A DNA stretch of 64,000 nucleotides from the NCBI RefSeq assembly GCF_022647885.1, contig NZ_JALCLM010000001.1, positions 434,001-498,000 of the forward strand, written 5' to 3'. The notes beneath the pieces were generated by a model. The model had not been told where the DNA came from. It ran no database searches and was given only the letters and a program-made list of their open reading frames with translations. The position numbers and the translations under genes are program-made. Numbering within the stretch: the stretch's first letter is position 1; each line of letters starts with the position of its first letter. This document shows, piece after piece, positions 1-64,000 of this stretch. This DNA comes from Bifidobacterium sp. GTDB taxonomy: Bacteria; Actinomycetota; Actinomycetes; Actinomycetales; Bifidobacteriaceae.

Positions 1-581
1 TCGACCTGTTCACCTGAACGGTCGCCCACCCAATATTCCTGTTTACCTGTTTTACCTTGCTGCTCAACGAATTGAATTGCTCCACCTGTGGTGATGCTAG
101 TGCTAAAAGGAATATCCTTTTCATGCACCTTGTGTTTCTCTGACACGTCTTTTCCGTTTTGCACTATGAGTGAATCATGCTCATGAAGATAAGTGCTGCC
201 TAATTGTTCAGCGCTGATACTGGTGCCATTTTGCCGTACCGAAATAGGCGCACCACCTTTGCTCTCAAGGGTCTTACCGCTAAGCGAGAGTAATTTTCCT
301 GGTTTTTTATTAAAATCCTGATGTTCAGTGAGCACGTCGCTGAGTGACTGTTTGCCTGTGACTTGCACGGCTATATTGTTGACTTGCACGGAGAACTTAC
401 GGTAGTTGTTCCACCAGAACCACACGCTCAAGGCTGCTAGCGCACTGACTAATACACAGAAAATGGCTACGATAATGCCAGTCTTGTTCCGTTTGTGTGA
501 GCCTGGAATGACGAGAGTTTCGACGTTTTCTGGATATGCTTCGGCTTGTGGGCTGTCGCCTTTTTCGCTCTTGTCCTTCAT
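1..581 (-). CDS. Membrane-anchored extracytoplasmic protein, N-terminal part (probable polysaccharide-deacetylase-type protein)
   Basis: The reading frame runs leftward off the window, so only about 193 N-terminal residues are visible. It has a charged cytoplasmic head, one transmembrane segment at about residues 36-58 (starting TGIIVAIFCVLV and ending in tryptophans), then a soluble extracytoplasmic region rich in short beta-like repeats. The start at 581 is chosen because an AAGGA motif lies just upstream; ATG codons at 587, 602 and 623 are alternatives. The head, single membrane helix and following domain resemble from memory the N-terminus of bifidobacterial polysaccharide deacetylases. 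The catalytic domain would lie outside the window, so the function is a weak inference. The presence of the gene is well supported by the membrane segment and the open frame. Confidence 0.5.
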   Translation of the reverse strand, partial: MKDKSEKGDSPQAEAYPENVETLVIPGSHKRNKTGIIVAIFCVLVSALAALSVWFWWNNYRKFSVQVNNIAVQVTGKQSLSDVLTEHQDFNKKPGKLLSLSGKTLESKGGAPISVRQNGTSISAEQLGSTYLHEHDSLIVQNGKDVSEKHKVHEKDIPFSTSITTGGAIQFVEQQGKTGKQEYWVGDRSGEQV

Positions 582-842
582 GCTCATCCTTATATTCTTC
601 ATCTGCGCTTCCCCGAGAACCATTGTATGAGGAAATTCCTGAAAAGTAATGTTCATTACCAGACAATACCTAGTGCCATAAAGTATCAAAAAGGCAAGTA
701 TCATGCCTGTAGCAGAAGGAGCGACAGCGCCCGCCGCCAAAGCTGTGCGAATTTGAGGTGTTATGGATCTAGTAGCGTCCGGGTGTTCTTAGAAAGCAGC
801 ACTGCGGATTATATAAGTCACAAAGAAATGTAGCTATCGCCC

Positions 843-873
843 TTGACTTGGAGTTAACTCCAAGTTCTACAAT
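843..873 (+). promoter_or_regulatory. MerR-type promoter with 19-bp spacer and 20-bp perfect palindrome
   Basis: A -35 box TTGACT (843-848) and a -10 box TACAAT (868-873) are separated by exactly 19 bp. The spacer region is occupied by the perfect palindrome ACTTGGAGTTAACTCCAAGT (846-865). An over-long 19-bp spacer carrying a dyad is the hallmark of promoters activated by MerR-family regulators through DNA untwisting. It lies directly before a MerR gene and indicates autoregulation. Transcription should start at about 880-881, at or next to the ATG at 881, so the mRNA is probably leaderless. Confidence 0.85.
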
Positions 874-880
874 CACCTGT

Positions 881-1318
881 ATGCGTAGTCACACAGCAAC
901 AGTGCGTTTACTCGGCGAATCCGATGGCGCTCCTGAAGAATGGTCAGTGCCGCGTTGGTCAATAGGCCAGGCGGCAGAACGAACGGGAGTGTCGGCAGAC
1001 ACTTTGCGATATTACGAGCGTGAAGGAATCCTATCGCCAGCGGGCCGGACTTCAGGTGGCTTACGACGATACAGCGAACTCGATTTGGAAAAAATTGCTT
1101 GCGCTCATTGGCTCCGCCGCGCAGGTGTCCCACTCACTACCATCAGGGAATTTGACTCTTTGCGAGACGGTGGACGTCACACGCTGACCGGTAGAAAAAA
1201 GCTTCTTGAAGAGCATCTTGAGGAATTAGCGCGAAGACGTGAGGAAATCGACTCATCCATGATTTCAATACAAGCAAAAATCGCCAAGTATGACCGTTTG
1301 ATTGAGGAGAGGCAATGA
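881..1318 (+). CDS. MerR-family transcriptional regulator
   Basis: The protein has 145 residues. A winged helix-turn-helix of MerR type (WSIGQAAERTGVSADTLRYY) sits at about residues 26-45, followed by the conserved EREG and GLRRY stretches. A C-terminal coiled coil rich in Glu, Arg and Leu mediates dimerisation. There is no cysteine cluster typical of metal sensors, so an organic or redox ligand is more likely. The longest frame begins at 848, but that codon lies inside the -35 box. The ATG at 881 is the first usable start and would give a leaderless transcript. The stop overlaps the next start by four bases (ATGA), so the regulator and exporter are translationally coupled and both controlled by the dyad at 846-865. 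Confidence 0.9.
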   Translation: MRSHTATVRLLGESDGAPEEWSVPRWSIGQAAERTGVSADTLRYYEREGILSPAGRTSGGLRRYSELDLEKIACAHWLRRAGVPLTTIREFDSLRDGGRHTLTGRKKLLEEHLEELARRREEIDSSMISIQAKIAKYDRLIEERQ

Positions 1319-2217
1319 AGCAACGCTCGCAAGCTTTCATTGCACTAGTAGCTGCTGCTGCTTTTTGGGCCGGCAATTATGTGTTCGGCCATCTGGCGGT
1401 TGAAAGCATGACTCCATTCAGTATTGTTTTTCTCCGTTGGACGCTTGCTGTGATTCCGCTTGCTGTTATCGCTCAATTCCTTGAACATCCTGACTGGCGC
1501 AAAGTGCTTTCCCACTGGCCATTTTTGTTGATGCAGGCCGTTCTGGGTATGTTTGCATATAACTTTCTCCTGTATGCCGCTTTGCATGTATCAACAGCAT
1601 TTGAGGCATCGCTGATTAATGCGGCTAACCCAGCGCTGATTGCAATCGCCGCGATGGTGTTCCTTCACGAGCGTCCTGGCTGGCGAGGTGGAATCGGCAT
1701 TGCCGTGGCATTATTTGGTGTACTGATTGTGCTTACTCATGGAAATTTCTCCACATTGTTTAGCAGCGCCTTCGGCCCGGGTGCTTTACTAATGATTGGA
1801 GCGATTCTTGTATGGACTGCATACAGTATCGCTGGGAGGATGGGGCCACAATTGCCGCCGGTTACCTCCGTTTGTGTCCAATCGGTTATGGTGTCCGTTG
1901 CATTGGGATTGGCAGCGCCCGTTGTAGGAGTAACTCTGCCTTCAAGTGGCACTGCCTTCGCATCGTTGTTGTTCATAGCTGTGTTTCCCTCATGCCTGTC
2001 GTATGTGCTGTGGAATATGGCCTTGACGCGAATACCTTCGGGGAAAGCCGGCGTATTTCTCAATCTCATTACCCTATTCACAGCAATATGGGCGATAACA
2101 ACAGGAGAAGCAATCACTGCGTCGCAAATAATTGGAGGAATAGTCGTAATAGCGGGTGTGGTGTTGACTGCATTTTCGAAGCAACAAGGTGATCTGCAGC
2201 CTCAAACTCTGCACTAA
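1315..2217 (+). CDS. EamA/DMT-superfamily transporter
   Basis: This is a 300-residue integral membrane protein with about ten transmembrane helices arranged as two EamA repeats, the usual size for the drug/metabolite transporter family. It begins MKQRSQAFIALVAAAAFWAG, with the first helix right at the N-terminus. The second repeat ends with a long hydrophobic helix and a short polar tail. It overlaps the upstream MerR gene by four bases and shares its promoter, which suggests an efflux carrier induced by the compound the regulator senses. The substrate cannot be read from the sequence. Confidence 0.88.
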   Translation: MKQRSQAFIALVAAAAFWAGNYVFGHLAVESMTPFSIVFLRWTLAVIPLAVIAQFLEHPDWRKVLSHWPFLLMQAVLGMFAYNFLLYAALHVSTAFEASLINAANPALIAIAAMVFLHERPGWRGGIGIAVALFGVLIVLTHGNFSTLFSSAFGPGALLMIGAILVWTAYSIAGRMGPQLPPVTSVCVQSVMVSVALGLAAPVVGVTLPSSGTAFASLLFIAVFPSCLSYVLWNMALTRIPSGKAGVFLNLITLFTAIWAITTGEAITASQIIGGIVVIAGVVLTAFSKQQGDLQPQTLH

Positions 2218-2444
2218 TGCCGCTATGCTGCTAACGCGTCAGGGAAGAGTTTGGTCATTTTCGACGGCTGGATTTAGCTGACGTGTAGAGATGTATCTAG
2301 TCTCGTGAAGATGAACTGGCAATGGATCGTGTAGTGCTGTGAACATTGTGCAATATTGACCAGACGCAACGTCATCGCATTATTGTCTCTATATGACTTT
2401 AATGGAACAAGCGAGAGATACATCAAGCAACAAGGGAGTTGTAG

Positions 2445-4070
2445 ATGCTGAGAACATCAGTTGATATGGGTGAGCCGTCTTGGATTACTGTCACTAGTGA
2501 TACGGGGTGTGAAAGCCATGAATATGTGCGAGATGCCAACTATTTCGCGGATACTCAAATAGCATTGGTATCTCAGGGCGAGGGCACCATAATCTCTTTA
2601 TCTTCTCCCTCGACTCCTATACGGTACCTAAAAATTCGGTGGAATAAACATCTGCCCTCAGACGGACGTTATCTCAGTGACGAGTGGGAGCGCGGATATG
2701 GAACGATGGGGTTTCAAACTCTACGACCCAACAGAATTATGCCTTGGTATTTTTTCTGTGTTAGCGGCGATGCCATACATGCCTTTGGTGTAAAAGTTCA
2801 GGCCAACGCCATGTGCTTCTGGCAGGTTGACAGCGCTGGTATCACTTTGGTGCTTGATGTGCGCAACGGGGGTAGCGGGGTGGTCCTCGGCTCACGACGG
2901 CTGACTGTTGCAACGGTGTTGAGAACAGACTACTCCGGTGTTGACTCATTCTTTGCTGCACATGAATTTTGTCGGCAGCTGTGCCCAAATCCCGTTTTCC
3001 CAGAGCTGCCAGTGTATGGCAGCAACAATTGGTATTACGCATATGGCGACAGTTCCGAGGAGGAAATTCTCAAGGATGCCGACTATATTCTTGGCCTTAC
3101 TCAAGGTGCGATTAATCCTCCCACACTCGTCATTGACGACTGCTGGCAGGAGCATCATCGCCTCAATGAATACAACGGAGGTCCATGGACGCAGGGCAAC
3201 AGCAAATTTCCTGATATGCAAGCCCTGGCAGCCACACTTGTTGACAGGGGAGTGAATCCTGGGATTTGGATTCGTTTACTGCTTAACGAATCAGAAGATA
3301 TCCCCGAGACATGGCGCTCGCCTCTGAATGGTTGTCTCGATCCTACGCACCCAGATGCTCTGACATACATAGCTCATGATGTGCAGCGGATGTGTGAATG
3401 GGGTTACCGAGTAATCAAACATGATTTCTCTACCTTTGATCTCTTTGGTCGCTGGGGTTTTGAAATGAATCCTCTAATCACAGCTGAAGATTGGCATTTC
3501 CACAACCAGTCAATGACGAACGCTGAGGTTGTTAAACAGCTGTATACGGTTATCTATGAAACAGCGCATTCCTACGGGACCATAATTCTTGGTTGCAACA
3601 CTATTGGCCATTTAGGGGCAGGGTTGATGCACATTAATCGTATTGGCGATGACACCAGTGGGCTGGACTGGGAACGAACACGGCAAATCGGCATAAACTC
3701 ATTGGCCTTCAGACTCCCTCAGCACGGAGCATTTTACGATGTGGATGCTGACTGTGTAGGGATTATGGGACGCATCGATTGGAGCATGAACCGGCAATGG
3801 TCAGATTTGTTGGCTCGTAGTGGGACTCCGATGTTTATCTCAGCGAAGCCAGGTGTGATGACTACCCAAGAGGAATGCGAAATGCGTGGATTATTGCTTA
3901 TCGCCTCGCAACAACGTATCCATCTCAAACCCTTAGATTGGGAATTGAATGATTGTCCTGAGCTCTGGGAAGACGGTGACGTCAATCGCCAATACCGTTG
4001 GTATGAGCCAGAAGGTTTAGCATTCAGCACTACGCCTACTCGATCTATTCCGATGTTATCGATTGAATAG
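2445..4070 (+). CDS. GH36-like alpha-galactosidase family glycosidase
   Basis: The protein has 541 residues. It has a short beta-rich N-terminal part and a clan-D TIM-barrel core. The characteristic IDDCWQ segment is present. The nucleophile is probably Asp327 in the VIKHDFST motif, and the acid/base lies in RIGDDTSG at about residues 402-403. Classical GH36 enzymes are about 700 residues, so this is a short version with a reduced beta-sandwich and no obvious signal peptide. It is therefore probably intracellular, acting on alpha-galactosides or related oligosaccharides. GGGAG lies a few bases before the ATG. It converges with an AraC regulator of a type that often controls alpha-galactoside genes, which supports a carbohydrate role. 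The exact substrate is not determined. Confidence 0.72.
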   Translation: MLRTSVDMGEPSWITVTSDTGCESHEYVRDANYFADTQIALVSQGEGTIISLSSPSTPIRYLKIRWNKHLPSDGRYLSDEWERGYGTMGFQTLRPNRIMPWYFFCVSGDAIHAFGVKVQANAMCFWQVDSAGITLVLDVRNGGSGVVLGSRRLTVATVLRTDYSGVDSFFAAHEFCRQLCPNPVFPELPVYGSNNWYYAYGDSSEEEILKDADYILGLTQGAINPPTLVIDDCWQEHHRLNEYNGGPWTQGNSKFPDMQALAATLVDRGVNPGIWIRLLLNESEDIPETWRSPLNGCLDPTHPDALTYIAHDVQRMCEWGYRVIKHDFSTFDLFGRWGFEMNPLITAEDWHFHNQSMTNAEVVKQLYTVIYETAHSYGTIILGCNTIGHLGAGLMHINRIGDDTSGLDWERTRQIGINSLAFRLPQHGAFYDVDADCVGIMGRIDWSMNRQWSDLLARSGTPMFISAKPGVMTTQEECEMRGLLLIASQQRIHLKPLDWELNDCPELWEDGDVNRQYRWYEPEGLAFSTTPTRSIPMLSIE

Positions 4071-4090
4071 CGGAGTCTCTGCCGTATCGC

Positions 4091-4930
4091 TCAGCGGTGC
4101 AGAGGTTGCGTAGGGCGGTGATATAACGCTCTGTATTCGCTCGGAGTTAATGAAATATCTTTGCGAAAAGCACGTGAGAAAGCGAATTGATTGTGATAAC
4201 CGCAAGCGTGTGCGATATCTCGGATACTCGAATCACTTTTGGCGAGCATCTCTCGTGCTGCCGATATCTTCGCGTGAATGATGAATTCTTGAGGGGAAAC
4301 CAACAGATGTTTCTTGAACAAGGTAAAAAGTTGTGTACGGCTGATGAACAAGGCATCAGCCAGCTCTTCGACTCTCAACGGTCTATCGCCATGCTCTTGA
4401 ACATAGCGCACAGCTGCTTGAATGATGGAACTATCAATGGCCTCATCGGGAGCAAAGGTGTTATCGCTGTTACGCTGCACCGTGGCCAAAATCTGCATCA
4501 GCAAACTCTGAATGCAGAGTTCATTCGAGGGAATCGGAGTGCTGCATCCCATCATCGTTTCTATTTGAGTATGTATGGCCTCTACATCGTGGATGCGCGT
4601 AATCAATCGTGTATCAGTAAAACCGCAGTGTTGCAGCACTGCTTGGGCATCGTTGCCACTGAAACAGACCCAGCAGTAAGTCCAAGGATTATCAGAGTCG
4701 GCATGGTAGAAGGTATTTATCGACGCAGGTGCCAGAAAGCACTGACCGCTGCTGATTCTGAAATGTTGCCCATTGGCGTAGTAGTGTCCCGCTCCCGAAA
4801 GCACGAAATGGATCATGTCATAGTCACGAGTTGCAGGTCCATAGGATTGCCCTGCAACCCCTTCTTCATAACCGCAAGAGATGAAGTTCAACGAGACTGC
4901 CGATACGCGGTGTTCGAGCACCTTTTTCAT
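4091..4930 (-). CDS. AraC-family transcriptional regulator (sugar-type)
   Basis: The protein has 279 residues. An N-terminal cupin-like sensing domain (about residues 15-150) is followed by two C-terminal helix-turn-helix motifs, with RVEELADALFISRTQLFTLF and the closing signature IRDIAHACGYHNQFAFSRAF. The start at 4930 is preferred because AAAGGTG is correctly spaced before it; a frame open to 4957 lacks a ribosome binding site. Its 3' end faces the GH36-like gene, and the architecture matches MsmR/RafR-like activators of oligosaccharide use. Its target is probably the neighbouring glycosidase (inference). Confidence 0.88.
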   Translation of the reverse strand: MKKVLEHRVSAVSLNFISCGYEEGVAGQSYGPATRDYDMIHFVLSGAGHYYANGQHFRISSGQCFLAPASINTFYHADSDNPWTYCWVCFSGNDAQAVLQHCGFTDTRLITRIHDVEAIHTQIETMMGCSTPIPSNELCIQSLLMQILATVQRNSDNTFAPDEAIDSSIIQAAVRYVQEHGDRPLRVEELADALFISRTQLFTLFKKHLLVSPQEFIIHAKISAAREMLAKSDSSIRDIAHACGYHNQFAFSRAFRKDISLTPSEYRALYHRPTQPLHR

Positions 4931-4985
4931 TCTGCGCACCTTTACTTTGGAATTCATTAATTATCGCATGAAAGAAGGTGCAGTG

Positions 4986-5705
4986 ATGCGGTTGTTACAC
5001 ATTGTTCGGCAGCGTATTGCTGAAACTGAACATTTTGGAAGACGTTTAGGTATGTCTTTTGTAGGGGTATTTCTATGCGGTGCCAGCGTAGCTTGTTTTA
5101 GTAAAGCTGCATTTGGCGTAGATCCCTTTACTTCTTTGGCAATGGGATTATGGAGGGTATCAGGCTTCGCTTACAACACGGTATACATTGTCATTAACGT
5201 CATAATGCTGTTGGCGGTCGCAGTTGTCGCTCGCCATCGATTAGGTGTTGCAACACTGTTTACTGTGTTCGTTACCGGCAGCGTAGCGCAGCTTGGCATG
5301 GGAATCCTTGATGCACTGATGCCGGTAGTTTCCTGGCAAATACGATTTGTGTTGTTGCTTATCGGCGTTATCGTACTGTGCTTTTCTTCGTCCTTGTATT
5401 ACGTGGCAGATCTGGGAGTATCAGGTTACGATGCAATCGCTCTGACTATTGCAGAGCGGACGGTAATTCCATTTAGATACTGTCGTATTGGCACAGATAT
5501 ATTTTGTGTCGGAGTCGGATTCCTTTGTGGCACCTCGATTGGTTTGGGTACGCTGATTACAGCATTCTTCATGGGCCCACTCATAGATTTTTTCACCAAA
5601 GTTTTTTCGGAGCCCTTCTTGTATGAACGTAGCAAAGGCACCAAGGTAATTCAGGCTATCGAGACTGTAGAAGTTATCGAAGTGTCTACCGAAGAAAGAT
5701 CATAA
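4986..5705 (+). CDS. YczE/YitT-like integral membrane protein
   Basis: This 239-residue protein has about five to six transmembrane helices. It has the early glycine-rich MSFVGVFLCGASVACFSKAA segment and FGVDPFTSLAMG, typical of the YczE/YyaS membrane family. The start at 4986 is preferred over upstream codons because GAAGG lies eight bases before it. It is divergent from the AraC gene, with only about 55 bp between them, so the two probably share a control region. The molecular function of the family is unknown. The C-terminus is cytoplasmic and acidic. Confidence 0.75.
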   Translation: MRLLHIVRQRIAETEHFGRRLGMSFVGVFLCGASVACFSKAAFGVDPFTSLAMGLWRVSGFAYNTVYIVINVIMLLAVAVVARHRLGVATLFTVFVTGSVAQLGMGILDALMPVVSWQIRFVLLLIGVIVLCFSSSLYYVADLGVSGYDAIALTIAERTVIPFRYCRIGTDIFCVGVGFLCGTSIGLGTLITAFFMGPLIDFFTKVFSEPFLYERSKGTKVIQAIETVEVIEVSTEERS

Positions 5706-5711
5706 GCGCCA

Positions 5712-6059
5712 TTATTTGCGGTCTTCAGCATTCTGGGTGGTCGTTGTCCCAAAACGTGCCTGGAGTTTAGCTTCGCTGGCTTCCATCAAATCGTCTGGTG
5801 TTAAACCGTACTTATCTGCCATAATCAGCACATTGTCGAAGACGTCAGCGAGTTCCTCACGGATATGATTCAGCTGCTCAGTTTCGGTTTGTTGCCGCTC
5901 GTCAGGATGGTCTCTGCCTATTTCATGAGTGCGTACAGCCTGAGCCAGTTCTCCGAGCTCCTCGTTCAGAAATGCCAATCGTACAAAAGGCGGATAGGGG
6001 TACCATTGTCGGCTGATGTAAAAGTTTTTCAGCCAGTTGGCATGAGCGTGGATATCCAT
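5712..6059 (-). CDS. MazG-like nucleotide pyrophosphohydrolase
   Basis: This 115-residue protein is the size of a single MazG-type domain. It contains the paired acidic metal-binding motifs NEELGELAQAV (about residues 31-41) and REELADVFDNVL (about 67-78) that coordinate Mg2+ in all-alpha NTP pyrophosphatases. It probably hydrolyses a nucleoside triphosphate or related nucleotide as a house-cleaning enzyme. It is divergent from the LOG-like gene, with an intergenic space of about 65 bp. Confidence 0.82.
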   Translation of the reverse strand: MDIHAHANWLKNFYISRQWYPYPPFVRLAFLNEELGELAQAVRTHEIGRDHPDERQQTETEQLNHIREELADVFDNVLIMADKYGLTPDDLMEASEAKLQARFGTTTTQNAEDRK

Positions 6060-6124
6060 CTGCTTCGACCTTCTGTATGAGGCATCGTCATCAAACTCGA
6101 ATCACTATAGACGGAGGAGCGGAA

Positions 6125-6766
6125 TTGTCCAGAAATATTGTGGTGTACTGCGGTGCAGCAAGTGGTAACAGCTCCAAATTCGAGGCGGCTGCAACCGCAG
6201 TTGCTAACTGGATTGTCGACAATGATGGCACACTCGTGTATGGCGGAGGAAGTGTCGGATTGATGGGCATTGTTGCAGCAAGAGTGCTGGAACGTGGTGG
6301 CAAAGTGCATGGTGTGATTCCTGAGCTGTTGAGAGATCGTGGGGCCGCTATGAAAGGTTTAACTGAACTCAGCGTCGTGCCTGATATGACCGCCCGTAAA
6401 CATATGATGCTCGAACTTGGTGATGTGTGCCTTGCTCTGCCGGGAGGTCCTGGAACTCTTGAGGAAATAAGCGAAGCTTTTTCTTGGGCTCGGCTGGGGT
6501 TGAATGCCAATCCTTGTATCTTTGTTGACGTTGATCACTTTTGGGAGCCATTGGCAAACATGTTCGACAATATGGTGAGCAACGGTTTCCTCAGTCAAGA
6601 GGATAGGGACAGACTGTTATTTACCTCAACGTTGTCATCGCTGAACGATTGGATAGCGTCATATACTCCTCCCAAAATACGGCAATACCATGTTGCTGCA
6701 GCGGCTACAGATGCAACGAGTGCTAGCGCTTCTGCTACAGCATCAGCCAAAGATGAAGAGAATTAA
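6125..6766 (+). CDS. LOG-family protein (TIGR00730-type, nucleoside 5'-monophosphate phosphoribohydrolase-like)
   Basis: The protein has 213 residues with a Rossmann-like fold. The family motif PGGPGTLEEISEAFSW and the preceding YGGGSVGLMG nucleotide-binding loop are both clear. Relatives cleave the ribose-phosphate from N6-modified AMP (cytokinin activation) or act on other nucleoside monophosphates. The start is taken as TTG at 6125, because GGAGGAG lies seven bases before it and the conserved core begins right after (RNIVVYCGAASG). An ATG at 6077 has no good ribosome binding site. The tail is a low-complexity Ala/Ser/Thr stretch. Confidence 0.88.
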   Translation: MSRNIVVYCGAASGNSSKFEAAATAVANWIVDNDGTLVYGGGSVGLMGIVAARVLERGGKVHGVIPELLRDRGAAMKGLTELSVVPDMTARKHMMLELGDVCLALPGGPGTLEEISEAFSWARLGLNANPCIFVDVDHFWEPLANMFDNMVSNGFLSQEDRDRLLFTSTLSSLNDWIASYTPPKIRQYHVAAAATDATSASASATASAKDEEN

Positions 6767-6920
6767 TTGAACTATTCCCGTTTAGGCGGAAGATTCAACA
6801 CCGTCAAGCCTTTCCCGGTAGGATGGAAGGTTATAACCATAGTGAAATCAGGTATGAGCAGCTGTCGGCATTGATGAGCACAACGAATATCAGCTCAAGA
6901 AAGCGACACTGGGAGGGTGA

Positions 6921-7628
6921 ATGAAAATCCTTGTTGTGGACGACGATCGCACATTCATAGAAATGTTGCGTGCCGCCCTGCTGACGCAAGGGTATGAAGT
7001 TACTATCGCGTCTGAAGGAGGCGGTTGCGTAGCTGCGGTTCCGGAGGAAAAACCGGATTTAATACTCCTAGATATGGAATTGCCAGACATTGACGGGTTG
7101 ACAGTGATTCGTAGTGTCCGTAGGTGGAGTGATGTGCCAATTCTGGTCGTATCAGGTCAAAGAGGCACGGGGCTAGGTGATACTTCCGAAGTTGTTGAGG
7201 CCTTGGATGCAGGTGCTGATGAGTACGTGCCAAAACCTGTTGCATTGGATGAGCTCCTTGCGCGTGTACGTGCGCTGTGCAGGCGGATTCCCCATGAGAG
7301 CGGCGCACCACTGATCACCATGGGGCATGTCACTATTGACCTTTCTACACACTCGGTTTTCAGACAGTTCCGTGGTCGACAGACGCGAGTGCAACTGACT
7401 CCGACAGAGTGGAAAGTGTTGCAAATGCTGGTAAAAAATGTTGGTCGTTTAGTAACTAGACAAGATTTATTGACTGAAATTTGGGGCAGCGAACATGTCA
7501 ACGATTCCGGCAACTTGCGGCTATATGTCTCACAATTGCGAAAAAAAATCGAGCAGGACCCTGCGAAACCCCAATTTCTCAAAACGGAGACCGGTCTGGG
7601 GTATCGTTTGGAGCTCCAAAACACCTGA
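6921..7628 (+). CDS. OmpR/KdpE-type response regulator (orphan)
   Basis: The protein has 235 residues. An N-terminal receiver domain has the acidic pocket VVDDD, the phospho-acceptor Asp51 (LLDMELPD) and the switch Lys in YVPKP. A C-terminal winged-helix DNA-binding domain ends TGLGYRLEL. GGGAGG lies three bases before the ATG. No histidine kinase is adjacent in this window, so its partner must be elsewhere or it is regulated in another way. The gene is followed directly by repeat element copy A. Confidence 0.9.
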   Translation: MKILVVDDDRTFIEMLRAALLTQGYEVTIASEGGGCVAAVPEEKPDLILLDMELPDIDGLTVIRSVRRWSDVPILVVSGQRGTGLGDTSEVVEALDAGADEYVPKPVALDELLARVRALCRRIPHESGAPLITMGHVTIDLSTHSVFRQFRGRQTRVQLTPTEWKVLQMLVKNVGRLVTRQDLLTEIWGSEHVNDSGNLRLYVSQLRKKIEQDPAKPQFLKTETGLGYRLELQNT

Positions 7629-7633
7629 TTATC

Positions 7634-7749
7634 CGTTTGTGTAGGGATTTCAAAGTAGTTTGGGAGTTTTCCGTATTCAATAATGGCGGAATTGCAGCCT
7701 TTGATTGATATCGATACTCGCATTCTCACCAATAATCCCTACACAAACG
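7634..7749. repeat. Dispersed inverted-end element, copy A
   Basis: The ends are a 16-bp perfect inverted repeat, CGTTTGTGTAGGGATT (7634-7649) and its complement (7734-7749). A central GGCGGAATT lies about 36 nt from the left core and 42 nt from the right core. The same ends, centre and spacing recur at 40280-40389 and 48072-48184, but the arms between them differ. It is intergenic, between the orphan response regulator and fba. It could be a non-autonomous mobile element or a structured, protein-binding or RNA element. Confidence 0.8.
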
Positions 7750-7851
7750 TAGCAAGCTGCAAATTTCGCCAAGATGTGAATCCCGCCACAGTAGGAACGT
7801 ATATATCAGGGTCAACGAAGAGTTGTTTCACGCGCAGTGGATAATGAGGGT

Positions 7852-8919
7852 ATGACTATTGCCACACCCGAGCGTTACGCTCACATGCTTGAAGCCGCCA
7901 GAAGCGGAGGATATGCATACCCTGCCATTAATGTCACCAGTACTCAGACGCTTAACGCCGCACTCCAAGGTTTTGCGCAAGCCGAGTCTGATGGCATTAT
8001 TCAGGTTTCTGTTGGAGGAGCTGCATATCTTTCCGGACAGGCAGTCGGTAATCGGGTGACGGGGTCTTTAGCTCTTGCGGCATTTGCCAGAGAAGTTGCC
8101 AAACGCTATCCGCACATCACAGTGGCTCTGCACACTGATCACTGCGCCGTGCAATATCTGGACGAATGGGTGCGTCCTTTGCTGGCATACGAAGCCGATC
8201 AGATTGCTCACGGACAGGAACCGGCTTTTCAATCCCATATGTGGGATGGTTCAACCGTGCCGCTTGAGCAGAATCTTGATATAGCTGAGGAATTGTTAGA
8301 TAAGTCGCAAGCAGCGCACACTATATTAGAGATCGAGATAGGCGCAGTTGGTGGCGAAGAAGATGGTCATCGTGCGTCGGCAAATGCGAAATTATACTCA
8401 ACTCCAGATGATGCCATTCGCGTGGCAAGACGCTTGGGACTTGGTGAACAGGGACGATATATCGCTGCTTTTACTTTCGGTAATGTGCACGGTGCGTATA
8501 AACCAGGTTTTGTGAAGTTGCGGCCAGACATTCTTGGAGATATTCAACGCGAAACCTTGGCAGCCGTATCAGAAGGTCGTATCGAAGGTGCTGCTGCCGC
8601 TGAGCTTTCCAACACAGATAAACCTTTTATGTTGGTATTCCATGGTGGTTCAGGCTCTTCTGCTGAAGATATTGCGTTGGCTGTGCGTAACGGCGTCGTA
8701 AAGATGAATATTGATACGGATACGCAGTATGCATTTACTCGAGCTGTGGCTGGTCATATGTTTGCCAACTACGATAAGGTGCTAAAAATTGATGGAGAAG
8801 TAGGCGAGAAGAAACAGTATGACCCCAGATCGTGGGGCAAACAAGGCGAGAGTGCCATGGCACAGCGCGTGGTAGAAGCGTGTCAAGAGTTAGGCAGCGC
8901 AGGTCACGCTCTAGACTGA
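7852..8919 (+). CDS. fba: Class II fructose-bisphosphate aldolase
   Basis: The protein has 355 residues. It catalyses reversible aldol cleavage of fructose 1,6-bisphosphate using Zn2+. Family landmarks are YPAINVTSTQTLNAAL near the N-terminus, the metal-binding HTDHC, the GxVGGEEDG loop and the phosphate-binding FHGGSGSS. The C-terminal DPRSWGKQGE segment is typical of actinobacterial enzymes. The start is at the ATG at 7852 (MTIATPE); an in-frame GTG at 7837 adds five residues without a better ribosome site. In bifidobacteria, which use the fructose-6-phosphate shunt, the enzyme serves mainly gluconeogenic and lower-glycolytic balance (established for the group). Confidence 0.96.
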   Translation: MTIATPERYAHMLEAARSGGYAYPAINVTSTQTLNAALQGFAQAESDGIIQVSVGGAAYLSGQAVGNRVTGSLALAAFAREVAKRYPHITVALHTDHCAVQYLDEWVRPLLAYEADQIAHGQEPAFQSHMWDGSTVPLEQNLDIAEELLDKSQAAHTILEIEIGAVGGEEDGHRASANAKLYSTPDDAIRVARRLGLGEQGRYIAAFTFGNVHGAYKPGFVKLRPDILGDIQRETLAAVSEGRIEGAAAAELSNTDKPFMLVFHGGSGSSAEDIALAVRNGVVKMNIDTDTQYAFTRAVAGHMFANYDKVLKIDGEVGEKKQYDPRSWGKQGESAMAQRVVEACQELGSAGHALD

Positions 8920-9168
8920 TTCGGTGTTTGTATACGAGAAGCAATATTAAGCACCAGTGTGCGTATAAGCTGCATCGGCTCGAGGTGTTCGTGTATGCAG
9001 TCTTGTGTTGTTTGCGAGGCAGATAAACGTGAGTCGTGCATACAGGATTACCGTGCATATCAATTTCAGACGCGAGTTAAGGGCATCCGATGAGAAGATA
9101 GCTCCATGCATCGGGGTATTCTCGTTGTGGCGGATGGGGTGTCCCCGCCGCACGAATGGAGGTGCAGT

Positions 9169-10470
9169 ATGCCCGGAATCGTTCTCATCGGTGCCCAGTG
9201 GGGTGACGAAGGCAAAGGCAAAGCCACGGATCTTATCGGCGACAAAGTTGATTATGTAGCCCGATTTAACGGTGGCAACAATGCTGGTCATACCGTTGTG
9301 GTTGGTGATCAGACTTACGCACTTCATCTGTTGCCTTCTGGCATCATCCATCCCAATGTGACTCCTGTTGTTGGCAACGGTGTGGTTGTCGACCCTGAAG
9401 CACTCTTTGCAGAAATAGACGGTCTGGAATCGCGAGGGGTGGATTGCAGCCGACTATTAGTGAGCGAATCTGCTCACATTATTACGCCATATCACCGCAC
9501 GCTCGATAAAGTGACTGAGCGTTTCCTTGGCAAGCACAAGATTGGCACCACAGGGCGCGGCATAGGACCTGCGTACGCTGATAAGGTCAACCGCGTTGGT
9601 ATACGTGTGCATGATTTGTTTAATCCTCAGCATTTGCATGACAAGGTTGAGGCAAGTCTGCATCAGAAGAATCAGATGCTTGTCAAGCTATACAACCGTA
9701 GAGCTGTGGATGTTGACGCCATTGTAGATGAGCTGCTGTCAGTAGCAGAACGTTTAAAGCCTTATGTTTCCAATACTTCATTGGTATTGAATTCAGCCTT
9801 GGATGATGGCAAAACAGTGCTATTTGAGGGTGGACAGGCCACCATGCTAGATGTCGATCACGGGACCTATCCCTTTGTGACATCGTCCAACTGCACCGCT
9901 GGAGGTGCGTGCACTGGTACTGGCGTAGGACCGACTAAAATCAGTCGGGTAATTGGCGTCTCCAAGGCATATATCACTCGAGTTGGCGAAGGACCATTCC
10001 CAACGGAACTCAACGATGCTTCAGGGGAGTGGTTACGCGCACAAGGGCACGAGTTTGGTGTGACCACAGGAAGACCAAGGCGTTGTGGGTGGTTCGATGC
10101 CTTAGTGAATCGTTATGCTGCACAGGTTAACGGTTTGACTGATATTGTGCTGACCAAGCTTGATGTGTTGACCGGTCTTGAATCGATTCCGATTTGTACT
10201 GGATATGACGTAACACTTGCTGATGGTTCTCATGCCACAGTCCACGATATGCCAACAGACCAAGCTGAGTTCGCCTCTGCAGTGCCTATCTATGAGGAAA
10301 TGCCTGGTTGGAATGAAGATATTTCGCAGCTCCATGACTTTGCAGATTTCCCTCAAAAGACCAAGGATTACGTCAGAAGGCTTGAAGAACTGTCCACATG
10401 CCGGATTTCTGCTATCGGAACAGGACCTGGTAGAGACCAGATTGTTTCTATGCATTCACTTATCGACTAA
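9169..10470 (+). CDS. purA: Adenylosuccinate synthetase
   Basis: The protein has 433 residues, the normal length. It joins IMP and aspartate using GTP, the first committed step to AMP. The N-terminal [11 protein letters not shown] loop, NNAGHTVV and the IMP-binding [11 protein letters not shown] are all present. The start at 9169 is set by GGAGGTG four bases upstream and by the conserved [12 protein letters not shown] beginning; the frame is open to 9106 but has no signal there. It is a single-gene unit ending in tandem hairpins. Confidence 0.98.
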
Positions 10471-10485
10471 TGCGCTGATACATGA

Positions 10486-10562
10486 GCTGTTAACGTCTGT
10501 CTTCCGTTAACAGCAGTGATGTCGTCAAAGTCCCTAATGCCCTTGTGCTTTAGGGACTTTTT
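10486..10562 (+). terminator. Tandem hairpins with T-tract after purA
   Basis: A first hairpin (GCTGTTAACG / CGTTAACAGC, 10486-10514) is followed by AAAGTCCCTAA / TTAGGGACTTT (10527-10560), which runs into a T-tract. The second has the form of a factor-independent terminator for purA. Confidence 0.85.
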
Positions 10563-10748
10563 GTATATTCCCGTTGGGTGAGTGCTCGCAATATTCTGCT
10601 AGCAGTGTCAGGTGTAGCGGTTGATGTAATAGTCGGCATGTCGTTCAGATATGTTTCCAATCCCTTCGCTTCGTAATATCCGAGAAATATAGGTGCAACC
10701 AGATAGGGACTTCCGTCTCTTAGGTTAAAGCCCATCGGAGGGAGCCAT

Positions 10749-12158
10749 ATGATTGCATATGTTTCAAAGAGGAGAGCATTTCGCCCTGCCTTGGTATGTG
10801 CCGGGCTAGCGATTGCCGCCATGGTGTTGTTGTTTGGTGCGAACCCAGTTACTGCAGCCGCCGCAGAAGCGGTCACCACCTGTAACCCTACAAGTAGCAA
10901 CGGATGCGTGAATGGTGTCTTGCAGGATTCAGCAAAAGCCCCACTCGCAGACGTAGAAGTCACTTTGGAGGGTTCTGAAAGCGCCACCACAAAAACTGAT
11001 TCGGCCGGAAAATGGGCGTTCTCAGTCACAGCTGACGGAGAATACAAAGTTTCAATACCGTCTACTGTGGTGCAAGAGCACGGGTTGAAAGCAGAAACAG
11101 CCACGGTAGAAGTCAAAAAGGGAGATTTTTCTAAAGCTCGGCAGGTTGTGAGATTTGATGAAGTGCAAGCGTCATCAGATGAGAGCTCAGGTAGTAGCTC
11201 ATCATCAGGTAGTAGTTCATCATCTACTAGTGCTGATCAATCAACGTCGCAAACTACTGAAAGCGCGTTTTCGAACTTTATGTCTCGGTTCTGGCAGCAG
11301 CTCTTCAGCGGGGTCATTTTTGGCCTGATGCTTGGCCTGATGTCAGTAGGCATGAATTTAGTCTATGGAACCACGAAGCTCAGCTCCTTCTCGCATGGAG
11401 AACAAGTTTCATTAGGCGGTTTGATGGCATATGTGGGAACGCAGCTCTTACATTGGCCTTTGGTGGTTTCTGCAATATTTGCTGTAGCAGTGGGGGCTCT
11501 TACAGGGTGGATACAAAATGAGCTGGTCTGGAGCCCATTACGTAAAAAAAGAGTTGGACCGACACAACAGATGATTGTAACCATCGGCTTATCTATGGCA
11601 CTGCAATATGTGTTCCAATTCTTCTTCGGCGGTGATGTTAAAGGCATCACTACCACCGTTCCGAAGGGATTCCAGATTGGGCCGATTACCACAGATGCAA
11701 CAACATTAATTCTTGCAGGTATTGCACTCGCGGTGATTATTGCCTTCTCCTTGTTCTTATACGGCACCAGACTTGGGCGAGCTACCCGTGCTGTTTCGGA
11801 CAATCCTGCACTTGCTTCGGCATCGGGTATCAACGTTGAACGCGTAGTACGTATTGTTTGGATTATTTCGACGGCCTTGGCAGCACTCGCTGGTGTGCTT
11901 ATCGGTATTTACCTGAATGGTATCGCTTGGAATACCGGTGCTCTGGTGCTGTTACTGATGTTCTCAGCGGTCACCTTAGGCGGTTTAGGAACAGCTAATG
12001 GCGCTTTGGTAGGTTCGTTGATTATCGGCATAGTCGCCGATATGAGTTCTTTAGTTATTCCAAATGACATGCGCTATGTAAGTGCCCTGGCGATTTTGAT
12101 TATTGTGCTGCTCATTCGACCACAGGGTCTGTTCGGCAAACAACAGAGGGTGGGCTGA
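10749..12158 (+). CDS. livH: Branched-chain amino-acid ABC permease (LivH type) with extra N-terminal secreted-type domain
   Basis: The protein has 469 residues, against about 290-300 for ordinary LivH. It begins with a signal-like helix (about residues 10-40, ending TAAAAEA). Next come a beta-sandwich resembling a carboxypeptidase regulatory-like domain (about 45-135; VNGVLQDSAKAPLADVEVTL and AGKWAFSVTADGEYKV), a Ser/Thr linker (about 140-165) and a canonical LivH membrane domain with the NLVYGTTKLSSFSHGE motif. The extra domain should face outside, close to the binding protein. GGAGG precedes the ATG. It is the first gene of the five-gene liv cluster. The fusion is continuous in sequence with no frameshift. 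Confidence 0.9.
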   Translation: MIAYVSKRRAFRPALVCAGLAIAAMVLLFGANPVTAAAAEAVTTCNPTSSNGCVNGVLQDSAKAPLADVEVTLEGSESATTKTDSAGKWAFSVTADGEYKVSIPSTVVQEHGLKAETATVEVKKGDFSKARQVVRFDEVQASSDESSGSSSSSGSSSSSTSADQSTSQTTESAFSNFMSRFWQQLFSGVIFGLMLGLMSVGMNLVYGTTKLSSFSHGEQVSLGGLMAYVGTQLLHWPLVVSAIFAVAVGALTGWIQNELVWSPLRKKRVGPTQQMIVTIGLSMALQYVFQFFFGGDVKGITTTVPKGFQIGPITTDATTLILAGIALAVIIAFSLFLYGTRLGRATRAVSDNPALASASGINVERVVRIVWIISTALAALAGVLIGIYLNGIAWNTGALVLLLMFSAVTLGGLGTANGALVGSLIIGIVADMSSLVIPNDMRYVSALAILIIVLLIRPQGLFGKQQRVG

Positions 12159-12159
12159 G

Positions 12160-12294
12160 ATGACGAGAATAACGACAGAGCAGAGGTCGGTGGTGTTCTT
12201 TGAGACACGTGTCATATTGCTACCGGTCGATATATGCAGCGACAAGTCAAATGATGGATGCACAGTGAAAGGAGGTCAGCGATGGATTGGATGA
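12160..12294 (+). CDS. Possible 44-residue small ORF between livH and livM
   Basis: A short frame of 45 codons starts two bases after the livH stop and overlaps the livM start by 13 bases. It fills an unusually wide gap inside the liv operon. It has no recognised domain and no strong ribosome binding site; purine-rich GGGTGGG lies near the livH stop. It may be a coupling ORF or chance. Confidence 0.18.
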   Translation: MTRITTEQRSVVFFETRVILLPVDICSDKSNDGCTVKGGQRWIG

Positions 12295-13265
12295 CAATTT
12301 TTACCAATGCTTTCGCTCAGCTCATTGCTCCAACTACGGCGGCGTATGTGCTTGCAGCGATAGGCCTTAACGTTCACTTCGGCATGACCGGATTGATGAA
12401 TATGGGGCAGGCTGGTTTCATGCTTTTGGGCGCCTACGGTTTTGCAATAACCCAGAGCATGGGATGGAATCTATTTGCTTCATTGCTCGCTGCTCTAGCT
12501 TTGGCTGCTATTTATGCGGTGTTACTAGGAATACCAACGTTGAAGCTTGGACCGGATTACCTAGCGATGGTCACGCTAGCTTCAGCGGAGATCATACGTA
12601 TTGTGGCTAGATCAACATCTATGACCTCGATAACAGGCGGTTCAGGAGGAATTTCACCTCAAGATTTCACTACGCAATTCGAGAATTCTTCACCGCTCCC
12701 ATCTGGTAGTTCAACTCTGTGGTTGTGGACATATTCCAACAATATTGCCGATTCTTGGTGGATCAGAATCGTTTCGTGGACTTTAGTGCTCATAGCAGCG
12801 ATTTTGGTGTGGAGATGGTTCAAGTCTCCATGGGGTCGTGTGCTTAAAGGTATTCGTGAAGATGAAAATGCCTTGCGATCTCTAGGCAAGTCTGTGACGA
12901 AATTCAAATTGCAATCGCTATTTCTTGGCGGTGCGTTCGGTGCATTAGCGGGAATTATTTTTGTCCTACCTCGCTCTGTGCAACCTGATTCATTAGGTAG
13001 ACAGGTCACCTTCTACGTGTGGACCATCCTGTTGCTTGGCGGTGCAGCATCCATATTTGGTCCCGTGCTTGGCTCGTGTTTGTTGTGGGTGATGTTGACC
13101 TTCATCAAAGAATTCATGCGTGGAACAATATCCGAGAATTTACTTTCCTCAAATCAAATTGAAGCGTTGGGGTGGGTGATTGTCGGTGTGGCGCTGATGT
13201 GTCTGGTGATATTTAGACCGCAAGGCCTGTTGGGAGACAGAAGGGAGCTGGCATTCAATGTCTGA
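12282..13265 (+). CDS. livM: Branched-chain amino-acid ABC permease (LivM type)
   Basis: The protein has 327 residues with about eight to nine transmembrane helices. The family landmarks GLNVHFGMTGLMNMGQAGFM and KLGPDYLAMVTLASAEIIR, and the cytoplasmic coupling stretch GRVLKGIREDENALRSLGK, are all present. The start at 12282 is fixed by AAGGAGGT five bases upstream; an in-frame codon at 12258 lies before it. It pairs with LivH to form the membrane pore. Its stop overlaps the start of livG. Confidence 0.95.
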   Translation: MDWMTIFTNAFAQLIAPTTAAYVLAAIGLNVHFGMTGLMNMGQAGFMLLGAYGFAITQSMGWNLFASLLAALALAAIYAVLLGIPTLKLGPDYLAMVTLASAEIIRIVARSTSMTSITGGSGGISPQDFTTQFENSSPLPSGSSTLWLWTYSNNIADSWWIRIVSWTLVLIAAILVWRWFKSPWGRVLKGIREDENALRSLGKSVTKFKLQSLFLGGAFGALAGIIFVLPRSVQPDSLGRQVTFYVWTILLLGGAASIFGPVLGSCLLWVMLTFIKEFMRGTISENLLSSNQIEALGWVIVGVALMCLVIFRPQGLLGDRRELAFNV

Positions 13266-14229
13266 TACTCAAATCACACCTGGCGGTATGTCATTACCAG
13301 ACCAGAGCGCAAACCAGACCGCAGAACAGATGCCGTCAGAGAGCAATCAATCGGGCGCTACTTCGTATAGTGCTCAAGTGGTAAGAGATCTCTCTTTCGT
13401 GGAGCACACTCCTGGGGCTCATAAGCCGGATTCTATCTTGGTGGCAGACGATGTGACCAGAAAGTTCGGTGGTATTACAGCAGTTGATGTGAAACATTTT
13501 GAAATAGAGCGTCATGGTATTACCGCATTAATAGGCCCGAATGGCGCTGGTAAAACCACATTTTTCAATTTAATGACAGGCTTCGATACCCCAGATTCAG
13601 GTTCGTGGCAATTTGATGGCAACAATCTCTCCACGGTCTCATCGGAGAAGGTTGCTCGAATGGGTATGGTTCGTACCTTCCAGTTAACCAAGGTGATGAA
13701 CAGGCTGACTGTATTGCAGAACATGCTTCTAGGTGCTCCGGATCAGCCAGGGGAAGGCATGCTGAGGTCGTTGATTCCAAGTTTATGGAAAAATCGTGAG
13801 CGCGAAATCACCGAACAAGCTGAGCAGCTGCTTGATAGATTCTTATTACTGAAAAAGAAGGATGACTATGCTGGCTCGCTTTCAGGTGGTCAACGCAAGT
13901 TGTTAGAGATGGCCAGAGCATTGATGAGTAAGCCGAAATTGGTGATGCTTGACGAACCAATGGCTGGTGTAAACCCTGCGTTGAAGCAATCCTTGTTGGA
14001 CCATATCGTCTCCTTACGCGACGATGGCACCACAGTGCTCTTTGTTGAGCACGATATGAATATGGTTCGTCATATCGCTGACTGGGTAACAGTTATGGCT
14101 GAAGGACGCATTGTTGCTGAAGGTCCACCGCAATCAGTTATGGATGATCAAGCTGTGGTAGACGCATATCTTGGTGCTCACGCAAACATTGATCTTGGTG
14201 ATGACAGCGTTCTGCAGGACATGGAGTAG
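13258..14229 (+). CDS. livG: Branched-chain amino-acid ABC ATPase (LivG type)
   Basis: The protein has 323 residues. Walker A is GPNGAGKTT, the ABC signature is LSGGQRK, Walker B is LVMLDEP and the switch histidine is in FVEHDM. The first 60 residues or so are a polar extension (Gln, Ser, Asn) absent from typical LivG proteins of about 255 residues. The start overlaps the livM stop by eight bases. It supplies ATP hydrolysis together with LivF. Confidence 0.95.
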   Translation: MSDTQITPGGMSLPDQSANQTAEQMPSESNQSGATSYSAQVVRDLSFVEHTPGAHKPDSILVADDVTRKFGGITAVDVKHFEIERHGITALIGPNGAGKTTFFNLMTGFDTPDSGSWQFDGNNLSTVSSEKVARMGMVRTFQLTKVMNRLTVLQNMLLGAPDQPGEGMLRSLIPSLWKNREREITEQAEQLLDRFLLLKKKDDYAGSLSGGQRKLLEMARALMSKPKLVMLDEPMAGVNPALKQSLLDHIVSLRDDGTTVLFVEHDMNMVRHIADWVTVMAEGRIVAEGPPQSVMDDQAVVDAYLGAHANIDLGDDSVLQDME

Positions 14230-14240
14230 GAGGGTGTGCT

Positions 14241-15041
14241 ATGGCAGCAGTAGTTGAGGAACAAATAGATAGAGCAACTGTCCATGTCGGTGAGCCAGAG
14301 GGTGAACCCTTGTTGGATGCCGTGGATTTGGTCGCGGGCTATTTACCCGGAGTCAATATTCTTAATGGAGCTTCACTCTCGCTACATCAAGGTGAGATTG
14401 TTGGGATTATCGGGCCTAATGGAGCAGGGAAATCTACCTTATTGAAAGCGTTATTCGGCTTGGTTCATGTCAAGTCAGGTTCGCTATTGCTTCACGGCGA
14501 AGCCATCACTAATTTGCGAGCAGACAAATTAGTGTCAATGGGTGTTGGCTTTGTGCCGCAAACTGAGAATGTCTTCCCAAGCCTGACAGTCAGAGAGAAT
14601 TTGCAGATGGGAGCATATCAAAGTCCGCAGCTGTTTGTGGAACGTTTTGATTATGTCACGTCAATTTTCCCTCGATTAGGTGAGCGAAAAGATCAGACTG
14701 CAGGATCACTTTCTGGTGGTGAACGTCAGATGGTGGCCATGGGGCGGGCATTGATGATGAAGCCTTCAGTGCTATTACTCGATGAGCCGTCGGCTGGATT
14801 GAGCCCAATGCTACAAGACGAAACTTTTATTCGTGTTCGTCAGGTCAACAAGGCCGGAGTCAGTGTCATCATCGTGGAACAGAATGCAAGGCGATGCCTA
14901 CAAATATGTGACCGTGGATACGTTCTCGATCAGGGCCGCAACGCTTATTCCGGACGTGGTCGTGAGCTGCTGAATGACCCGAAAGTTATTTCTCTCTACT
15001 TGGGGAATTTGGAGGAAACAGTCGAAGAGGAAGGTCGCTGA
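14241..15041 (+). CDS. livF: Branched-chain amino-acid ABC ATPase (LivF type)
   Basis: The protein has 266 residues. Walker A is GPNGAGKST, the signature is LSGGERQ, Walker B is VLLLDEPSAGLSP and the switch histidine is replaced in IVEQNA, as is normal for LivF. It lies 11 bases after livG with GGAGG before the ATG. It forms the heterodimeric ATPase with LivG. Confidence 0.95.
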   Translation: MAAVVEEQIDRATVHVGEPEGEPLLDAVDLVAGYLPGVNILNGASLSLHQGEIVGIIGPNGAGKSTLLKALFGLVHVKSGSLLLHGEAITNLRADKLVSMGVGFVPQTENVFPSLTVRENLQMGAYQSPQLFVERFDYVTSIFPRLGERKDQTAGSLSGGERQMVAMGRALMMKPSVLLLDEPSAGLSPMLQDETFIRVRQVNKAGVSVIIVEQNARRCLQICDRGYVLDQGRNAYSGRGRELLNDPKVISLYLGNLEETVEEEGR

Positions 15042-15091
15042 ATCTCTGGTGAATCTGCTTCATTGTTTTAAGAGATGATTCATCTATTGAG

Positions 15092-15129
15092 TCCAGCCTA
15101 TGAATTTTCATCATTCACAGGCTGGATTT
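15092..15129 (+). terminator. Hairpin after livF
   Basis: TCCAGCCT and AGGCTGGA (15092-15126) enclose a second TGAAT/ATTCA pairing and are followed by TTTC. It probably limits read-through from livF, leaving livK to its own promoter in 15130-15340. The rest of the 15042-15356 gap shows no gene. Confidence 0.65.
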
Positions 15130-15356
15130 CAGCATGCCCGATAACGGATTTTCCTTGTGTTTCCAACAGTTTTCGTACTTCATCTTCAAGAAATATGAGG
15201 TACACGCAACCGTTGCAAGCGGCTCCTAATCTGATTTGCATGGTCACATTCAGAGAAATTGTTTCCATACCCCAATGGTGTACCGCTGGTGAGCGTTGAT
15301 TGCACTTCCAACACTGAGGGTCAGGGAGAAAACAGAGAGGGAATGGTGATGTTAAT

Positions 15357-16616
15357 ATGCGAAAGAATAGATCGTTAGTAGTGACTGCCACTGCATCAAT
15401 GGCTGCATTGGTGATGGGGCTTTCAGCATGCGGAGGATCTGGTAGCGCATCTAGCTCAAGTTCATCCTCGGATGGGCAGTTCGTTGTCGGCGGGCTGTTC
15501 CCGCTCACCGGATCATTGGCATACTTAGGGCCGGCAGAGACCTCTGCGGCAGACTTGGCCATTAAAGACATTAATGCAGCTGGCGGTGTGCTTGGCAAGG
15601 ATGTTAAAGAGGTTAGCGCTGATGTCTCCGATGCTGACCACGCTGATCAAAACACCACTGCAGCGCAGTCCGTGTTGTCCAAGAACCCCTCAGTGGTGAT
15701 GGGTCCAGCATCTAGCTCGGTGGTCAAGAACACGTATAAAGCAGTGACCGAGGCGAAGGTCCCGATGATTTCTATGGGTGCAACCTCGCCGTCACTTTCT
15801 GGTATCAGCCCGTATTTCTTCCGTACTGTTCCGCCAGATTCAGTACAGGGCGCTGTACTGAGTAGTTTGATTGCTCAGGATGGTGTACAAAAGCTCGCTA
15901 TTGCAGTCTTTAACGAAGAATACGGTACGGGTCTGCGCAAAGTGATTGTCAACAGTCTTAAGGACGCTGGCGTGGATGTGGTGTATGGCGAGAGCGATAC
16001 ATTCGACCCAACAGAAACGAACTTCTCATCGTTGGTTACTTCAATTAAAGCCACCAATCCTGACGCAGTATTGGTTATCGCATTTGACCAGACCAAGCAG
16101 TTGCTGAAGGAAATGAGCAGCCAAGGACTTGATACCAAAACGAAACTGTATATGACTGACGGTAATACTGCAGATTACTCAGCTGACTTCGATGCAGGAT
16201 TCCTTGAAGGGGCTCAGGGAACCATTCCTGGCGCACATCCCAGCGATGATTTCCAAAAGCGTTTGCAGGGAATCGAACCTAAACTGTCAGATTTCACATA
16301 TTCAGCAGAAACCTATGACGGCATTGTGCTTGCTGCTCTTGCAGCAGAAAAGGGTGGCGCTGTAGATGGAGAGACCGTTCAGAAGAATTTGGCCGCTGTC
16401 TCGGGTGCCGACGGTGGGGAGAAGTGCACCACATTCAAGGCATGCTCCGCTTTGATTAAAGACAAGAAGGACATTCAATATGTCGGCTTGGCAGGTATCG
16501 GACCGTTCAATAGTAATAATGATCCAGGCTCTGCTTCCATCGGTATCTATAAGTTCGATTCAGCTAACAAGCCGGTGTACAGCCGCTCGCAGGAAGGTGA
16601 AGTGCCGAAGAGCTGA
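15357..16616 (+). CDS. livK: Branched-chain amino-acid-binding lipoprotein (LivK type)
   Basis: The protein has 419 residues. A lipoprotein signal peptide ends at the lipobox LSAC (Cys25), then comes a Gly/Ser linker and a type I periplasmic-binding fold. The N-lobe begins VVGGLFPLTGSLAYLGP, and GPASSSVVKNTYKAV forms the ligand-binding edge. It captures Leu/Ile/Val or related amino acids for the LivHMGF transporter upstream. It sits after a hairpin and so can be transcribed more strongly than the pore genes, as is common for binding proteins. Confidence 0.93.
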   Translation: MRKNRSLVVTATASMAALVMGLSACGGSGSASSSSSSSDGQFVVGGLFPLTGSLAYLGPAETSAADLAIKDINAAGGVLGKDVKEVSADVSDADHADQNTTAAQSVLSKNPSVVMGPASSSVVKNTYKAVTEAKVPMISMGATSPSLSGISPYFFRTVPPDSVQGAVLSSLIAQDGVQKLAIAVFNEEYGTGLRKVIVNSLKDAGVDVVYGESDTFDPTETNFSSLVTSIKATNPDAVLVIAFDQTKQLLKEMSSQGLDTKTKLYMTDGNTADYSADFDAGFLEGAQGTIPGAHPSDDFQKRLQGIEPKLSDFTYSAETYDGIVLAALAAEKGGAVDGETVQKNLAAVSGADGGEKCTTFKACSALIKDKKDIQYVGLAGIGPFNSNNDPGSASIGIYKFDSANKPVYSRSQEGEVPKS

Positions 16617-16684
16617 TTGATGCCAAATGCTAATGCTCTTGGCAATGCACGAAAGTACGGCAGCAGCGCAGAGCGTTAATTAAT

Positions 16685-16748
16685 AATGAGTTGAGGGTTG
16701 GGGTGTGACGTTGTAGTGCAAACGTCACACCCCAACCCTCAACTCATT
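16685..16748. terminator. Long perfect hairpin after livK
   Basis: Two perfect 28-bp arms (16685-16712 and 16721-16748) enclose an 8-base loop. The arms contain GAGGGTTGGGGTGTGACG and its complement. There is no clear T-run, but the position just after livK and the stability fit a terminator or an mRNA 3' stabiliser. Confidence 0.75.
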
Positions 16749-16771
16749 GAGATGCAGAGATGGCAACATAC

Positions 16772-16843
16772 AGATTCTTGCTGAGGAGCTCCTTGTGTAG
16801 AACAGACATAGGCTGCTGAGGAAAACAGCAAAGATTCTTGCTG
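16772..16843. repeat. Direct repeat of AGATTCTTGCTG, 60 bp apart
   Basis: AGATTCTTGCTG occurs at 16772-16783 and again at 16832-16843, just upstream of the LacI-type regulator. The 60-bp period is close to a whole number of helical turns. It may mark regulator binding or a small duplication. Confidence 0.4.
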
Positions 16844-16908
16844 TGGATTACAATTCATGAAAGAACAGTCGAGGCTTGGCGGTCCTCAACTCATGGAAAG
16901 GCAGTGTT

Positions 16909-18186
16909 ATGGTTGGCATGCGTGATGTGGCCAAAAAGGCAGGCGTCGCGCTGAGCACGGTGTCGTTGGTTGTCAACGAGAACGGATATGTTTCTGATCA
17001 GATGCGTGTGCGCGTGGAGAATGCGATGCACGAACTGGATTATGTCCCTAATGAGTTGGCGCGGAATCTTTATCACGGGCGTTCGCATATTATCGGCGTG
17101 ATAGTACCAACAATCCAGCACCCTTTCTTTGCAACTCTCACTGCGTATCTGCAACAAGTATTTGCCAAGCATGGCCTGTACACCATGCTGTGTTCCACTT
17201 TTGATATCGGTGAAGGCGAGGCGCCGTACGTCGATATGCTCAGGCGACGTATGTTGGACGGCATAATCCTTGGCGCACATACTGACTATCCACATGACTA
17301 TTGGACTTCAATAGAGCGTCCAGTAGTGGCTTTTGACAGATCGCTGGGCGCAAGCATTCCCTCTGTGGGGTCTGATCATGAGCAGGGTGGAGAATTAGCT
17401 GCATCGCTTTTTGCACTTACTGGTGTGCGGCATGTGGTCGAGATAGGAGGGCCGCGCTCACGGTTCCACGACGCTGCAGATGACTCCAGTGCTGGTGAAA
17501 ATCTCAACGTGCTAAGTCCTGCGCTTGAGACCACTCAGCAGTCAGATACCTCCGGTAATACCAAGCATCGCAGCACCTTTCCGCCTGTGAGATACCAATT
17601 AGCATTTGAATCGGTGCTAGAAGCGGCTGGTATTCGTTACGACTATATGGAGATTCCTTCCGTTGCTGATCTCTCGCAATTTGAACGTGTAGCTCGGCAA
17701 GTTTTTGAGCGCTACCCCGACGCTGATGCGATTATGGCACCGGATCTTGCCGCAGCCTTCTGCGTTCAAGAGGCACTGAGAAGAGGAATGCGCATTCCCG
17801 AATCCATGCAAATTCTTGCTTACGATGGTACGTATGTTACTGACGCTGCTGGGATGAAAATCACCAGTATTCTGCAAGACTTCCCTGGTATCGCGAAAAA
17901 ACTTTCAGATGCCATGCTAGAAACCATCAATACTGATGCTCAGAGTGTTGGAACGAGGAATGCTGCCAAAGATTCGAACGGCACTGTTGACAAGGTACAG
18001 TCAGCGTCTGTCCCTACGCAGGCCGAAGACTCTGCCCGTGCTACAGACGATAGCTCGTATCACGAAATCAGCGTCGCAGGAACGCTTGGCCATACAGTAC
18101 CGATGAAGATTAAAATGGGGCAGACTACACGCTGGAATGAGGCAATCCGCGGATTGTTGCTCGGTTCGCACCCTCAGACGGATTGA
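16909..18186 (+). CDS. scrR: LacI-family regulator of the sucrose locus
   Basis: The protein has 425 residues. An N-terminal LacI helix-turn-helix (MRDVAKKAGVALSTVSLVV) is followed by the hinge ARNLYHGRSHIIGV and a periplasmic-binding-like sensor domain. GAAAGG seven bases upstream sets the start at 16909. The family is usually about 340 residues. The excess comes from two polar low-complexity inserts, one at about residues 190-220 and one at about 345-390. It is directly upstream of scrP and scrT, so it is most likely the sucrose repressor, binding the TCGAACCGGTTCGA dyad before scrP. Confidence 0.88.
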   Translation: MVGMRDVAKKAGVALSTVSLVVNENGYVSDQMRVRVENAMHELDYVPNELARNLYHGRSHIIGVIVPTIQHPFFATLTAYLQQVFAKHGLYTMLCSTFDIGEGEAPYVDMLRRRMLDGIILGAHTDYPHDYWTSIERPVVAFDRSLGASIPSVGSDHEQGGELAASLFALTGVRHVVEIGGPRSRFHDAADDSSAGENLNVLSPALETTQQSDTSGNTKHRSTFPPVRYQLAFESVLEAAGIRYDYMEIPSVADLSQFERVARQVFERYPDADAIMAPDLAAAFCVQEALRRGMRIPESMQILAYDGTYVTDAAGMKITSILQDFPGIAKKLSDAMLETINTDAQSVGTRNAAKDSNGTVDKVQSASVPTQAEDSARATDDSSYHEISVAGTLGHTVPMKIKMGQTTRWNEAIRGLLLGSHPQTD

Positions 18187-18365
18187 TTTCCAATTTTCCT
18201 CTTATCGAGTGATGTATTTATTGTGCGGTGAAGGTACAGATTTGTGCACACCGAGTCACGCAACATTTTCGGTGGATATGTAGCTCCTGTATGCCCTGTG
18301 CGCTCATGTGGAGTTACAGCTTAACCTCAACTCTAACAAAGGCAGTAGGTGCATATCTAAGGCTG

Positions 18366-18379
18366 TCGAACCGGTTCGA
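18366..18379. promoter_or_regulatory. Candidate ScrR (LacI-type) operator
   Basis: TCGAACCGGTTCGA is a perfect 14-bp palindrome with the central CG typical of LacI-family operators. It lies about 115 bp upstream of scrP in a 310-bp gap that otherwise shows no gene. It is the obvious site for the adjacent LacI-type repressor. Confidence 0.6.
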
Positions 18380-18496
18380 TACAATTGTTCGCGTGTCTGA
18401 TACGCAAGGTCTGAATACTGCGTAAAGAGACATGTTGCATACGAATGACGTTGCACACAACGATGTGACCGTTTCGCTAACGAACAAGGAGGTCCG

Positions 18497-19990
18497 ATGC
18501 TGAACAAAGTACAGCTCATCACCTACGCCAATCGACTTGGCGAAGGAACGATTGAGTCAATGACAGAGCAGTTGCGAAGCAAATTCGCAGGTGCATATGA
18601 AGGTGTGCACATCCTTCCATTTTTTACTCCCTTCGACGGGGCTGACGCTGGCTTCGACCCTATGGATCACACGGCAGTAGATCCGAGATTGGGCTCATGG
18701 AATGATGTTGCTGAGCTTTCGAAGACGCACAGCATCATGGTTGATGCCATTGTTAATCATGTGAGTTGGAAGTCGGCGCAATTCCAGGATGTGCTTGCCA
18801 AGGGAGAGGATTCTCCCTACTATCCTATGTTCCTTACGATGAGTTCAATATTCCCAGAGGGCGCCACTGAGGATGAGTTGACAGATATTTACCGTCCTCG
18901 CCCTGGTCTGCCATTCACTCATTACAATTTCAATGGCAAAACTCGGTTGGTCTGGACCACTTTCACACCACAGCAAGTTGATGTTGATACCGATTCGGCT
19001 GAGGGTTGGGCATATTTGATGTCAATTCTCGACAAAATGGGGCAATCTCACGTTTCGTCTCTCAGACTCGATGCTGTTGGCTATGGAGCCAAGGAATCCG
19101 GCACTAGTTGTTTTATGACTCCGAAGACTTTCCAGCTCATTGGTCGTTTGCGCGAAGAGGCTGCGAAGCGTGGGCTGGAAATACTCATTGAGGTGCATTC
19201 TTATTACAAGAAACAAGTAGAGATTGCGAGCAAGGTCGATTGGGTTTATGACTTCGCATTGCCACCACTGCTCTTGCACTCTCTCTTCACTGGGACTGTG
19301 GGACCGCTGGCAAAATGGGTATCCATACGTCCAACAAATGCGGTAACCGTGTTAGATACTCACGATGGCATCGGCGTGATCGATATTGGTCCTGACCAGA
19401 TGGATCGTAGCAAGCAAGGATTAATCAGCGATGAGGCCGTGGATCAGCTGGTAGAAACGATCCACGAACGTACTCATGGACAAAGTGCTGAAGCTACCGG
19501 TGCAGCTGCATCAAATTTGGACTTGTACCAAGTTAATTCCACCTTCTACTCCGCACTTGGAGCTGACGATCGAGAATACTTAGCGGCGCGAGCGGTGCAA
19601 TTCTTCCTCCCAGGTGTTCCACAGGTGTATTACGTGGGCGCACTCGCCGGTGAGAACGACATGGATCTGTTGAAAAAGACAAATAACGGTCGTGATATCA
19701 ACCGTCATTACTACACGTCTGAAGAGATTGACGAAAACCTGAAACGTCCAGTTGTTCAGTCGCTGAACGCTCTCTGCCATCTGAGAAATACTCTCGATGC
19801 GTTCGACGGAGAATTCTCCTTCGGCGTTCAAGGAGAAACCATCGAACTTGCTTGGTCTGGTGAGCACAGTTCAGCTCAGCTCACTTTTGCGCCAGGCAAT
19901 CATGAGGCCATAACGAAGTTGGCGTGGACTGATAATTCCGGAGCGCACAGCAGTGACGATTTGCTGTCGAACCCACCACAAATAGATTAA
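18497..19990 (+). CDS. scrP: Sucrose phosphorylase (GH13 subfamily 18)
   Basis: The protein has 497 residues, close to the roughly 504 of bifidobacterial enzymes. It converts sucrose and phosphate into glucose 1-phosphate and fructose in the cytoplasm. It begins MLNKVQLITYANRLGEGTIE. The catalytic nucleophile Asp is in SLRLDAVGYG, the acid/base Glu in ILIEVHSYY and the stabilising Asp in VLDTHDGIGV. AAGGAGGT three bases before the ATG predicts strong translation. It is flanked by a LacI regulator and an MFS sugar carrier, the classic bifidobacterial sucrose locus. Confidence 0.97.
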   Translation: MLNKVQLITYANRLGEGTIESMTEQLRSKFAGAYEGVHILPFFTPFDGADAGFDPMDHTAVDPRLGSWNDVAELSKTHSIMVDAIVNHVSWKSAQFQDVLAKGEDSPYYPMFLTMSSIFPEGATEDELTDIYRPRPGLPFTHYNFNGKTRLVWTTFTPQQVDVDTDSAEGWAYLMSILDKMGQSHVSSLRLDAVGYGAKESGTSCFMTPKTFQLIGRLREEAAKRGLEILIEVHSYYKKQVEIASKVDWVYDFALPPLLLHSLFTGTVGPLAKWVSIRPTNAVTVLDTHDGIGVIDIGPDQMDRSKQGLISDEAVDQLVETIHERTHGQSAEATGAAASNLDLYQVNSTFYSALGADDREYLAARAVQFFLPGVPQVYYVGALAGENDMDLLKKTNNGRDINRHYYTSEEIDENLKRPVVQSLNALCHLRNTLDAFDGEFSFGVQGETIELAWSGEHSSAQLTFAPGNHEAITKLAWTDNSGAHSSDDLLSNPPQID

Positions 19991-19996
19991 TGATTA

Positions 19997-20044
19997 GGCG
20001 CCACAATACCGATGTAAGCGAATGCAGAAGCATTTTGTGGCGCC
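19997..20044 (+). terminator. Intercistronic stem-loop between scrP and scrT
   Basis: GGCGCCACAA (19997-20006) pairs with TTGTGGCGCC (20035-20044), with an inner AATGC/GCATT hairpin. There is no T-run. It probably attenuates or processes the message so that scrT is made at a lower level than scrP. Confidence 0.55.
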
Positions 20045-20071
20045 AATCTCGTGATGTTCTTTGGAGGAAAC

Positions 20072-21595
20072 GTGTCTGATAAGCACGGCAACGAGGGAAA
20101 TAACGGTAATACATCGGGCAAATCAGATGAAGATCGGCAAGTTATTCCACCAGATCTGCATATGAGAGTATCCACTCCCTCAGCTGCACAACCTGAAACT
20201 CAGGGGATACGGATGGTTGCGGAAACTGCTCCGGCTGTTGCGGCTGCAGGGGCTGTGTCGCCTTCGCATTCGATAGACGCGGCTGTTCCTGATAAAGAAT
20301 CAGCCTTTATGGATATGCGTGACCCCATGGTAAGCGCTGACGGTCATCGACCTAACCGCAAAGAGATCATCAGATTAACCGTTGGCTTCACTCTTAGTGC
20401 CGTTGCTTGTGCGATTCCATGGGTGGCTCTGAGCTCATTAATTCTTCCTCAGTTGCTTGACCAAATTGATTCAAGTACGCGCGAAGCCATGATTGGCACT
20501 ATCAACGCTGTTGGTTCTGTGGTTGCACTGCTGTCGAATGTGGTGTTTGGTACTCTGTCAGATTTGACTCGTTCGCGTTTTGGTAAACGCTCACCATGGA
20601 TTATTGGTGGTGGCTTGCTCACGGGTCTATGCATCTTCGGCATTGCTTTTACAAACTCACAAACCATGATTCTGGTCTTATGGTGCACGGCTCAAATCGG
20701 CTACAACATGATGCTGGCACCTTTTGTGGCCACGATGTCCGACCGCGTACCTGATAAAGTTCGTGGCACAGTTTCTGGATTTTATGGTGCGGGTATAGCA
20801 GTCGGGCAGACATTGGGTTCCTTGATTGGTTCCCAGCTCATCGGTCATATTCAGGGTGGTTTCTTCATGGGGGCTGCTGTGTTTGCCATAATCGGTATTG
20901 TCACCGTTATGGTGTGGCCCAAAGAGCGCTCGAGTGTCACCACGGTGCGAAAGCCTTTCAGCATGAAGATGTTGTTGCTGAGTTTCCAGCCCCCGAAGAA
21001 CGCGCCTGATTTCTATTACGCGTTGTTCGGACGTACTTTGATGATGGCCGGTTACAACATGGTTACGATGTATCAGCTGTACATCGTGAAGTATTACGTG
21101 CTGAAAGATTCCGGTCTTGATGAAGCACATTTGGCCACCAACGCAGCGACAATCATCGCCACAATGTCGATTATCACCTTAGTGGTGTCCTTGGTAGCAG
21201 CATTAGTTGCGGGTCCCATTTCTGATAAATTAGGTATGCGAAAAATACCAATATCTCTCTCGAGCTGTTTATTTGCAGTAGGTGTGGCAATGCCTTGGAT
21301 CTTCCCGAACGCTCTCGGCATGTACCTCTTCGCAGGCATAGCCGGATTTGGCTATGGTGTTTATAACGCTATCGATCAGGCGCTGAATGTTGCCGTATTA
21401 CCGAATCCAGAAGAAGCTGGTAAAGACTTAGGCATTTTGAATTTAGCAAATACCTTGTGCACAGTGTTGGGATCAATGTTGGCTTCCGGTGTGGTGCTGA
21501 TGTCAGGTCGCAACTACATGTGGATATTCCCAACGGCAATAGTTGTGGTGCTCATGGCTGCAGTGCTCATTATGCGTATTAGGAATGTGAAATAG
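20072..21595 (+). CDS. scrT: MFS sugar transporter, probable sucrose permease
   Basis: The protein has 507 residues. A polar cytoplasmic N-terminal stretch of about 95 residues precedes twelve transmembrane helices. The loop motif RSRFGKRSPWI after helix 2 is typical of glycoside/sucrose carriers of this superfamily. The start is read as GTG at 20072 because GGAGG lies four bases before it; the ATG codons at 20051/20054 have no ribosome site. The position after scrP matches ScrT of bifidobacterial sucrose loci. Confidence 0.88.
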   Translation: MSDKHGNEGNNGNTSGKSDEDRQVIPPDLHMRVSTPSAAQPETQGIRMVAETAPAVAAAGAVSPSHSIDAAVPDKESAFMDMRDPMVSADGHRPNRKEIIRLTVGFTLSAVACAIPWVALSSLILPQLLDQIDSSTREAMIGTINAVGSVVALLSNVVFGTLSDLTRSRFGKRSPWIIGGGLLTGLCIFGIAFTNSQTMILVLWCTAQIGYNMMLAPFVATMSDRVPDKVRGTVSGFYGAGIAVGQTLGSLIGSQLIGHIQGGFFMGAAVFAIIGIVTVMVWPKERSSVTTVRKPFSMKMLLLSFQPPKNAPDFYYALFGRTLMMAGYNMVTMYQLYIVKYYVLKDSGLDEAHLATNAATIIATMSIITLVVSLVAALVAGPISDKLGMRKIPISLSSCLFAVGVAMPWIFPNALGMYLFAGIAGFGYGVYNAIDQALNVAVLPNPEEAGKDLGILNLANTLCTVLGSMLASGVVLMSGRNYMWIFPTAIVVVLMAAVLIMRIRNVK

Positions 21596-21623
21596 CGTTT
21601 TCCTTAGTGGACTAACAAGGAAT

Positions 21624-21688
21624 GGGAATGTGCACACTGCTGTGTGCGGAGTCTCGTTCTCGGAGTGTGGTGTGGGAATGTGCACACT
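21624..21688. repeat. Direct repeat of GGGAATGTGCACACT, 50 bp apart
   Basis: GGGAATGTGCACACT occurs at 21624-21638 and 21674-21688, in the long gap between scrT and the next transporter. Each contains the palindromic core GTGCAC. The regular 50-bp spacing puts the two sites on the same DNA face. They are probably regulator sites, with unknown partner. Confidence 0.5.
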
Positions 21689-21714
21689 CGCTGTAGTTTC
21701 CACGCACTCCCAAT

Positions 21715-21770
21715 ATGTCCACTATGTGGACATGACACTGCGCTTTCCTGTACTTCAGACCTATGGTCTG
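21715..21770. promoter_or_regulatory. Two short dyads upstream of the MHS leader
   Basis: ATGTCCAC-TAT-GTGGACAT (21715-21733) and CAGACC-TAT-GGTCTG (21756-21770) are both perfect dyads around a central TAT. They look like operators, possibly of GntR type, in the promoter region of the leader transcript. Confidence 0.45.
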
Positions 21771-21821
21771 CTCTAGTCCGGTTGATAAACATCCGGTTAT
21801 GGCATGAAAGTGAGGAGTGAC

Positions 21822-21917
21822 ATGATGAAGAGTTATCTGCAACATGTTGATTACTGCCTCGCTGATACCCATAGTGAATGCGCACGAATTATTAGCCCGT
21901 CTTCGTTGGCGGACTGA
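21822..21917 (+). CDS. Short leader ORF (31 residues)
   Basis: The 31-codon frame begins ATGATGAAGAG. GAGGAG precedes it by four or seven bases depending on which ATG is used, which is stronger initiation context than many real genes here. It encodes a peptide beginning MMKSYLQHVDYC with two Cys and two His. Its last codons (21896-21909) can pair with 21945-21958, in competition with other hairpins before the transporter. This is the arrangement expected of a translated attenuation leader. There is no similarity to a known leader peptide that I recognise. Confidence 0.55.
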   Translation: MMKSYLQHVDYCLADTHSECARIISPSSLAD

Positions 21918-22063
21918 AACAGCATTCCAAACTGTTCAACCCCACCACGAAGAGCGGGGTTCTGAGCAGACCGGACGATTCACCTCAATCACGTAAACAT
22001 ACGTCATTCAGTAGTGTTCGTCATCATTCTCAGCAATAAACCCCGTAAATTGCACGGGGTTTT
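21896..22063 (+). promoter_or_regulatory. Competing stem-loops and terminator in the leader of the MHS transporter
   Basis: Four structures share segments. A long stem pairs CCCG-CTTCGT-GG (21896-21909) with CC-ACGAAG-CGGG (21945-21958). A hairpin pairs AACAG with CTGTT (21918-21936). Another hairpin pairs AACCCC with GGGGTT (21938-21961). A terminator pairs AAACCCCGT with ACGGGGTTT plus T (22038-22063). GGGGTT at 21956-21961 could instead capture AACCCC at 22039-22044 and block the terminator. The set fits transcription attenuation linked to translation of the leader ORF. Confidence 0.5.
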
Positions 22064-22116
22064 GTTGTATCGCATGTCAAATATGGCAAACGATACTGAA
22101 TGAGGAGATGACAAGG

Positions 22117-23538
22117 ATGACAACAGTCGATGTACCAGCTGATACAAGCCTTGCGCAGGGCGAAACAGCGACTGCACAACAGCAAAGAACAGCAGTAGAG
22201 CAATCGACAACGCAATCTGCGCTGCACCAGAAGATGGATCTGCTGGCGAGGGATTCAGTAAAAACTGTAATTGGTGCTTCGATGGTAGGTACAGCCATTG
22301 AATTCTATGATTTCTATGCCTATGGCACAGCTTCGGCGAATTACTTCCCCAAGATTTTCTTCCCTGAAGCCAACCCGACTGTGGGGCTGCTTGCATCGTT
22401 ACTGACCTTCGCTATCGCTTTTATTGCGAGACCATTAGGTTCTTTGCTTTTTGGTCATTTCGGGGATCGCATGGGCCGCAAAACCACTCTTGTAGTTTCG
22501 CTGCTGCTGATGGGTTGCGCTACTGTGTTCATCGGTCTTCTACCCACATACAACAGTTGGGGATTGCTCTCGGTCGTATTACTGTGCATTTGTCGATTTG
22601 TACAAGGTATCGGATTGGGCGGCGAATGGTCTGGCGCTGCTTTGGTTGCCACAGAAAATGCTCCTGCGAATCGTAGAGCTCTGTATGGCTCTTTCCCTGA
22701 ACTCGGAGCGCCCATTGGCTTCTTCCTATCGAATGGCACCTTCTTTGTACTTGAGATGTTTTGCACGCCTGAGCAGATGTTGAGCTGGGGTTGGCGCGTG
22801 CCATTCTTACTGTCAGCGGTTCTTGTTGTCGTCGGTTTGACAATTCGTGTGCACATGGAAGAAACACCGATATTTCGTATGGCACTTGAGCAACAGAAAG
22901 TAGTCAAAGCTCCACTGGCTGAAGTATTCCGCAAAAGTTGGAAGCAAGTGTTGCAAGCGACATTCCTCGTAGCGGTTACCTACACATTGTTCTATACCTT
23001 GGCAACATGGTCACTGGCTTTTGCCACCAAAGCCAAAGGTCAGGGTGGCGGTGGTCTGGGGTTCACTACCCAGGAATATTTGCTGATGTTAATGGCATCC
23101 ATCGTGGTATTCGCAGTATTTATCGTGCTTTCGTGCGTATATGCGGACCGCTTGGGTCGACGTAGAGTACTGATAGCTAGTTCGATTGCGTTGGTGGTGT
23201 TTAGTCTGTTGTTCCCATATTTATTGATGGATCACCGCAACACTGTGCAAGTCATGGTATTTCTCTGTGTCGGTTTTGCTCTGATGGGCATAGCCTTCGG
23301 GCCAATTGGCGCAATGCTTCCCGAACTTTTCCCAACCAACGTTCGGTACTCAGGAGCCGGAATAGGTTATAACCTTGCAGCAATTGTGGGTGCAGCATTC
23401 GTACCGACAATCGCCACATGGCTCTCATCGCATTGGGGTGTGCGCTCAGTAGGCCTATACCTAGCTTTCATGGCATTGTGCTGCTTGATAGCAGTATTAA
23501 GTTGCCATGAAACTAAAGATGTTGATTTTAGTAGGTAG
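22117..23538 (+). CDS. MFS transporter, metabolite:H+ symporter (MHS) family
   Basis: The protein has 473 residues, with a polar N-terminal 45 residues and twelve transmembrane helices. The MHS hallmark GTAIEFYDFYAYGTA in helix 1 and the loop GHFGDRMGRKTT after helix 2 are present. Relatives take up shikimate, alpha-ketoglutarate, citrate or betaine; the substrate is not readable here. GAGGAG nine bases upstream supports the ATG at 22117; an ATG at 22108 abuts the ribosome site directly and is less likely. It is preceded by the putative attenuation leader. Confidence 0.87.
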   Translation: MTTVDVPADTSLAQGETATAQQQRTAVEQSTTQSALHQKMDLLARDSVKTVIGASMVGTAIEFYDFYAYGTASANYFPKIFFPEANPTVGLLASLLTFAIAFIARPLGSLLFGHFGDRMGRKTTLVVSLLLMGCATVFIGLLPTYNSWGLLSVVLLCICRFVQGIGLGGEWSGAALVATENAPANRRALYGSFPELGAPIGFFLSNGTFFVLEMFCTPEQMLSWGWRVPFLLSAVLVVVGLTIRVHMEETPIFRMALEQQKVVKAPLAEVFRKSWKQVLQATFLVAVTYTLFYTLATWSLAFATKAKGQGGGGLGFTTQEYLLMLMASIVVFAVFIVLSCVYADRLGRRRVLIASSIALVVFSLLFPYLLMDHRNTVQVMVFLCVGFALMGIAFGPIGAMLPELFPTNVRYSGAGIGYNLAAIVGAAFVPTIATWLSSHWGVRSVGLYLAFMALCCLIAVLSCHETKDVDFSR

Positions 23539-23750
23539 CTTCCACCGGTGTTGGCATCCGAAATGATTATCTGGTGGTTTCTGGCAAAGGATTTCAATAA
23601 TGACATAAGCATCACTACAACCGAACATATAGTCAAAAACAATCAATCTTCGCAATTTAGTCAACCTGATATAGTCCACACAATGAACTTGGGCGGGTAT
23701 GCACGGTAGAGTCGGGTAGAATCAACAACGGCTACCATAAGACTTTATTT

Positions 23751-23791
23751 CGGTTGGAGTCGAACGAGACAAAATCTCGGGGTTTCCACCG
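23751..23791 (+). promoter_or_regulatory. Nested hairpin in the ilvC leader
   Basis: CGGTTGGA pairs with TCCACCG (one bulged base) around an inner CGAGA/TCTCG hairpin. A second GGCAG/CTGCC hairpin follows before ilvC. The 344-bp gap 23539-23882 holds no gene. The structures suggest a control leader, but no known riboswitch or leader peptide was recognised. Confidence 0.35.
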
Positions 23792-23882
23792 ATAGACAGC
23801 GACTGTAAGTACACGACAACAAACGGCATGGCAGCAACCGTATTTCTGCCGAGAAAAAAATATAAGGAGTAGTGCATTCATA

Positions 23883-24935
23883 ATGGCAGCACAAATCTGG
23901 TATGAACAGGATGGCGATCTTTCAGTTCTTCAAGGAAAGAAAGTGGCTATCATCGGTTACGGCTCACAGGGGCACGCACATGCGCTGAACCTGCGCGATT
24001 CCGGTGTTGACGTAGTCGTAGGGCTGCGTCCGAACTCGAAGTCCGTTGAGTTTGCCAAGGAGCAGGGACTTGAGGTCAAGTCCGTTCCTGAGGCAAGCGC
24101 CGAGGCTGATGTAATCATGATCCTGGCACCTGATCAGTACCAGCGCACCATCTGGACGAACGACATCGAGCCCAATATCAAGGAGGGCGCAGCAGTCGCC
24201 TTCGCTCATGGATTCAACATCCACTACGGCTACATCAAGCCTTCTGCAGATCACCCTGTATTCATGGTTGCCCCTAAGGGACCAGGACATATCGTCCGCC
24301 GTGAGTATGCGGCAGGCCGTGGCGTCCCTGTGGTTGTTGCTGTGGAGCAAGACCCACGCGGTGATGGTTGGGAAATTACTCTTGCGTATGCCAAGGCTCT
24401 GGGAGCTCTGCGCGCAGGTGCTATCAAGACGACCTTCAAGGAAGAGACCGAAACCGATCTCTTTGGCGAGCAGGACGTACTCATGGGTGGTATCAACCAC
24501 CTAGTCGAGTGCGGCTTCGAGGTGCTGACCGAAGCTGGATACCAGCCTGAGATTGCTTACTTCGAGGTCTGCCATGAGCTGAAGATGCTCGTCGATCTGA
24601 TGAACGAAGGCGGCCTGAACAAGGCTCGTTGGAGCTGCTCCGATACCGCCCAGTACGGTGATTACATCTCCAAGGTTGTCGACGACTCCACCAAGGATCG
24701 TATGCGTTACCAGCTGGGACGTATTCAGGATGGTTCCTTCGCCAAGGAGTTCATTGACGATCAGAACGCCGGAGCTCCTAAGTTCAAGGAACTGCAGGAG
24801 AAGTACTCCCACGAGAAGATCGAGGAAGTTGGCCCGAAGCTGCGTGCCATGTTCTCTTGGAACAAGGGCGAAGCTGCTGACGCCGACGAATCGCAGTCCT
24901 TCACCGGAAAGATTGCTCGCGCACAGGTGCAGTAA
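23883..24935 (+). CDS. ilvC: Ketol-acid reductoisomerase
   Basis: The protein has 350 residues of the short (class I) type. It converts acetolactate or acetohydroxybutyrate to the dihydroxy acid using NAD(P)H and Mg2+ in valine, leucine and isoleucine synthesis. The cofactor loop [17 protein letters not shown], the VAPKGPGH segment and the metal-binding Glu/Asp residues around ETDLFGEQ and CHELK are intact. Codon use is strongly biased toward C-ending codons compared with neighbours, consistent with high expression. It is a single-gene unit with its own terminator. Confidence 0.98.
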
Positions 24936-24996
24936 TAACTCGGATTCATACATTGAATCCCATGAACAGGTAAAGAAATCCACCTGACTCTCGTAG

Positions 24997-25041
24997 CACG
25001 TTGGCCACAACCCGAAAGGTTGTGGCCAACGTGTTGTTATT
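24997..25041 (+). terminator. ilvC terminator
   Basis: CACGTTGGCCACAACC (24997-25012) pairs perfectly with 25018-25033 around a CGAAA loop, followed by TTGTTATT. It is a strong factor-independent terminator. Confidence 0.9.
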
Positions 25042-25084
25042 ACATGTGCGCCATTCCGGCTATAAGGCTGCCTGATAGTGCCTA

Positions 25085-27112
25085 CTAACTGGCTGAATGT
25101 AATGCCAGCAAGTCCCGTGATGTGCCATGTCGTGATGCCTTGCGTACCTTGAGAAGAATGGTGATACCTACTGCTGCAAGCATGCCACTCATTCCTAGTG
25201 GCCAAGCGATGCTGCTACCGGTGTTGCCCAGTTTCTTCGCCATATTTCCTGCTGCATGAGTATGTTGTTTTAGACTTTGCTTGGCGACATGCACGGTTGC
25301 TTCTTGTTCGGCTTGTGTAGGAGAACCCTTCAAATTGGTAGTCTTCGCAGCAGTATTGCTCGTTGAAGCTGTCGAGCTGGGGTTTGAAGTGGGTTCGGTT
25401 GTGGATGAGTTTTGCGCATCAGGAGTGCTGACGGTGTTTAGCGTATACGACAGTGCATTCTGTCCGTCGGTATTCACGTTGATTGTTGACTGTTTATCCG
25501 TAGACAAACGGAGCATGGTGTAGGTTTTACCGCTTCCTTCTATGGTGAATTCGACGCTGCTTTGATCCTGCACAATGTGCAAGGTAACTGAGTGCGGTGA
25601 ACTTTCGCCGCCCTTCGCCGCGATTACTTTGGTGTATTCGTATATGGCATCCGCATCCGTCAACCGGCTTGTTGAACGGGTAGCGGTGTATGAACCGCTG
25701 TCGGCGTCGTAAATGATAGTTACCGTTGAGTCTGGTTGTTCAAGTTTCACAGTGATATGCCCGTCGACTGCTTTGGCGTTGTCAACGTTGGTGAAGGTCA
25801 ACTCAGCATTCTGCGCTGACGGACGTGTGATGTTGAGCAGGTTCTTGTTGCCTGTAATGCTGGTTGCCGAGCCTGTGAGAGCCTGTTCAAATAGCGCAGT
25901 AGGTTCTACGAAACTGCTACTTAGTGAGTAGTCTCCAGCTTTGCCAGTCAGGGTTAGTTGGCGTGCCAAACTTATCGAACCCAGTTTATACGTGATGCCA
26001 TTATCGTCGCTAATGTCTTTGGCTGAATAACCCCAATTTCCTATCCAGGCTAATGAAGTGATTTGTGTGTTACTGCTTTGCATAAAATTGGCACCGTAAT
26101 AGTCTGAACCGTCGTCGACTCGTTGGGGTTGTTGCTCGGGAATAAATATATTGTTGTCATCCAGATGGCCGACCATGTAATACGTGCCAGTAGTGGTGCC
26201 ATATTGATACCCATTTGCGCCAAAGAAGAGTATGGTTTTTTCTTCTCCGCTTTCAGGGTCTCGCAGTGTTTTGATGTTTGGGCATTCGACTGTGCCTAAA
26301 TCTTTGCCATTGAGTGCGCCGGCGTTCAAAATCGTGGCGCCAACATAGTCAAAGGAGATGCCATCTTCACTGGCATAAGTGCCGATTTTATCCCCTTCGG
26401 CGAGATACATCATCATATGTTTTGAACTGGAATCATAGAACATATATGGATCTCTGAAGTCAGTATGATCATCGGGAGCACTCATGATTGCAGAATCTCG
26501 ATATGGTGTGAAGCTTTGCCCCTCATCAGTTGAGTATGCAACAAACTGTTTTTGCACACCCTCTATATAACTGGTGAAATAGGCGACCAGTGCAGTTTTA
26601 GGTAGATCCTTGAAGAATCCTTGATCATTGTTAATGATTGCTCCGGTAGCCATTGAGAACCATACGCCGTTGAATTTTGGTATAGAAACTCCAACGTTCT
26701 CGTAGTGCACGAAGTCTTGAGTTTTGACGTGATACCAAACTGTTCCGTCCCCGTCGTGTTTATACAGAGGGTTTTGGATATACATGAAATGGTAGTATCC
26801 GTCGCTGCCTTTCCAAATGCTCTGGATATCGTTCAAAAAGCCTTGTGGAGTGTTGTAATGGTAAAACTGATCGAATTGGCTGCTCGTTAGGCTGTCTGTT
26901 GTGGTGCTTGTCATGGTTGAGGTTGTTCCTGTGGTATTTTCTGTTGCGTGCGCCTGTGGTTGCGTTGCGATAGTGGTGCTCAACGCGGTAAGTGAGCACA
27001 TGATGACTGTTGCGAGCCGTAACCATCGTGCGTGTGATGCTTTGTGTGCACTATGTTGCTGGTCAATGCTGATGTGTTGTTGATTATCTGTGGATGAGAA
27101 AAGTATGTTCAT
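25085..27112 (-). CDS. Secreted, wall-anchored GH32 fructan hydrolase
   Basis: The protein has 675 residues. A signal peptide with a hydrophobic helix lies at about residues 33-55. The GH32 catalytic domain has the nucleophile Asp in PQGFLNDIQSIW, the RDP motif in DFRDPYMFYD and the acid/base Glu in TVECPNI. A beta-sandwich follows, then a Ser/Thr-rich linker, an LGNTG sorting-like motif, a membrane helix and a basic tail. LGNTG departs from LPXTG. It probably degrades fructan outside the cell (levanase or beta-fructosidase type). GGGGGA before 27112 sets the start; an ATG at 27133 is less likely. It probably feeds fructose or sucrose into the sucrose system upstream. Confidence 0.85.
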   Translation of the reverse strand: MNILFSSTDNQQHISIDQQHSAHKASHARWLRLATVIMCSLTALSTTIATQPQAHATENTTGTTSTMTSTTTDSLTSSQFDQFYHYNTPQGFLNDIQSIWKGSDGYYHFMYIQNPLYKHDGDGTVWYHVKTQDFVHYENVGVSIPKFNGVWFSMATGAIINNDQGFFKDLPKTALVAYFTSYIEGVQKQFVAYSTDEGQSFTPYRDSAIMSAPDDHTDFRDPYMFYDSSSKHMMMYLAEGDKIGTYASEDGISFDYVGATILNAGALNGKDLGTVECPNIKTLRDPESGEEKTILFFGANGYQYGTTTGTYYMVGHLDDNNIFIPEQQPQRVDDGSDYYGANFMQSSNTQITSLAWIGNWGYSAKDISDDNGITYKLGSISLARQLTLTGKAGDYSLSSSFVEPTALFEQALTGSATSITGNKNLLNITRPSAQNAELTFTNVDNAKAVDGHITVKLEQPDSTVTIIYDADSGSYTATRSTSRLTDADAIYEYTKVIAAKGGESSPHSVTLHIVQDQSSVEFTIEGSGKTYTMLRLSTDKQSTINVNTDGQNALSYTLNTVSTPDAQNSSTTEPTSNPSSTASTSNTAAKTTNLKGSPTQAEQEATVHVAKQSLKQHTHAAGNMAKKLGNTGSSIAWPLGMSGMLAAVGITILLKVRKASRHGTSRDLLALHSAS

Positions 27113-27128
27113 ATGTCCCCCAAAGTGA

Positions 27129-27195
27129 TGCAACAGCGCTGTTGCAGGCGTTCATTCAACACCAAGGTGAACTGTATTGCGTCAAACGTTTGACG
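27129..27195. promoter_or_regulatory. Two perfect palindromes before the GH32 gene
   Basis: TGCAACAGCGCTGTTGCA (27129-27146) and CGTCAAACGTTTGACG (27180-27195) are both perfect, with centres 50 bp apart. The second has the central CG and flanks of a LacI-type operator. They differ from the ScrR site TCGAACCGGTTCGA, so a different repressor is likely. Confidence 0.55.
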
Positions 27196-27257
27196 GCAAG
27201 TTTTCTATAGCAATACCAAGTCGTATTGTTGTAATAATAGTTGCCTGTGGATAACAG

Positions 27258-28754
27258 TTAGCTGTGGCGACGCTGGCTAATCTCGTAGGCACACAGCAAA
27301 AAAATGAGCCAGATTGGTCCAACTGCAACAGCGACTCGATAGCTTGACGAGAAGCACATCAGAATAACCACACAAGCAAGGAAGATCAGCACAATAATAT
27401 TGCTGATGGGCTGGTATGGCATCTTGAAACGGATTTTTTCAATAGCTAATTGTCCTTGAAGAGACGAGAGCTTGCCGGGGCCGTGACCTTCTACAACGCG
27501 TTTGCGAAATTTCATCTCGGTAATCACGATAATGACCCAATTGATAATGCCAGCGATTGTGGCTATAGACATCAGATAGTTGAAAGCGAAATCTGGCCAA
27601 AGGAATACCACCACAACCGCTATAGCGGTGATTGCTGCTGAAGTGAGTACTCCACCGACTGGTACACCATTTTTCGAAAGATGCCCAAGATATGCAGGTG
27701 CGTTGCCTTGTTTAGACAAAGAAAATAACATACGTGAGTTGGCGTATAACCCTGAGTTGTATACACTCATCACTGCTGTGAGACATACGAAATTGAGCAC
27801 TCCAGCAGCAGCGTGAATGCCCACAGAGTCAAATATTTGTACGAACGGGCTGATTACTGTTCCTTGTGCATTTGGCACGCCAATAGTATTCCAAGGAACC
27901 ACCGCCATAATGATTCCCAAAGCACCGATATAAAAGACTAAAATTCTCCAAATCACATCGTTGGTGGCTTTAGGAATTGTCCGTTGAGGTTCTGCAGTTT
28001 CTGCAGCAGTTATACCAATCAACTCGGTGCCGCCGAAACTGAACATCACTACGGCGAGTGCCATAAGTAAACCAGTCCATTGTCCATCGGCTGTCCGTGA
28101 GATTAAGCCATGGGGTAGTGCGCCACCATCCAGAGCGAAGAAGTTACGAAAGGAAGCAGTTACTCCGCTGTCGCTCGGTAGATGAAGAGCGAGAATAGCA
28201 ACCCCACCCAAAATCATTGCTATAACCGCAACAATTTTGATGATGGCAAACCAGAATTCAAATTCTCCAAAGCGACTCACACCCAATAAATTTGTGCATG
28301 TTATTGCTACGAGAAACACAGCAGCTGAAAGCCAAGCAGGAATAGAAGGAAACCAGTAGTTCACGAATGAGCCAACTACTGATAGCTCAACCATAGAGAC
28401 CAAGATGTAATTAAACCAGTAGTTCCAACCTGAGATAAATCCAAGTCGTTTAGACCAATATCTACTGGCATAATAGCTAAATGCCCCAGCCTTGGGGTCT
28501 TGAACGCTCATTTCACTGAGCGCGCGGACAATAAGAAAAATTATTCCTCCGCCAAGAAGATAAGCCAACAAAATAGACGGACCAGCTAGAGAGATGGATT
28601 CGCTTGATCCATAGAACAAGCCAGTGCCTATTGCTCCGCCGAGAGCGATGAGTTGTATGTGCCGATTTTTCAAGGTGCGGTGCAAGGTTTCTGGGACCTT
28701 CTGGATTTTTTCGGGCGTTGCCTCGCTGCTCTCTGGTGTATTGCTGGAACCCAC
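27258..28754 (-). CDS. Amino-acid permease, APC/AAT family
   Basis: The protein has 498 residues with twelve transmembrane helices. The N-terminal LKNRHIQLIALGGAIGTGLF motif is the signature of the AAT subfamily (aromatic, proline, GABA and related amino acids). The start is GTG at 28754 with GAGGAGG four bases before it. It reads away from the divergent ABC operon starting at 28947. The specificity cannot be read from the sequence. Confidence 0.9.
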   Translation of the reverse strand: MGSSNTPESSEATPEKIQKVPETLHRTLKNRHIQLIALGGAIGTGLFYGSSESISLAGPSILLAYLLGGGIIFLIVRALSEMSVQDPKAGAFSYYASRYWSKRLGFISGWNYWFNYILVSMVELSVVGSFVNYWFPSIPAWLSAAVFLVAITCTNLLGVSRFGEFEFWFAIIKIVAVIAMILGGVAILALHLPSDSGVTASFRNFFALDGGALPHGLISRTADGQWTGLLMALAVVMFSFGGTELIGITAAETAEPQRTIPKATNDVIWRILVFYIGALGIIMAVVPWNTIGVPNAQGTVISPFVQIFDSVGIHAAAGVLNFVCLTAVMSVYNSGLYANSRMLFSLSKQGNAPAYLGHLSKNGVPVGGVLTSAAITAIAVVVVFLWPDFAFNYLMSIATIAGIINWVIIVITEMKFRKRVVEGHGPGKLSSLQGQLAIEKIRFKMPYQPISNIIVLIFLACVVILMCFSSSYRVAVAVGPIWLIFLLCAYEISQRRHS

Positions 28755-28946
28755 GGTGCCTCCTCGGACGTATGCGCAGGCTCCCCATGCGTGCGATACG
28801 ATGATGTCAGGAAAGGGTGGTGCAGCGTCTGCACACTCAATCCAACTGCTCTTGAAGCATAGTCTCTTGTGGTGCCAAGAGGCTTGTGAAGATTGTTATG
28901 AGCATGGATTCACCCTAAATATGATCCCCTAATTAAGGAGGACACG

Positions 28947-29648
28947 TTGACATATATCGAATTCGCGCACGTCGTTAAAGAATATGCTTCAGGTGAAGGA
29001 AGTATCCGCGCTCTTGACGATGTCAGTTTTTCAATAAGTCAAGGAAGCCTCACAATCATTTTGGGTGCATCAGGTGCTGGAAAGACCACCGCTCTAAACA
29101 TCCTCGGAGGAATGGATACTCTCAGTTCAGGAAAAGTCACGGTCGATGGTCGAGACATATCTGCCCTAAAGCGCAAAGAACAGACACTGTATCGACGTAC
29201 AGACATTGGCTTTGTTTTCCAGTTCTACAATCTGGTCTCTAGCTTGACTGCACTAGAAAACGTTGAGCTAGCCTCTCAAATACGACGTGAGCATTTCGAT
29301 CCGCGAGAAACTCTCGAACAAGTTGGATTAGGTCATAGACTCGATAATTTTCCAAGTCAGTTGTCGGGTGGAGAGCAGCAGCGCGTAGCGATTGCTCGTG
29401 CCATAGCCAAACGCCCCAAACTTCTATTGTGTGATGAGCCAACGGGAGCATTGGACTATGCAACCGGCAAACAGATTCTGCAATTATTGCAAGATATTAG
29501 CCGTAAACAGGGGATGACCGTGGTGATTATCACCCACAACACAGCTATTTCAGCGATGGCAGACAAAGTAATTCACTTTAGGAGTGGTCAAGTACAACAC
29601 AGCATTACGAATGACCATCCTGTTCCTATAGCTGACATCGAGTGGTAG
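28947..29648 (+). CDS. ABC transporter ATPase (LolD/MacB type)
   Basis: The protein has 233 residues. Walker A is GASGAGKTT, the signature is LSGGEQQR, Walker B is LLLCDEP and the switch histidine is in IITHN. The start is TTG with AAGGAGG five bases upstream. It pairs with the FtsX-type permease seven bases downstream. Systems of this kind handle lipoproteins, peptides or antimicrobials rather than nutrient import. Confidence 0.93.
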
Positions 29649-29655
29649 GTGCGAT

Positions 29656-32274
29656 ATGGAGAACAATAGTGCGCAAAAAAATAGCCACAAACCTCGGCGC
29701 TCAAATGTTGTGGTCAAGGATATTTGGCGCACATCTCTGGCGAATTGGAAAAGATTTCTCTCTATTGCATTGATTACTATGCTCGGCGTCGCTGTGCTAA
29801 CAGGTATATATGCAGGGTGCAAAGATACCCTGCTATCGGCTGACCGCTTTTATGATGCGCAGCACCTTTACGATATTCAGGTGGTGTCCTCAGCGGGCCT
29901 TACAGATGAGGATCTGAAAGCTCTTTCTGACGTGGAAGGAGTGCAATCAGTACAGGGTGAGCATACCAGCACAGCGAGTGTGCAGGTGGATCATACAGAG
30001 CACCTCGCCACAATACAAGAACTTGGTAGTAACGGGCTTAACCAAGTTTCAGTGCAGCAAGGCGCATTGCCCACAGGCAAGAACGATGTAGCGGCAACGA
30101 AGCGTTTTATTGTTGACAGTGGGGCACGGTTGGGCGACAAGGTGAATCTCACAACAAGTAATGCAGTCACTGGGCAATCAACCGCCGCTGAATACACCAT
30201 CACGGCGGTGGTGCTTGATCCAACGGATATTGCGAATCCTGAAGGATACAGCACCGGTGCTTTCCGCTCACAGGAAAGTAATAGCTATGATTTTTTTGTT
30301 CCCTCAGGCAGCAATGATACGGCAGTGTATTCAGCCATTTCCATTGCTGTTTCAGGAGCGCAGGAGCTGGATACTTTTTCGGATGAATACGCAGCTAAAG
30401 TGCAGAAAGTCATTGATCGTATTGATAGCACGGTTACACAGCACAGAGAAGTAGCGAGACAAGAACAGCTGCAGCAGTTGCAATTGCAGCAAACAAATGA
30501 AGCCCAGGGATCTGAATCCAGCGCGAGTTCGAATGCGGGTTCGGATGCAAACGATACTGCTGTGCAATGGCATATTCAGGATCGAGCGTCCATAGCCACA
30601 TATTCCAATCTGAAGGGAGATTTGAGTTCAATCGAATCAATCGGTCGAGCGTTTCCTGTGGTGTTTTTGGTCGTTGCCATACTGATGAGCCTGACCGCAA
30701 TGACGCGCATGGTGGAAGAAGATCGAGGGCTGATCGGTACATACTTGGGTCTTGGATATGGCAGAATCTCGATTGCTTCGCGGTATGTGATTTTCGCGCT
30801 CGCGGCATGCACGCTCGGCGGCGTGTTGGGTAACGTTCTTGGCTTTATAGGCATTCCCGCATTCTTGATGAAGGTGTTGGATGGTTTGTACATCATTGAG
30901 AACACCACATTCTTCTTCGACTCGATATATGGAATCGGCGGCTTCGCATTATTTGCAGTTGGTGTCGTAGGAGCCACAATGTTGGCTTGCAAAGGTGAGA
31001 TGTCTCAGATGCCTGCTCGTCTTATGAGACCGAAGTCTCCGAAAGTTGGTTCTCGTGTGTTGTTGGAGCGCTGGAGATGGTTATGGAATCGAATGAGTTT
31101 TCTCAATAAGGTAACCGTGCGCAACCTCTTTCGTTTCAAAAGCAGACTGTTGATGACTGTCGGTGGCGTTGCCGGTTGCACTGCACTGATTGTTTGCGGT
31201 TTTGCCATTAACGATACAGTTCAGACCTTGGGTGTGAAACAGTATGGAGGTGTCGATCGCTATGACTTGCTCAGCGTCGCAGTTTCAGATGATGCTGCAG
31301 CAAGCATGCGCCAGAAGCTGGTGAATGATGGGCTAGTGAAGCAATCAGTGCAATTACGAGTGGAGGGCGCAGACCTGCTTAATGTGGCAGGTGAAAGCGA
31401 ATCAGTCCGTCTGATTGTGGTTCCCGATGGGCAGGATATAAGCAGCATGGTTGATTTTCGACCTGCAGCAACAGGCCTGAGTCGTACTTTCGGCTTCTCG
31501 ACAACCCCGAGTAAACGACCTCGTCTGACTTTGGGCACCAGTGGTTTGCTGGTCGCGCAAAGTGCTGCGAACTCTATGGGTGTATCCGACGGCGATACGG
31601 TGTCTCTGCGCAGCGATGTACATGGTCAGCATAGCGTTAAGGTTCAGCATGTGTATCGCAATCTGATTGGCAGCGATATATTTATGTCGGCAAGCCTGTA
31701 TGAGTCGATTTTTGGTGTGAACGAGCAAGATTTTGCTACTAATGCGGTGATGGCTACGCTCAAGGGTAGTGATGATGCTCAGATCACATATGCGGAGAAT
31801 CTCAAGAAATCTTCATCAGTGGCTTCTGCGAACAGCACCATATCAATGCAGCGTAGTTTTGCTTTTGATTTGATGAGTGCAGTCGTGACATTAATCGTTG
31901 CGCTTGCTGGAGCGCTCGCTTTAGTAGTGTTGTTTACGCTGTCGAGCACGAATGTATCTGAGCGTATACGTGAGATGGCTACTTTGAAGGTGCTGGGTTT
32001 CACTGATCGGGAAGTCCACGTTTATGTGAATAAAGAGATGCTGTTACTGGCATTCTTCGGTACTCTTTTGGGGCTGCCGTTGGGACGTGTTATTGGAGGC
32101 ATGCTCACAGGAGTATTGAATATGTCGGGCATGTTTTTTGAAGTCGAAGTTCATTGGACAAGCTATGTAATTTCTGCTGTTGCTACGATGTTCTTCGCCT
32201 TAGTAGTGCAGTTGTTTACGAACGTAGTGTTGGATCGTATTGATCCCGTGAGTTCGTTGAAAAGTGTGGAATAG
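29656..32274 (+). CDS. ABC transporter permease, double FtsX-like domain
   Basis: The protein has 872 residues. An N-terminal transmembrane helix precedes a large extracytoplasmic domain (about residues 55-310), three helices, a second extracytoplasmic domain, and a C-terminal FtsX domain of three helices ending near SSLKSVE. This is the layout of Gram-positive MacB/LolC-like exporter permeases. The coiled Gln/Glu stretch at about residues 255-280 is low complexity. It forms one unit with the upstream ATPase. The substrate is unknown. Confidence 0.88.
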   Translation: MENNSAQKNSHKPRRSNVVVKDIWRTSLANWKRFLSIALITMLGVAVLTGIYAGCKDTLLSADRFYDAQHLYDIQVVSSAGLTDEDLKALSDVEGVQSVQGEHTSTASVQVDHTEHLATIQELGSNGLNQVSVQQGALPTGKNDVAATKRFIVDSGARLGDKVNLTTSNAVTGQSTAAEYTITAVVLDPTDIANPEGYSTGAFRSQESNSYDFFVPSGSNDTAVYSAISIAVSGAQELDTFSDEYAAKVQKVIDRIDSTVTQHREVARQEQLQQLQLQQTNEAQGSESSASSNAGSDANDTAVQWHIQDRASIATYSNLKGDLSSIESIGRAFPVVFLVVAILMSLTAMTRMVEEDRGLIGTYLGLGYGRISIASRYVIFALAACTLGGVLGNVLGFIGIPAFLMKVLDGLYIIENTTFFFDSIYGIGGFALFAVGVVGATMLACKGEMSQMPARLMRPKSPKVGSRVLLERWRWLWNRMSFLNKVTVRNLFRFKSRLLMTVGGVAGCTALIVCGFAINDTVQTLGVKQYGGVDRYDLLSVAVSDDAAASMRQKLVNDGLVKQSVQLRVEGADLLNVAGESESVRLIVVPDGQDISSMVDFRPAATGLSRTFGFSTTPSKRPRLTLGTSGLLVAQSAANSMGVSDGDTVSLRSDVHGQHSVKVQHVYRNLIGSDIFMSASLYESIFGVNEQDFATNAVMATLKGSDDAQITYAENLKKSSSVASANSTISMQRSFAFDLMSAVVTLIVALAGALALVVLFTLSSTNVSERIREMATLKVLGFTDREVHVYVNKEMLLLAFFGTLLGLPLGRVIGGMLTGVLNMSGMFFEVEVHWTSYVISAVATMFFALVVQLFTNVVLDRIDPVSSLKSVE

Positions 32275-32329
32275 CGGTGATCGCAGAGCCCATAGTGTGT
32301 GTGAAAAGATTCACTGTGTTTGGAAAGAT

Positions 32330-33394
32330 TCACTGTTGGGCAAAGAGTGAGCCAGGAAAGTGCTGAGAAAGTAGAGCAGTGCGGTCCTGAAAAATTACTG
32401 CACATTCGAAAGCGAAGGCACGGCTCAAGATGACCGGGTCACAAACAAATAAAGCAGTTGAAAGGCCGTCGGCCCAAGCCGTTGGATAGTTCGTCGTGTT
32501 ATGAATAGCGGTAGGTGTTGCCTCTGAAGAATTGTCGATAGCGACCCAAGTGGCAGCCACATCGTTTGCTGGCATACCGTCAATGGCATTAAGCAGGTGG
32601 TGCATAGTGATGAAACTTTTTTCGTGCGTGGAATGTTGAGTCTGCTGTTGGTCAAGGACTAGTGGCCATTGTCTGCGGCTGGGGGCTGATGCGCATAACG
32701 ATCCGTTTTGAATTTCAGCCATTCCGACTGCATCCTCGTCATTGCTGGGATCTTCTAGTGCAATGCGTATGGGGTTGCCACATTCCATACGCAAATCGCC
32801 ACCAGCATCTATGAGAACATATCCCTTCATCTGCGCGATGGCGCTACTCAGCAAATCAACTAGAAACCCTTTTCCGACTGCTCCGAAATCAAGCTGGAGC
32901 GCGCGATGAGTGATTAGTGTTGTGCCATGCCGCGTAACGGCTTCATTCCACTGTGGTCTGCCATGAATCGCTCCCACTGTTTGCTTCACATTGGCCGATG
33001 CATGAAAGTTGATATCTGCTCCATAGCCTAATTGTGTTAAATCAGCACCTACCAGTGGATCGATTTTCCCCTCTGTAACGGCAAAGAGGCGGTCATATAT
33101 CTCAAATAGTGGATGGAGGTAGTCCGGAAAATCGAAACTGCCACCGTGACTTGCATTCGACATTGCAGTGACCAGAGAATCGTGGCGAAAGCGAGAAAGG
33201 ACGGTTTCGTAATTATCAATTAGTGTTTGAAGCTCGGACTCAAGTTGAGTGTCAATCTCGTCCTCGGTGTGCACCACAATCCCTGTTCCTAGCGCTTCAG
33301 GGAATGCAATGACATGGTTGAGATTGCCGATAACAGCGTTATTTGCTGCTTCCTTCGCATTACGTTGATGCTGCATGTGAAAAACTCTACTCAT
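32330..33394 (-). CDS. apbE: FAD:protein FMN transferase (ApbE family)
   Basis: The protein has 354 residues. ApbE landmarks are LDFGAVGKGFLVD (equivalent of LDLGGIAKGYAVD) at about residues 180-192 and the C-terminal AWADGLSTALFV (TADALATAL equivalent). The enzyme moves FMN from FAD onto a Ser/Thr in proteins bearing the GA[ST]xT motif outside the membrane. No clear signal peptide is seen, so its location is uncertain; some Gram-positive ApbE proteins are lipoproteins. It is divergent from the iron operon, which ends with an FMN-binding lipoprotein carrying the target motif, so the two are likely partners. Confidence 0.88.
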   Translation of the reverse strand: MSRVFHMQHQRNAKEAANNAVIGNLNHVIAFPEALGTGIVVHTEDEIDTQLESELQTLIDNYETVLSRFRHDSLVTAMSNASHGGSFDFPDYLHPLFEIYDRLFAVTEGKIDPLVGADLTQLGYGADINFHASANVKQTVGAIHGRPQWNEAVTRHGTTLITHRALQLDFGAVGKGFLVDLLSSAIAQMKGYVLIDAGGDLRMECGNPIRIALEDPSNDEDAVGMAEIQNGSLCASAPSRRQWPLVLDQQQTQHSTHEKSFITMHHLLNAIDGMPANDVAATWVAIDNSSEATPTAIHNTTNYPTAWADGLSTALFVCDPVILSRAFAFECAVIFQDRTALLSQHFPGSLFAQQ

Positions 33395-33581
33395 GAATAT
33401 TGAGTTGTGTAAGTGATTTTTCGTGAATCGCTAACGTGGTCGTGACGTATAAAATATGCTCCTTACACCACAAATCTGAGAAAAACAAGACTGCACTTTA
33501 GGGAAATTTTCAGCTAGTTTTGCTTACTGGTGATTTTCCCCACACTGTTTTCTCTCAGGAGAATACGGAAAGAGCCTCAGC

Positions 33582-35285
33582 ATGCAATTACAAATACGTT
33601 CAATCATGAAGCGTTTGGTAGGACTGTTCGCTATGGTATTCGCTACCTGCGCAGTGTTGTCAGTATTGCAACCTCAAACTCTTGCGTATGCAGCTGATGC
33701 TGAGCAGTATGCAACATGGAGTGATATTGCCACAGCAGCAAATGAGCAGCTCACCGCAGCGGAGCACAGTTATTCGGATGGTGACACTGCAGGGGCATCT
33801 TCAACGTTCAGTGCAAGCTATAACAGCATTTATGTTGCCAGTAATTTTGCTAAAGCAGTGAACGACATACTCGGCACGGAACAACAGCAACATTTACAAC
33901 AACAGTTCCAATCAATAGAGCAGTCTTCATACACCGCAGGCAATGCGCAGAGTATTAATCAGCAAGTATTAACTCTTCAAGCAGCCCTCACTGCAAGCGC
34001 CCAACAACTTGATGCCAATACCACACTTGCCGATCCCAAAACTTATGCTACTGCGTTAGATAAGCAGATTGAAGAACAGCGTAAACAACTTGAAGCTGCC
34101 AAGAAAAACAAAAATACCGGCAGGGGAGAGCGCAGCTGGTCACAAGTCGCCGATGAAATGAACAAGATTCTTGACAAGTCATACCAAGCTTCATCTTCAG
34201 GAGATGGTCGTAAAGGTTCTGATCTGGTCAATGAAGCCTATTATCAGTATTACGAGAAGCTGGGCTTCGAAAAAACAGTGATGAACGCTATCAGCGGTAG
34301 ACGCGTTTCTCAAGTCGAATACCAATTCAAAGAAACGCGCTTGGCAATGGTTCAGGGCGAGTCGAACGCTCATGTGAAGACTCTGGTGACTGATCTTCAA
34401 TCTATGCTCACTGCAGATGCAACAACTCTAGATGGTGGTGCTGCGGGAAATGTCAATCCTATGACCGCATTCTTCACCAGTGCGTTTGGACAAGCTTTTG
34501 TGGTGTTGTTGCGTGAGGGTCTTGAGGCGCTGCTGGTGGTGGCAGCGATTATCGCTTACTTGGTCAAAGCTGGGCATAGGGATAAACTGCGCTACATTTA
34601 CTGGGGCGTAGCTGCTGGATTACTTGGTAGTGCTTTGATGGCCTTGCTGTTTACCTTGGTCTTTAGCTCTGCTGGAGCACATCAGGAACTGCTGGAAGGC
34701 ATTACTGCCCTTATAGCGATGGTGATGCTGCTCTATACCAGCAATTGGATGCTCTCCAAATCTTCAGTCGAAACCTGGAATACCTATATCAAGGAGAAAA
34801 CAGTCGCCGCGGTTTCGCAGGGGAGTGTGATCTCTTTGGCATTGCTCTCATTCCTAGCGGTGTTCCGTGAGGGTGCTGAGACTGTGATGTTCTATCAGGC
34901 TATATTCACTATGGCACCAAGTGGAGGACGAGAGATTTGGTTGGGATTCGCCGCCGCAGCTGTGGTCTTGGCGATACTCTTCCTGCTGATTCGATATACC
35001 TCAGTCAAGATTCCTATACGCCCGTTCTTCATGATTACCAGCGCTCTGATGGCTATTATGGTCGTGATTTTTGCCGGAGGTGGAGTGCATGCCCTCATAG
35101 AAGGTGACATCGTTCCTGCTACTTATCTGCCGTCAGTACCAACCAACGATTGGATTGGTTTATATCCATATGCGCAGACGGTTATTGCCCAGATAATCGC
35201 TCTCATAGTAGTGATTGCACTGTTCACTGTGTCTGTCATCCGACAGCGGCGTGCTCGAGCCAAGCTTGCGACGACCTCCAAATAA
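33582..35285 (+). CDS. ftr1: Iron permease of the FTR1 family with N-terminal extracytoplasmic domain
   Basis: The protein has 567 residues. A signal peptide (about residues 1-38, cleavage near AYAAD) is followed by an alpha-helical extracytoplasmic domain of about 270 residues. The seven-helix FTR1 membrane domain then carries both iron-binding motifs, REGLE at 311-315 and REGAE at 429-433. It takes up ferric or ferrous iron, in partnership with P19 in related loci. It heads the five- to seven-gene iron operon. The promoter lies in 33395-33581 between it and divergent apbE; no convincing iron-regulator box was identified there. Confidence 0.92.
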   Translation: MQLQIRSIMKRLVGLFAMVFATCAVLSVLQPQTLAYAADAEQYATWSDIATAANEQLTAAEHSYSDGDTAGASSTFSASYNSIYVASNFAKAVNDILGTEQQQHLQQQFQSIEQSSYTAGNAQSINQQVLTLQAALTASAQQLDANTTLADPKTYATALDKQIEEQRKQLEAAKKNKNTGRGERSWSQVADEMNKILDKSYQASSSGDGRKGSDLVNEAYYQYYEKLGFEKTVMNAISGRRVSQVEYQFKETRLAMVQGESNAHVKTLVTDLQSMLTADATTLDGGAAGNVNPMTAFFTSAFGQAFVVLLREGLEALLVVAAIIAYLVKAGHRDKLRYIYWGVAAGLLGSALMALLFTLVFSSAGAHQELLEGITALIAMVMLLYTSNWMLSKSSVETWNTYIKEKTVAAVSQGSVISLALLSFLAVFREGAETVMFYQAIFTMAPSGGREIWLGFAAAAVVLAILFLLIRYTSVKIPIRPFFMITSALMAIMVVIFAGGGVHALIEGDIVPATYLPSVPTNDWIGLYPYAQTVIAQIIALIVVIALFTVSVIRQRRARAKLATTSK

Positions 35286-35301
35286 TACTTGCTATTGCTT
35301 A

Positions 35302-35319
35302 CCCCCCCCCCCAAAAAAA
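35302..35319 (+). repeat. C11-A7 homopolymer tract before p19
   Basis: Eleven C residues (35302-35312) are followed by seven A residues, between the ftr1 stop and the p19 ribosome site. Tracts of this length slip readily and are otherwise absent from the window. It is upstream of the start, so slippage would change leader length or transcription rather than the protein. Confidence 0.85.
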
Positions 35320-35366
35320 GGATTTCAACATCCTTACTGTTACCAGGAAACAAAAGGAAAGAGAAC

Positions 35367-35984
35367 ATGACAAAGAAACATCTCATGGCTGTCGCGGCGT
35401 TGGTACTATCCGGCGCACTAGCCCTGTCCGGCTGCGGGAGTTCTAGCAGCTCTGCAGACAACACCAACTCCTCTGATTCTTCTACAGCTTCGTCGTCAAG
35501 CGACTCAGGCGCTGGCTTCGAAGAAGTGCCAATCGGTGATGACCAACAGAAAAGTCCTCTGAATATTGGCACGGTATTTTTCCAGCCTGTTGATATGGAA
35601 CCAGCGGGCATGGGATTAGCTGCAGCTGATGCCAACATGCATCTAGAAGCTGACATCCATGCTTTGGCTGATAACAACCTTGGATATGCTAAAGGTGAGT
35701 TTGTTCCTGATTTGACTGTGAACTACACCATCACAGATGAAAATGATGCCAGCAATACACAATCAGGGACTTTCATGCAAATGAATGCTTCTGACGGTCC
35801 TCACTACGGTGCAAATATCAAATTGGAAAAAGCTGGAACATACAAGCTTACTTACAAGATTGATTCCCCAGAGAAGAAGGGCTGGATGATTCATACTGAT
35901 CCAGAAACTGGTGTCAAAGGCAAGTTCTGGACCGATCCCATCACCGTCTCATGGGACTGGGATTACACCCCTCATGAATGGTAG
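35367..35984 (+). CDS. p19: Iron-associated lipoprotein of the P19/Tp34 family
   Basis: The protein has 205 residues. A lipoprotein signal ends at LSGC (Cys23), then comes a Ser-rich linker and a beta-sandwich. GTVFFQPVDMEPAGMGLAAA, the His/Met-rich MHLEADIHAL and DGPHYGANIKLEKAGTYKL are the P19 metal-site segments. P19 proteins bind Cu and Fe and work with FTR1 permeases in iron uptake. The start at 35367 is set by AAAGGAAAGAG; a frame open to 35289 crosses the C-tract and is not used. It is followed by a hairpin. Confidence 0.9.
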   Translation: MTKKHLMAVAALVLSGALALSGCGSSSSSADNTNSSDSSTASSSSDSGAGFEEVPIGDDQQKSPLNIGTVFFQPVDMEPAGMGLAAADANMHLEADIHALADNNLGYAKGEFVPDLTVNYTITDENDASNTQSGTFMQMNASDGPHYGANIKLEKAGTYKLTYKIDSPEKKGWMIHTDPETGVKGKFWTDPITVSWDWDYTPHEW

Positions 35985-35993
35985 AGCCGTGAG

Positions 35994-36016
35994 CAAACAG
36001 CACTGTGTGCTGTTTG
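35994..36016 (+). terminator. Hairpin after p19
   Basis: CAAACAGCAC and GTGCTGTTTG pair perfectly around a TGT loop directly after the p19 stop. It probably lowers read-through into the downstream genes. Confidence 0.55.
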
Positions 36017-36020
36017 TAGG

Positions 36021-36294
36021 CTCGTGAGCGCGACTTATCGAGCGCGAAGTACATGTTGGGTCGGCCCTTCGGGGCCGTCCGTTATTGCAGGACGAAGCGT
36101 GAACACGTTGTTTCGAGTGCGCAGTGCGCTTTTCGTAGCTGAGCTGTTAAGTGGTGGTAAGCCCAGCGGGCTTGCCATAGGATCGGTGAGCAGCCTACGG
36201 CTGTGAAGTTGCCCGCTGGTTTGGCAGTTATCGTCCGCTTGTATGTTTTTTACCCTTCCCCATTTGTGCGTAAGCGCATAACATTGGGAAGGGT
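36021..36294. ncRNA. Hairpin-dense region, candidate structured RNA
   Basis: The region between p19 and the DUF2318 gene holds no convincing protein gene. It contains a series of compact hairpins: CGGCCC-TTCG-GGGCCG (36062-36077), GCGC-AGT-GCGC (36119-36129), AAGCCC-AGC-GGGCTT (36159-36173), CAGCC-TAC-GGCTG (36191-36203) and finally ACCCTTCCC / GGGAAGGGT with an inner TGCG-TAAG-CGCA (36252-36294). The density and UUCG-type loop suggest a folded transcript, possibly an operon leader or processing region. No known RNA family was recognised. Confidence 0.35.
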
Positions 36295-36347
36295 TCATTT
36301 GTGGGTCACAGGGATGCTATGCCCACCAGAATAGGGAGCTGGTCTGG

Positions 36348-37628
36348 ATGCTTGAACAGTTCGTGACCGTAATGCCTGGAACGCTTGGTGCGGCATTGAT
36401 CGTGATGAGTGTCAGTGTGATGCTTGGCGCGGGTGAAGGCAAGAGCAAACCTCGCAGTTCCAGATGGAGATTGTACGGCCTAGGTATTGGTTGTTTAGCT
36501 GCAGTCATTTTTGCCGCATTACGAGCGACTGCTGTTATTAATCAGCGCACTGTGGTCAACTATCCCACATTGATATGTTGTGTGCTCGCAGATATGGCTC
36601 TGGCAGTTGTGCTGTTTGGTGCTAGGAAAACAGTATCTGAACGTGCTGAGCATCCACGCCGTTTGGATCTTTCCAATGCGATTGCTGCGGTTGCTATCGC
36701 TTTGATAGTGTTCCGTGCGCTGCCGGACGTAATACTTGAGCTGACAATTTTTGTTGAGCCAGGTGACCCAGTGTTCACTTCAGCAATGTTGCTGCGTGCT
36801 TTGGGCTTCATTATGGGTTTGGCGGCTTCGATTATTGTGGCTTGCATAGTTCGAAGTTTGCGTGCTTGTGTACATGTGCGATTTTTTGACGCTGCTGCGC
36901 TGCTGCTACTGGCTTTGATATTCATACAGCATGTCACGGCATTGCTTACAGTGATGCAGACTACGGGAGATGTGTTTCTGCGGGGCACGTCTTTCCGTTT
37001 ATTGGCGTGGCTCATTAATCACGCAACTCCTTTGATTATTGCTCAAATTGTGGTGTTTCTACTTCCTGCAATTGCATCCATCGTCGCAGGATTCAGGATG
37101 CCTGTAGCTGGTGAAAACACAGCAATAGTCAGGCAGCACACTGCTTTGAGAAGACGTGCGAAGGCTGCCGGCGTTTGGACAATTCTCGCTGTGATTGGCG
37201 TAACGGTGGCTTTGACTTACGGCGTTGCACAGACCAATCAGGTTCCTGTGCTTTCGCCTCCTGAGTCGTATGCTCTCTCTTCAAATAAAAGCGTGGCAAC
37301 CATCAAATTCTCTCAGCTCGCTGATGGACATTTGCACCGCTTTGAATACAAGGCTAAAGACGGAACCGTGATGCGTTTCATCATCATCAAAAAGAATGGT
37401 GGTGCTTATGGGGTTGGCCTTGATGCTTGCGACAACTGTGGTGATGCAGGGTATTACGAGAAAGACGGGAAAATCATCTGCAAGAGATGCGATGTGGCTA
37501 TTAATCTTGCCACCATCGGATTCGCGGGTGGGTGTAATCCGATTCCTTTCCCATACCAAGCTGGCAACGGCAGCATTACTATCCAGACTTCAGATCTTGA
37601 TGCATTATCAAGTCACTTTAAGAGCTGA
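36348..37628 (+). CDS. DUF2318 Fe-S membrane protein of the iron locus
   Basis: The protein has 426 residues. About eight transmembrane helices span residues 1-300, then comes a DUF2318 domain outside. The metal-binding set is ACDNCGDAGYYEKDG, CKRCDVAI and GGCNPIPFPY, matching the family pattern of two CxxC pairs plus GGCNP. In Campylobacter and E. coli, homologous genes sit between P19 and the ABC components of the same iron system. GGGAG nine bases upstream supports the start. It is likely an electron-transfer or metal-handling component. Confidence 0.88.
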   Translation: MLEQFVTVMPGTLGAALIVMSVSVMLGAGEGKSKPRSSRWRLYGLGIGCLAAVIFAALRATAVINQRTVVNYPTLICCVLADMALAVVLFGARKTVSERAEHPRRLDLSNAIAAVAIALIVFRALPDVILELTIFVEPGDPVFTSAMLLRALGFIMGLAASIIVACIVRSLRACVHVRFFDAAALLLLALIFIQHVTALLTVMQTTGDVFLRGTSFRLLAWLINHATPLIIAQIVVFLLPAIASIVAGFRMPVAGENTAIVRQHTALRRRAKAAGVWTILAVIGVTVALTYGVAQTNQVPVLSPPESYALSSNKSVATIKFSQLADGHLHRFEYKAKDGTVMRFIIIKKNGGAYGVGLDACDNCGDAGYYEKDGKIICKRCDVAINLATIGFAGGCNPIPFPYQAGNGSITIQTSDLDALSSHFKS

Positions 37629-37642
37629 TGGGAGGCAATGAC

Positions 37643-38986
37643 ATGTTTCTCAATCGTATGGTGTTACGTTCACTAAGCAGACAGTTGAGTAGACGCGTCC
37701 TTATCGCGGTGAGTGTAGGACTTTCGGCATGCGTGAGCGTTGCGATGTTGGGAGTGGTTTTCGATGTCGGTGACAAACTGAATGCTGAACTCTCAACCTA
37801 TGGTTCTAATATCATGGTTCAGCCGAAATCAGATGCAGTCGTTTCTGACTTATATGCAGCAGGCGATTCAGATTCTTCGGGAAGCGCTATGAATTCCGAC
37901 CCTACTGCCTTCATTAAGGAGTCGGATATTGCGAAAATCAAGACGATTTTTTGGGCATACAACATCACGGATTTTGCTCCTCAGCTCAACACTCATGCAA
38001 CGATTGGTGTTAATTGCAAGTCTTCAGAGGGGTCTTCGCAAGCGTCGTGTACGTCACGCTCGGTTCCGCTAGTTGGCACATGGTTTAACAAGCGTGTTAC
38101 CGCATCCACCGGTGAATCGTCAACGGTTGGAGTGCGTGGCATGCGTTCGTGGTGGAAGCTTCAAGGATCGTGGGTAAAGGATGACACCAACCAGGCGATG
38201 ATCGGTTCCAATCTCGCTAAGGAGCTCGCCGCAACAGTTGGAGACACCTTAACTGTCGCCAAAGGCAAGAAATCTCAACAACTACAAATCGTTGGGATAT
38301 ATGACTCTGGCGATGATGACAATGATGCCGTGTACCTTTCCTCATCTGTGGCTCAAGATCTTGCCGAATTGCCTGACCAGGTCGATCGGGTCGAGGTCAA
38401 GGCTTTAACCACCCCTGAGAATGATCTGGCTCGCAAGGCTGCTCGCAACCCAGGAGCGCTCTCTCAGGAGGATTGGGAAACGTGGTACTGCACGGCTTAC
38501 CCGTCCTCAATTGCTTATCAGATTGAAGAGGTAATTCCTGGCTCTGTTGCTAAGCAGGTTCGCCAAATTGCAGCATTGCAAGGTGATGTGATGAAGAAAA
38601 CACAGGCTGTGATGATCCTGATGACTGCTCTGAGTTTGCTTGCTGCAGCTATCGCGGTAGCGAACCTTATGGCAGCGGCTATATCAGAGCGTTCATCTGA
38701 ATTTGCTCTGTTGAAAGCTATTGGCGCTACTGACGGATCAGTGAGCAGATTAGTGCTGTTGGAAACAGCCTCCGTGAGCATAGTTGGCGCTGTGGTGGGA
38801 GCAGGATTGGGTTCATTAATGGCTCAGGTCGTCGGGCATGTGGTGTTTGGATCGGGCATCACTATGCGACCGATGGTGTTCGTTCTAGTGTTTGTGCTGC
38901 TTGCGGTGACTATTCTGGCAGCTTCATTATCGGGTATTCGTTCAATTCTCAGGCTGAGACCTGCGGAGGTGCTGCATGGCAGGTAA
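37643..38986 (+). CDS. FtsX/MacB-type ABC permease of the iron locus (1)
   Basis: The protein has 447 residues. It has one N-terminal helix, an extracytoplasmic domain of about 270 residues containing a Cys pair near residue 130, and three C-terminal FtsX helices ending LRPAEVLHGR. GGGAGG upstream places the start at 37643 rather than 37628. It overlaps the next permease by 11 bases. In homologous Fet loci, two such permeases plus an ATPase are present. Confidence 0.9.
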   Translation: MFLNRMVLRSLSRQLSRRVLIAVSVGLSACVSVAMLGVVFDVGDKLNAELSTYGSNIMVQPKSDAVVSDLYAAGDSDSSGSAMNSDPTAFIKESDIAKIKTIFWAYNITDFAPQLNTHATIGVNCKSSEGSSQASCTSRSVPLVGTWFNKRVTASTGESSTVGVRGMRSWWKLQGSWVKDDTNQAMIGSNLAKELAATVGDTLTVAKGKKSQQLQIVGIYDSGDDDNDAVYLSSSVAQDLAELPDQVDRVEVKALTTPENDLARKAARNPGALSQEDWETWYCTAYPSSIAYQIEEVIPGSVAKQVRQIAALQGDVMKKTQAVMILMTALSLLAAAIAVANLMAAAISERSSEFALLKAIGATDGSVSRLVLLETASVSIVGAVVGAGLGSLMAQVVGHVVFGSGITMRPMVFVLVFVLLAVTILAASLSGIRSILRLRPAEVLHGR

Positions 38987-40265
38987 ATCGATGCGGAATA
39001 AGCGTTTCGGGATGGGGACTATGACCAACGGACGGATGTTCGTGGTTATGATTCTTGGCGCAGTATTTAGACGGCGGTCTAGGGCTCTGATGGCAGTTAT
39101 CGCATCCACTGTAGGTGCTGCCACATTATTTTGTTTGGCTGCGGTGTGCATTGCCGTTCCGCAGCAAATGAGCGAAGATATGCGCTCATATGGAGCAAAT
39201 TTGGTGGTAACTGCGGTGGAAAAGAATGCTTCAGCCAAATCTGGCATTGCTGACGATATGGTTGCACACACCACGGAAATGATAGAGGCCAAAGCTCCGA
39301 CCAAACTGGCGACGTACCGTTACGACACCGTAAGGATTAATGCTTCATCGTATATGATGGCCGGCATTGATCCAGCTGCTGTAAAAGCAATTAATCATCA
39401 TTGGAGTGTTCAGGGTGCTTGGCCGTCGCAGGGTAGTGTGCTGGTTGGTACTGATATTGCGACAGCTCTCGGTCTAAAAGTTGGTGGTGATATCACCATT
39501 GCGTATCGTTCTGCCGACAATGCGGGCGGTACTGCTGCTTCGGGTTCTACGCAAACTACTCCATCCGCTACTAGTTCAGCGACCGCTTCGGATGGCCGCG
39601 TTTCCACTGACATCATGGAAGAAGGTGGTGTGAGCTTTAGAGTTGCGGGAATTGTTGACACCGGTGGTTCTGAGGATCAGATGGTGTATGCGACGAGGTC
39701 GGATCTTGATAAACTCGCTGCTTCAACACGTGGGGCTGATGTGCTTGAGTATTCAGTTGATGCTTCAGGAAGTGCCTTAGATGCTATTGCACAGAGCATC
39801 AATGCTATGAGCAGTATGGGGGTCAAAGCACAAACCGTTACGAAGATCACTGCATCCAATGCAACAATCATTACCATGTTGCAAACTCTGTTTTGGCTAG
39901 TTTCTGCGGTGGTTTTGGTATTGACATTCGTCGGTGTGGGCACAACAATGACATCTATTGTCTCGCAACGTCGTAATGAAATCGGTTTACGAAAAGCATT
40001 AGGCGCTCCCTCGTCTCGTGTAGGCACAGAGTTTTATGCAGAATCGGCACTGTACGGTCTGCTCGGTGGTTTGTTGGGTATCGTTCTGGGATATTGGTTG
40101 GCGTGGATACTGTGCGCTACAGTTTTTGAGCACGATTTGCAGATGAACTGGCTGCTGGCGCTCGCTGCGGTTCTTTCTAGCATGCTCATAGCGGTGATTG
40201 CGACCATACGTCCGGTTCGCAGAGCGTCCCGAATTGATCCCGCTGTCGTTCTGAGAGAAGAATAA
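38976..40265 (+). CDS. FtsX/MacB-type ABC permease of the iron locus (2)
   Basis: The protein has 429 residues with the same architecture as its neighbour: an N-terminal helix near residues 25-55, an extracytoplasmic domain with a low-complexity Ser/Thr/Ala insert (about 185-210), and a three-helix FtsX domain with the cytoplasmic QRRNEIGLRKALGAPSS loop. GGAGGT lies five bases upstream. The two permeases probably form a heterodimer. Confidence 0.9.
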   Translation: MAGKSMRNKRFGMGTMTNGRMFVVMILGAVFRRRSRALMAVIASTVGAATLFCLAAVCIAVPQQMSEDMRSYGANLVVTAVEKNASAKSGIADDMVAHTTEMIEAKAPTKLATYRYDTVRINASSYMMAGIDPAAVKAINHHWSVQGAWPSQGSVLVGTDIATALGLKVGGDITIAYRSADNAGGTAASGSTQTTPSATSSATASDGRVSTDIMEEGGVSFRVAGIVDTGGSEDQMVYATRSDLDKLAASTRGADVLEYSVDASGSALDAIAQSINAMSSMGVKAQTVTKITASNATIITMLQTLFWLVSAVVLVLTFVGVGTTMTSIVSQRRNEIGLRKALGAPSSRVGTEFYAESALYGLLGGLLGIVLGYWLAWILCATVFEHDLQMNWLLALAAVLSSMLIAVIATIRPVRRASRIDPAVVLREE

Positions 40266-40279
40266 GACGAGAAAAGCTG

Positions 40280-40389
40280 TTTGTGTAGGGATTTATCGGT
40301 GGTCCGCCACAGAGGTTAGCTAAGAATGGCGGAATTCCAACGGTCTAGAAAAACGATAGTGTGGGTCGGCGTGAAAATCCCTACACAAA
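40280..40389. repeat. Dispersed inverted-end element, copy B (inside the iron operon)
   Basis: The ends are a 15-bp perfect inverted repeat, TTTGTGTAGGGATTT (40280-40294) and its complement (40375-40389), with central AATGGCGGAATT. It sits between the second permease and the ATPase gene, where it separates genes that should be co-transcribed. Its arm TCCGCCA can also pair with the centre TGGCGGA. See copy A for the family description. Confidence 0.8.
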
Positions 40390-40416
40390 AGATGTGGAGT
40401 TAAGAAAGAGGCGAAT

Positions 40417-41241
40417 ATGTTGCTCGAATTGGATCATGTGTCGAAGATTTATGGCGATCTACACGCAGTTGACGATCTGAGTCTGTCTGTGGGCGAGGGT
40501 GAGTGGCTTGCTATCGTCGGTTCCTCTGGCTCGGGGAAAACAACCTTGATGAACATCATTGGATGTATGGACACTCCCAGCGAAGGCTCCGTAACGCTTG
40601 AAGGAAGGCAGCTCAACGATTTGAATGCTACCCAACTTGCTGATGTGCGAAAAAATGTGATTGGTCTAGTATTTCAAAAGTTTTATCTGGTGCCGCATCT
40701 CACCGCCGTTGAGAATGTGATGGTTGCGCAGTATTACCATTCCGTTGTCGATGAGGAACAAGCAATGGAAAGCCTTCGCAAGGTAGGACTTGAAGAGCGT
40801 GCGCATCACTTGCCTGGGCAATTGTCTGGTGGTGAACAACAGCGGGTTTGTATAGCTCGAGCTTTGATTAATTGTCCAAAACTGATCCTGGCAGACGAAC
40901 CTACCGGTAACCTCGACGGTACCAATGAGAAAATTGTGTTGGATCTCTTCAAACAGCTTCACCAACAAGGAACTACTATCATCGTGGTGACCCATGATGC
41001 TTTGGTGGCCTCTTGTGCACAACGCGAAATTATGTTGAACCATGGAGTGCTCGTTGGCGAACAGTGGAATGACAACAGCGCGCAACAGAGCTATATGGAA
41101 GCTGGCGGAAAACCTACTCTGGTGAGATCTGATCAGGCAATAAGCGGTGGATCGAACCAAGCGAGTGGAGCTGCATCTGATCTGCCTGTAGGATTCATTG
41201 ACCCTACTAAATCTTCAAAAACTGACGGTACAAGCATCTGA
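40417..41241 (+). CDS. ABC ATPase of the iron locus
   Basis: The protein has 274 residues. Walker A is GSSGSGKTT, the signature is LSGGEQQR, Walker B is LILADEP and the switch His is in VVTHD. It has a polar C-terminal extension of about 50 residues rich in Ser and Gly. It powers the two FtsX-type permeases upstream. AAGAGG precedes the ATG. Confidence 0.93.
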
Positions 41242-41308
41242 AATCCCATTATTGGAGACATACATACTAGGGATGACGCATGCGGCTGGATCAAGAAAGG
41301 ATGTCAGC

Positions 41309-41827
41309 GTGAGGGCACAGAGGAAAACTATTACAGCGACATCGCTTGCCGCACTGGGGCTAGTAGCTGCAAGTACTTTGCTTGCAGGCTGCGGTGAATC
41401 TTCTGCAATTCCTATGGATGATGCTTACGCCGGTTCGGGAGATGAATCCAGTAGTTCACCTGCTAATACCGATTCAAGTTCATCTTCAGATTCATCTGCG
41501 AGTAGCTCAGCTGGTTCCAAGAAGGATACTGGCACATACAAAGATGGTAGTTATGCCATCAAAGGTGAGTATGGTCCTGTTGGTGAGGACACCATTGATG
41601 TGACCATTACTGTTGCTGCCGGTCATATAAGCGATGTACAAGTTGTTGGGCACCCTTTCACCACGATTTCTAAAAACCATCAGAATGCATTTATTAAAGC
41701 AATTCCAGGTGTGGTTGAGGGCAAAGCTCTGAAAGATTTGAAAGTCGATAAGGTAGCAGGAGCGAGTTGGACAAGCGAAGCCTTTAACAAAGCACTTGAG
41801 GTGGCCCGCCAAGAAGCTTCCGAGTAA
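41309..41827 (+). CDS. FMN-binding lipoprotein, probable ApbE substrate
   Basis: The protein has 172 residues. The signal peptide ends at the lipobox LLAGC (Cys28); a Ser/Asp linker (about residues 38-75) follows, then a single FMN-binding domain (about 80-170). The flavinylation motif is in VAGASWTS, with Thr155 the predicted covalent FMN site. GTG at 41309 is used because AAAGG precedes it; a frame open to 41198 overlaps the ATPase gene. Position and motif argue that the ApbE encoded at the other end of the locus attaches FMN, making a surface electron carrier for iron reduction. Confidence 0.88.
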   Translation: MRAQRKTITATSLAALGLVAASTLLAGCGESSAIPMDDAYAGSGDESSSSPANTDSSSSSDSSASSSAGSKKDTGTYKDGSYAIKGEYGPVGEDTIDVTITVAAGHISDVQVVGHPFTTISKNHQNAFIKAIPGVVEGKALKDLKVDKVAGASWTSEAFNKALEVARQEASE

Positions 41828-41846
41828 GAATTATTCTGTAGTAAGA

Positions 41847-41917
41847 GATAACTGCAATAAAAGGGCAGCTTTCAGGCGAAAAATACCTGAATTAGCTGCC
41901 CTTTTATTGCAGTTATC
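41847..41917. terminator. Bidirectional terminator between the iron operon and CFA synthase
   Basis: Perfect 24-bp arms (41847-41870 and 41894-41917), with AAAAGGGCAGCT and AGCTGCCCTTTT at the core, enclose a second TTCAGG/CCTGAA stem. It serves the convergent genes on both sides. Confidence 0.9.
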
Positions 41918-41929
41918 AAAGCTGATTCC

Positions 41930-43219
41930 CTATCTGTTCCACCATGGACGGAGAGGATAGGTGGTGGTTCCTGTTTCGGGGTCTGGTTTGATGCAGAGGA
42001 ACTGGTGAATCTGGATGGTGTTCAACTCGAAGTTGAATCGCGATCCTGCCATATAGACACCCCACAGTCGGGCTTTGGGCTCGCCTACTAGTTTAACTGC
42101 GTCATCCCAGCGGTCTTGCAGATTCTCATTCCAATGTTTGAGCGTAATTGCGTAGTGCTGCCTGAGATTCTCTTGATTAATAACTTCGAATCCCACATTG
42201 TTAATGGTGACTTCAATTTCTCCTGGGCTGGCTAGCTCGCCGTCAGGGAAAATGTATCGGTCGATAAAGCCACCAGCGCGCTTGCCTTGGAAGCTGTTGC
42301 ACCTAGTAATTTGATGATTGAGCAGCATGCCACCTGGGCGCAGCTTATCGAGCATCTCCTTGAAATAAGCGTGATAATGCTTGTGTCCAACGTGCTCCAT
42401 CATGCCGATAGAGCAGATGCCATCGAAACCAGATTCTGGGACATCTCGATAATCCATCAAGCGAACCTCAGCGAGGTCTTCAAGACCTTCGCGTGCTATC
42501 CATTCAGTGCCCCAATCAACCTGTTCTTGTGAAAGGGTGACGCCTATTACGCGAATACCACGCTTTGCTGCTGCGATTTCCATCGATCCCCAACCGCAAC
42601 CGATGTCAAGGAGCGAATCGCCCTCTTTGAGGTTCAGTTTGTCAAGTACCATATTGAGTTTGTGGTCTTGTGCTTTTTCAAGAGTCGCATCTGCTGTTGG
42701 GAAGCAGGCGCAGGTGTAAGTCATTGACGGTCCAAGAAACATCGCATAGAAGTCGTTACTTTGATCGTAGTGATAGCTGACGGTCGCCGCATCACCCTTT
42801 TTGGTGTGTGGCATGATTCCTTCAGCCATGCGCTGAGCCAAAGATGGAAGCTCTATTTCCGGTGGCTTGGGTTTTCTTATGCCATGCGACAGAATGGTTG
42901 CACTGAGTTTCGCCAACTCGGTTTTCTTCGGTTTTCTGGTGTACTCCTTCAGCTCCATCAACTGCTTAAACACACTGTATGGGTTGCCGGGTTCAAGTTC
43001 TGGCGATGCGATATCACCTTGAAGATATGCGCGTGCAAGGCCTAAATCGTTCGGACATTCTGCAATGTAATAGACGGCGCGTGAATTGCGAATTTCCAAA
43101 TTGAGTGGAGCGTCTTTGCTGCCGAAACTCGATCCGTCAAAGGCACTGACATGAATTGGAGCATCCTGGTTGAAAAAGACCCCCACCATGTCTGCCACGG
43201 TCATTGTTGATATAGCCAT
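41930..43219 (-). CDS. cfa: Cyclopropane-fatty-acid synthase family methyltransferase
   Basis: The protein has 429 residues. A SAM-binding fold with LLDIGCGWGSMEIAA is followed by GVTLSQEQVDW and the C-terminal RFNFELNTIQIHQFLC segment of CFA synthases. It transfers a methylene group to double bonds of membrane lipid acyl chains, altering membrane fluidity and acid tolerance. The length fits the family. An internal ATG five codons in is an alternative start. Confidence 0.92.
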   Translation of the reverse strand: MAISTMTVADMVGVFFNQDAPIHVSAFDGSSFGSKDAPLNLEIRNSRAVYYIAECPNDLGLARAYLQGDIASPELEPGNPYSVFKQLMELKEYTRKPKKTELAKLSATILSHGIRKPKPPEIELPSLAQRMAEGIMPHTKKGDAATVSYHYDQSNDFYAMFLGPSMTYTCACFPTADATLEKAQDHKLNMVLDKLNLKEGDSLLDIGCGWGSMEIAAAKRGIRVIGVTLSQEQVDWGTEWIAREGLEDLAEVRLMDYRDVPESGFDGICSIGMMEHVGHKHYHAYFKEMLDKLRPGGMLLNHQITRCNSFQGKRAGGFIDRYIFPDGELASPGEIEVTINNVGFEVINQENLRQHYAITLKHWNENLQDRWDDAVKLVGEPKARLWGVYMAGSRFNFELNTIQIHQFLCIKPDPETGTTTYPLRPWWNR

Positions 43220-43495
43220 GTAAATCTATTGCCCCCTTCTGAAACCAAGTGGCTCGAAGCCTATACGGTCTCATTTTTATCAGTCACCACCCTACTCCGA
43301 TTGAGGATTTCAAGCATCGTCCTCAGTAAAAACTCTTTACATCTGTAAGTAATTTAGGTGTGTTGAATTCTTGATCTACAAAGGAATACCAGTTGCGCTT
43401 CAGCTGATCGTTACTGCAAGGATGGGCGTTCTCCTTGATAGCAGACATCGTCAGTTGAGTGGATTCCCGTGCAGCGAGCGACCTAAGCTGGAGAT

Positions 43496-43885
43496 ATGCA
43501 AGAAGTGGAAGATGATCGAGAATTTTGGATAGAGCAGACGCTAGATCGTCTATCGCATTCCCCTTTTAGAGCAAAGTTTTCGCTGAGTGCTCACGATAGG
43601 CAGTATGCAAGGGATAAAGGTCGTGCAGTTATAGCTCTACATGCGCAGGAACTGTTACGAAGTCGTGTGGGGGATGCCTATCCTAGCAAAGACGGTAAGC
43701 AGACACCGTTTCGGGGGCATCTGGTATTTACTGCTCAACATGCAACCGCAACTTGTTGTAGAGGGTGCATAGAGAAATGGCATCACATCCATCGAGGGCA
43801 AGAACTCAGCGATGAGCAAATTGCTGCCTTAGCTGCCTTAATCATGGCTTGGATTGAACGAGATTTGATTGCGCATCCTTCCTGA
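43496..43885 (+). CDS. DUF4186 protein
   Basis: The 129-residue soluble protein matches DUF4186: SPFRAKFSLSAHDRQYARDKG, TPFRGHLVFTAQHATATCCRGC and the C-terminal WHHIHRGQELSDEQ. The conserved Cys and His residues suggest metal binding, but the function is unknown. The upstream 276-bp gap (43220-43495) shows no gene. Confidence 0.85.
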   Translation: MQEVEDDREFWIEQTLDRLSHSPFRAKFSLSAHDRQYARDKGRAVIALHAQELLRSRVGDAYPSKDGKQTPFRGHLVFTAQHATATCCRGCIEKWHHIHRGQELSDEQIAALAALIMAWIERDLIAHPS

Positions 43886-43915
43886 TTCTTAAATTCTAAA
43901 AACAAGAATGTGCAA

Positions 43916-43978
43916 AATTCATAACAACACAGACCAAGTGACCTTAGTGGCTTCACTGTGTCTGTGTTGTTATGAATT
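43916..43978. terminator. Bidirectional terminator hairpin
   Basis: Perfect 19-bp arms AATTCATAACAACACAGAC (43916-43934) and complement (43960-43978) lie between two converging genes. Confidence 0.8.
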
Positions 43979-44012
43979 GATACTGCTTTATATATCAGCA
44001 GCGAGATAGTAG

Positions 44013-44591
44013 TTAGCGCTGGACGGCGAAGCCACCAGTCCAAGCAATCTTCTCTCCTGCAGCAAGGGTGAGTTGCAGGAATCCTATAGCTTCCAATTCA
44101 CGAGCTCGCTTGAGTGCACCTGCATCGATGGCCTCAAGGCCAGCAGCCTGTACAAGCGCAGATAGATCTGTTTTAGCGTCAGCGTCATCGCCTGCTATCA
44201 ACACTGTGGTTTGTTTCTCTCCGATTTTGCCGGAAGCTAGTGTCGCGGCGAAATTGGTGTTGAACGCCTTGAGAACGTGAGCCTCAGGGAGTTTTTCAGC
44301 CAGTTGTTGAGCTGCTGAGGAGTCTGAAGGGGTGACGAGTGAATCGAAGGTTGAAAAGTCCAATGGATTGGTGATGTCTACAACAGTCTTACCGGGGAGT
44401 TGTTCACCGTACTGATTGACAATCGCCTCAAGTGCTGGGTATGGGACCGCAAGAATGACGATCTCACCAGAAATGGCTGTGCCTTCAGCTGTGGATGAAT
44501 CTATAGCCTGTACCTCTGCTCCTGCCTTTTCGGCTATTCCACTGAGCGCTGAACCCATATTGCCCTTGCCAAAAATAGTTACCTTGCTCAT
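44013..44591 (-). CDS. NAD(P)-dependent reductase, F420-reductase-like (HxlR-linked)
   Basis: The protein has 192 residues with an N-terminal Rossmann motif GKGNMGSALSGIAEKAG. DITNPLDFS and the FNTNFA loop match NADPH:F420 oxidoreductase-like dinucleotide-binding proteins. Bifidobacteria are not known to use F420, so it probably acts on another substrate or has a regulatory role. AAGGAG lies five bases upstream. It is divergent from an HxlR repressor with dyads between them. Confidence 0.85.
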   Translation of the reverse strand: MSKVTIFGKGNMGSALSGIAEKAGAEVQAIDSSTAEGTAISGEIVILAVPYPALEAIVNQYGEQLPGKTVVDITNPLDFSTFDSLVTPSDSSAAQQLAEKLPEAHVLKAFNTNFAATLASGKIGEKQTTVLIAGDDADAKTDLSALVQAAGLEAIDAGALKRARELEAIGFLQLTLAAGEKIAWTGGFAVQR

Positions 44592-44693
44592 GTCAACTCC
44601 TTAATAGTAGTGATGCTGTTCTTTTCTTTGCTTCGTAGCAATGGCAATGGTTTCGTGAGGTTATTTCACAGAAATCATTATCCAAAATCGAAA

Positions 44694-44727
44694 CTAACAT
44701 TATGTTAGCACTAACAAATGGTTAGTG
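44694..44727. promoter_or_regulatory. Tandem dyads, probable HxlR operator
   Basis: CTAACAT-T-ATGTTAG (44694-44708) and CACTAAC-AAATG-GTTAGTG (44709-44727) abut each other between the divergent genes. Repeated TTAG/CTAA half-sites are what an HxlR/YodB-type redox repressor binds. It should control both genes. Confidence 0.65.
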
Positions 44728-44749
44728 AAAACGGTCGTGTCGGATTAGA

Positions 44750-45193
44750 ATGGGCGATATGGATACTCCAACAGCAATTGATAGCAACGCCGAGGCGGCA
44801 GTAGGACGATGTCACTCGAAGCTCAGCGATGCATCGAGTGAAACAATGCAATACAACGTGTTTTCAGATCGTTGTATTTCTCGCAAGTTGCTCACAGATG
44901 TTTCTCGGCGTTGGAGTGTGCTTATTCTCTCGTCACTGAGAGTAGGGCCGAAGCGTTTTGGAGAGTTGAAAGATGCTATAGCAGGCATGAGTGAGCGTAT
45001 GCTCTCTATCACCTTGAAGACCCTGCTCCACGATCATTTGGTAGTGAGAGTTGGCACCACGGTTTGCTCAACGTATGAGTTAACTCCAGCGGGGTTGTTG
45101 ATAGCTGAAAAGGCCGATGAGCTGTTTGAAGCTGTTTATAGCGCATTAGACAGCATGGATCCGCAGGATCTCGCCGCCGCAGCAGCGCAATGA
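44750..45193 (+). CDS. HxlR-family transcriptional regulator
   Basis: The protein has 147 residues. The HxlR winged helix begins SRKLLTDVSRRWSVLILSSL and carries GPKRFGELKDAIAGMSERML. A Cys at the start of the domain (DRCISRK) matches the position of the redox-sensing Cys in YodB-type members. It probably represses the divergent reductase and itself in response to oxidants or electrophiles. Starts at 44750 or 44759 are both possible. Confidence 0.9.
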   Translation: MGDMDTPTAIDSNAEAAVGRCHSKLSDASSETMQYNVFSDRCISRKLLTDVSRRWSVLILSSLRVGPKRFGELKDAIAGMSERMLSITLKTLLHDHLVVRVGTTVCSTYELTPAGLLIAEKADELFEAVYSALDSMDPQDLAAAAAQ

Positions 45194-45255
45194 GTGTAGC
45201 GCAGCGCTGTCGGAATTGAGTTCCTGCGTATCTCTTTCAAGAGAACATATTGCAA

Positions 45256-46110
45256 TTACATTTCTTGATGACTGCGTGGATCAAAATCTCCACGGCTACC
45301 GTCTGGGCTGTCTAATCCAGCGAAAGCTGCACGATCCTCATCGTCGAAGTCGAAACTCATTACGTCAAGGTTCTCAATTTGGCGGGATGGTGTAGCGGAC
45401 TTAGGGATTGGGATGTCACCGTAATCCACATGCCACCTGAGAACCACCTGAGTGGGTGTAACGCCATGCTTCTGCGCTACCGACACAATAGTAGGATCTT
45501 TCACCGTTTCGCCGCCTCGACGCAAAGGACTCCATGCTTCAGTAATGATGCCATGTTTGTCGTCATAAGCTTTTAAGTCTTGTTGCTGCCAATACGGGTG
45601 TAGCTGAATTTGGTTGACTGCGGGAGTGACGCCAGTTTCCTTGACGAGACGATCAATGTGCTCAGGAAGAAAGTTACTCACACCAATATGCTTAATTAGG
45701 CCCCGATCTTTGAGCTCAATCAGTGTCTGCCAAGCTTCGACGTATTGGTTTTCGATTGGATTTGGCCAATGAATCAGATACAAATCAATATAATCGAGAT
45801 CCATGCGGAGCAAGCTCTCCTCGATAGTCTCGACAGCTTGGTCATGATTATGGTAGCGGCCTGGGAGTTTCGAAGTCACAATAATGTCTTCGCGGGGCAC
45901 TCCACTTTGGTGTATAGCTTTGCCAACAGTCCCTTCGTTGTCATAGTTAACTGCGCTATCCAGCAACCGGTAACCGTTGTTAAGTGCTGATTCAATAGCG
46001 GTTGAACCATCGAAACCGCGAAGTTTGTATGTACCAAATCCGATGGCAGGCAATACCAGACCATCGTTGGCTGTGAGATTAGGCAGGGTCTGATTTTCAG
46101 ATGATGTCAT
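45256..46110 (-). CDS. Aldo/keto reductase
   Basis: The protein has 284 residues with a TIM-barrel fold. The catalytic tetrad is visible: Asp and Tyr in RLLDSAVNYDNEG, Lys in VTSKLPG and His in LIHWPNP. The C-terminal cofactor site IPIPKSATPSRQIENLDV is present. It reduces aldehydes or ketones with NADPH; 2,5-diketo-gluconate reductase-like members are its closest type. GAGGGA before 46110 fixes the start; the frame is open to 46191. Confidence 0.92.
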   Translation of the reverse strand: MTSSENQTLPNLTANDGLVLPAIGFGTYKLRGFDGSTAIESALNNGYRLLDSAVNYDNEGTVGKAIHQSGVPREDIIVTSKLPGRYHNHDQAVETIEESLLRMDLDYIDLYLIHWPNPIENQYVEAWQTLIELKDRGLIKHIGVSNFLPEHIDRLVKETGVTPAVNQIQLHPYWQQQDLKAYDDKHGIITEAWSPLRRGGETVKDPTIVSVAQKHGVTPTQVVLRWHVDYGDIPIPKSATPSRQIENLDVMSFDFDDEDRAAFAGLDSPDGSRGDFDPRSHQEM

Positions 46111-46417
46111 AGTTCCCTCTTTCTCTGTTAGAGCGTGCGTCGCAAAGTTGCAGCGGCGTTCTGGGGGAGGGATGCATCGAATGTGCAGCACAGCTCGTGA
46201 CTGCTTTGCTGTTTGATGGCACCCTCAACACTACTTATTGTAATTCTGGCCTGTGGATTAGTCAGATGTGTTCATGCAGGGCGTGGTTGCCACGGCGCAG
46301 TCGAAGCTTGATTCGGGCGACCAGTGTGTAAGCAAGTGTGATTCAGAGAATGGTGAATTACGGCGTTGCTGGGTTACTGCCGCGCGCGTGACCCAGCATT
46401 CGTAGCTCAGCCTCAAG
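46111..46417. other. Gap with one hairpin
   Basis: No gene is seen in this 307-bp gap. TGCTGGGTTAC pairs with GTGACCCAGCA (46367-46398, one G-U) just past the 3' end of the permease gene and may end its transcript. The aldo/keto reductase promoter is expected near 46120-46200. Confidence 0.4.
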
Positions 46418-47857
46418 CTATTGCTTAAGGGAGGTGCTTTCAAGAGTATTCATCTTGGAGTGCTTAGCGGCGTACAAGAAATACACTATGAAACCGAGTG
46501 CAAACCACACTGCGAAACGTACCCAAGTCTCCCAATTGAGTCCGGCAATAAGCACACCACAAAAGATAATCGCAATCAACGGTGTGAAAGGAACTCCTGG
46601 AGTTTTGAAGCCACGTTGCATTTCTGGGTGCTTATGACGCATCCAGATAATTCCGGCTGAAACGATAATGAATGCCGAGAGTGTGCCGATGTTCACCAAT
46701 TCAAATAAGACGTTGATATTGATGAGTCCTCCCGCAATGGCTGTAGCAATACCGAAAAACCATGTTCCTTTGAAAGGCGTGCGATACTTTGGATGAATCT
46801 CACCAAAGAATTTGGGGAATAAACCGTCTCGACTCATGGAGTAGCAGATGCGTGATTGGCCATATAGCTGCACCAGCATGACCGTGGTCATACCAATAAG
46901 CGCGCCGAAATCGACAATTAGCGCAAGCCAATTCATGCCTGTTTTGAGTATGACGCCTGCAACGGGAGCGTCGATGAACTTTGCAAATTCTGGAAATTTC
47001 ACTACGCCGGTCATAATCAGCGTCATCACAATGTAGAGCACTGTGGAAACCGCCAGAGATAGCAAAATGCCTTTCGGTAGGGTTTTCTTCGGTTCGATGG
47101 TTTCTTCAGCGCTGGATGAGACGGCATCAAACCCGATGAAGGAGAAGAATACGATTGAGGCCGCAGGGATGATCCCCATCGGAACAGTGCTGTTGTGCTT
47201 GAAGGAGTACCACCCGTATGGTGAGAATGGTTGCCAGTTAGAGGGTTTAACGTACCACACCACGCATGCGATAAATAATACGATTACTGCCAACTTGATG
47301 CCCACCATAATGTCGTTTGCACGACGAGTTTGGTTGATGCCGACGGACAACAGCCAAGTGATGAGCAGCACCACTATAAAACCTGGAAGATTGAAATATG
47401 TGGTAACTCCAGTGGTGGTTCCATAAGCCGCAGTGAGCTCCACAGGCAGATTGATACCGAAGCCTTGCAATAATTTCGTAAAATAACCAGACCATCCTGC
47501 AGAAACCGTGGCCGCTTGTAACGCGTATTCGAGTATGAGATCCCATCCAATAACAAAAGCGACCACTTCGCCGAATGCGATATATGAGTAGGTATATGCG
47601 GAGCCTGAAACTGGTGCCATAGATGCAAATTCTGCGTAGCACAGTCCGGCGAACCCGCAACAAATAGCTGCAAGGACGAAGGACACGGAAAGGGCAGGTC
47701 CTGCAGTAAGAGCACCTTTACCGGTGAGCACAAAAATGCCGGTGCCGATAATCGCTCCGATTCCCAGCAATGTCAGGTCGAGTGTGCGCATTGTTCGGCG
47801 CAACGGTGTCGACTGTTCGACAAGCTCTTTGACGTTCCTTTTGCGGAAATAATCCAC
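46418..47857 (-). CDS. APC-family amino-acid permease, cationic amino-acid transporter type
   Basis: The protein has 479 residues with about twelve to thirteen transmembrane helices. LTLLGIGAIIGTGIFVLTG in helix 1 and FIGFDAVSSSAEETIEPKKTLPKGI are hallmarks of the cationic amino-acid transporter subfamily. The start is GTG at 47857 with GGGGG six bases before it. The frame is open to 47962, but those upstream ATG codons lack ribosome sites. Confidence 0.88.
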   Translation of the reverse strand: MDYFRKRNVKELVEQSTPLRRTMRTLDLTLLGIGAIIGTGIFVLTGKGALTAGPALSVSFVLAAICCGFAGLCYAEFASMAPVSGSAYTYSYIAFGEVVAFVIGWDLILEYALQAATVSAGWSGYFTKLLQGFGINLPVELTAAYGTTTGVTTYFNLPGFIVVLLITWLLSVGINQTRRANDIMVGIKLAVIVLFIACVVWYVKPSNWQPFSPYGWYSFKHNSTVPMGIIPAASIVFFSFIGFDAVSSSAEETIEPKKTLPKGILLSLAVSTVLYIVMTLIMTGVVKFPEFAKFIDAPVAGVILKTGMNWLALIVDFGALIGMTTVMLVQLYGQSRICYSMSRDGLFPKFFGEIHPKYRTPFKGTWFFGIATAIAGGLININVLFELVNIGTLSAFIIVSAGIIWMRHKHPEMQRGFKTPGVPFTPLIAIIFCGVLIAGLNWETWVRFAVWFALGFIVYFLYAAKHSKMNTLESTSLKQ

Positions 47858-48071
47858 TGCAATCCCCCGATAGATATTTGCGTTCATGCGATGAGCAAGA
47901 TGGCTACGCGACCGTCGGTATTGTAACTGAATTGTGCAGGTATATGAAGCTGCGGTGTCCATTAGTGAGACACAGGCTCATCATCCGGCGTCAGCGGGTG
48001 TTTTTGTAAGGGTGGCAAGCAGTATATGTGCACACAAGCACATGTGTGTTGCCCTATTCACGAGGTAGCTT

Positions 48072-48184
48072 CGTTTCTGTAGGGATCACAAACTATAACG
48101 AGCTAAAAATTGTCTAAGAACGGCGGAATGACGGTAGAGTATCTTCGCAATAATCCTGATTAGCGGGCAAATCCCTACACAAGA
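48072..48184. repeat. Dispersed inverted-end element, copy C
   Basis: The left end CGTTTCTGTAGGGAT differs by one base from copy A; the right end has ATCCCTACACAAG. The central CGGCGGAAT is at the same spacing as in copies A and B. Its right end overlaps the left arm of the long copA-side hairpin. The arms are unlike those of the other copies. Confidence 0.75.
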
Positions 48185-48255
48185 AACTGTGCGTATGAGC
48201 ATGTGAGGGCAAGCAAGATAGCCTGTTCACATGCTCATACGCACAGTTTCTTGTG
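48178..48255 (-). terminator. 29-bp perfect hairpin after copA
   Basis: Perfect 29-bp arms (48178-48206 and 48227-48255) with a 20-base loop lie just downstream of the copper ATPase stop. It lacks a T-run, but its position fits transcript ending or 3' protection. The left arm begins within repeat copy C. Confidence 0.7.
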
Positions 48256-48265
48256 ACAAGGTCAC

Positions 48266-48466
48266 TTAGGCGGCGTATGAGGCGGGGTCTTTGTCAAAGC
48301 TTTCAGCGCAGTGAGTGCTGCAGAAATAGTAGTGCTTCCCATCGTGTTCTCGACTGGCTGCAGCCGTGGAAGGATTAACACTCATGCCGCAGACAGGGTC
48401 CTTGAAAGACTCGGCTTGTTGTGCACCCTGATCTGTTGATTCTTGGTGACGGTGAAATATTGACAT
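48266..48466 (-). CDS. Possible independently translated YHS-domain protein inside copA
   Basis: An in-frame ATG at 48466 is preceded by AAGGG at ribosome-site spacing, and the 66 residues from there make a complete YHS unit. It may be a former separate gene, now fused, that is also translated alone as a small metal carrier. This overlaps the copA entry and is a hypothesis. Confidence 0.3.
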
Positions 48467-51148
48467 GGTATTCCCTTCTATTTCTTGTTGATGGACCTGT
48501 TGGTCAGCGAGCTGCTTGCTGTCGTGTGGCGGTTCCACCATATGACTGCTTGCTGTTGGTGCTGGCAAGAATTGAGTTTGTGGCTGAGCAGAGTGTTGGG
48601 ACGATGCCAGACTTGTGGATGGGAAATTCGCATCAAGTTGTAGCCCTCTGAGCCGGTTAGCGTTAATAACCACTGATAGTGAGGAGAATGCCATTGCAGC
48701 TCCAGCAATCATGGGGTTAAGCAGTATGCCAAACATGGCGTACAGCGCACCGGCGGCCACAGGAATGCCTAATCCGTTGTATCCGAAGGCGAACCAAAGG
48801 TTTTCCTTGATATTGCGCATCGTGGCTTTGGAAAGGGTTATAGCATTCACGGCACTACTGAGTTTGCCTGACATCAACGTGATATCGCTGGATTCAATAG
48901 CCACATCAGTCCCGGTTCCTATAGCGAAACCCACGTCTGCTTGAGTTAAGGCCGGTGCATCGTTGATGCCATCGCCAACCATGCCTACGAGCTTGCCCTG
49001 AGATTGTAGATTGGCAATGGCGTCAGCTTTATCACCTGGAGAAACTTGGGCAATGACATGGGCAATACCAACTTGTGCTGCTATTGCATTCGCTGTTATA
49101 GCATTGTCGCCACTGGCCATCCAGACTTCGACACCTTGAGATTGTATAGCGGCGATTGCCTGTGCCGAATCAGCTTTGACGGTATCGGCAACAGCTAGTG
49201 CGGCAACGAAGGCGCCATCAACCGCCGCCAGTACAGTAGTTTTGCCTTGTGATGCGAGATCTCGCAGTGAAGAGGCGAGGTCTGATGATGCGTGTGGATC
49301 TGGCGAATCAAGCTCCCAATGCATACCGCTGACGCCGCGCTCCTCTAATAACTCTTGGCTGCCAATGAGGATTTCGTGCCCATTCACAGTGGAGAGTATT
49401 CCTCTACCGGTGAGTGCTTCGAAGTGTTGTGGTGATGAAAGTTTGAACTCGCGAGATTTGGCTGCATCGACGATCGCATGCGCCAGCGGATGCTCAGATG
49501 GTTCTTCTGCTGAAGCAATCAATGCAAACGTGTCATCGTCCAAATGAGCAGGAACTATGTCGGTAAGTTGGGGTTTGCCCTCAGTAATAGTTCCTGTTTT
49601 ATCAAGAATCAGTACATCCAGCTTATGAGCGTTTTCAAGGACTTGTGCAGATCGTATCAGTATGCCTGACTGCGCACCTTTTCCTGTAGCAATGGTGACA
49701 GAGAGTGGAGTAGCGATGCCCAATGCGCATGGGCAGGCAATAACTAATACTGAGACTGCGGCTATGAGTCCGTGTAGAGCTTGTGGTGCAGGACCGAGGA
49801 ACCACCAAGCTACAAAAGTCCAAATAGCTATGATGATGACTGCCGGGACAAAGTATTGAGCAATGGTGTCCGCTAAACGTTGGATAGGCGCTTTCGAAGA
49901 TTGTGCCTGCCTCACCAGTCCGATAATATGCGCCAAGACGGTGTCCTTGCCCACTTTGCTGGCACGGTATTGCAAAGTGCCGTTGCCGTTGACAGTAGCG
50001 CCTATAACTTGGTCATTAACCGTCTTTGAAACCGGCATGGATTCACCGGTAATCATGCTTTCGTCTACGCCAGAAGATCCCGAGATGACTACTCCATCCA
50101 CTGGAAATTTTTCACCGGGACGTATGGCAATAACATCGCCAACTACGACCTTATCCGCAGGAATTTCCTCAATGTGCCCATCTTCTCGCACCACTCGTGC
50201 TGTGCGAGGGTTAAGACCAATCAGAGATCGAATGGCCTCTCCTGTGCCAGCTCGCGCCTTAGCTTCCAAGAGTTGGCCCAAAATCATCAAGGTAATGATG
50301 GTGCCCACAGACTCGTAGTAAGGCTCGCGTGAACCTGAAGGCAGAATTTGTGGAGCGACCGTTACCACCAGACTGAAGAGAAAAGCTGCTGAGGTGCCAA
50401 GCGTAACTAAAGAATTCATCTCTGCAGAACGGTGTGTGAGAGCCAGCCAGCCAGTTCGATGCACTGGCCATCCTGAATAGAACATCACTGGTAATACGAG
50501 TACCAACTGTACCCAGGGATTCATTAGCACCATTGGCGTCCAATGCCCGAGAATGGGGTGAAACATTGTAGCTACAAATACGGGCAGTGTGAAAACGATG
50601 CCCACAATTAGTCGCGCCCAAAGACTCTTAATCTCTTGCGCTCTTGATTCATCTTCAGTGTGTTGAGATAGTAGCGGGTCTGACTCATGAGACATGACAG
50701 TCGTTGTGTTGATGTTGTCAGGGTGTGAGGTCTGATGTTCACTTACGGCTGTAGTGGGAGTTGTGTCATCATTTGATTGCTCACGCACTATGATTTTTCC
50801 GTGCAACATATTCATGCCACAGGCAAAGGGATATTCGCCTGCTTGTAGCGGGCCGAGATTAAGTGTACTGCGCTTGAAAGCGGGAAGCATGGTATCGATG
50901 CCGAGTTCTGAGAACACCACGTGGGATGAGCATTCGCCATCTTCCTGACGATCGAATTCGAGTATGACAGGTATTCCTGCGGATACCTCAATCGTAGAAG
51001 GGGAATACCCACCTTTGACAGTGATAGATACCTGTTGCGTACCCTGCTGAATCGTGGCACGCGCTGCATGCTGAGGTGACAACAGGAGCCAGATAACCAG
51101 TAGGGTCAGCGCCAGTGCTGCCAGAATAACGATGATGCCGGTTTCCAT
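48266..51148 (-). CDS. copA: Copper-exporting P-type ATPase with N-terminal cupredoxin-like and C-terminal YHS domains
   Basis: The protein has 960 residues, against about 750-800 for usual CopA. It begins with a membrane helix and a cupredoxin-like domain (about 30-125; [10 protein letters not shown] with Cys, Met and His ligands). The P1B ATPase core follows, with GESMPVSKT, the transport motif [17 protein letters not shown], the SEHPLAHAI histidine and [11 protein letters not shown] linker leads to a YHS domain ([18 protein letters not shown]) in the last 65 residues. There is no N-terminal heavy-metal-associated domain, so the cupredoxin and YHS parts may replace it. It is divergent from csoR and should be induced by copper. 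Confidence 0.93.
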
Positions 51149-51224
51149 GTGATCCTCAAACTTTCTTGACGGCCAATGGTCTATATGGGTGTAGACGAAT
51201 TATTGCTAAGTATGTTATATACCA

Positions 51225-51245
51225 TATACCCCTATAGGGTATAAT
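51225..51245. promoter_or_regulatory. CsoR operator overlapping a -10 box
   Basis: TATACCC-CTATA-GGGTATA (51225-51243) is a dyad of the CsoR type (A/T ends, central G and C runs). A TATAAT box (51240-51245) for csoR overlaps its right half. The site lies between divergent copA and csoR, so copper-free CsoR can shut both. Confidence 0.75.
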
Positions 51246-51302
51246 GCAATAAGAAATCAGCTAGTCGATAAAGCTAACTGTGTGTGGTCGAAAGGTTTAA
51301 CG

Positions 51303-51692
51303 ATGTCTACGAGAGATACAGCAAACAGCAGGCAAGCGCTTGCTCAACACAGCACGGATGCGGAAGCTAAGTTGAGCGCGAACATGATTCACCGCGAGGA
51401 GAGTGGGAAGAGCCATGGTTACGTGGCCGATAAGCAACGCGTTGCGGCACGCTTGAAAAGAGTCGAGGGACAAGTGCGTGCCATCACGCGCATGGTTGAA
51501 GATGACACTTACTGTATAGACGTGCTGACACAAATTTCAGCCTGTGATAAAGCGCTGAAATCAGTCGCACTGCTGCTGCTCAATGATCATCTCAACCACT
51601 GTGTACGCACCGCCGTCAGCCAGGGGGGTGACATTGCGGATGACAAACTCAAAGAGGCGGAGGATGCCATCGCGCGTTTAGTACGTTCCTAG
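51303..51692 (+). CDS. csoR: Copper-sensing repressor CsoR
   Basis: The protein has 129 residues. The all-alpha CsoR/FrmR fold carries the Cu(I) triad Cys71, His96 and Cys100, with exactly the 25- and 4-residue spacing of CsoR. The N-terminal 40 residues are a polar extension beyond the usual core. The start at 51303 has GAAAGG seven bases before it. Copper binding releases the operator to induce copA and csoR. Confidence 0.93.
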   Translation: MSTRDTANSRQALAQHSTDAEAKLSANMIHREESGKSHGYVADKQRVAARLKRVEGQVRAITRMVEDDTYCIDVLTQISACDKALKSVALLLLNDHLNHCVRTAVSQGGDIADDKLKEAEDAIARLVRS

Positions 51693-51694
51693 GT

Positions 51695-52972
51695 TTAGAT
51701 TATTGGAGCTATGGCAGTTGGTGAGCCTACAACGATTTCAGTCTCGGATACTGCTTCACCGTTAGCGTTGAGTCTGAATACATTCAATCTGCCTGTGGTC
51801 TGATTGGCAACGAACAGCAGGTTAGCAATCGCCTTAATGTGGCGTGGCCGGCCGCCGCCACTGCTGAAACTGCGGGTGGAAGAGGTATTACTGGTGGCTG
51901 ATTGCACCGGATAAGACAGCTGTTCGCCATCCCATCTCAAGGTGACGATCCTATCCGAACCGCGCAGCCCAACATAGCAATACCCCGAAGTGGACATAGC
52001 AGATTCTTGAGTAGTTGAAGTTGCAGATGGACTTGTGAGCGTGGCATCGCTGACGAAGGCGAGTGAGGCTGCCTGGTCTGCTGCATCTGCGTCGAGCCCT
52101 AGGCGTTGAACATGACTGAATCCAGAGCTAAGAGCGTCCTCACCTGACGCTGGAATCTCGGGAGCGTAGATATCCACAGTCGAGCTCCATTCATCAACGA
52201 CTGCGACATTCCAGCCAATCTTGGGATTGTTGGCTGGTAACAAATGCAAATCTCTAGGTCCGGTACCAGGGGCGCATTCAATGGAGGACACGCGATCCAG
52301 TCGGTTGCCGTTCCAACGGTGAATATGTATCTGATCCGCGCCGAGATCTGTGGTGAGTATTCGACCGTCTGGAAGCGGCAATATCCAATGAGCATGGGGG
52401 CATTCTTGTGCGGGCAAGGGGCCATGTCCTTCATTGGTCAACACCTGTTCGCAATCGCCAATATGGCCATCTGAATCCACAGGGTGTACGCAGACATGTC
52501 CATCGCCGTAGCATGCCACTATCAGATGTGCTTGGCCGTATTGATCACGAGACAAGGCGAGATGTGTAGGGGTGTTGCCATCTACAGCAACGCGAGAGAT
52601 TGGGGTGAGATGTATGCCATCGGTGCCCTCTTCCACCTTGAGCGAAACTACTTCATTGCTGAATTCCAACGGAGCGTACACGACAGAGTTATCGAGCATT
52701 AACCAGGTGGGTGAAGGAAGTTCTGCAAGGAGACCGCGATGCTCAATGTCAATGGCTTTCAGATGCTGAAGAGATGACTGAGTTGGAGCAATGTTGCCCG
52801 ACGAATCGGTGGGAGCATGATTTGGTGTATTCGCAGGAACTGTAGCGCGAACCCAGTCAATGCCTAAGCAATCGCCGCCTCCTTGCTGTCCAAATCCGCC
52901 GATAAGCATGTCTATCGTGTCGCCCGCATGCTCATGCTTCGTTGTCGTATGCTGTTCCTCGGTGTCTTGCAT
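51695..52972 (-). CDS. Lactonase-family seven-bladed beta-propeller protein
   Basis: The protein has 425 residues. It resembles 6-phosphogluconolactonase of the YbhE type, with repeated blade motifs such as LTTDLGADQIHIHRW, APGTGPRDLHLLP and SGGGRPRHIKAIANLLFVANQ. The Glu/His active-site positions cannot be assigned with confidence. A Ser/Thr low-complexity insert lies at about 310-330. AAAGGGG precedes the ATG. It converges with csoR with only two bases between the stops. Bifidobacteria lack a complete oxidative pentose route in many species, so another lactone substrate is possible. Confidence 0.8.
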   Translation of the reverse strand: MQDTEEQHTTTKHEHAGDTIDMLIGGFGQQGGGDCLGIDWVRATVPANTPNHAPTDSSGNIAPTQSSLQHLKAIDIEHRGLLAELPSPTWLMLDNSVVYAPLEFSNEVVSLKVEEGTDGIHLTPISRVAVDGNTPTHLALSRDQYGQAHLIVACYGDGHVCVHPVDSDGHIGDCEQVLTNEGHGPLPAQECPHAHWILPLPDGRILTTDLGADQIHIHRWNGNRLDRVSSIECAPGTGPRDLHLLPANNPKIGWNVAVVDEWSSTVDIYAPEIPASGEDALSSGFSHVQRLGLDADAADQAASLAFVSDATLTSPSATSTTQESAMSTSGYCYVGLRGSDRIVTLRWDGEQLSYPVQSATSNTSSTRSFSSGGGRPRHIKAIANLLFVANQTTGRLNVFRLNANGEAVSETEIVVGSPTAIAPII

Positions 52973-53669
52973 TGCCGCGTACCCCTTTGTCCGTTAATAG
53001 AGCCATCTGCTGTGTTGCTCGACTTTTGCCTCACATGTCAGCTGCATTCTATTCCACTTGTACGAATAATTCTTCTATCTCATGCAGTCCTGGTGAATCG
53101 CATGTCACGGTCGAGCATTATGAGGGCGGGTAGCGTAGCGATGCTATGGATGCCAAGAGTGGTCCTGCCTAGATTTGCAGTGCCTACGGAAGATGCTCGG
53201 TGAAATCAACAGCTGATGAAGTATGAAATCTACGGCCAAAGTATGTGCTCGGAAAACTTGATGTACGTCATCACAATACGTCTCAGCAAAGCTCAATAAG
53301 ACTCATGAGGTAGACTGGATTGGCTTTGTGGCGCGCTGATTGGTACACGATATCGATCTGAGGGGAGAGTCCCGCGCCATTTCGCGCAGGCTTGGTGATT
53401 GCGTTTCAAGCTTCCCTCACATGGGACCGTAAGTAGTTTTGCTGCCTGAAACGCCTGTGATATTTACATCACCATATCGTTCGGGAACGGTTATTCCCGT
53501 CCGTCGATGACACGATGAGAACCGCATATCGACATGGCATGTACAGCGCTTGGAAGCGCGCAATGGTGTTGATGCACCGTACTGAGAGCCTTGATAACTG
53601 CGCTGATTGACCTAGTAAGTCAAGTTGGCTATATCCACTTGACGGCGATAGGAGCTGAACAAGAACATA
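52973..53669. other. Long gap with a possible folded RNA and a dyad
   Basis: No convincing gene is seen in nearly 700 bp. At 53359-53419 TGAGGG pairs with CCCTCA around two inner hairpins (CGCG / CGCG and GCTTG / CAAGC), a three-way-junction layout. Further on are CGGGAA/TTCCCG, GCGCTT/AAGCGC and the dyad GTCAAGT / ACTTGAC (53619-53643) just before the transporter. They look regulatory for the following gene. No known riboswitch core was recognised. Confidence 0.35.
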
Positions 53670-55328
53670 ATGCGCTCACAAATGATGTCTGAACAAGTTG
53701 AACAACAATCGCAACAAGAAACGGCTGAGATGACAGAAAAGCCGGCATCACTCAGGCAAGGGCATGCCAAGAAAAAACGTCGCCTGATGTGGCTACGCAG
53801 ACTCCGGAAGGAAGATATTGTCGTAGTCGAGCAGGAATCGGTACGCCAAGCAGTTCTTGGCACAGCGGTTGGCAATTTCATGGAGTGGTTTGATTTTGGT
53901 ATTTATGGGTATCTCACAGTCGTTATGACCACAGTGTTCACCAAAGGAATGCCTCAATCCATAGGCGTCTTGGTGATGTTGCTGGGTTTTGCAGTGAGTT
54001 TCTTGGCGCGACCGCTCGGTGGCTTCATTCTCGGCCCTCTTGGTGATCGCATTGGCCGTCAAAAAGTGTTGTTCCTCACGATGTCAGTTATGGCTGCTTC
54101 CACAGCTCTAATAGGCATATTGCCGACCGCAGCTCAGATCGGTCTCTGGGCACCAATTCCTCTGTATATATTGAAGCTGGTGCAAGGATTTTCAACGGGG
54201 GGCGAATATGCTGGTGCTGCAACCTATGTATCAGAGTTTTCTCCTGATAAACGTCGTGGATATTACAGTGCTTGGCTTGATATGGGTTCGTACCTTGGAT
54301 TTGCCACGGGTGCTGGAGTGGTGGCAATTTGCAGCGTTCTGACGCAACAGGCTTGGGGCGCTGATGCTATGGCTAACGGCGGTTGGCGTATACCTTATTT
54401 CATGGCAATTCCGCTGGGGATTATCGCTATCTATTTCCGTACACGCATCCCTGAGACCCCACACTTCGAAGAGGATGATGAAGAAGAGGGGGGTGCCAAA
54501 CGTAAGAAGTCAAAGCGACGTGGACAGTGGAAATTTGCGGTAGTTGATCCTGAAGGTCGTGATTCCAAACTCTTCGGGCATCATAGCTTGTTGAATCTTG
54601 TTCATAATTTCCGCAGAGAAATTGTGCTGGGCATAATGCTCGTAGCTGCTACCAATACACTGTCTTATGTACTGACTAGCTATATGCCCACATATCTTGA
54701 AAAAGAGATTGGTGCAAGTCAGGTGACAGCTGCAGCTTCAACCATTCCTGTGCTGATTTTAGTGGCAGTGTTACTACCCTTTATTGGTAAATTGTCCGAT
54801 CGCATTGGCCGTCGTCCGGTGCTGGCGATTGCTGTTGTTTCGACACTGATACTGGCTTTACCTGCTTTCTGGATGCTGCATTTAGGACAATCCTGGACAC
54901 TCCACGTGGCTTTAGTGTTGCTAGCGATACCAGCTGCCTTCTATATTGCAGTGACAGTAACAACAATTCCGGCTCTCTTTCCTACGGCTTCGCGTTTTAG
55001 TGGTATGGCTGTGACCTACAACATCGGAGTGTCACTGTTTGGGGGTACGGCTCCACTTATTGTTCAGGCTTTTCTTGAGTTAACAGGTAATCGCTATGTA
55101 CCGGCGTTCTATGTAATGGTGTTTTCTGCCATAGGAGGTGTTGCTGTATGGCTGATACCGGAATCTGCAGGTAAGCATCTCATCGGCTCAATGCCGGCAG
55201 TGGAAACGCATGCTGAGGCGACGCGTCTGGTTGCGACGCAGGATGAGAATCCAGATATTGATTTGCACACAATGCCCGTTCAAGCTGTAACTGCAGAATG
55301 GAAGGGTGCATCACCTAAAGTCTCATAG
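53670..55328 (+). CDS. MFS transporter, MHS family (second copy type)
   Basis: The protein has 552 residues. A long basic and polar N-terminal stretch (about 50 residues, KKKRRLMWLRRLRKED) precedes twelve helices. AVGNFMEWFDFGIYGYLT and GPLGDRIGRQKV are MHS hallmarks, and helix 5 carries QGFSTGGEYAGAATYVSE. A basic loop (KRKKSKRRGQWK) sits at about 275-290. Members take up betaine, proline or citrate-type compounds. AGGAG lies rather far (about 15 bases) from the ATG, so a nearby start could differ by a few codons. Confidence 0.87.
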   Translation: MRSQMMSEQVEQQSQQETAEMTEKPASLRQGHAKKKRRLMWLRRLRKEDIVVVEQESVRQAVLGTAVGNFMEWFDFGIYGYLTVVMTTVFTKGMPQSIGVLVMLLGFAVSFLARPLGGFILGPLGDRIGRQKVLFLTMSVMAASTALIGILPTAAQIGLWAPIPLYILKLVQGFSTGGEYAGAATYVSEFSPDKRRGYYSAWLDMGSYLGFATGAGVVAICSVLTQQAWGADAMANGGWRIPYFMAIPLGIIAIYFRTRIPETPHFEEDDEEEGGAKRKKSKRRGQWKFAVVDPEGRDSKLFGHHSLLNLVHNFRREIVLGIMLVAATNTLSYVLTSYMPTYLEKEIGASQVTAAASTIPVLILVAVLLPFIGKLSDRIGRRPVLAIAVVSTLILALPAFWMLHLGQSWTLHVALVLLAIPAAFYIAVTVTTIPALFPTASRFSGMAVTYNIGVSLFGGTAPLIVQAFLELTGNRYVPAFYVMVFSAIGGVAVWLIPESAGKHLIGSMPAVETHAEATRLVATQDENPDIDLHTMPVQAVTAEWKGASPKVS

Positions 55329-55392
55329 TGGGTTTCGTTGCGCTGAGCACGAAGGCACTGTGAATTTAGGGTCACACGGTACAGTGAGCCTC

Positions 55393-56064
55393 ATGGTCGA
55401 TATTCTTGTAGTGGAAGACGAGCGTGACCTTAATGAAGTCACCTGCATGTACTTGCGTGATGCTGGGTACGCTGTCACAGGTTGCCTCAATGTGCATGAT
55501 GCTTATGAAGCCATGCACGGACGCCTATTTGATCTGGTGGTGTCTGACATCATGATGCCAGGAACTGACGGATATGCTTTCGCGGCGAAGTTACGCGAGT
55601 TATATGCGCATCTGCCGATTATTTTCATGACAGCACGCGACGACATCGCATCCAAGAAAAAAGGCTTCCACACCGGAGTGGATGACTATATGGTCAAGCC
55701 GATTGACTTTGATGAGCTGGTATTGCGTATCGAAGCCTTGCTGCGCAGAGCGCATATCGACGATGAGAAACGCTTGTCCATTGGAAATTTAGCCATGAAT
55801 GTTGATCAGATGACTGCGTCGATAAGTGACGAGGAAATCGCATTGACGAATCGTGAATTCAACATACTCTTCAAGTTGCTCAGCTACCCCAAACAAGTAT
55901 TCTCGCGAGCTCAATTAATGGATGAGTTTTGGGATGCAGAATCATATACGGGGTTGAGGGCGGTTGATGTATACATCACCAATTTGCGCAAGAAGCTTGC
56001 AGAGTGTGATGGCTTTGACATTGTTACGGTAAGAGGATTGGGCTATAAGGCGGTGCCGCGATGA
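55393..56064 (+). CDS. OmpR-type response regulator
   Basis: The protein has 223 residues. The receiver domain has VVEDE, the phospho-acceptor Asp52 (VVSDIMMPG) and the switch Lys in YMVKPIDF; the winged helix ends VRGLGYKAV. The start at 55393 (MVDILVVEDE) is chosen because the conserved fold begins there; the frame open to 55306 overlaps the transporter gene. It overlaps the kinase start by four bases. Confidence 0.93.
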   Translation: MVDILVVEDERDLNEVTCMYLRDAGYAVTGCLNVHDAYEAMHGRLFDLVVSDIMMPGTDGYAFAAKLRELYAHLPIIFMTARDDIASKKKGFHTGVDDYMVKPIDFDELVLRIEALLRRAHIDDEKRLSIGNLAMNVDQMTASISDEEIALTNREFNILFKLLSYPKQVFSRAQLMDEFWDAESYTGLRAVDVYITNLRKKLAECDGFDIVTVRGLGYKAVPR

Positions 56065-57173
56065 AGGCATGGGCATGGAGTCGGTCTAGTCAACTTGAGG
56101 ACTCATCATCTAGTCAGCCTCGCGCAAGGGCTGTCAAGGAAAGACGGTTCTCTCCGTATATGTTCATTTGGACTTTTGCCCTACTGTGCGTCCTTGCAGG
56201 TGGACAAGCTCTGATACTCGGTGCATATGCCAAATTGCCATCCTTCCCACCAATGTTCGTCGCAGGTATGACAGGATATTGGGCAATTGTGGCCGGTACC
56301 TTAAGCCTCATTACGTATTTACAGATTCGCAAACGGCTGGAGCCGATGCGCAAATTTAGTGAGGCGAGCAGACAAGTAGCATCTGGCGATTTCTCAGTCT
56401 ATTTGGAGCCTGAACACCTGCCTGAATCAACTCAGTGGGATGCCAATGACGAGATGTTCGAGGACTTTAACACTATGGTTCATGAGCTTGGCAGCATTGA
56501 AACCATGAAGAACGATTTCGTGGCGAACGTATCTCATGAGATTAAGACTCCCCTAGCTATTATTCAGAGTTACGTACAGCTGCTAGGCAAATCAGATCTG
56601 TCAGACGAACAGCGCTCGCGTTATGCAGCTACGGTGACGGATGCTAGCGAGCGTTTGGGGCAGTTCGTGACCAATATCCTTAAACTCAGCAAACTCGAAA
56701 ATCAAGGCATCAGCTTACAAATTGAGAATTGCGACCTCCCTCGGCAATTATCAGATGCAGTGCTGGCTTACAGTGATCTTTTCGACGCCAAAAATGTGAC
56801 TTTTGATGTCGATATGGAGGATCGCGCATTGGTGAAGGCTGATTCTGGAGTGCTGGAAGTAGTCTGGAGCAATATTCTCGGTAATGCTTTGAAATTCACT
56901 GAACGAGGTGGACATGTGTCACTTCGACAAAGTTCCGATAACGATATCGTCAGTGTTGAAATTCGTGATAATGGTTGCGGTATGAGTAAAGAAGAGCTTG
57001 CGCATGTGTTTGACAAGTTTTATCAGGGAGATACCTCCCATGCGGCTCGCGGTAATGGGCTTGGTATGGCAATGGTCCGTAGAGCAGTCGAACTTTCAGG
57101 CGGAACTGTAACGCTAAGCAGCGTTGCAGGGCAAGGAACTGAAGTGTTGGTGAGATTGCCTGCTGCGCAGTAG
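56061..57173 (+). CDS. Sensor histidine kinase with short extracytoplasmic loop
   Basis: The protein has 370 residues. Two transmembrane helices (about 33-52 and 66-88) leave only about a dozen residues outside, which is typical of intramembrane-sensing kinases. A HAMP-like linker follows, then the H-box FVANVSHEIKTPL, the N-box SNILGNALKFTE and the G-boxes DNGCGMS and GNGLGMAM. Its partner is the preceding response regulator. Kinases of this type often respond to cell-envelope stress together with a nearby transporter or membrane protein; the genes downstream at 57338-60736 are candidates. Confidence 0.93.
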   Translation: MKAWAWSRSSQLEDSSSSQPRARAVKERRFSPYMFIWTFALLCVLAGGQALILGAYAKLPSFPPMFVAGMTGYWAIVAGTLSLITYLQIRKRLEPMRKFSEASRQVASGDFSVYLEPEHLPESTQWDANDEMFEDFNTMVHELGSIETMKNDFVANVSHEIKTPLAIIQSYVQLLGKSDLSDEQRSRYAATVTDASERLGQFVTNILKLSKLENQGISLQIENCDLPRQLSDAVLAYSDLFDAKNVTFDVDMEDRALVKADSGVLEVVWSNILGNALKFTERGGHVSLRQSSDNDIVSVEIRDNGCGMSKEELAHVFDKFYQGDTSHAARGNGLGMAMVRRAVELSGGTVTLSSVAGQGTEVLVRLPAAQ

Positions 57174-57337
57174 CGCTACGCAGCAGATTCTGCCGTAGTA
57201 GCTGTGTCGTAGTAATTCTGCCGTAGCAATGGTGGAGAAACTAACACAACTCGAACAATTCACCAATAGTCATCCAACAATCGCTCCGTACATTGTGTGT
57301 TGTCAGCAAGTGTGAAACATACGAAGAAGGAGTAACG

Positions 57338-57877
57338 ATGATTGCGGAAAATATCAATGAGGTGAGTGCAGGGGCCAAAGATTTTATCGGCTATGAATAT
57401 AAGAACATCAGTGTGCCGTCACTAGATGAAGGCTTATATGTGGATAGTTACCGTGCTTTTGGATGGGCTCTTGAATCATCGCAACAAGACAAACTCAGCG
57501 ACAATGTTGTGCTGAAATTCAAGCGAGATCGCCAGATTCGCAATAAAGCAGAGTTATCACGCCTGCAGAGGCAGTTTGACTCCTATGCCATGCAGCTCAG
57601 AGCTCTAGAAAGCGCCCCTAAGACGAAAGCCAGAATCTTTGCTTTAAGTCTTGGTCTTATTGGATGCGCTTTCCTTGCAGGAGCAACTTTCTCTTATATG
57701 GCGGGCTTTATTGTTGCCATGGTGTTGCTAGCTATACCAGGTTTTCTTCTTTGGCTATTTGCATACCCAACTTTCTCTCGCGTATTGGCAAATAAGACGC
57801 AAAAGAATGCTCCTCAAGTTGATGCCACCTATGACGCTGTTTATGAAACCACTAAAAAGGCCAGTCAACTGCTCTAG
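57338..57877 (+). CDS. Small membrane protein of unknown function
   Basis: The protein has 179 residues. The N-terminal half is soluble with a helical, charged stretch (about 60-100). Two transmembrane helices (about 107-130 and 135-158) follow, then a short polar tail. AAGGAG five bases upstream places the start at 57338. I do not recognise the family. It sits between a two-component system and the YhgE gene, so it may belong to an envelope-stress set. Confidence 0.7.
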   Translation: MIAENINEVSAGAKDFIGYEYKNISVPSLDEGLYVDSYRAFGWALESSQQDKLSDNVVLKFKRDRQIRNKAELSRLQRQFDSYAMQLRALESAPKTKARIFALSLGLIGCAFLAGATFSYMAGFIVAMVLLAIPGFLLWLFAYPTFSRVLANKTQKNAPQVDATYDAVYETTKKASQLL

Positions 57878-57924
57878 TGATGATAACGCTCCAGTACTGG
57901 AACAGCTAGAAAGGAGTACCGATC

Positions 57925-58011
57925 ATGAGGTATGTAGTAGCAGTCATTGCAGCAGTAGTGCTTGGCGCAGGGGCTCTCCTATGGAAGAGCTGCACTCGAG
58001 ATGTGCATTGA
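57925..58011 (+). CDS. 28-residue single-helix microprotein
   Basis: A 29-codon frame begins ATGAGGTATGTAGTAG with AAAGGAG correctly spaced. Residues 3-20 form one hydrophobic helix, followed by WKSCTRDVH. The good ribosome site and clean membrane helix argue for a real small membrane peptide, likely made from the same transcript as the gene before it. Confidence 0.5.
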   Translation: MRYVVAVIAAVVLGAGALLWKSCTRDVH

Positions 58012-58122
58012 GGCATATATTCGGGCCACGACATACGGACACCAAAAGATTACACTTGTAAATAATATTTTACTGTTGTATGGTTTGACGCGGCAATATT
58101 AGTTTGATCGGAAGAGGTTCTT

Positions 58123-60630
58123 ATGGCAGCATCTCCAACAGTGGGTGCGACGAACGCGAAAGCTCAGCGCAAAAGTACTTCTCGCCAAACAATTGATGTT
58201 CTAGTGATAGCGACGTTGATTGTTCTGGCAATTCTGCCGTTGATCTATGCAGGGCTGTTGACCGATGCCAACATCGATCCCTTTGATCGCCTTGGTAATG
58301 TGGATGCTGCCATCGTCAACTTGGATGAAGGCACCACTGTGAGTGCTTCCGGCACCACCACCACTACGAACCTTGGTAAACAAGTGACGAAGACTTTTAC
58401 CAAGAAGAATTCCAACAGCACTAATTTCAACTGGCATAGCACGAGTACTAGCGATGCCAGTGATGGGCTTAAGCACGGAAGATATTTGGTGACGATGGTA
58501 ATCCCAAAGACCTTCACTGCTGACGCATTGTCTAGCGCTACTAAGAGTCCTGATGATGCTGATGCTGTTGAACAAGGGAATATCGCCATTACCACTGACG
58601 ACTCAGTCAACTATTTGGCTGGAACTATTGCTAAAAGTGTTGGGTCGAGTCTCGAGCGTTCCCTCTCGGGAAAAGTGTCTTCCGCATATCTAGACAAAGT
58701 TTATATGACTATATCCGGTATGCATGATTCATTGGGTAAGGCGTCGAGTGGGGCCACCACTTTGGCGGCTGGAACCCAAAAAAGTGCTCAAGGCGCAAAC
58801 ACATTGAGCACTGGTCTGAACGCCATGTCTCAAAAGACCCAAGCTCTGCCGACAGCTACGAAGAAACTGGCCGACGGTGCAAGCACCGTGAGCACGGGAG
58901 TTAGCGCACTCGCTCAAGGCTCACAACGATTGACTCAAGGTACCCAAACCTTATATACCTCGGTTGAAGCGTTACCAACGGCAACCCAAAGCTTGGCGCA
59001 GGGTGTTAGCAGTGTCGCTAACGCGGTTCACCCACTGTCTTCAGGAGCCAACAGTTTGCATGCTGCGACATCGAAGATCTCCGACGGAGCTGCACAGTCA
59101 GCAAGCGGAGCTGCAACATTAGCGAAAGGTGCCACTGGGCTACATGCAGCCACAAGCACACTCTCATCAGGAACAGCTAATGCGCTTACTGGGGCGACTG
59201 CCTTGGCAACAGGAGCAGCGCAGCTGAGCAACAGTGCAGTCCAACTGCAACAACTGCAGACTGCGCAAACTCAACAGATACAACATCTGGTCGATGCCTA
59301 TGACACCATGAATGACGCAGAGCGCTTAGCGGCACTGCAGAGCATCGAAGGCACTTCGCAACAACTTAGCGCAGGTACTGCTGCGCTGTCTGGCACAACA
59401 GACCAGACCGGCCTGAGCAAGCTCGCATCCTCAAGCGCCCAGTTAGTTGGAAATGATGCCACAGATACCGCTCAAGCTACTGGATTGCGTGCATTACATG
59501 CAGGTGCTAAATCAGTAGAAGCAGGAGCCCAACAACTCAGTAGCGGCACAGATACCCTCTCTCAAGGCCTTTCAACGCTTTCTTCTGGCGCGGCGCAAAG
59601 CAATTCTGGTGCCGAAAAGCTTCAGAGTGGACTGTCGACTTTAGACGCCAATATGCCAAAACTCACTCAAGGGACAGCGAAGTTAACTACAGCAAGCACC
59701 TCACTCGTCAGTGCAATATCCCAGTTGAATTCAGGAGCAGGCACGCTCAATGGAGGTTTGCAAACCTTGGATTCTAAGATTCCTTCACTCGCCAGTGGAT
59801 TGAATACCCTGAATTCACAGAGCCAAACCTTGGTGGTATCCATTGACAAAGCAGCAAGTGGCTCCCAGCAGCTAAGCACAGCTTCGACAACGATAGCGAA
59901 AGGTAGCAGTTCTCTAGCGACAGCGCTCTCAGCGGGATCTCAGAAGGTGCCTTCTTACACTGATGCGCAGGCGAAAACTATCAGTGCAACAGCAGCTCAA
60001 CCTGTTAGCGTTACCAGCACCAGAAATCATCAGGTCAGCAACACGGGAACAGGTATGCTGCCATATTTCCTTGGGCTTGCCTTATGGCTTGGTGCACTGT
60101 CTACGTTTATGATGCGCCCTGCACTGCGCGCCAAGCTTATGCGTAAACATCGTTCTGCACTCGTGGTCGCACTCGGATCATACTTACCCTATGCTGTGTT
60201 GGGCATGATACAAGCTATAGCGGCAGTATCTATCGTCCACTGGGGAATTGGGGTAGATGTCGCCAACCTCGGCGGTTTATTCCTCTTCACGATGTTTGCA
60301 TCTTGCTGCTATATGGCTATAAGTCAGGCATGTATCGTGCTCCTGGGAGATCCGGGTAAGTTCGTCCTTATTCTGCTTATGGTGACACAGCTGACGAGTG
60401 GTGGTGGGACATATCCTGTGGAAACCACTCCTGGATTCTTCCGCGCAGTTAATCCCTTCTTACCGATGACGTATGTCATCAAAGGTGTGCGCTCGCAAAT
60501 TGGCGGCGGCAACGTCTTTGTGGGGGCCAGCCATAGCGCCGATGTTGATTTGGGGACTGAGCGCTTTGTTGGTCACATTCGTCTCAGCGAGTATTCTGAT
60601 GAAGAAGGTGAAAAGCACCAATCCTGCTGA
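58123..60630 (+). CDS. YhgE/Pip-domain membrane protein, C-terminus altered by frameshift
   Basis: The protein as read has 835 residues. It starts with one transmembrane helix (about 25-47), then a long Ala/Ser/Gly/Thr-rich helical region (about 200-625) of repeated LSxGAxxLxxG-type units that should form a coiled extracytoplasmic stalk. A C-terminal multi-helix membrane domain follows. The last helix is not in this frame: after about residue 800 the frame reads into a polar tail, while the expected final helix continues in the next frame (60527-60736). AGAGG precedes the ATG. The family includes phage-infection and ESX-linked proteins; the TetR gene beside it is the usual regulator. Confidence 0.85.
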   Translation: MAASPTVGATNAKAQRKSTSRQTIDVLVIATLIVLAILPLIYAGLLTDANIDPFDRLGNVDAAIVNLDEGTTVSASGTTTTTNLGKQVTKTFTKKNSNSTNFNWHSTSTSDASDGLKHGRYLVTMVIPKTFTADALSSATKSPDDADAVEQGNIAITTDDSVNYLAGTIAKSVGSSLERSLSGKVSSAYLDKVYMTISGMHDSLGKASSGATTLAAGTQKSAQGANTLSTGLNAMSQKTQALPTATKKLADGASTVSTGVSALAQGSQRLTQGTQTLYTSVEALPTATQSLAQGVSSVANAVHPLSSGANSLHAATSKISDGAAQSASGAATLAKGATGLHAATSTLSSGTANALTGATALATGAAQLSNSAVQLQQLQTAQTQQIQHLVDAYDTMNDAERLAALQSIEGTSQQLSAGTAALSGTTDQTGLSKLASSSAQLVGNDATDTAQATGLRALHAGAKSVEAGAQQLSSGTDTLSQGLSTLSSGAAQSNSGAEKLQSGLSTLDANMPKLTQGTAKLTTASTSLVSAISQLNSGAGTLNGGLQTLDSKIPSLASGLNTLNSQSQTLVVSIDKAASGSQQLSTASTTIAKGSSSLATALSAGSQKVPSYTDAQAKTISATAAQPVSVTSTRNHQVSNTGTGMLPYFLGLALWLGALSTFMMRPALRAKLMRKHRSALVVALGSYLPYAVLGMIQAIAAVSIVHWGIGVDVANLGGLFLFTMFASCCYMAISQACIVLLGDPGKFVLILLMVTQLTSGGGTYPVETTPGFFRAVNPFLPMTYVIKGVRSQIGGGNVFVGASHSADVDLGTERFVGHIRLSEYSDEEGEKHQSC

Positions 60631-60736
60631 GATGCCGATGTCAGTAATTGGTGGAATCTCTCAGAAGAAGGTTGAGGAATCTGTTCTCCCATCTGATGTA
60701 GAGAGTACGGCTGTAATGCAACCAGTAGCAGGATGA
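60527..60736 (+). pseudogene. Displaced C-terminal end of the YhgE/Pip protein
   Basis: In the frame one base over, the sequence reads PAIAPMLIWGLSALLVTFVS and a basic SILMKKVK stretch, the missing last membrane helix. One fewer G in the run 60522-60526 would join it to the upstream frame as VGPAIAPML. It is either a single-base insertion, a sequencing error or slippage. Confidence 0.7.
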
Positions 60737-60784
60737 AGCAAACGCAAGGCAACACCCAAACAACGGGGTCTAGAGGTTAGCAAC

Positions 60785-61414
60785 ATGTCAGCCGAAAATG
60801 TCAGACAGGGTTCCAGCAGGTCGCGACAAGCATTGCTGGATGCCACAATCACGCTTCTTGAAGATCGTGAGGTATCTGATATCACTATCACTGACATTGC
60901 TGCCGAAGCAGGCGTGACGCGTCCAACGTTCTATCAGAACTTCCAAGACTTACCTACTGCATTTGCAGCAGCAGCGTTGTATCGGGTGCGGCCCATTTTT
61001 GAGAATCCTTTAATCTCTTTGATTCCCAAAGAGGAGCGGCTATCAATCGTTGATTCATTCTTGAGACAAATTACTTATGTCTTGGAACACTACAGAGATT
61101 TCTACCTCAAGATATTTCAAGGACCTGCAGCTCTACGGGTGCTAGATGAATTGGTTGAGGGCGTTGCTGAGCATATGGAGCGAGAGTCGCCGGTTATGGA
61201 TGCGTTGGCGGAAGGGCCGCTGCCTTTTCATAAGGCAAGCCACGCTGTTTCGGCGGGCACTCTATGGATTATCCGGCAATGGTTGGAAAATCCAGACGGA
61301 TTAAGTGCTGACGATGTTGCACAGCAACTCAGGATATTTAATACGATGAGTGTCTGTGGAGGATTGGGGTCAGATTCGAAACAAGCGCTCTCAACGCCTT
61401 CGGAGCATCTGTGA
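60785..61414 (+). CDS. TetR-family transcriptional regulator
   Basis: The protein has 209 residues. The TetR helix-turn-helix begins SRQALLDATITLLEDREVSD and has ITDIAAEAGVTRPTFYQNFQ. The ligand domain is helical. It lies 48 bases after the YhgE reading end, and the two are commonly linked, so it probably represses the YhgE gene. GAGG precedes the ATG. Confidence 0.9.
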   Translation: MSAENVRQGSSRSRQALLDATITLLEDREVSDITITDIAAEAGVTRPTFYQNFQDLPTAFAAAALYRVRPIFENPLISLIPKEERLSIVDSFLRQITYVLEHYRDFYLKIFQGPAALRVLDELVEGVAEHMERESPVMDALAEGPLPFHKASHAVSAGTLWIIRQWLENPDGLSADDVAQQLRIFNTMSVCGGLGSDSKQALSTPSEHL

Positions 61415-61757
61415 GTCCTTATAAGAGCTACGGCACGTGACACTGTGTGATGTGATAATCAGCCATATATCAACAGATTGAAGCTCTTATGAGCCGTTGT
61501 CTGTGGATTCAAGTGAGTAATACCATTGCTCGTAAGAGCGTGTTGAGAAGTGATTGATTGTTGACTTGCGGTCGTCGAATTATTCCTTATTTGTGAATCT
61601 CTACGGTATTCTCATGCTTCTGCACTGTGAATGGCAAGTGCACAACCGTATAATCCTACCGGTAAGCAAAGGATGAGAGATGGGAGAGACCTCGTCTCTG
61701 TAAGGCCACGAATGGTAGTTATCGTGAAACCGAACCGGAAAGGTGGGGCACCAATCC
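61415..61757. promoter_or_regulatory. Gap with probable mevalonate-operon promoter
   Basis: No gene is seen. TATAAT at 61649-61654 is a good -10 box about 100 bp before mvk; a matching -35 is weak (TGTGAA region). The remaining sequence shows no strong structure. Confidence 0.4.
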
Positions 61758-62876
61758 ATGGCAGAGTCGTTGCATGAGCAGACACCTCAGCGAAAACACG
61801 AGCACGCAGATTCGCAGGATACACGAGAATCGCGTGCGGCTTACATCAGCGATGCGCATGAATTCGACAGAGTGTACTTATCGGGTTATGGAGAGACTTG
61901 GGCGAAAACAATTCTCATCGGCGACCACAGTGCAGTGTATGGGTATCCGGCGATTGCTCTGCCGCTGCAGAGTTTGAAGATGCGCGCATGGGTGACTCCG
62001 ACCGGCGGCAAAGAACATATACTCCATGCTCTGGGATATGAAGGGGAGCTAAAAGTCTCCGGTAAGCGTTTTGCAGGAATTCGCCGTGCGGTTCAGGTTG
62101 CTGAATCCTTTGTTGGTCGTTCAAGCTTGACCTTTGATATTGTGACATCAGCTGATTTTCCTGCAGAACGAGGTCTTGGCTCGTCTGCGGCAGCTGCGGG
62201 TGCGGTTATTCGTGCAGTGCTTGATGCATATGGCAAGACGGCCACGCCTGATGAATTATTCGGACTGACTAATGGCGCTGAAATCATTACTCACGGACAT
62301 CCTTCAGGGCTTGATTCTGTGACAACGTGTGCCTCAGATCCAATTTTGTTGGATCATGGCGCTATATCGACCGTGAATATGGACATTCCTGCGTATCTTG
62401 TTATCGCGGATTCTGGTATATCTGGCAGTACGCGTGAGGCTGTTAGCGGTGTCAGACATCGCTATGAGCATGAATTTGAAAACACCAAATCAATACTCGA
62501 CAATATGGGATCCCTTGGTAGACAAGCAGTGGTTGATTTGGCTAGAGGGGACATTGACGGATTAGGTGAGCGGATGAATCAGGCTCAGCAGATGTTGATG
62601 CAGCTTGCTGTGAGCCACCCTACCTTGGATTTACTCGTCGAAACTGCAAGGTCAGCAGGTGCCGCAGGAGCGAAGCTAACCGGAGGGGGACTCGGCGGTT
62701 GCATGATCGCCTTGGCTTCGACGCAAGTTGTTGCTGAATCCATCCGCGAGCATCTATACGAACAAGGAGCGAAAAGCGTGTGGATACATCCACTTCGCAC
62801 GTATCCCGAATCAGTCAAACACGATGAGGAAGGCTATACTTCAGCTCGTTCACGAACTGACGAAAGAATCCGATGA
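61758..62876 (+). CDS. mvk: Mevalonate kinase
   Basis: The protein has 372 residues, with about 45 residues of polar N-terminal extension before the GHMP core. The ATP loop is ERGLGSSAAAAGA; TWAKTILIGDHSAVYGYPAIALPL is motif 1 and KLTGGGLGGCMIAL is motif 3. It phosphorylates mevalonate with ATP in isopentenyl diphosphate synthesis. The start at 61758 has AAAGGTGGGG before it; a GTG at 61743 lies inside that ribosome site. It overlaps mvaD by four bases. Confidence 0.95.
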   Translation: MAESLHEQTPQRKHEHADSQDTRESRAAYISDAHEFDRVYLSGYGETWAKTILIGDHSAVYGYPAIALPLQSLKMRAWVTPTGGKEHILHALGYEGELKVSGKRFAGIRRAVQVAESFVGRSSLTFDIVTSADFPAERGLGSSAAAAGAVIRAVLDAYGKTATPDELFGLTNGAEIITHGHPSGLDSVTTCASDPILLDHGAISTVNMDIPAYLVIADSGISGSTREAVSGVRHRYEHEFENTKSILDNMGSLGRQAVVDLARGDIDGLGERMNQAQQMLMQLAVSHPTLDLLVETARSAGAAGAKLTGGGLGGCMIALASTQVVAESIREHLYEQGAKSVWIHPLRTYPESVKHDEEGYTSARSRTDERIR

Positions 62877-63907
62877 CCACTCAGGACAGCATCAATGTTC
62901 CTAGCGCTGGCGAGAGTAACAGTGCCATAGCGACCGCTAACGCCAATATCGCTCTGATTAAATACTGGGGCAAAGCGGATGAGGATTTGATTATCCCCAA
63001 CATGTCGAGTTTGTCGTTGACTCTCGAGGGTCTGGAAACTACTACACGCGTAAGCTTCGATACAGCTAGTCATAGTGAACAGACTGATCTCTTATATATT
63101 GACGGCAAGCAGCAACAGGGGAATGCACTCCGGCGGGTGAGTGCTCTGCTTGACACCATACGATCAATGGCTGGAATTCATTCTCATGCAGTGGTGACCT
63201 CGCATAATACGGTGCCCTACGAAGCTGGTCTTGCCAGCTCATCCTCCGCCTTTGCTGCTCTGGCTACTGCTGCTTCGTATGCGGCAGGCTTGAAATTGAC
63301 TAGACGCGAACTATCCAGACTCGCTAGGCGTGGATCTGGATCAGCGTCACGCTCAATCTTTGGTGGTATGGCCTTGTGGCATGCGGGTCATGACGACGAT
63401 TCGTCTTTCGCTGAACCAGTGCCGTGCCCGATGGACTTGGCGATTGTGGTGGTTCTGATTTCAGGTAGTAGTAAGAAAATATCAAGCAGAGAAGCTATGC
63501 AACGGAGTGTAACTACTTCTGCTTTGTATAACGCGTGGGTGGAGTCGAACGCGAAGGATTTGCACGACGCTCTAGACGCCATTAAACGAGAAGATATCGC
63601 AGCTTTAGGACCAGTAGTGCAGACGAATTCCTTAGGAATGCATGCGACGATGATGACAGCCAAACCACCGGTTTTGTACTGGCTGCCTGGAAGTGTGGCT
63701 GCTATGCAAGCGGTTGAGGACTTGCATAGCCATGGTATGAATGCCTGGGCCACGATGGATGCTGGCCCGAATGTCAAGGTGCTGACCACTGCAGCAGAAG
63801 CAGCACAGGTTGAGCAGGCTTTGCGTGATAAGCTGCCTGGATTCGAAGTACATACGCATGTTGCCGGGCCAGGAGCACGACTGCTTCCAGCAGAGCATGA
63901 TATATGA
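62873..63907 (+). CDS. mvaD: Diphosphomevalonate decarboxylase
   Basis: The protein has 344 residues of the GHMP family. ATANANIALIKYWGKADEDL at the N-terminus and the phosphate loop GLASSSSAFAAL are hallmarks, and the catalytic Asp is probably the one in TMDAGPNVKVL. It makes isopentenyl diphosphate from diphosphomevalonate with ATP and releases CO2. It is translationally coupled to mvk (ATGA). Confidence 0.95.
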   Translation: MTTQDSINVPSAGESNSAIATANANIALIKYWGKADEDLIIPNMSSLSLTLEGLETTTRVSFDTASHSEQTDLLYIDGKQQQGNALRRVSALLDTIRSMAGIHSHAVVTSHNTVPYEAGLASSSSAFAALATAASYAAGLKLTRRELSRLARRGSGSASRSIFGGMALWHAGHDDDSSFAEPVPCPMDLAIVVVLISGSSKKISSREAMQRSVTTSALYNAWVESNAKDLHDALDAIKREDIAALGPVVQTNSLGMHATMMTAKPPVLYWLPGSVAAMQAVEDLHSHGMNAWATMDAGPNVKVLTTAAEAAQVEQALRDKLPGFEVHTHVAGPGARLLPAEHDI

Positions 63908-63986
63908 CCGTTCGTAATGGCAAGACGCTGTGGCCCGATGACGGTATACGGTAAACGATGTAAGTAGTGAAATAGGAGTTGGATAC

Positions 63987-64000
63987 GTGAGAGCAGAAGT
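63987..64000 (+). CDS. Start of a further gene, cut by the window edge
   Basis: AGGAG lies seven bases before GTG at 63987, followed by AGAGCAGAAG. Only four full codons are visible. The pathway context suggests another mevalonate gene such as phosphomevalonate kinase. Confidence 0.35.

What the first reader, a model, noticed from the sequence alone, without database searches (positions are those of the whole stretch)
32330..41827. Iron uptake locus of the Ftr1-P19 type with its own covalent flavoprotein and ApbE
The gene order ftr1, p19, DUF2318, two FtsX-type permeases and an ATPase matches the iron loci of Campylobacter (cj1658-cj1663) and E. coli (fet genes), where thioredoxin-like proteins complete the set. 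Here the operon ends instead with an FMN-binding lipoprotein carrying a GA[ST]xT site (Thr155), and a divergent apbE at the other end supplies the flavin transferase. The inference is a surface flavin-dependent ferric reduction step in place of the thioredoxin-like proteins, passing iron to P19/Ftr1 with DUF2318 as electron carrier. It would be an unusual design for a Gram-positive fermenter.
Basis: partly seen in the sequence, partly recalled or inferred. Interest (0 to 1): 0.8.

Follow-up and report, generated by a model that had tools for sequence, protein, structure and literature searches.

The report
Known bifidobacterial iron-uptake operon with flavoprotein
This is a Bifidobacterium copy of a known iron-uptake gene cluster whose last gene makes a surface protein that probably carries a flavin; the design is already described, but the enzyme that should attach the flavin seems to stay inside the cell, which is puzzling and testable.

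Summary
The genes are as described: divergent apbE, then ftr1, P19, FtrD/DUF2318, two FtsX permeases, an ATPase and an FMN_bind lipoprotein. This is the bfeUO-sifABCDE locus of bifidobacteria. B. breve mutants in it are chelator-sensitive (PMC5449479), and two papers already say that Gram-positive clusters carry an FMN-binding protein where Gram-negative ones carry a thioredoxin (PMC6083913, PMC8238504). It is not an unusual design.

What I add: (1) SifE and ApbE go together: of 107 P19-positive Bifidobacteriaceae genomes 92 have both, 13 neither, 2 ApbE only, though a tree holding 37 of them needs only two losses. (2) The published B. breve apbE mutant has the chelator profile of sif mutants. 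(4) None of 68 ApbEs tested has both marks of a lipoprotein leader; 92 of 93 SifEs have them. (5) No usual membrane electron donor was found over cut-off in 18 sampled genomes, and FtrD has no invariant His or Cys in its membrane part. The flavin-for-thioredoxin idea is supported but published; the electron path and the side of flavin attachment are open.

The parts
32330..33394 (-). apbE, FAD:protein FMN transferase without visible export signal; K175, G176, D180, H266, D309, T313 conserved (91-100% of 76 rows)
   Evidence: Pfam PF02424 E 3.9e-25; conservation in 76 aligned rows; phmmer to solved ApbE structures, best E 2.4e-9; no signal peptide or lipobox
33481..33498 (+). match (4 of 18 mismatches) to the iron-responsive operator AAAATCAAGACTGTTGTT, in the apbE-ftr1 intergenic region; weak on its own
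   Evidence: motif from Lanigan 2017; below the 3-mismatch scan, which instead found one 3-mismatch site at 37934-37951 inside sifB; sequence; as good in 0 of 20 shuffles and 4 of 100; same site in the B. psychraerophilum locus L095; 56 of 78 ftr1 upstream regions have 5 or fewer mismatches against 1 of 117 control regions
33582..35285 (+). ftr1 (bfeU, fetM): FTR1-family iron permease
   Evidence: PF03239 E 2.4e-27; TIGR00145 E 3.9e-37, below that model's cut-off
35361..35984 (+). P19 (bfeO, fetP) iron-binding lipoprotein
   Evidence: PF10634 E 8.8e-63; Cys25, His94, Glu96, His100, His148 invariant in nine aligned sequences
36348..37628 (+). FtrD-like membrane protein (sifA, fetA, DUF2318): helical membrane part and C-terminal Cys-rich domain (C361, C364, C378, C381, C396, H328, H330)
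   Evidence: PF10080 E 1.6e-31; invariant columns; AlphaFold2 model pLDDT 87.6
37628..38986 (+). FtsX/MacB-type permease (sifB, fetB)
   Evidence: PF02687, PF12704
38976..40265 (+). FtsX-type permease (sifC, fetC)
   Evidence: PF02687
40417..41241 (+). ABC ATPase (sifD, fetD), of the LolD/MacB/FtsE type
   Evidence: PF00005; NCBIfam hits shown are all below their cut-offs
41273..41827 (+). FMN_bind lipoprotein (sifE); lipobox Cys40, predicted FMN acceptor Ser165 in VDKVAGASWT
   Evidence: PF04205; alignment of 26 sequences; best fold matches are FMN_bind structures 3o6u, 8p2a, 8p2b (prob 0.99-1.00, E 1.2e-3 to 8.1e-2; none reached 1e-3, and IscU-type folds follow from E 3e-2)

Best explanation
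The locus is a Bifidobacterium member of the fetMP-fetABCD / bfeUO-sifABCDE iron-uptake family in its Gram-positive, flavin form. Inferred working: P19 binds iron outside the membrane and Ftr1 carries it in; FtrD and the SifBCD ABC machine support a redox step; SifE, a lipoprotein with one FMN bound to Ser165, is the electron carrier that stands where thioredoxin-like FetE/FetF stand in Campylobacter. The ApbE of the divergent gene attaches the FMN. Shown by sequence: the parts, the motif, the lipobox, the co-occurrence and two co-losses. Shown by others in B. breve: iron-regulated transcription and chelator sensitivity of mutants. Inferred: that SifE carries covalent FMN, that this ApbE puts it there, and the direction of electron flow. 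Not known: where the electrons come from.
For: Domains and order. Motif AGASWT in 87 of 96 SifE-like frames and AGASKT in 6 (the six Actinomyces loci); the 3 without it are second-locus proteins (several species are counted twice). SifE model matches FMN_bind structures best. ApbE motif residues conserved. P19-positive genomes: 92 both, 13 neither, 2 ApbE only (G041, where BLAST does find the FMN gene, and G130, a cluster that looks decayed); FMN gene within 6.5 kb of P19 in 91 of 92. Two co-losses on an FtrD tree (37 of the 107 genomes, all 13 without SifE among them). Actinomyces: apbE divergent beside ftr1 and an FMN gene in 6 of 6 loci. Published: the B. breve apbE::Tn5 mutant is impaired only by ferrous chelators, sif mutants by dipyridyl and phenanthroline but not ciclopirox, apbC by ferrous and ferric chelators.
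Against: Ferric reduction has not been shown; sif mutants grew normally with the ferric chelator. The Campylobacter thioredoxins may act as oxidases. 13 of 107 P19-positive genomes do without SifE and ApbE, so the flavin step is dispensable. Detached apbE genes lack the iron operator (0 of 35 upstream regions with 5 or fewer mismatches; the set also holds second-type and other ApbEs), and even beside ftr1 only 13 of 41 have one in the stretch scanned. No known membrane electron donor over cut-off in 18 sampled genomes for five families. The motif has Ala where S/T is usual and Ser as acceptor; Thr-to-Ser changes lower flavinylation. ApbE shows no export signal.
Confidence: 0.75

Rival explanations
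1. SifE passes electrons the other way or serves another purpose: it is an oxidant or electron sink that keeps P19/FtrD cysteines or iron oxidised for Ftr1 (as FetE/FetF were suggested to act as oxidases), not a ferric reductase.
For: FetE/FetF data point to oxidase action; sif mutants are insensitive to the ferric chelator ciclopirox; no cytosol-to-surface electron donor was found over cut-off.
Against: Characterised FMN_bind systems mostly carry electrons outward, though Meheust 2021 notes that the direction could be reversed. Bifidobacteria are anaerobes (recalled).
Confidence: 0.2
2. The ApbE acts on another protein and its link to the iron locus is indirect, e.g. Fe-S cluster repair as Lanigan proposed for B. 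breve apbE.
For: apbE is often away from the cluster (of 94: 46 within 8 kb, 9 at 8-12 kb, 19 at 12-60 kb, 2 beyond, 18 on another contig or not in the list) and lacks the operator when detached; ApbE shows no export signal while SifE does; ApbE was linked to Fe-S phenotypes in Salmonella.
Confidence: 0.15
3. SifE binds no covalent flavin; the AGASW motif has degenerated.
For: Ala replaces the usual S/T and Ser replaces Thr in the motif.
Against: Gly-Ala-Ser is conserved in SifE across Bifidobacteriaceae and Actinomyces, and ApbE is retained with its motif residues.
Confidence: 0.1

Closest known systems
bfeUO-sifABCDE of Bifidobacterium breve UCC2003 (Lanigan 2017, PMC5449479)
   Same: Same seven genes in the same order: ftr1, P19, FtrD, two FtsX permeases, ATPase, FMN-binding protein; related operator upstream of ftr1
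   Different: The apbE found in that screen (Bbr_1825) lies elsewhere by its locus tag; here apbE is divergent beside ftr1. In the sections read the paper does not connect ApbE with SifE
FMN-type P19 clusters of Actinobacteria, Firmicutes, Spirochaetes, Synergistetes (Liu 2018, PMC6083913; Meheust 2021, PMC8238504)
   Same: [quoted passage not shown] redox support of iron uptake proposed
   Different: In the passages I read, neither discusses where the cognate ApbE is located or the Ser acceptor
fetMP-fetABCDEF of Campylobacter jejuni (PMC10783030)
   Same: First six genes
   Different: Ends with two thioredoxin-like genes instead of the FMN lipoprotein
Listeria extracellular electron transfer, PplA/FmnB (abstract in a search listing, and review passages)
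   Same: Protein of the cell envelope flavinylated by an ApbE-type enzyme in a Gram-positive
   Different: FmnB flavinylates outside the cytosol with exported flavin; the ApbE here shows no export signal

Membership tests
P19/Ftr1 (fet, bfe-sif) iron-uptake cluster | FTR1 permease and P19 protein adjacent | tested here: met
   PF03239 and PF10634 over cut-off, 75 bp apart
P19/Ftr1 (fet, bfe-sif) iron-uptake cluster | DUF2318 protein, two permeases and ATPase in that order | tested here: met
   six genes in order in 78 of 80 named loci
P19/Ftr1 (fet, bfe-sif) iron-uptake cluster | Iron uptake phenotype | not testable with these tools
   Chelator phenotypes shown by others for the B. breve operon
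FMN-type sub-group of these clusters | FMN_bind lipoprotein as seventh gene, no thioredoxin gene in the operon | tested here: met
   PF04205 over cut-off, lipobox
ApbE flavin transferase | ApbE domain with conserved FAD, Mg and catalytic residues | tested here: met
   that H266 is the general base and D309/T313 bind Mg is by analogy and recalled (a general-base His is named)
ApbE flavin transferase, extracytosolic type | Signal peptide or lipobox | tested here: not met
   rule-based test, not SignalP
ApbE-flavinylated FMN_bind proteins | Motif DxxS/T-G-A-S/T | tested here: inconclusive
   DKVAGAS fits six of seven positions; Ala stands at the S/T position; acceptor would be Ser165
ApbE-flavinylated FMN_bind proteins | Covalent FMN | not testable with these tools
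   needs mass spectrometry or in-gel fluorescence

The most novel reading that the evidence does not exclude
In the P19-type iron clusters of Bifidobacteriaceae, Actinomyces and some Clostridiales, an ApbE without export signal flavinylates the SifE preprotein inside the cell, at a short motif that need not be folded, and the flavin-bearing chain is then exported as a lipoprotein. This would be a flavinylate-then-export route that needs no FAD outside the cell.
Probability: 0.35. Interest if true: 0.65.

Novelty: new member of a known kind. Interest (0 to 1): 0.38.

Why it matters
The operon is a studied iron-uptake locus of gut bifidobacteria, and its redox step is poorly understood. The comparison ties the flavin transferase to the operon (shared loss, matching published mutant behaviour) and offers a new reading of the B. 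breve apbE mutant, which was filed under Fe-S cluster repair. The mismatch between an exported substrate and an enzyme without visible export signal makes a simple question testable: on which side of the membrane is the flavin attached?

Tried and rejected
Thioredoxin as a replacement in clusters without SifE: none recognised next to the 13 clusters in the ORF listing (by eye) or among 10 chosen flanking proteins scanned with Pfam, of which 3 had no hit. Known membrane electron donors in 18 chosen genomes that have P19 and FMN_bind: Ferric_reduct, DsbD, Fer4_5 (NapH), NqrB/RnfD and PepSY_TM gave 0 of 18 over cut-off, with sub-threshold hits in 5, 1, 0, 0 and 6; DUF4405 0 of 16 in another set, the 13 genomes without SifE plus three. 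The second flavin locus as donor: FMN_bind hits away from P19 number 27, of which 24, in 22 of 151 genomes, have an ApbE within 1 kb (counted from the listing), so it is not general. FtrD fold: no confident Foldseek match, best E 0.056; profile search in solved structures gave one weak hit, E 0.027. An FtrD difference between clusters with and without SifE: no discriminating column at the 90% rule used (18 against 99 rows). Regulation of detached apbE by the iron operator: rejected. Tat export of SifE: no consistent twin-arginine motif seen by eye, not counted. The Fisher p values are not used as evidence, because the genomes are related.

Limits: the leader test is a hydrophobicity and lipobox rule, not SignalP. 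In one search 13 of 81 ApbE-like frames were left out for low score (seven ApbEs of another type, three second-locus ones, L161, L172, and the fragment in L050); 33 of 120 P19 and 3 of 96 SifE-like frames were left out because an anchor motif was not found. No exported ApbE was run as positive control; SifE and P19 served instead. Species overlap between G-handle and named loci, so counts over loci are redundant. The control regions lie upstream of sifB, inside coding sequence, and come from more loci than the ftr1 set. In the tree L059 (G009) is a long, oddly composed branch.
Full report
Observation. The lipoprotein most likely starts at 41273 (184 aa) with lipobox Cys40. The window lies at 434,001-498,000 of a 2.34 Mb single-contig genome. 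The closest named P19 found is that of Bifidobacterium psychraerophilum (89% identity; records of the window's own genome may be left out there), so the host is a Bifidobacterium near that species; no tool named it.

Identity. In B. breve UCC2003 the same genes are called bfeUO and sifABCDE. Lanigan 2017 (PMC5449479; sections 15, 19 and 20 read, plus outline and passages) reports two iron-regulated transcription units, chelator-sensitive mutants, presence in 35 of 47 bifidobacterial species, and SifE as a predicted ferric reductase, absent from B. bohemicum and B. bombi. Liu 2018 (PMC6083913; passages) found the first six genes in the same order in 33 species, with B. kashiwanohense in its list, an FMN-binding protein as seventh gene in Actinobacteria, Firmicutes, Spirochaetes and Synergistetes, and a thioredoxin in most Proteobacteria, and proposed both as sources of reduction potential for ferric iron. 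Meheust 2021 (PMC8238504; passages) counted 260 P19 clusters with an FMN_bind gene, mostly Gram-positive.

In 151 Bifidobacteriaceae genomes, P19, ApbE and FMN_bind were found in 107, 98 and 93. Cross-table: all three 92; P19 alone 13; P19 and ApbE 2; ApbE alone 4; FMN_bind alone 1; none 39. The two P19+ApbE cases are G041, which does have the FMN gene by BLAST, and G130, whose ftr1 lies in three frames and whose downstream genes are missing; the FMN-only case, G077, has the FMN gene beside an ApbE fragment. The FMN gene is within 6.5 kb of P19 in 91 of 92 genomes; apbE is within 8 kb in 46 of 94. On an FtrD tree of 43 rows (37 of the P19-positive Bifidobacteriaceae, with all 13 that lack SifE, and 6 rows from outside) the absence of SifE and ApbE needs two changes, both forced by well-supported branches. 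So the independent evidence is two co-losses, not 107 genomes. Of 80 named loci 69 had SifE by profile; of the other 11, besides these five, L118 has it fused to sifD, L123 is cut by a contig end, and L161, L170, L172 and L174 have a divergent one. Lanigan gives a bumblebee source for B. bombi and B. bohemicum; the bee origin of the others is recalled. The 13 clusters keep the other six genes where seen, and no thioredoxin gene was recognised beside them.

Published mutant data that fit. Lanigan's apbE::Tn5 mutant (Bbr_1825) was impaired only by ferrous chelators; sif mutants were impaired by dipyridyl and phenanthroline but not ciclopirox; apbC was impaired by ferrous and ferric chelators (table rows, seen without the column heads). 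The authors filed apbE under Fe-S repair. If Bbr_1825 is the ApbE of the P19 type, which I infer and did not test on the B. breve sequence, the simplest reading is that it flavinylates SifE.

SifE. The AlphaFold2 model (mean pLDDT 74.9 over the chain, about 95 over the domain) matches FMN_bind structures 3o6u, 8p2a and 8p2b best, at E 1.2e-3 or weaker. The flavinylation motif ends in the acceptor S/T directly after Gly-Ala (PMC12052999, passages). The motif reads AGASWT in 87 of 96 SifE-like frames and AGASKT in the six Actinomyces ones; the three without it are second-locus proteins. Four more distant lipoproteins, in three Clostridiales MAGs and one MAG labelled Bifidobacteriaceae, have GAT instead.

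ApbE. Motif residues are conserved. In a rule-based leader test, 0 of 68 ApbEs had both a hydrophobic stretch and a lipobox (1 had the stretch, in an over-long frame; 2, from one species, had the box; 19 have no room for a leader), against 92 of 93 SifEs and 87 of 87 P19s. An earlier pass by genome coordinates agreed on the lipobox: none in 29 P19-type, 3 second-locus and 7 other ApbEs; five P19-type and one other ApbE exceeded its hydrophobicity line, which I read as the first strand of the domain in the P19-type cases; the other one (G021, second copy) may have a short hydrophobic start. In two MAG clusters, L161 and L172, an ApbE without a visible leader follows the FMN gene. In the passages seen, the review describes cytosolic ApbEs (Klebsiella, two eukaryotes) for intracellular substrates. 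Four literature searches did not turn up a leaderless ApbE serving an exported protein; their hits were seen as listings, apart from passages of the review.

Electron source. FtrD has invariant Cys and His only in its C-terminal domain; in the predicted membrane part His195 is 90% conserved and nothing else of that kind is. Its membrane part has no confident structural match, and the usual flavinylation-linked membrane modules were not found over cut-off in sampled genomes. The source of electrons, and even their direction, is open. Data against a simple ferric-reductase reading are the normal growth of sif mutants with the ferric chelator and the oxidase-like behaviour of the Campylobacter thioredoxins (PMC10783030, passages).

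Regulation. The apbE-ftr1 intergenic region carries AAAAACAAGACTGCACTT at 33481-33498, four mismatches from the B. breve operator; 4 of 100 shuffles did as well, and a three-mismatch site inside sifB at 37934-37951 scores better. The case rests on conservation: upstream of ftr1, 56 of 78 loci have a match with five or fewer mismatches, against 1 of 117 control regions. Upstream of apbE such a match is seen in 13 of 41 adjacent genes and 0 of 35 detached or other-type ones, so co-regulation can hold only where the genes share the region.

Verdict. The new, testable point is the location of flavin attachment.

Noticed in passing
L055:6746-9515 (own genome, 2.193 Mb): A second flavin locus: FMN_bind protein with an N-terminal hydrophobic stretch (SGAT motif), an ApbE without visible export signal, and a protein with a hydrophobic N-terminal part and FAD- and NAD-binding domains (PF08022, PF00175). 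24 of 27 FMN_bind hits away from P19 lie within 1 kb of an ApbE.
   Followed up: partly
L118:14880-16661; L073:11788-13188: The ATPase (sifD) and the FMN lipoprotein (sifE) share one open reading frame in Pseudoscardovia suis and in G033: fusion, or overlap with an internal start.
   Followed up: no
L108, L110, L112, L119, L124: Named P19 clusters without SifE belong to Bombiscardovia coagulans, B. aemilianum, B. commune, B. bombi and strain ESL0784, which I recall as bee-associated; the loss may track that habitat.
   Followed up: partly
L133, L135, L141, L143, L148, L165: Six Actinomyces loci carry the same arrangement with divergent apbE, although P19 was nearly absent from a draw of 296 genomes of the class: exchange between the two families is possible.
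   Followed up: no
   Followed up: no
window 37934-37951: A three-mismatch match to the iron operator inside the sifB coding sequence; 9 of 100 shuffled windows have at least one such match, so probably chance.
   Followed up: no
window 41930-43219 (-): A cyclopropane-fatty-acid synthase-type gene (PF02353) converges on sifE.
   Followed up: no
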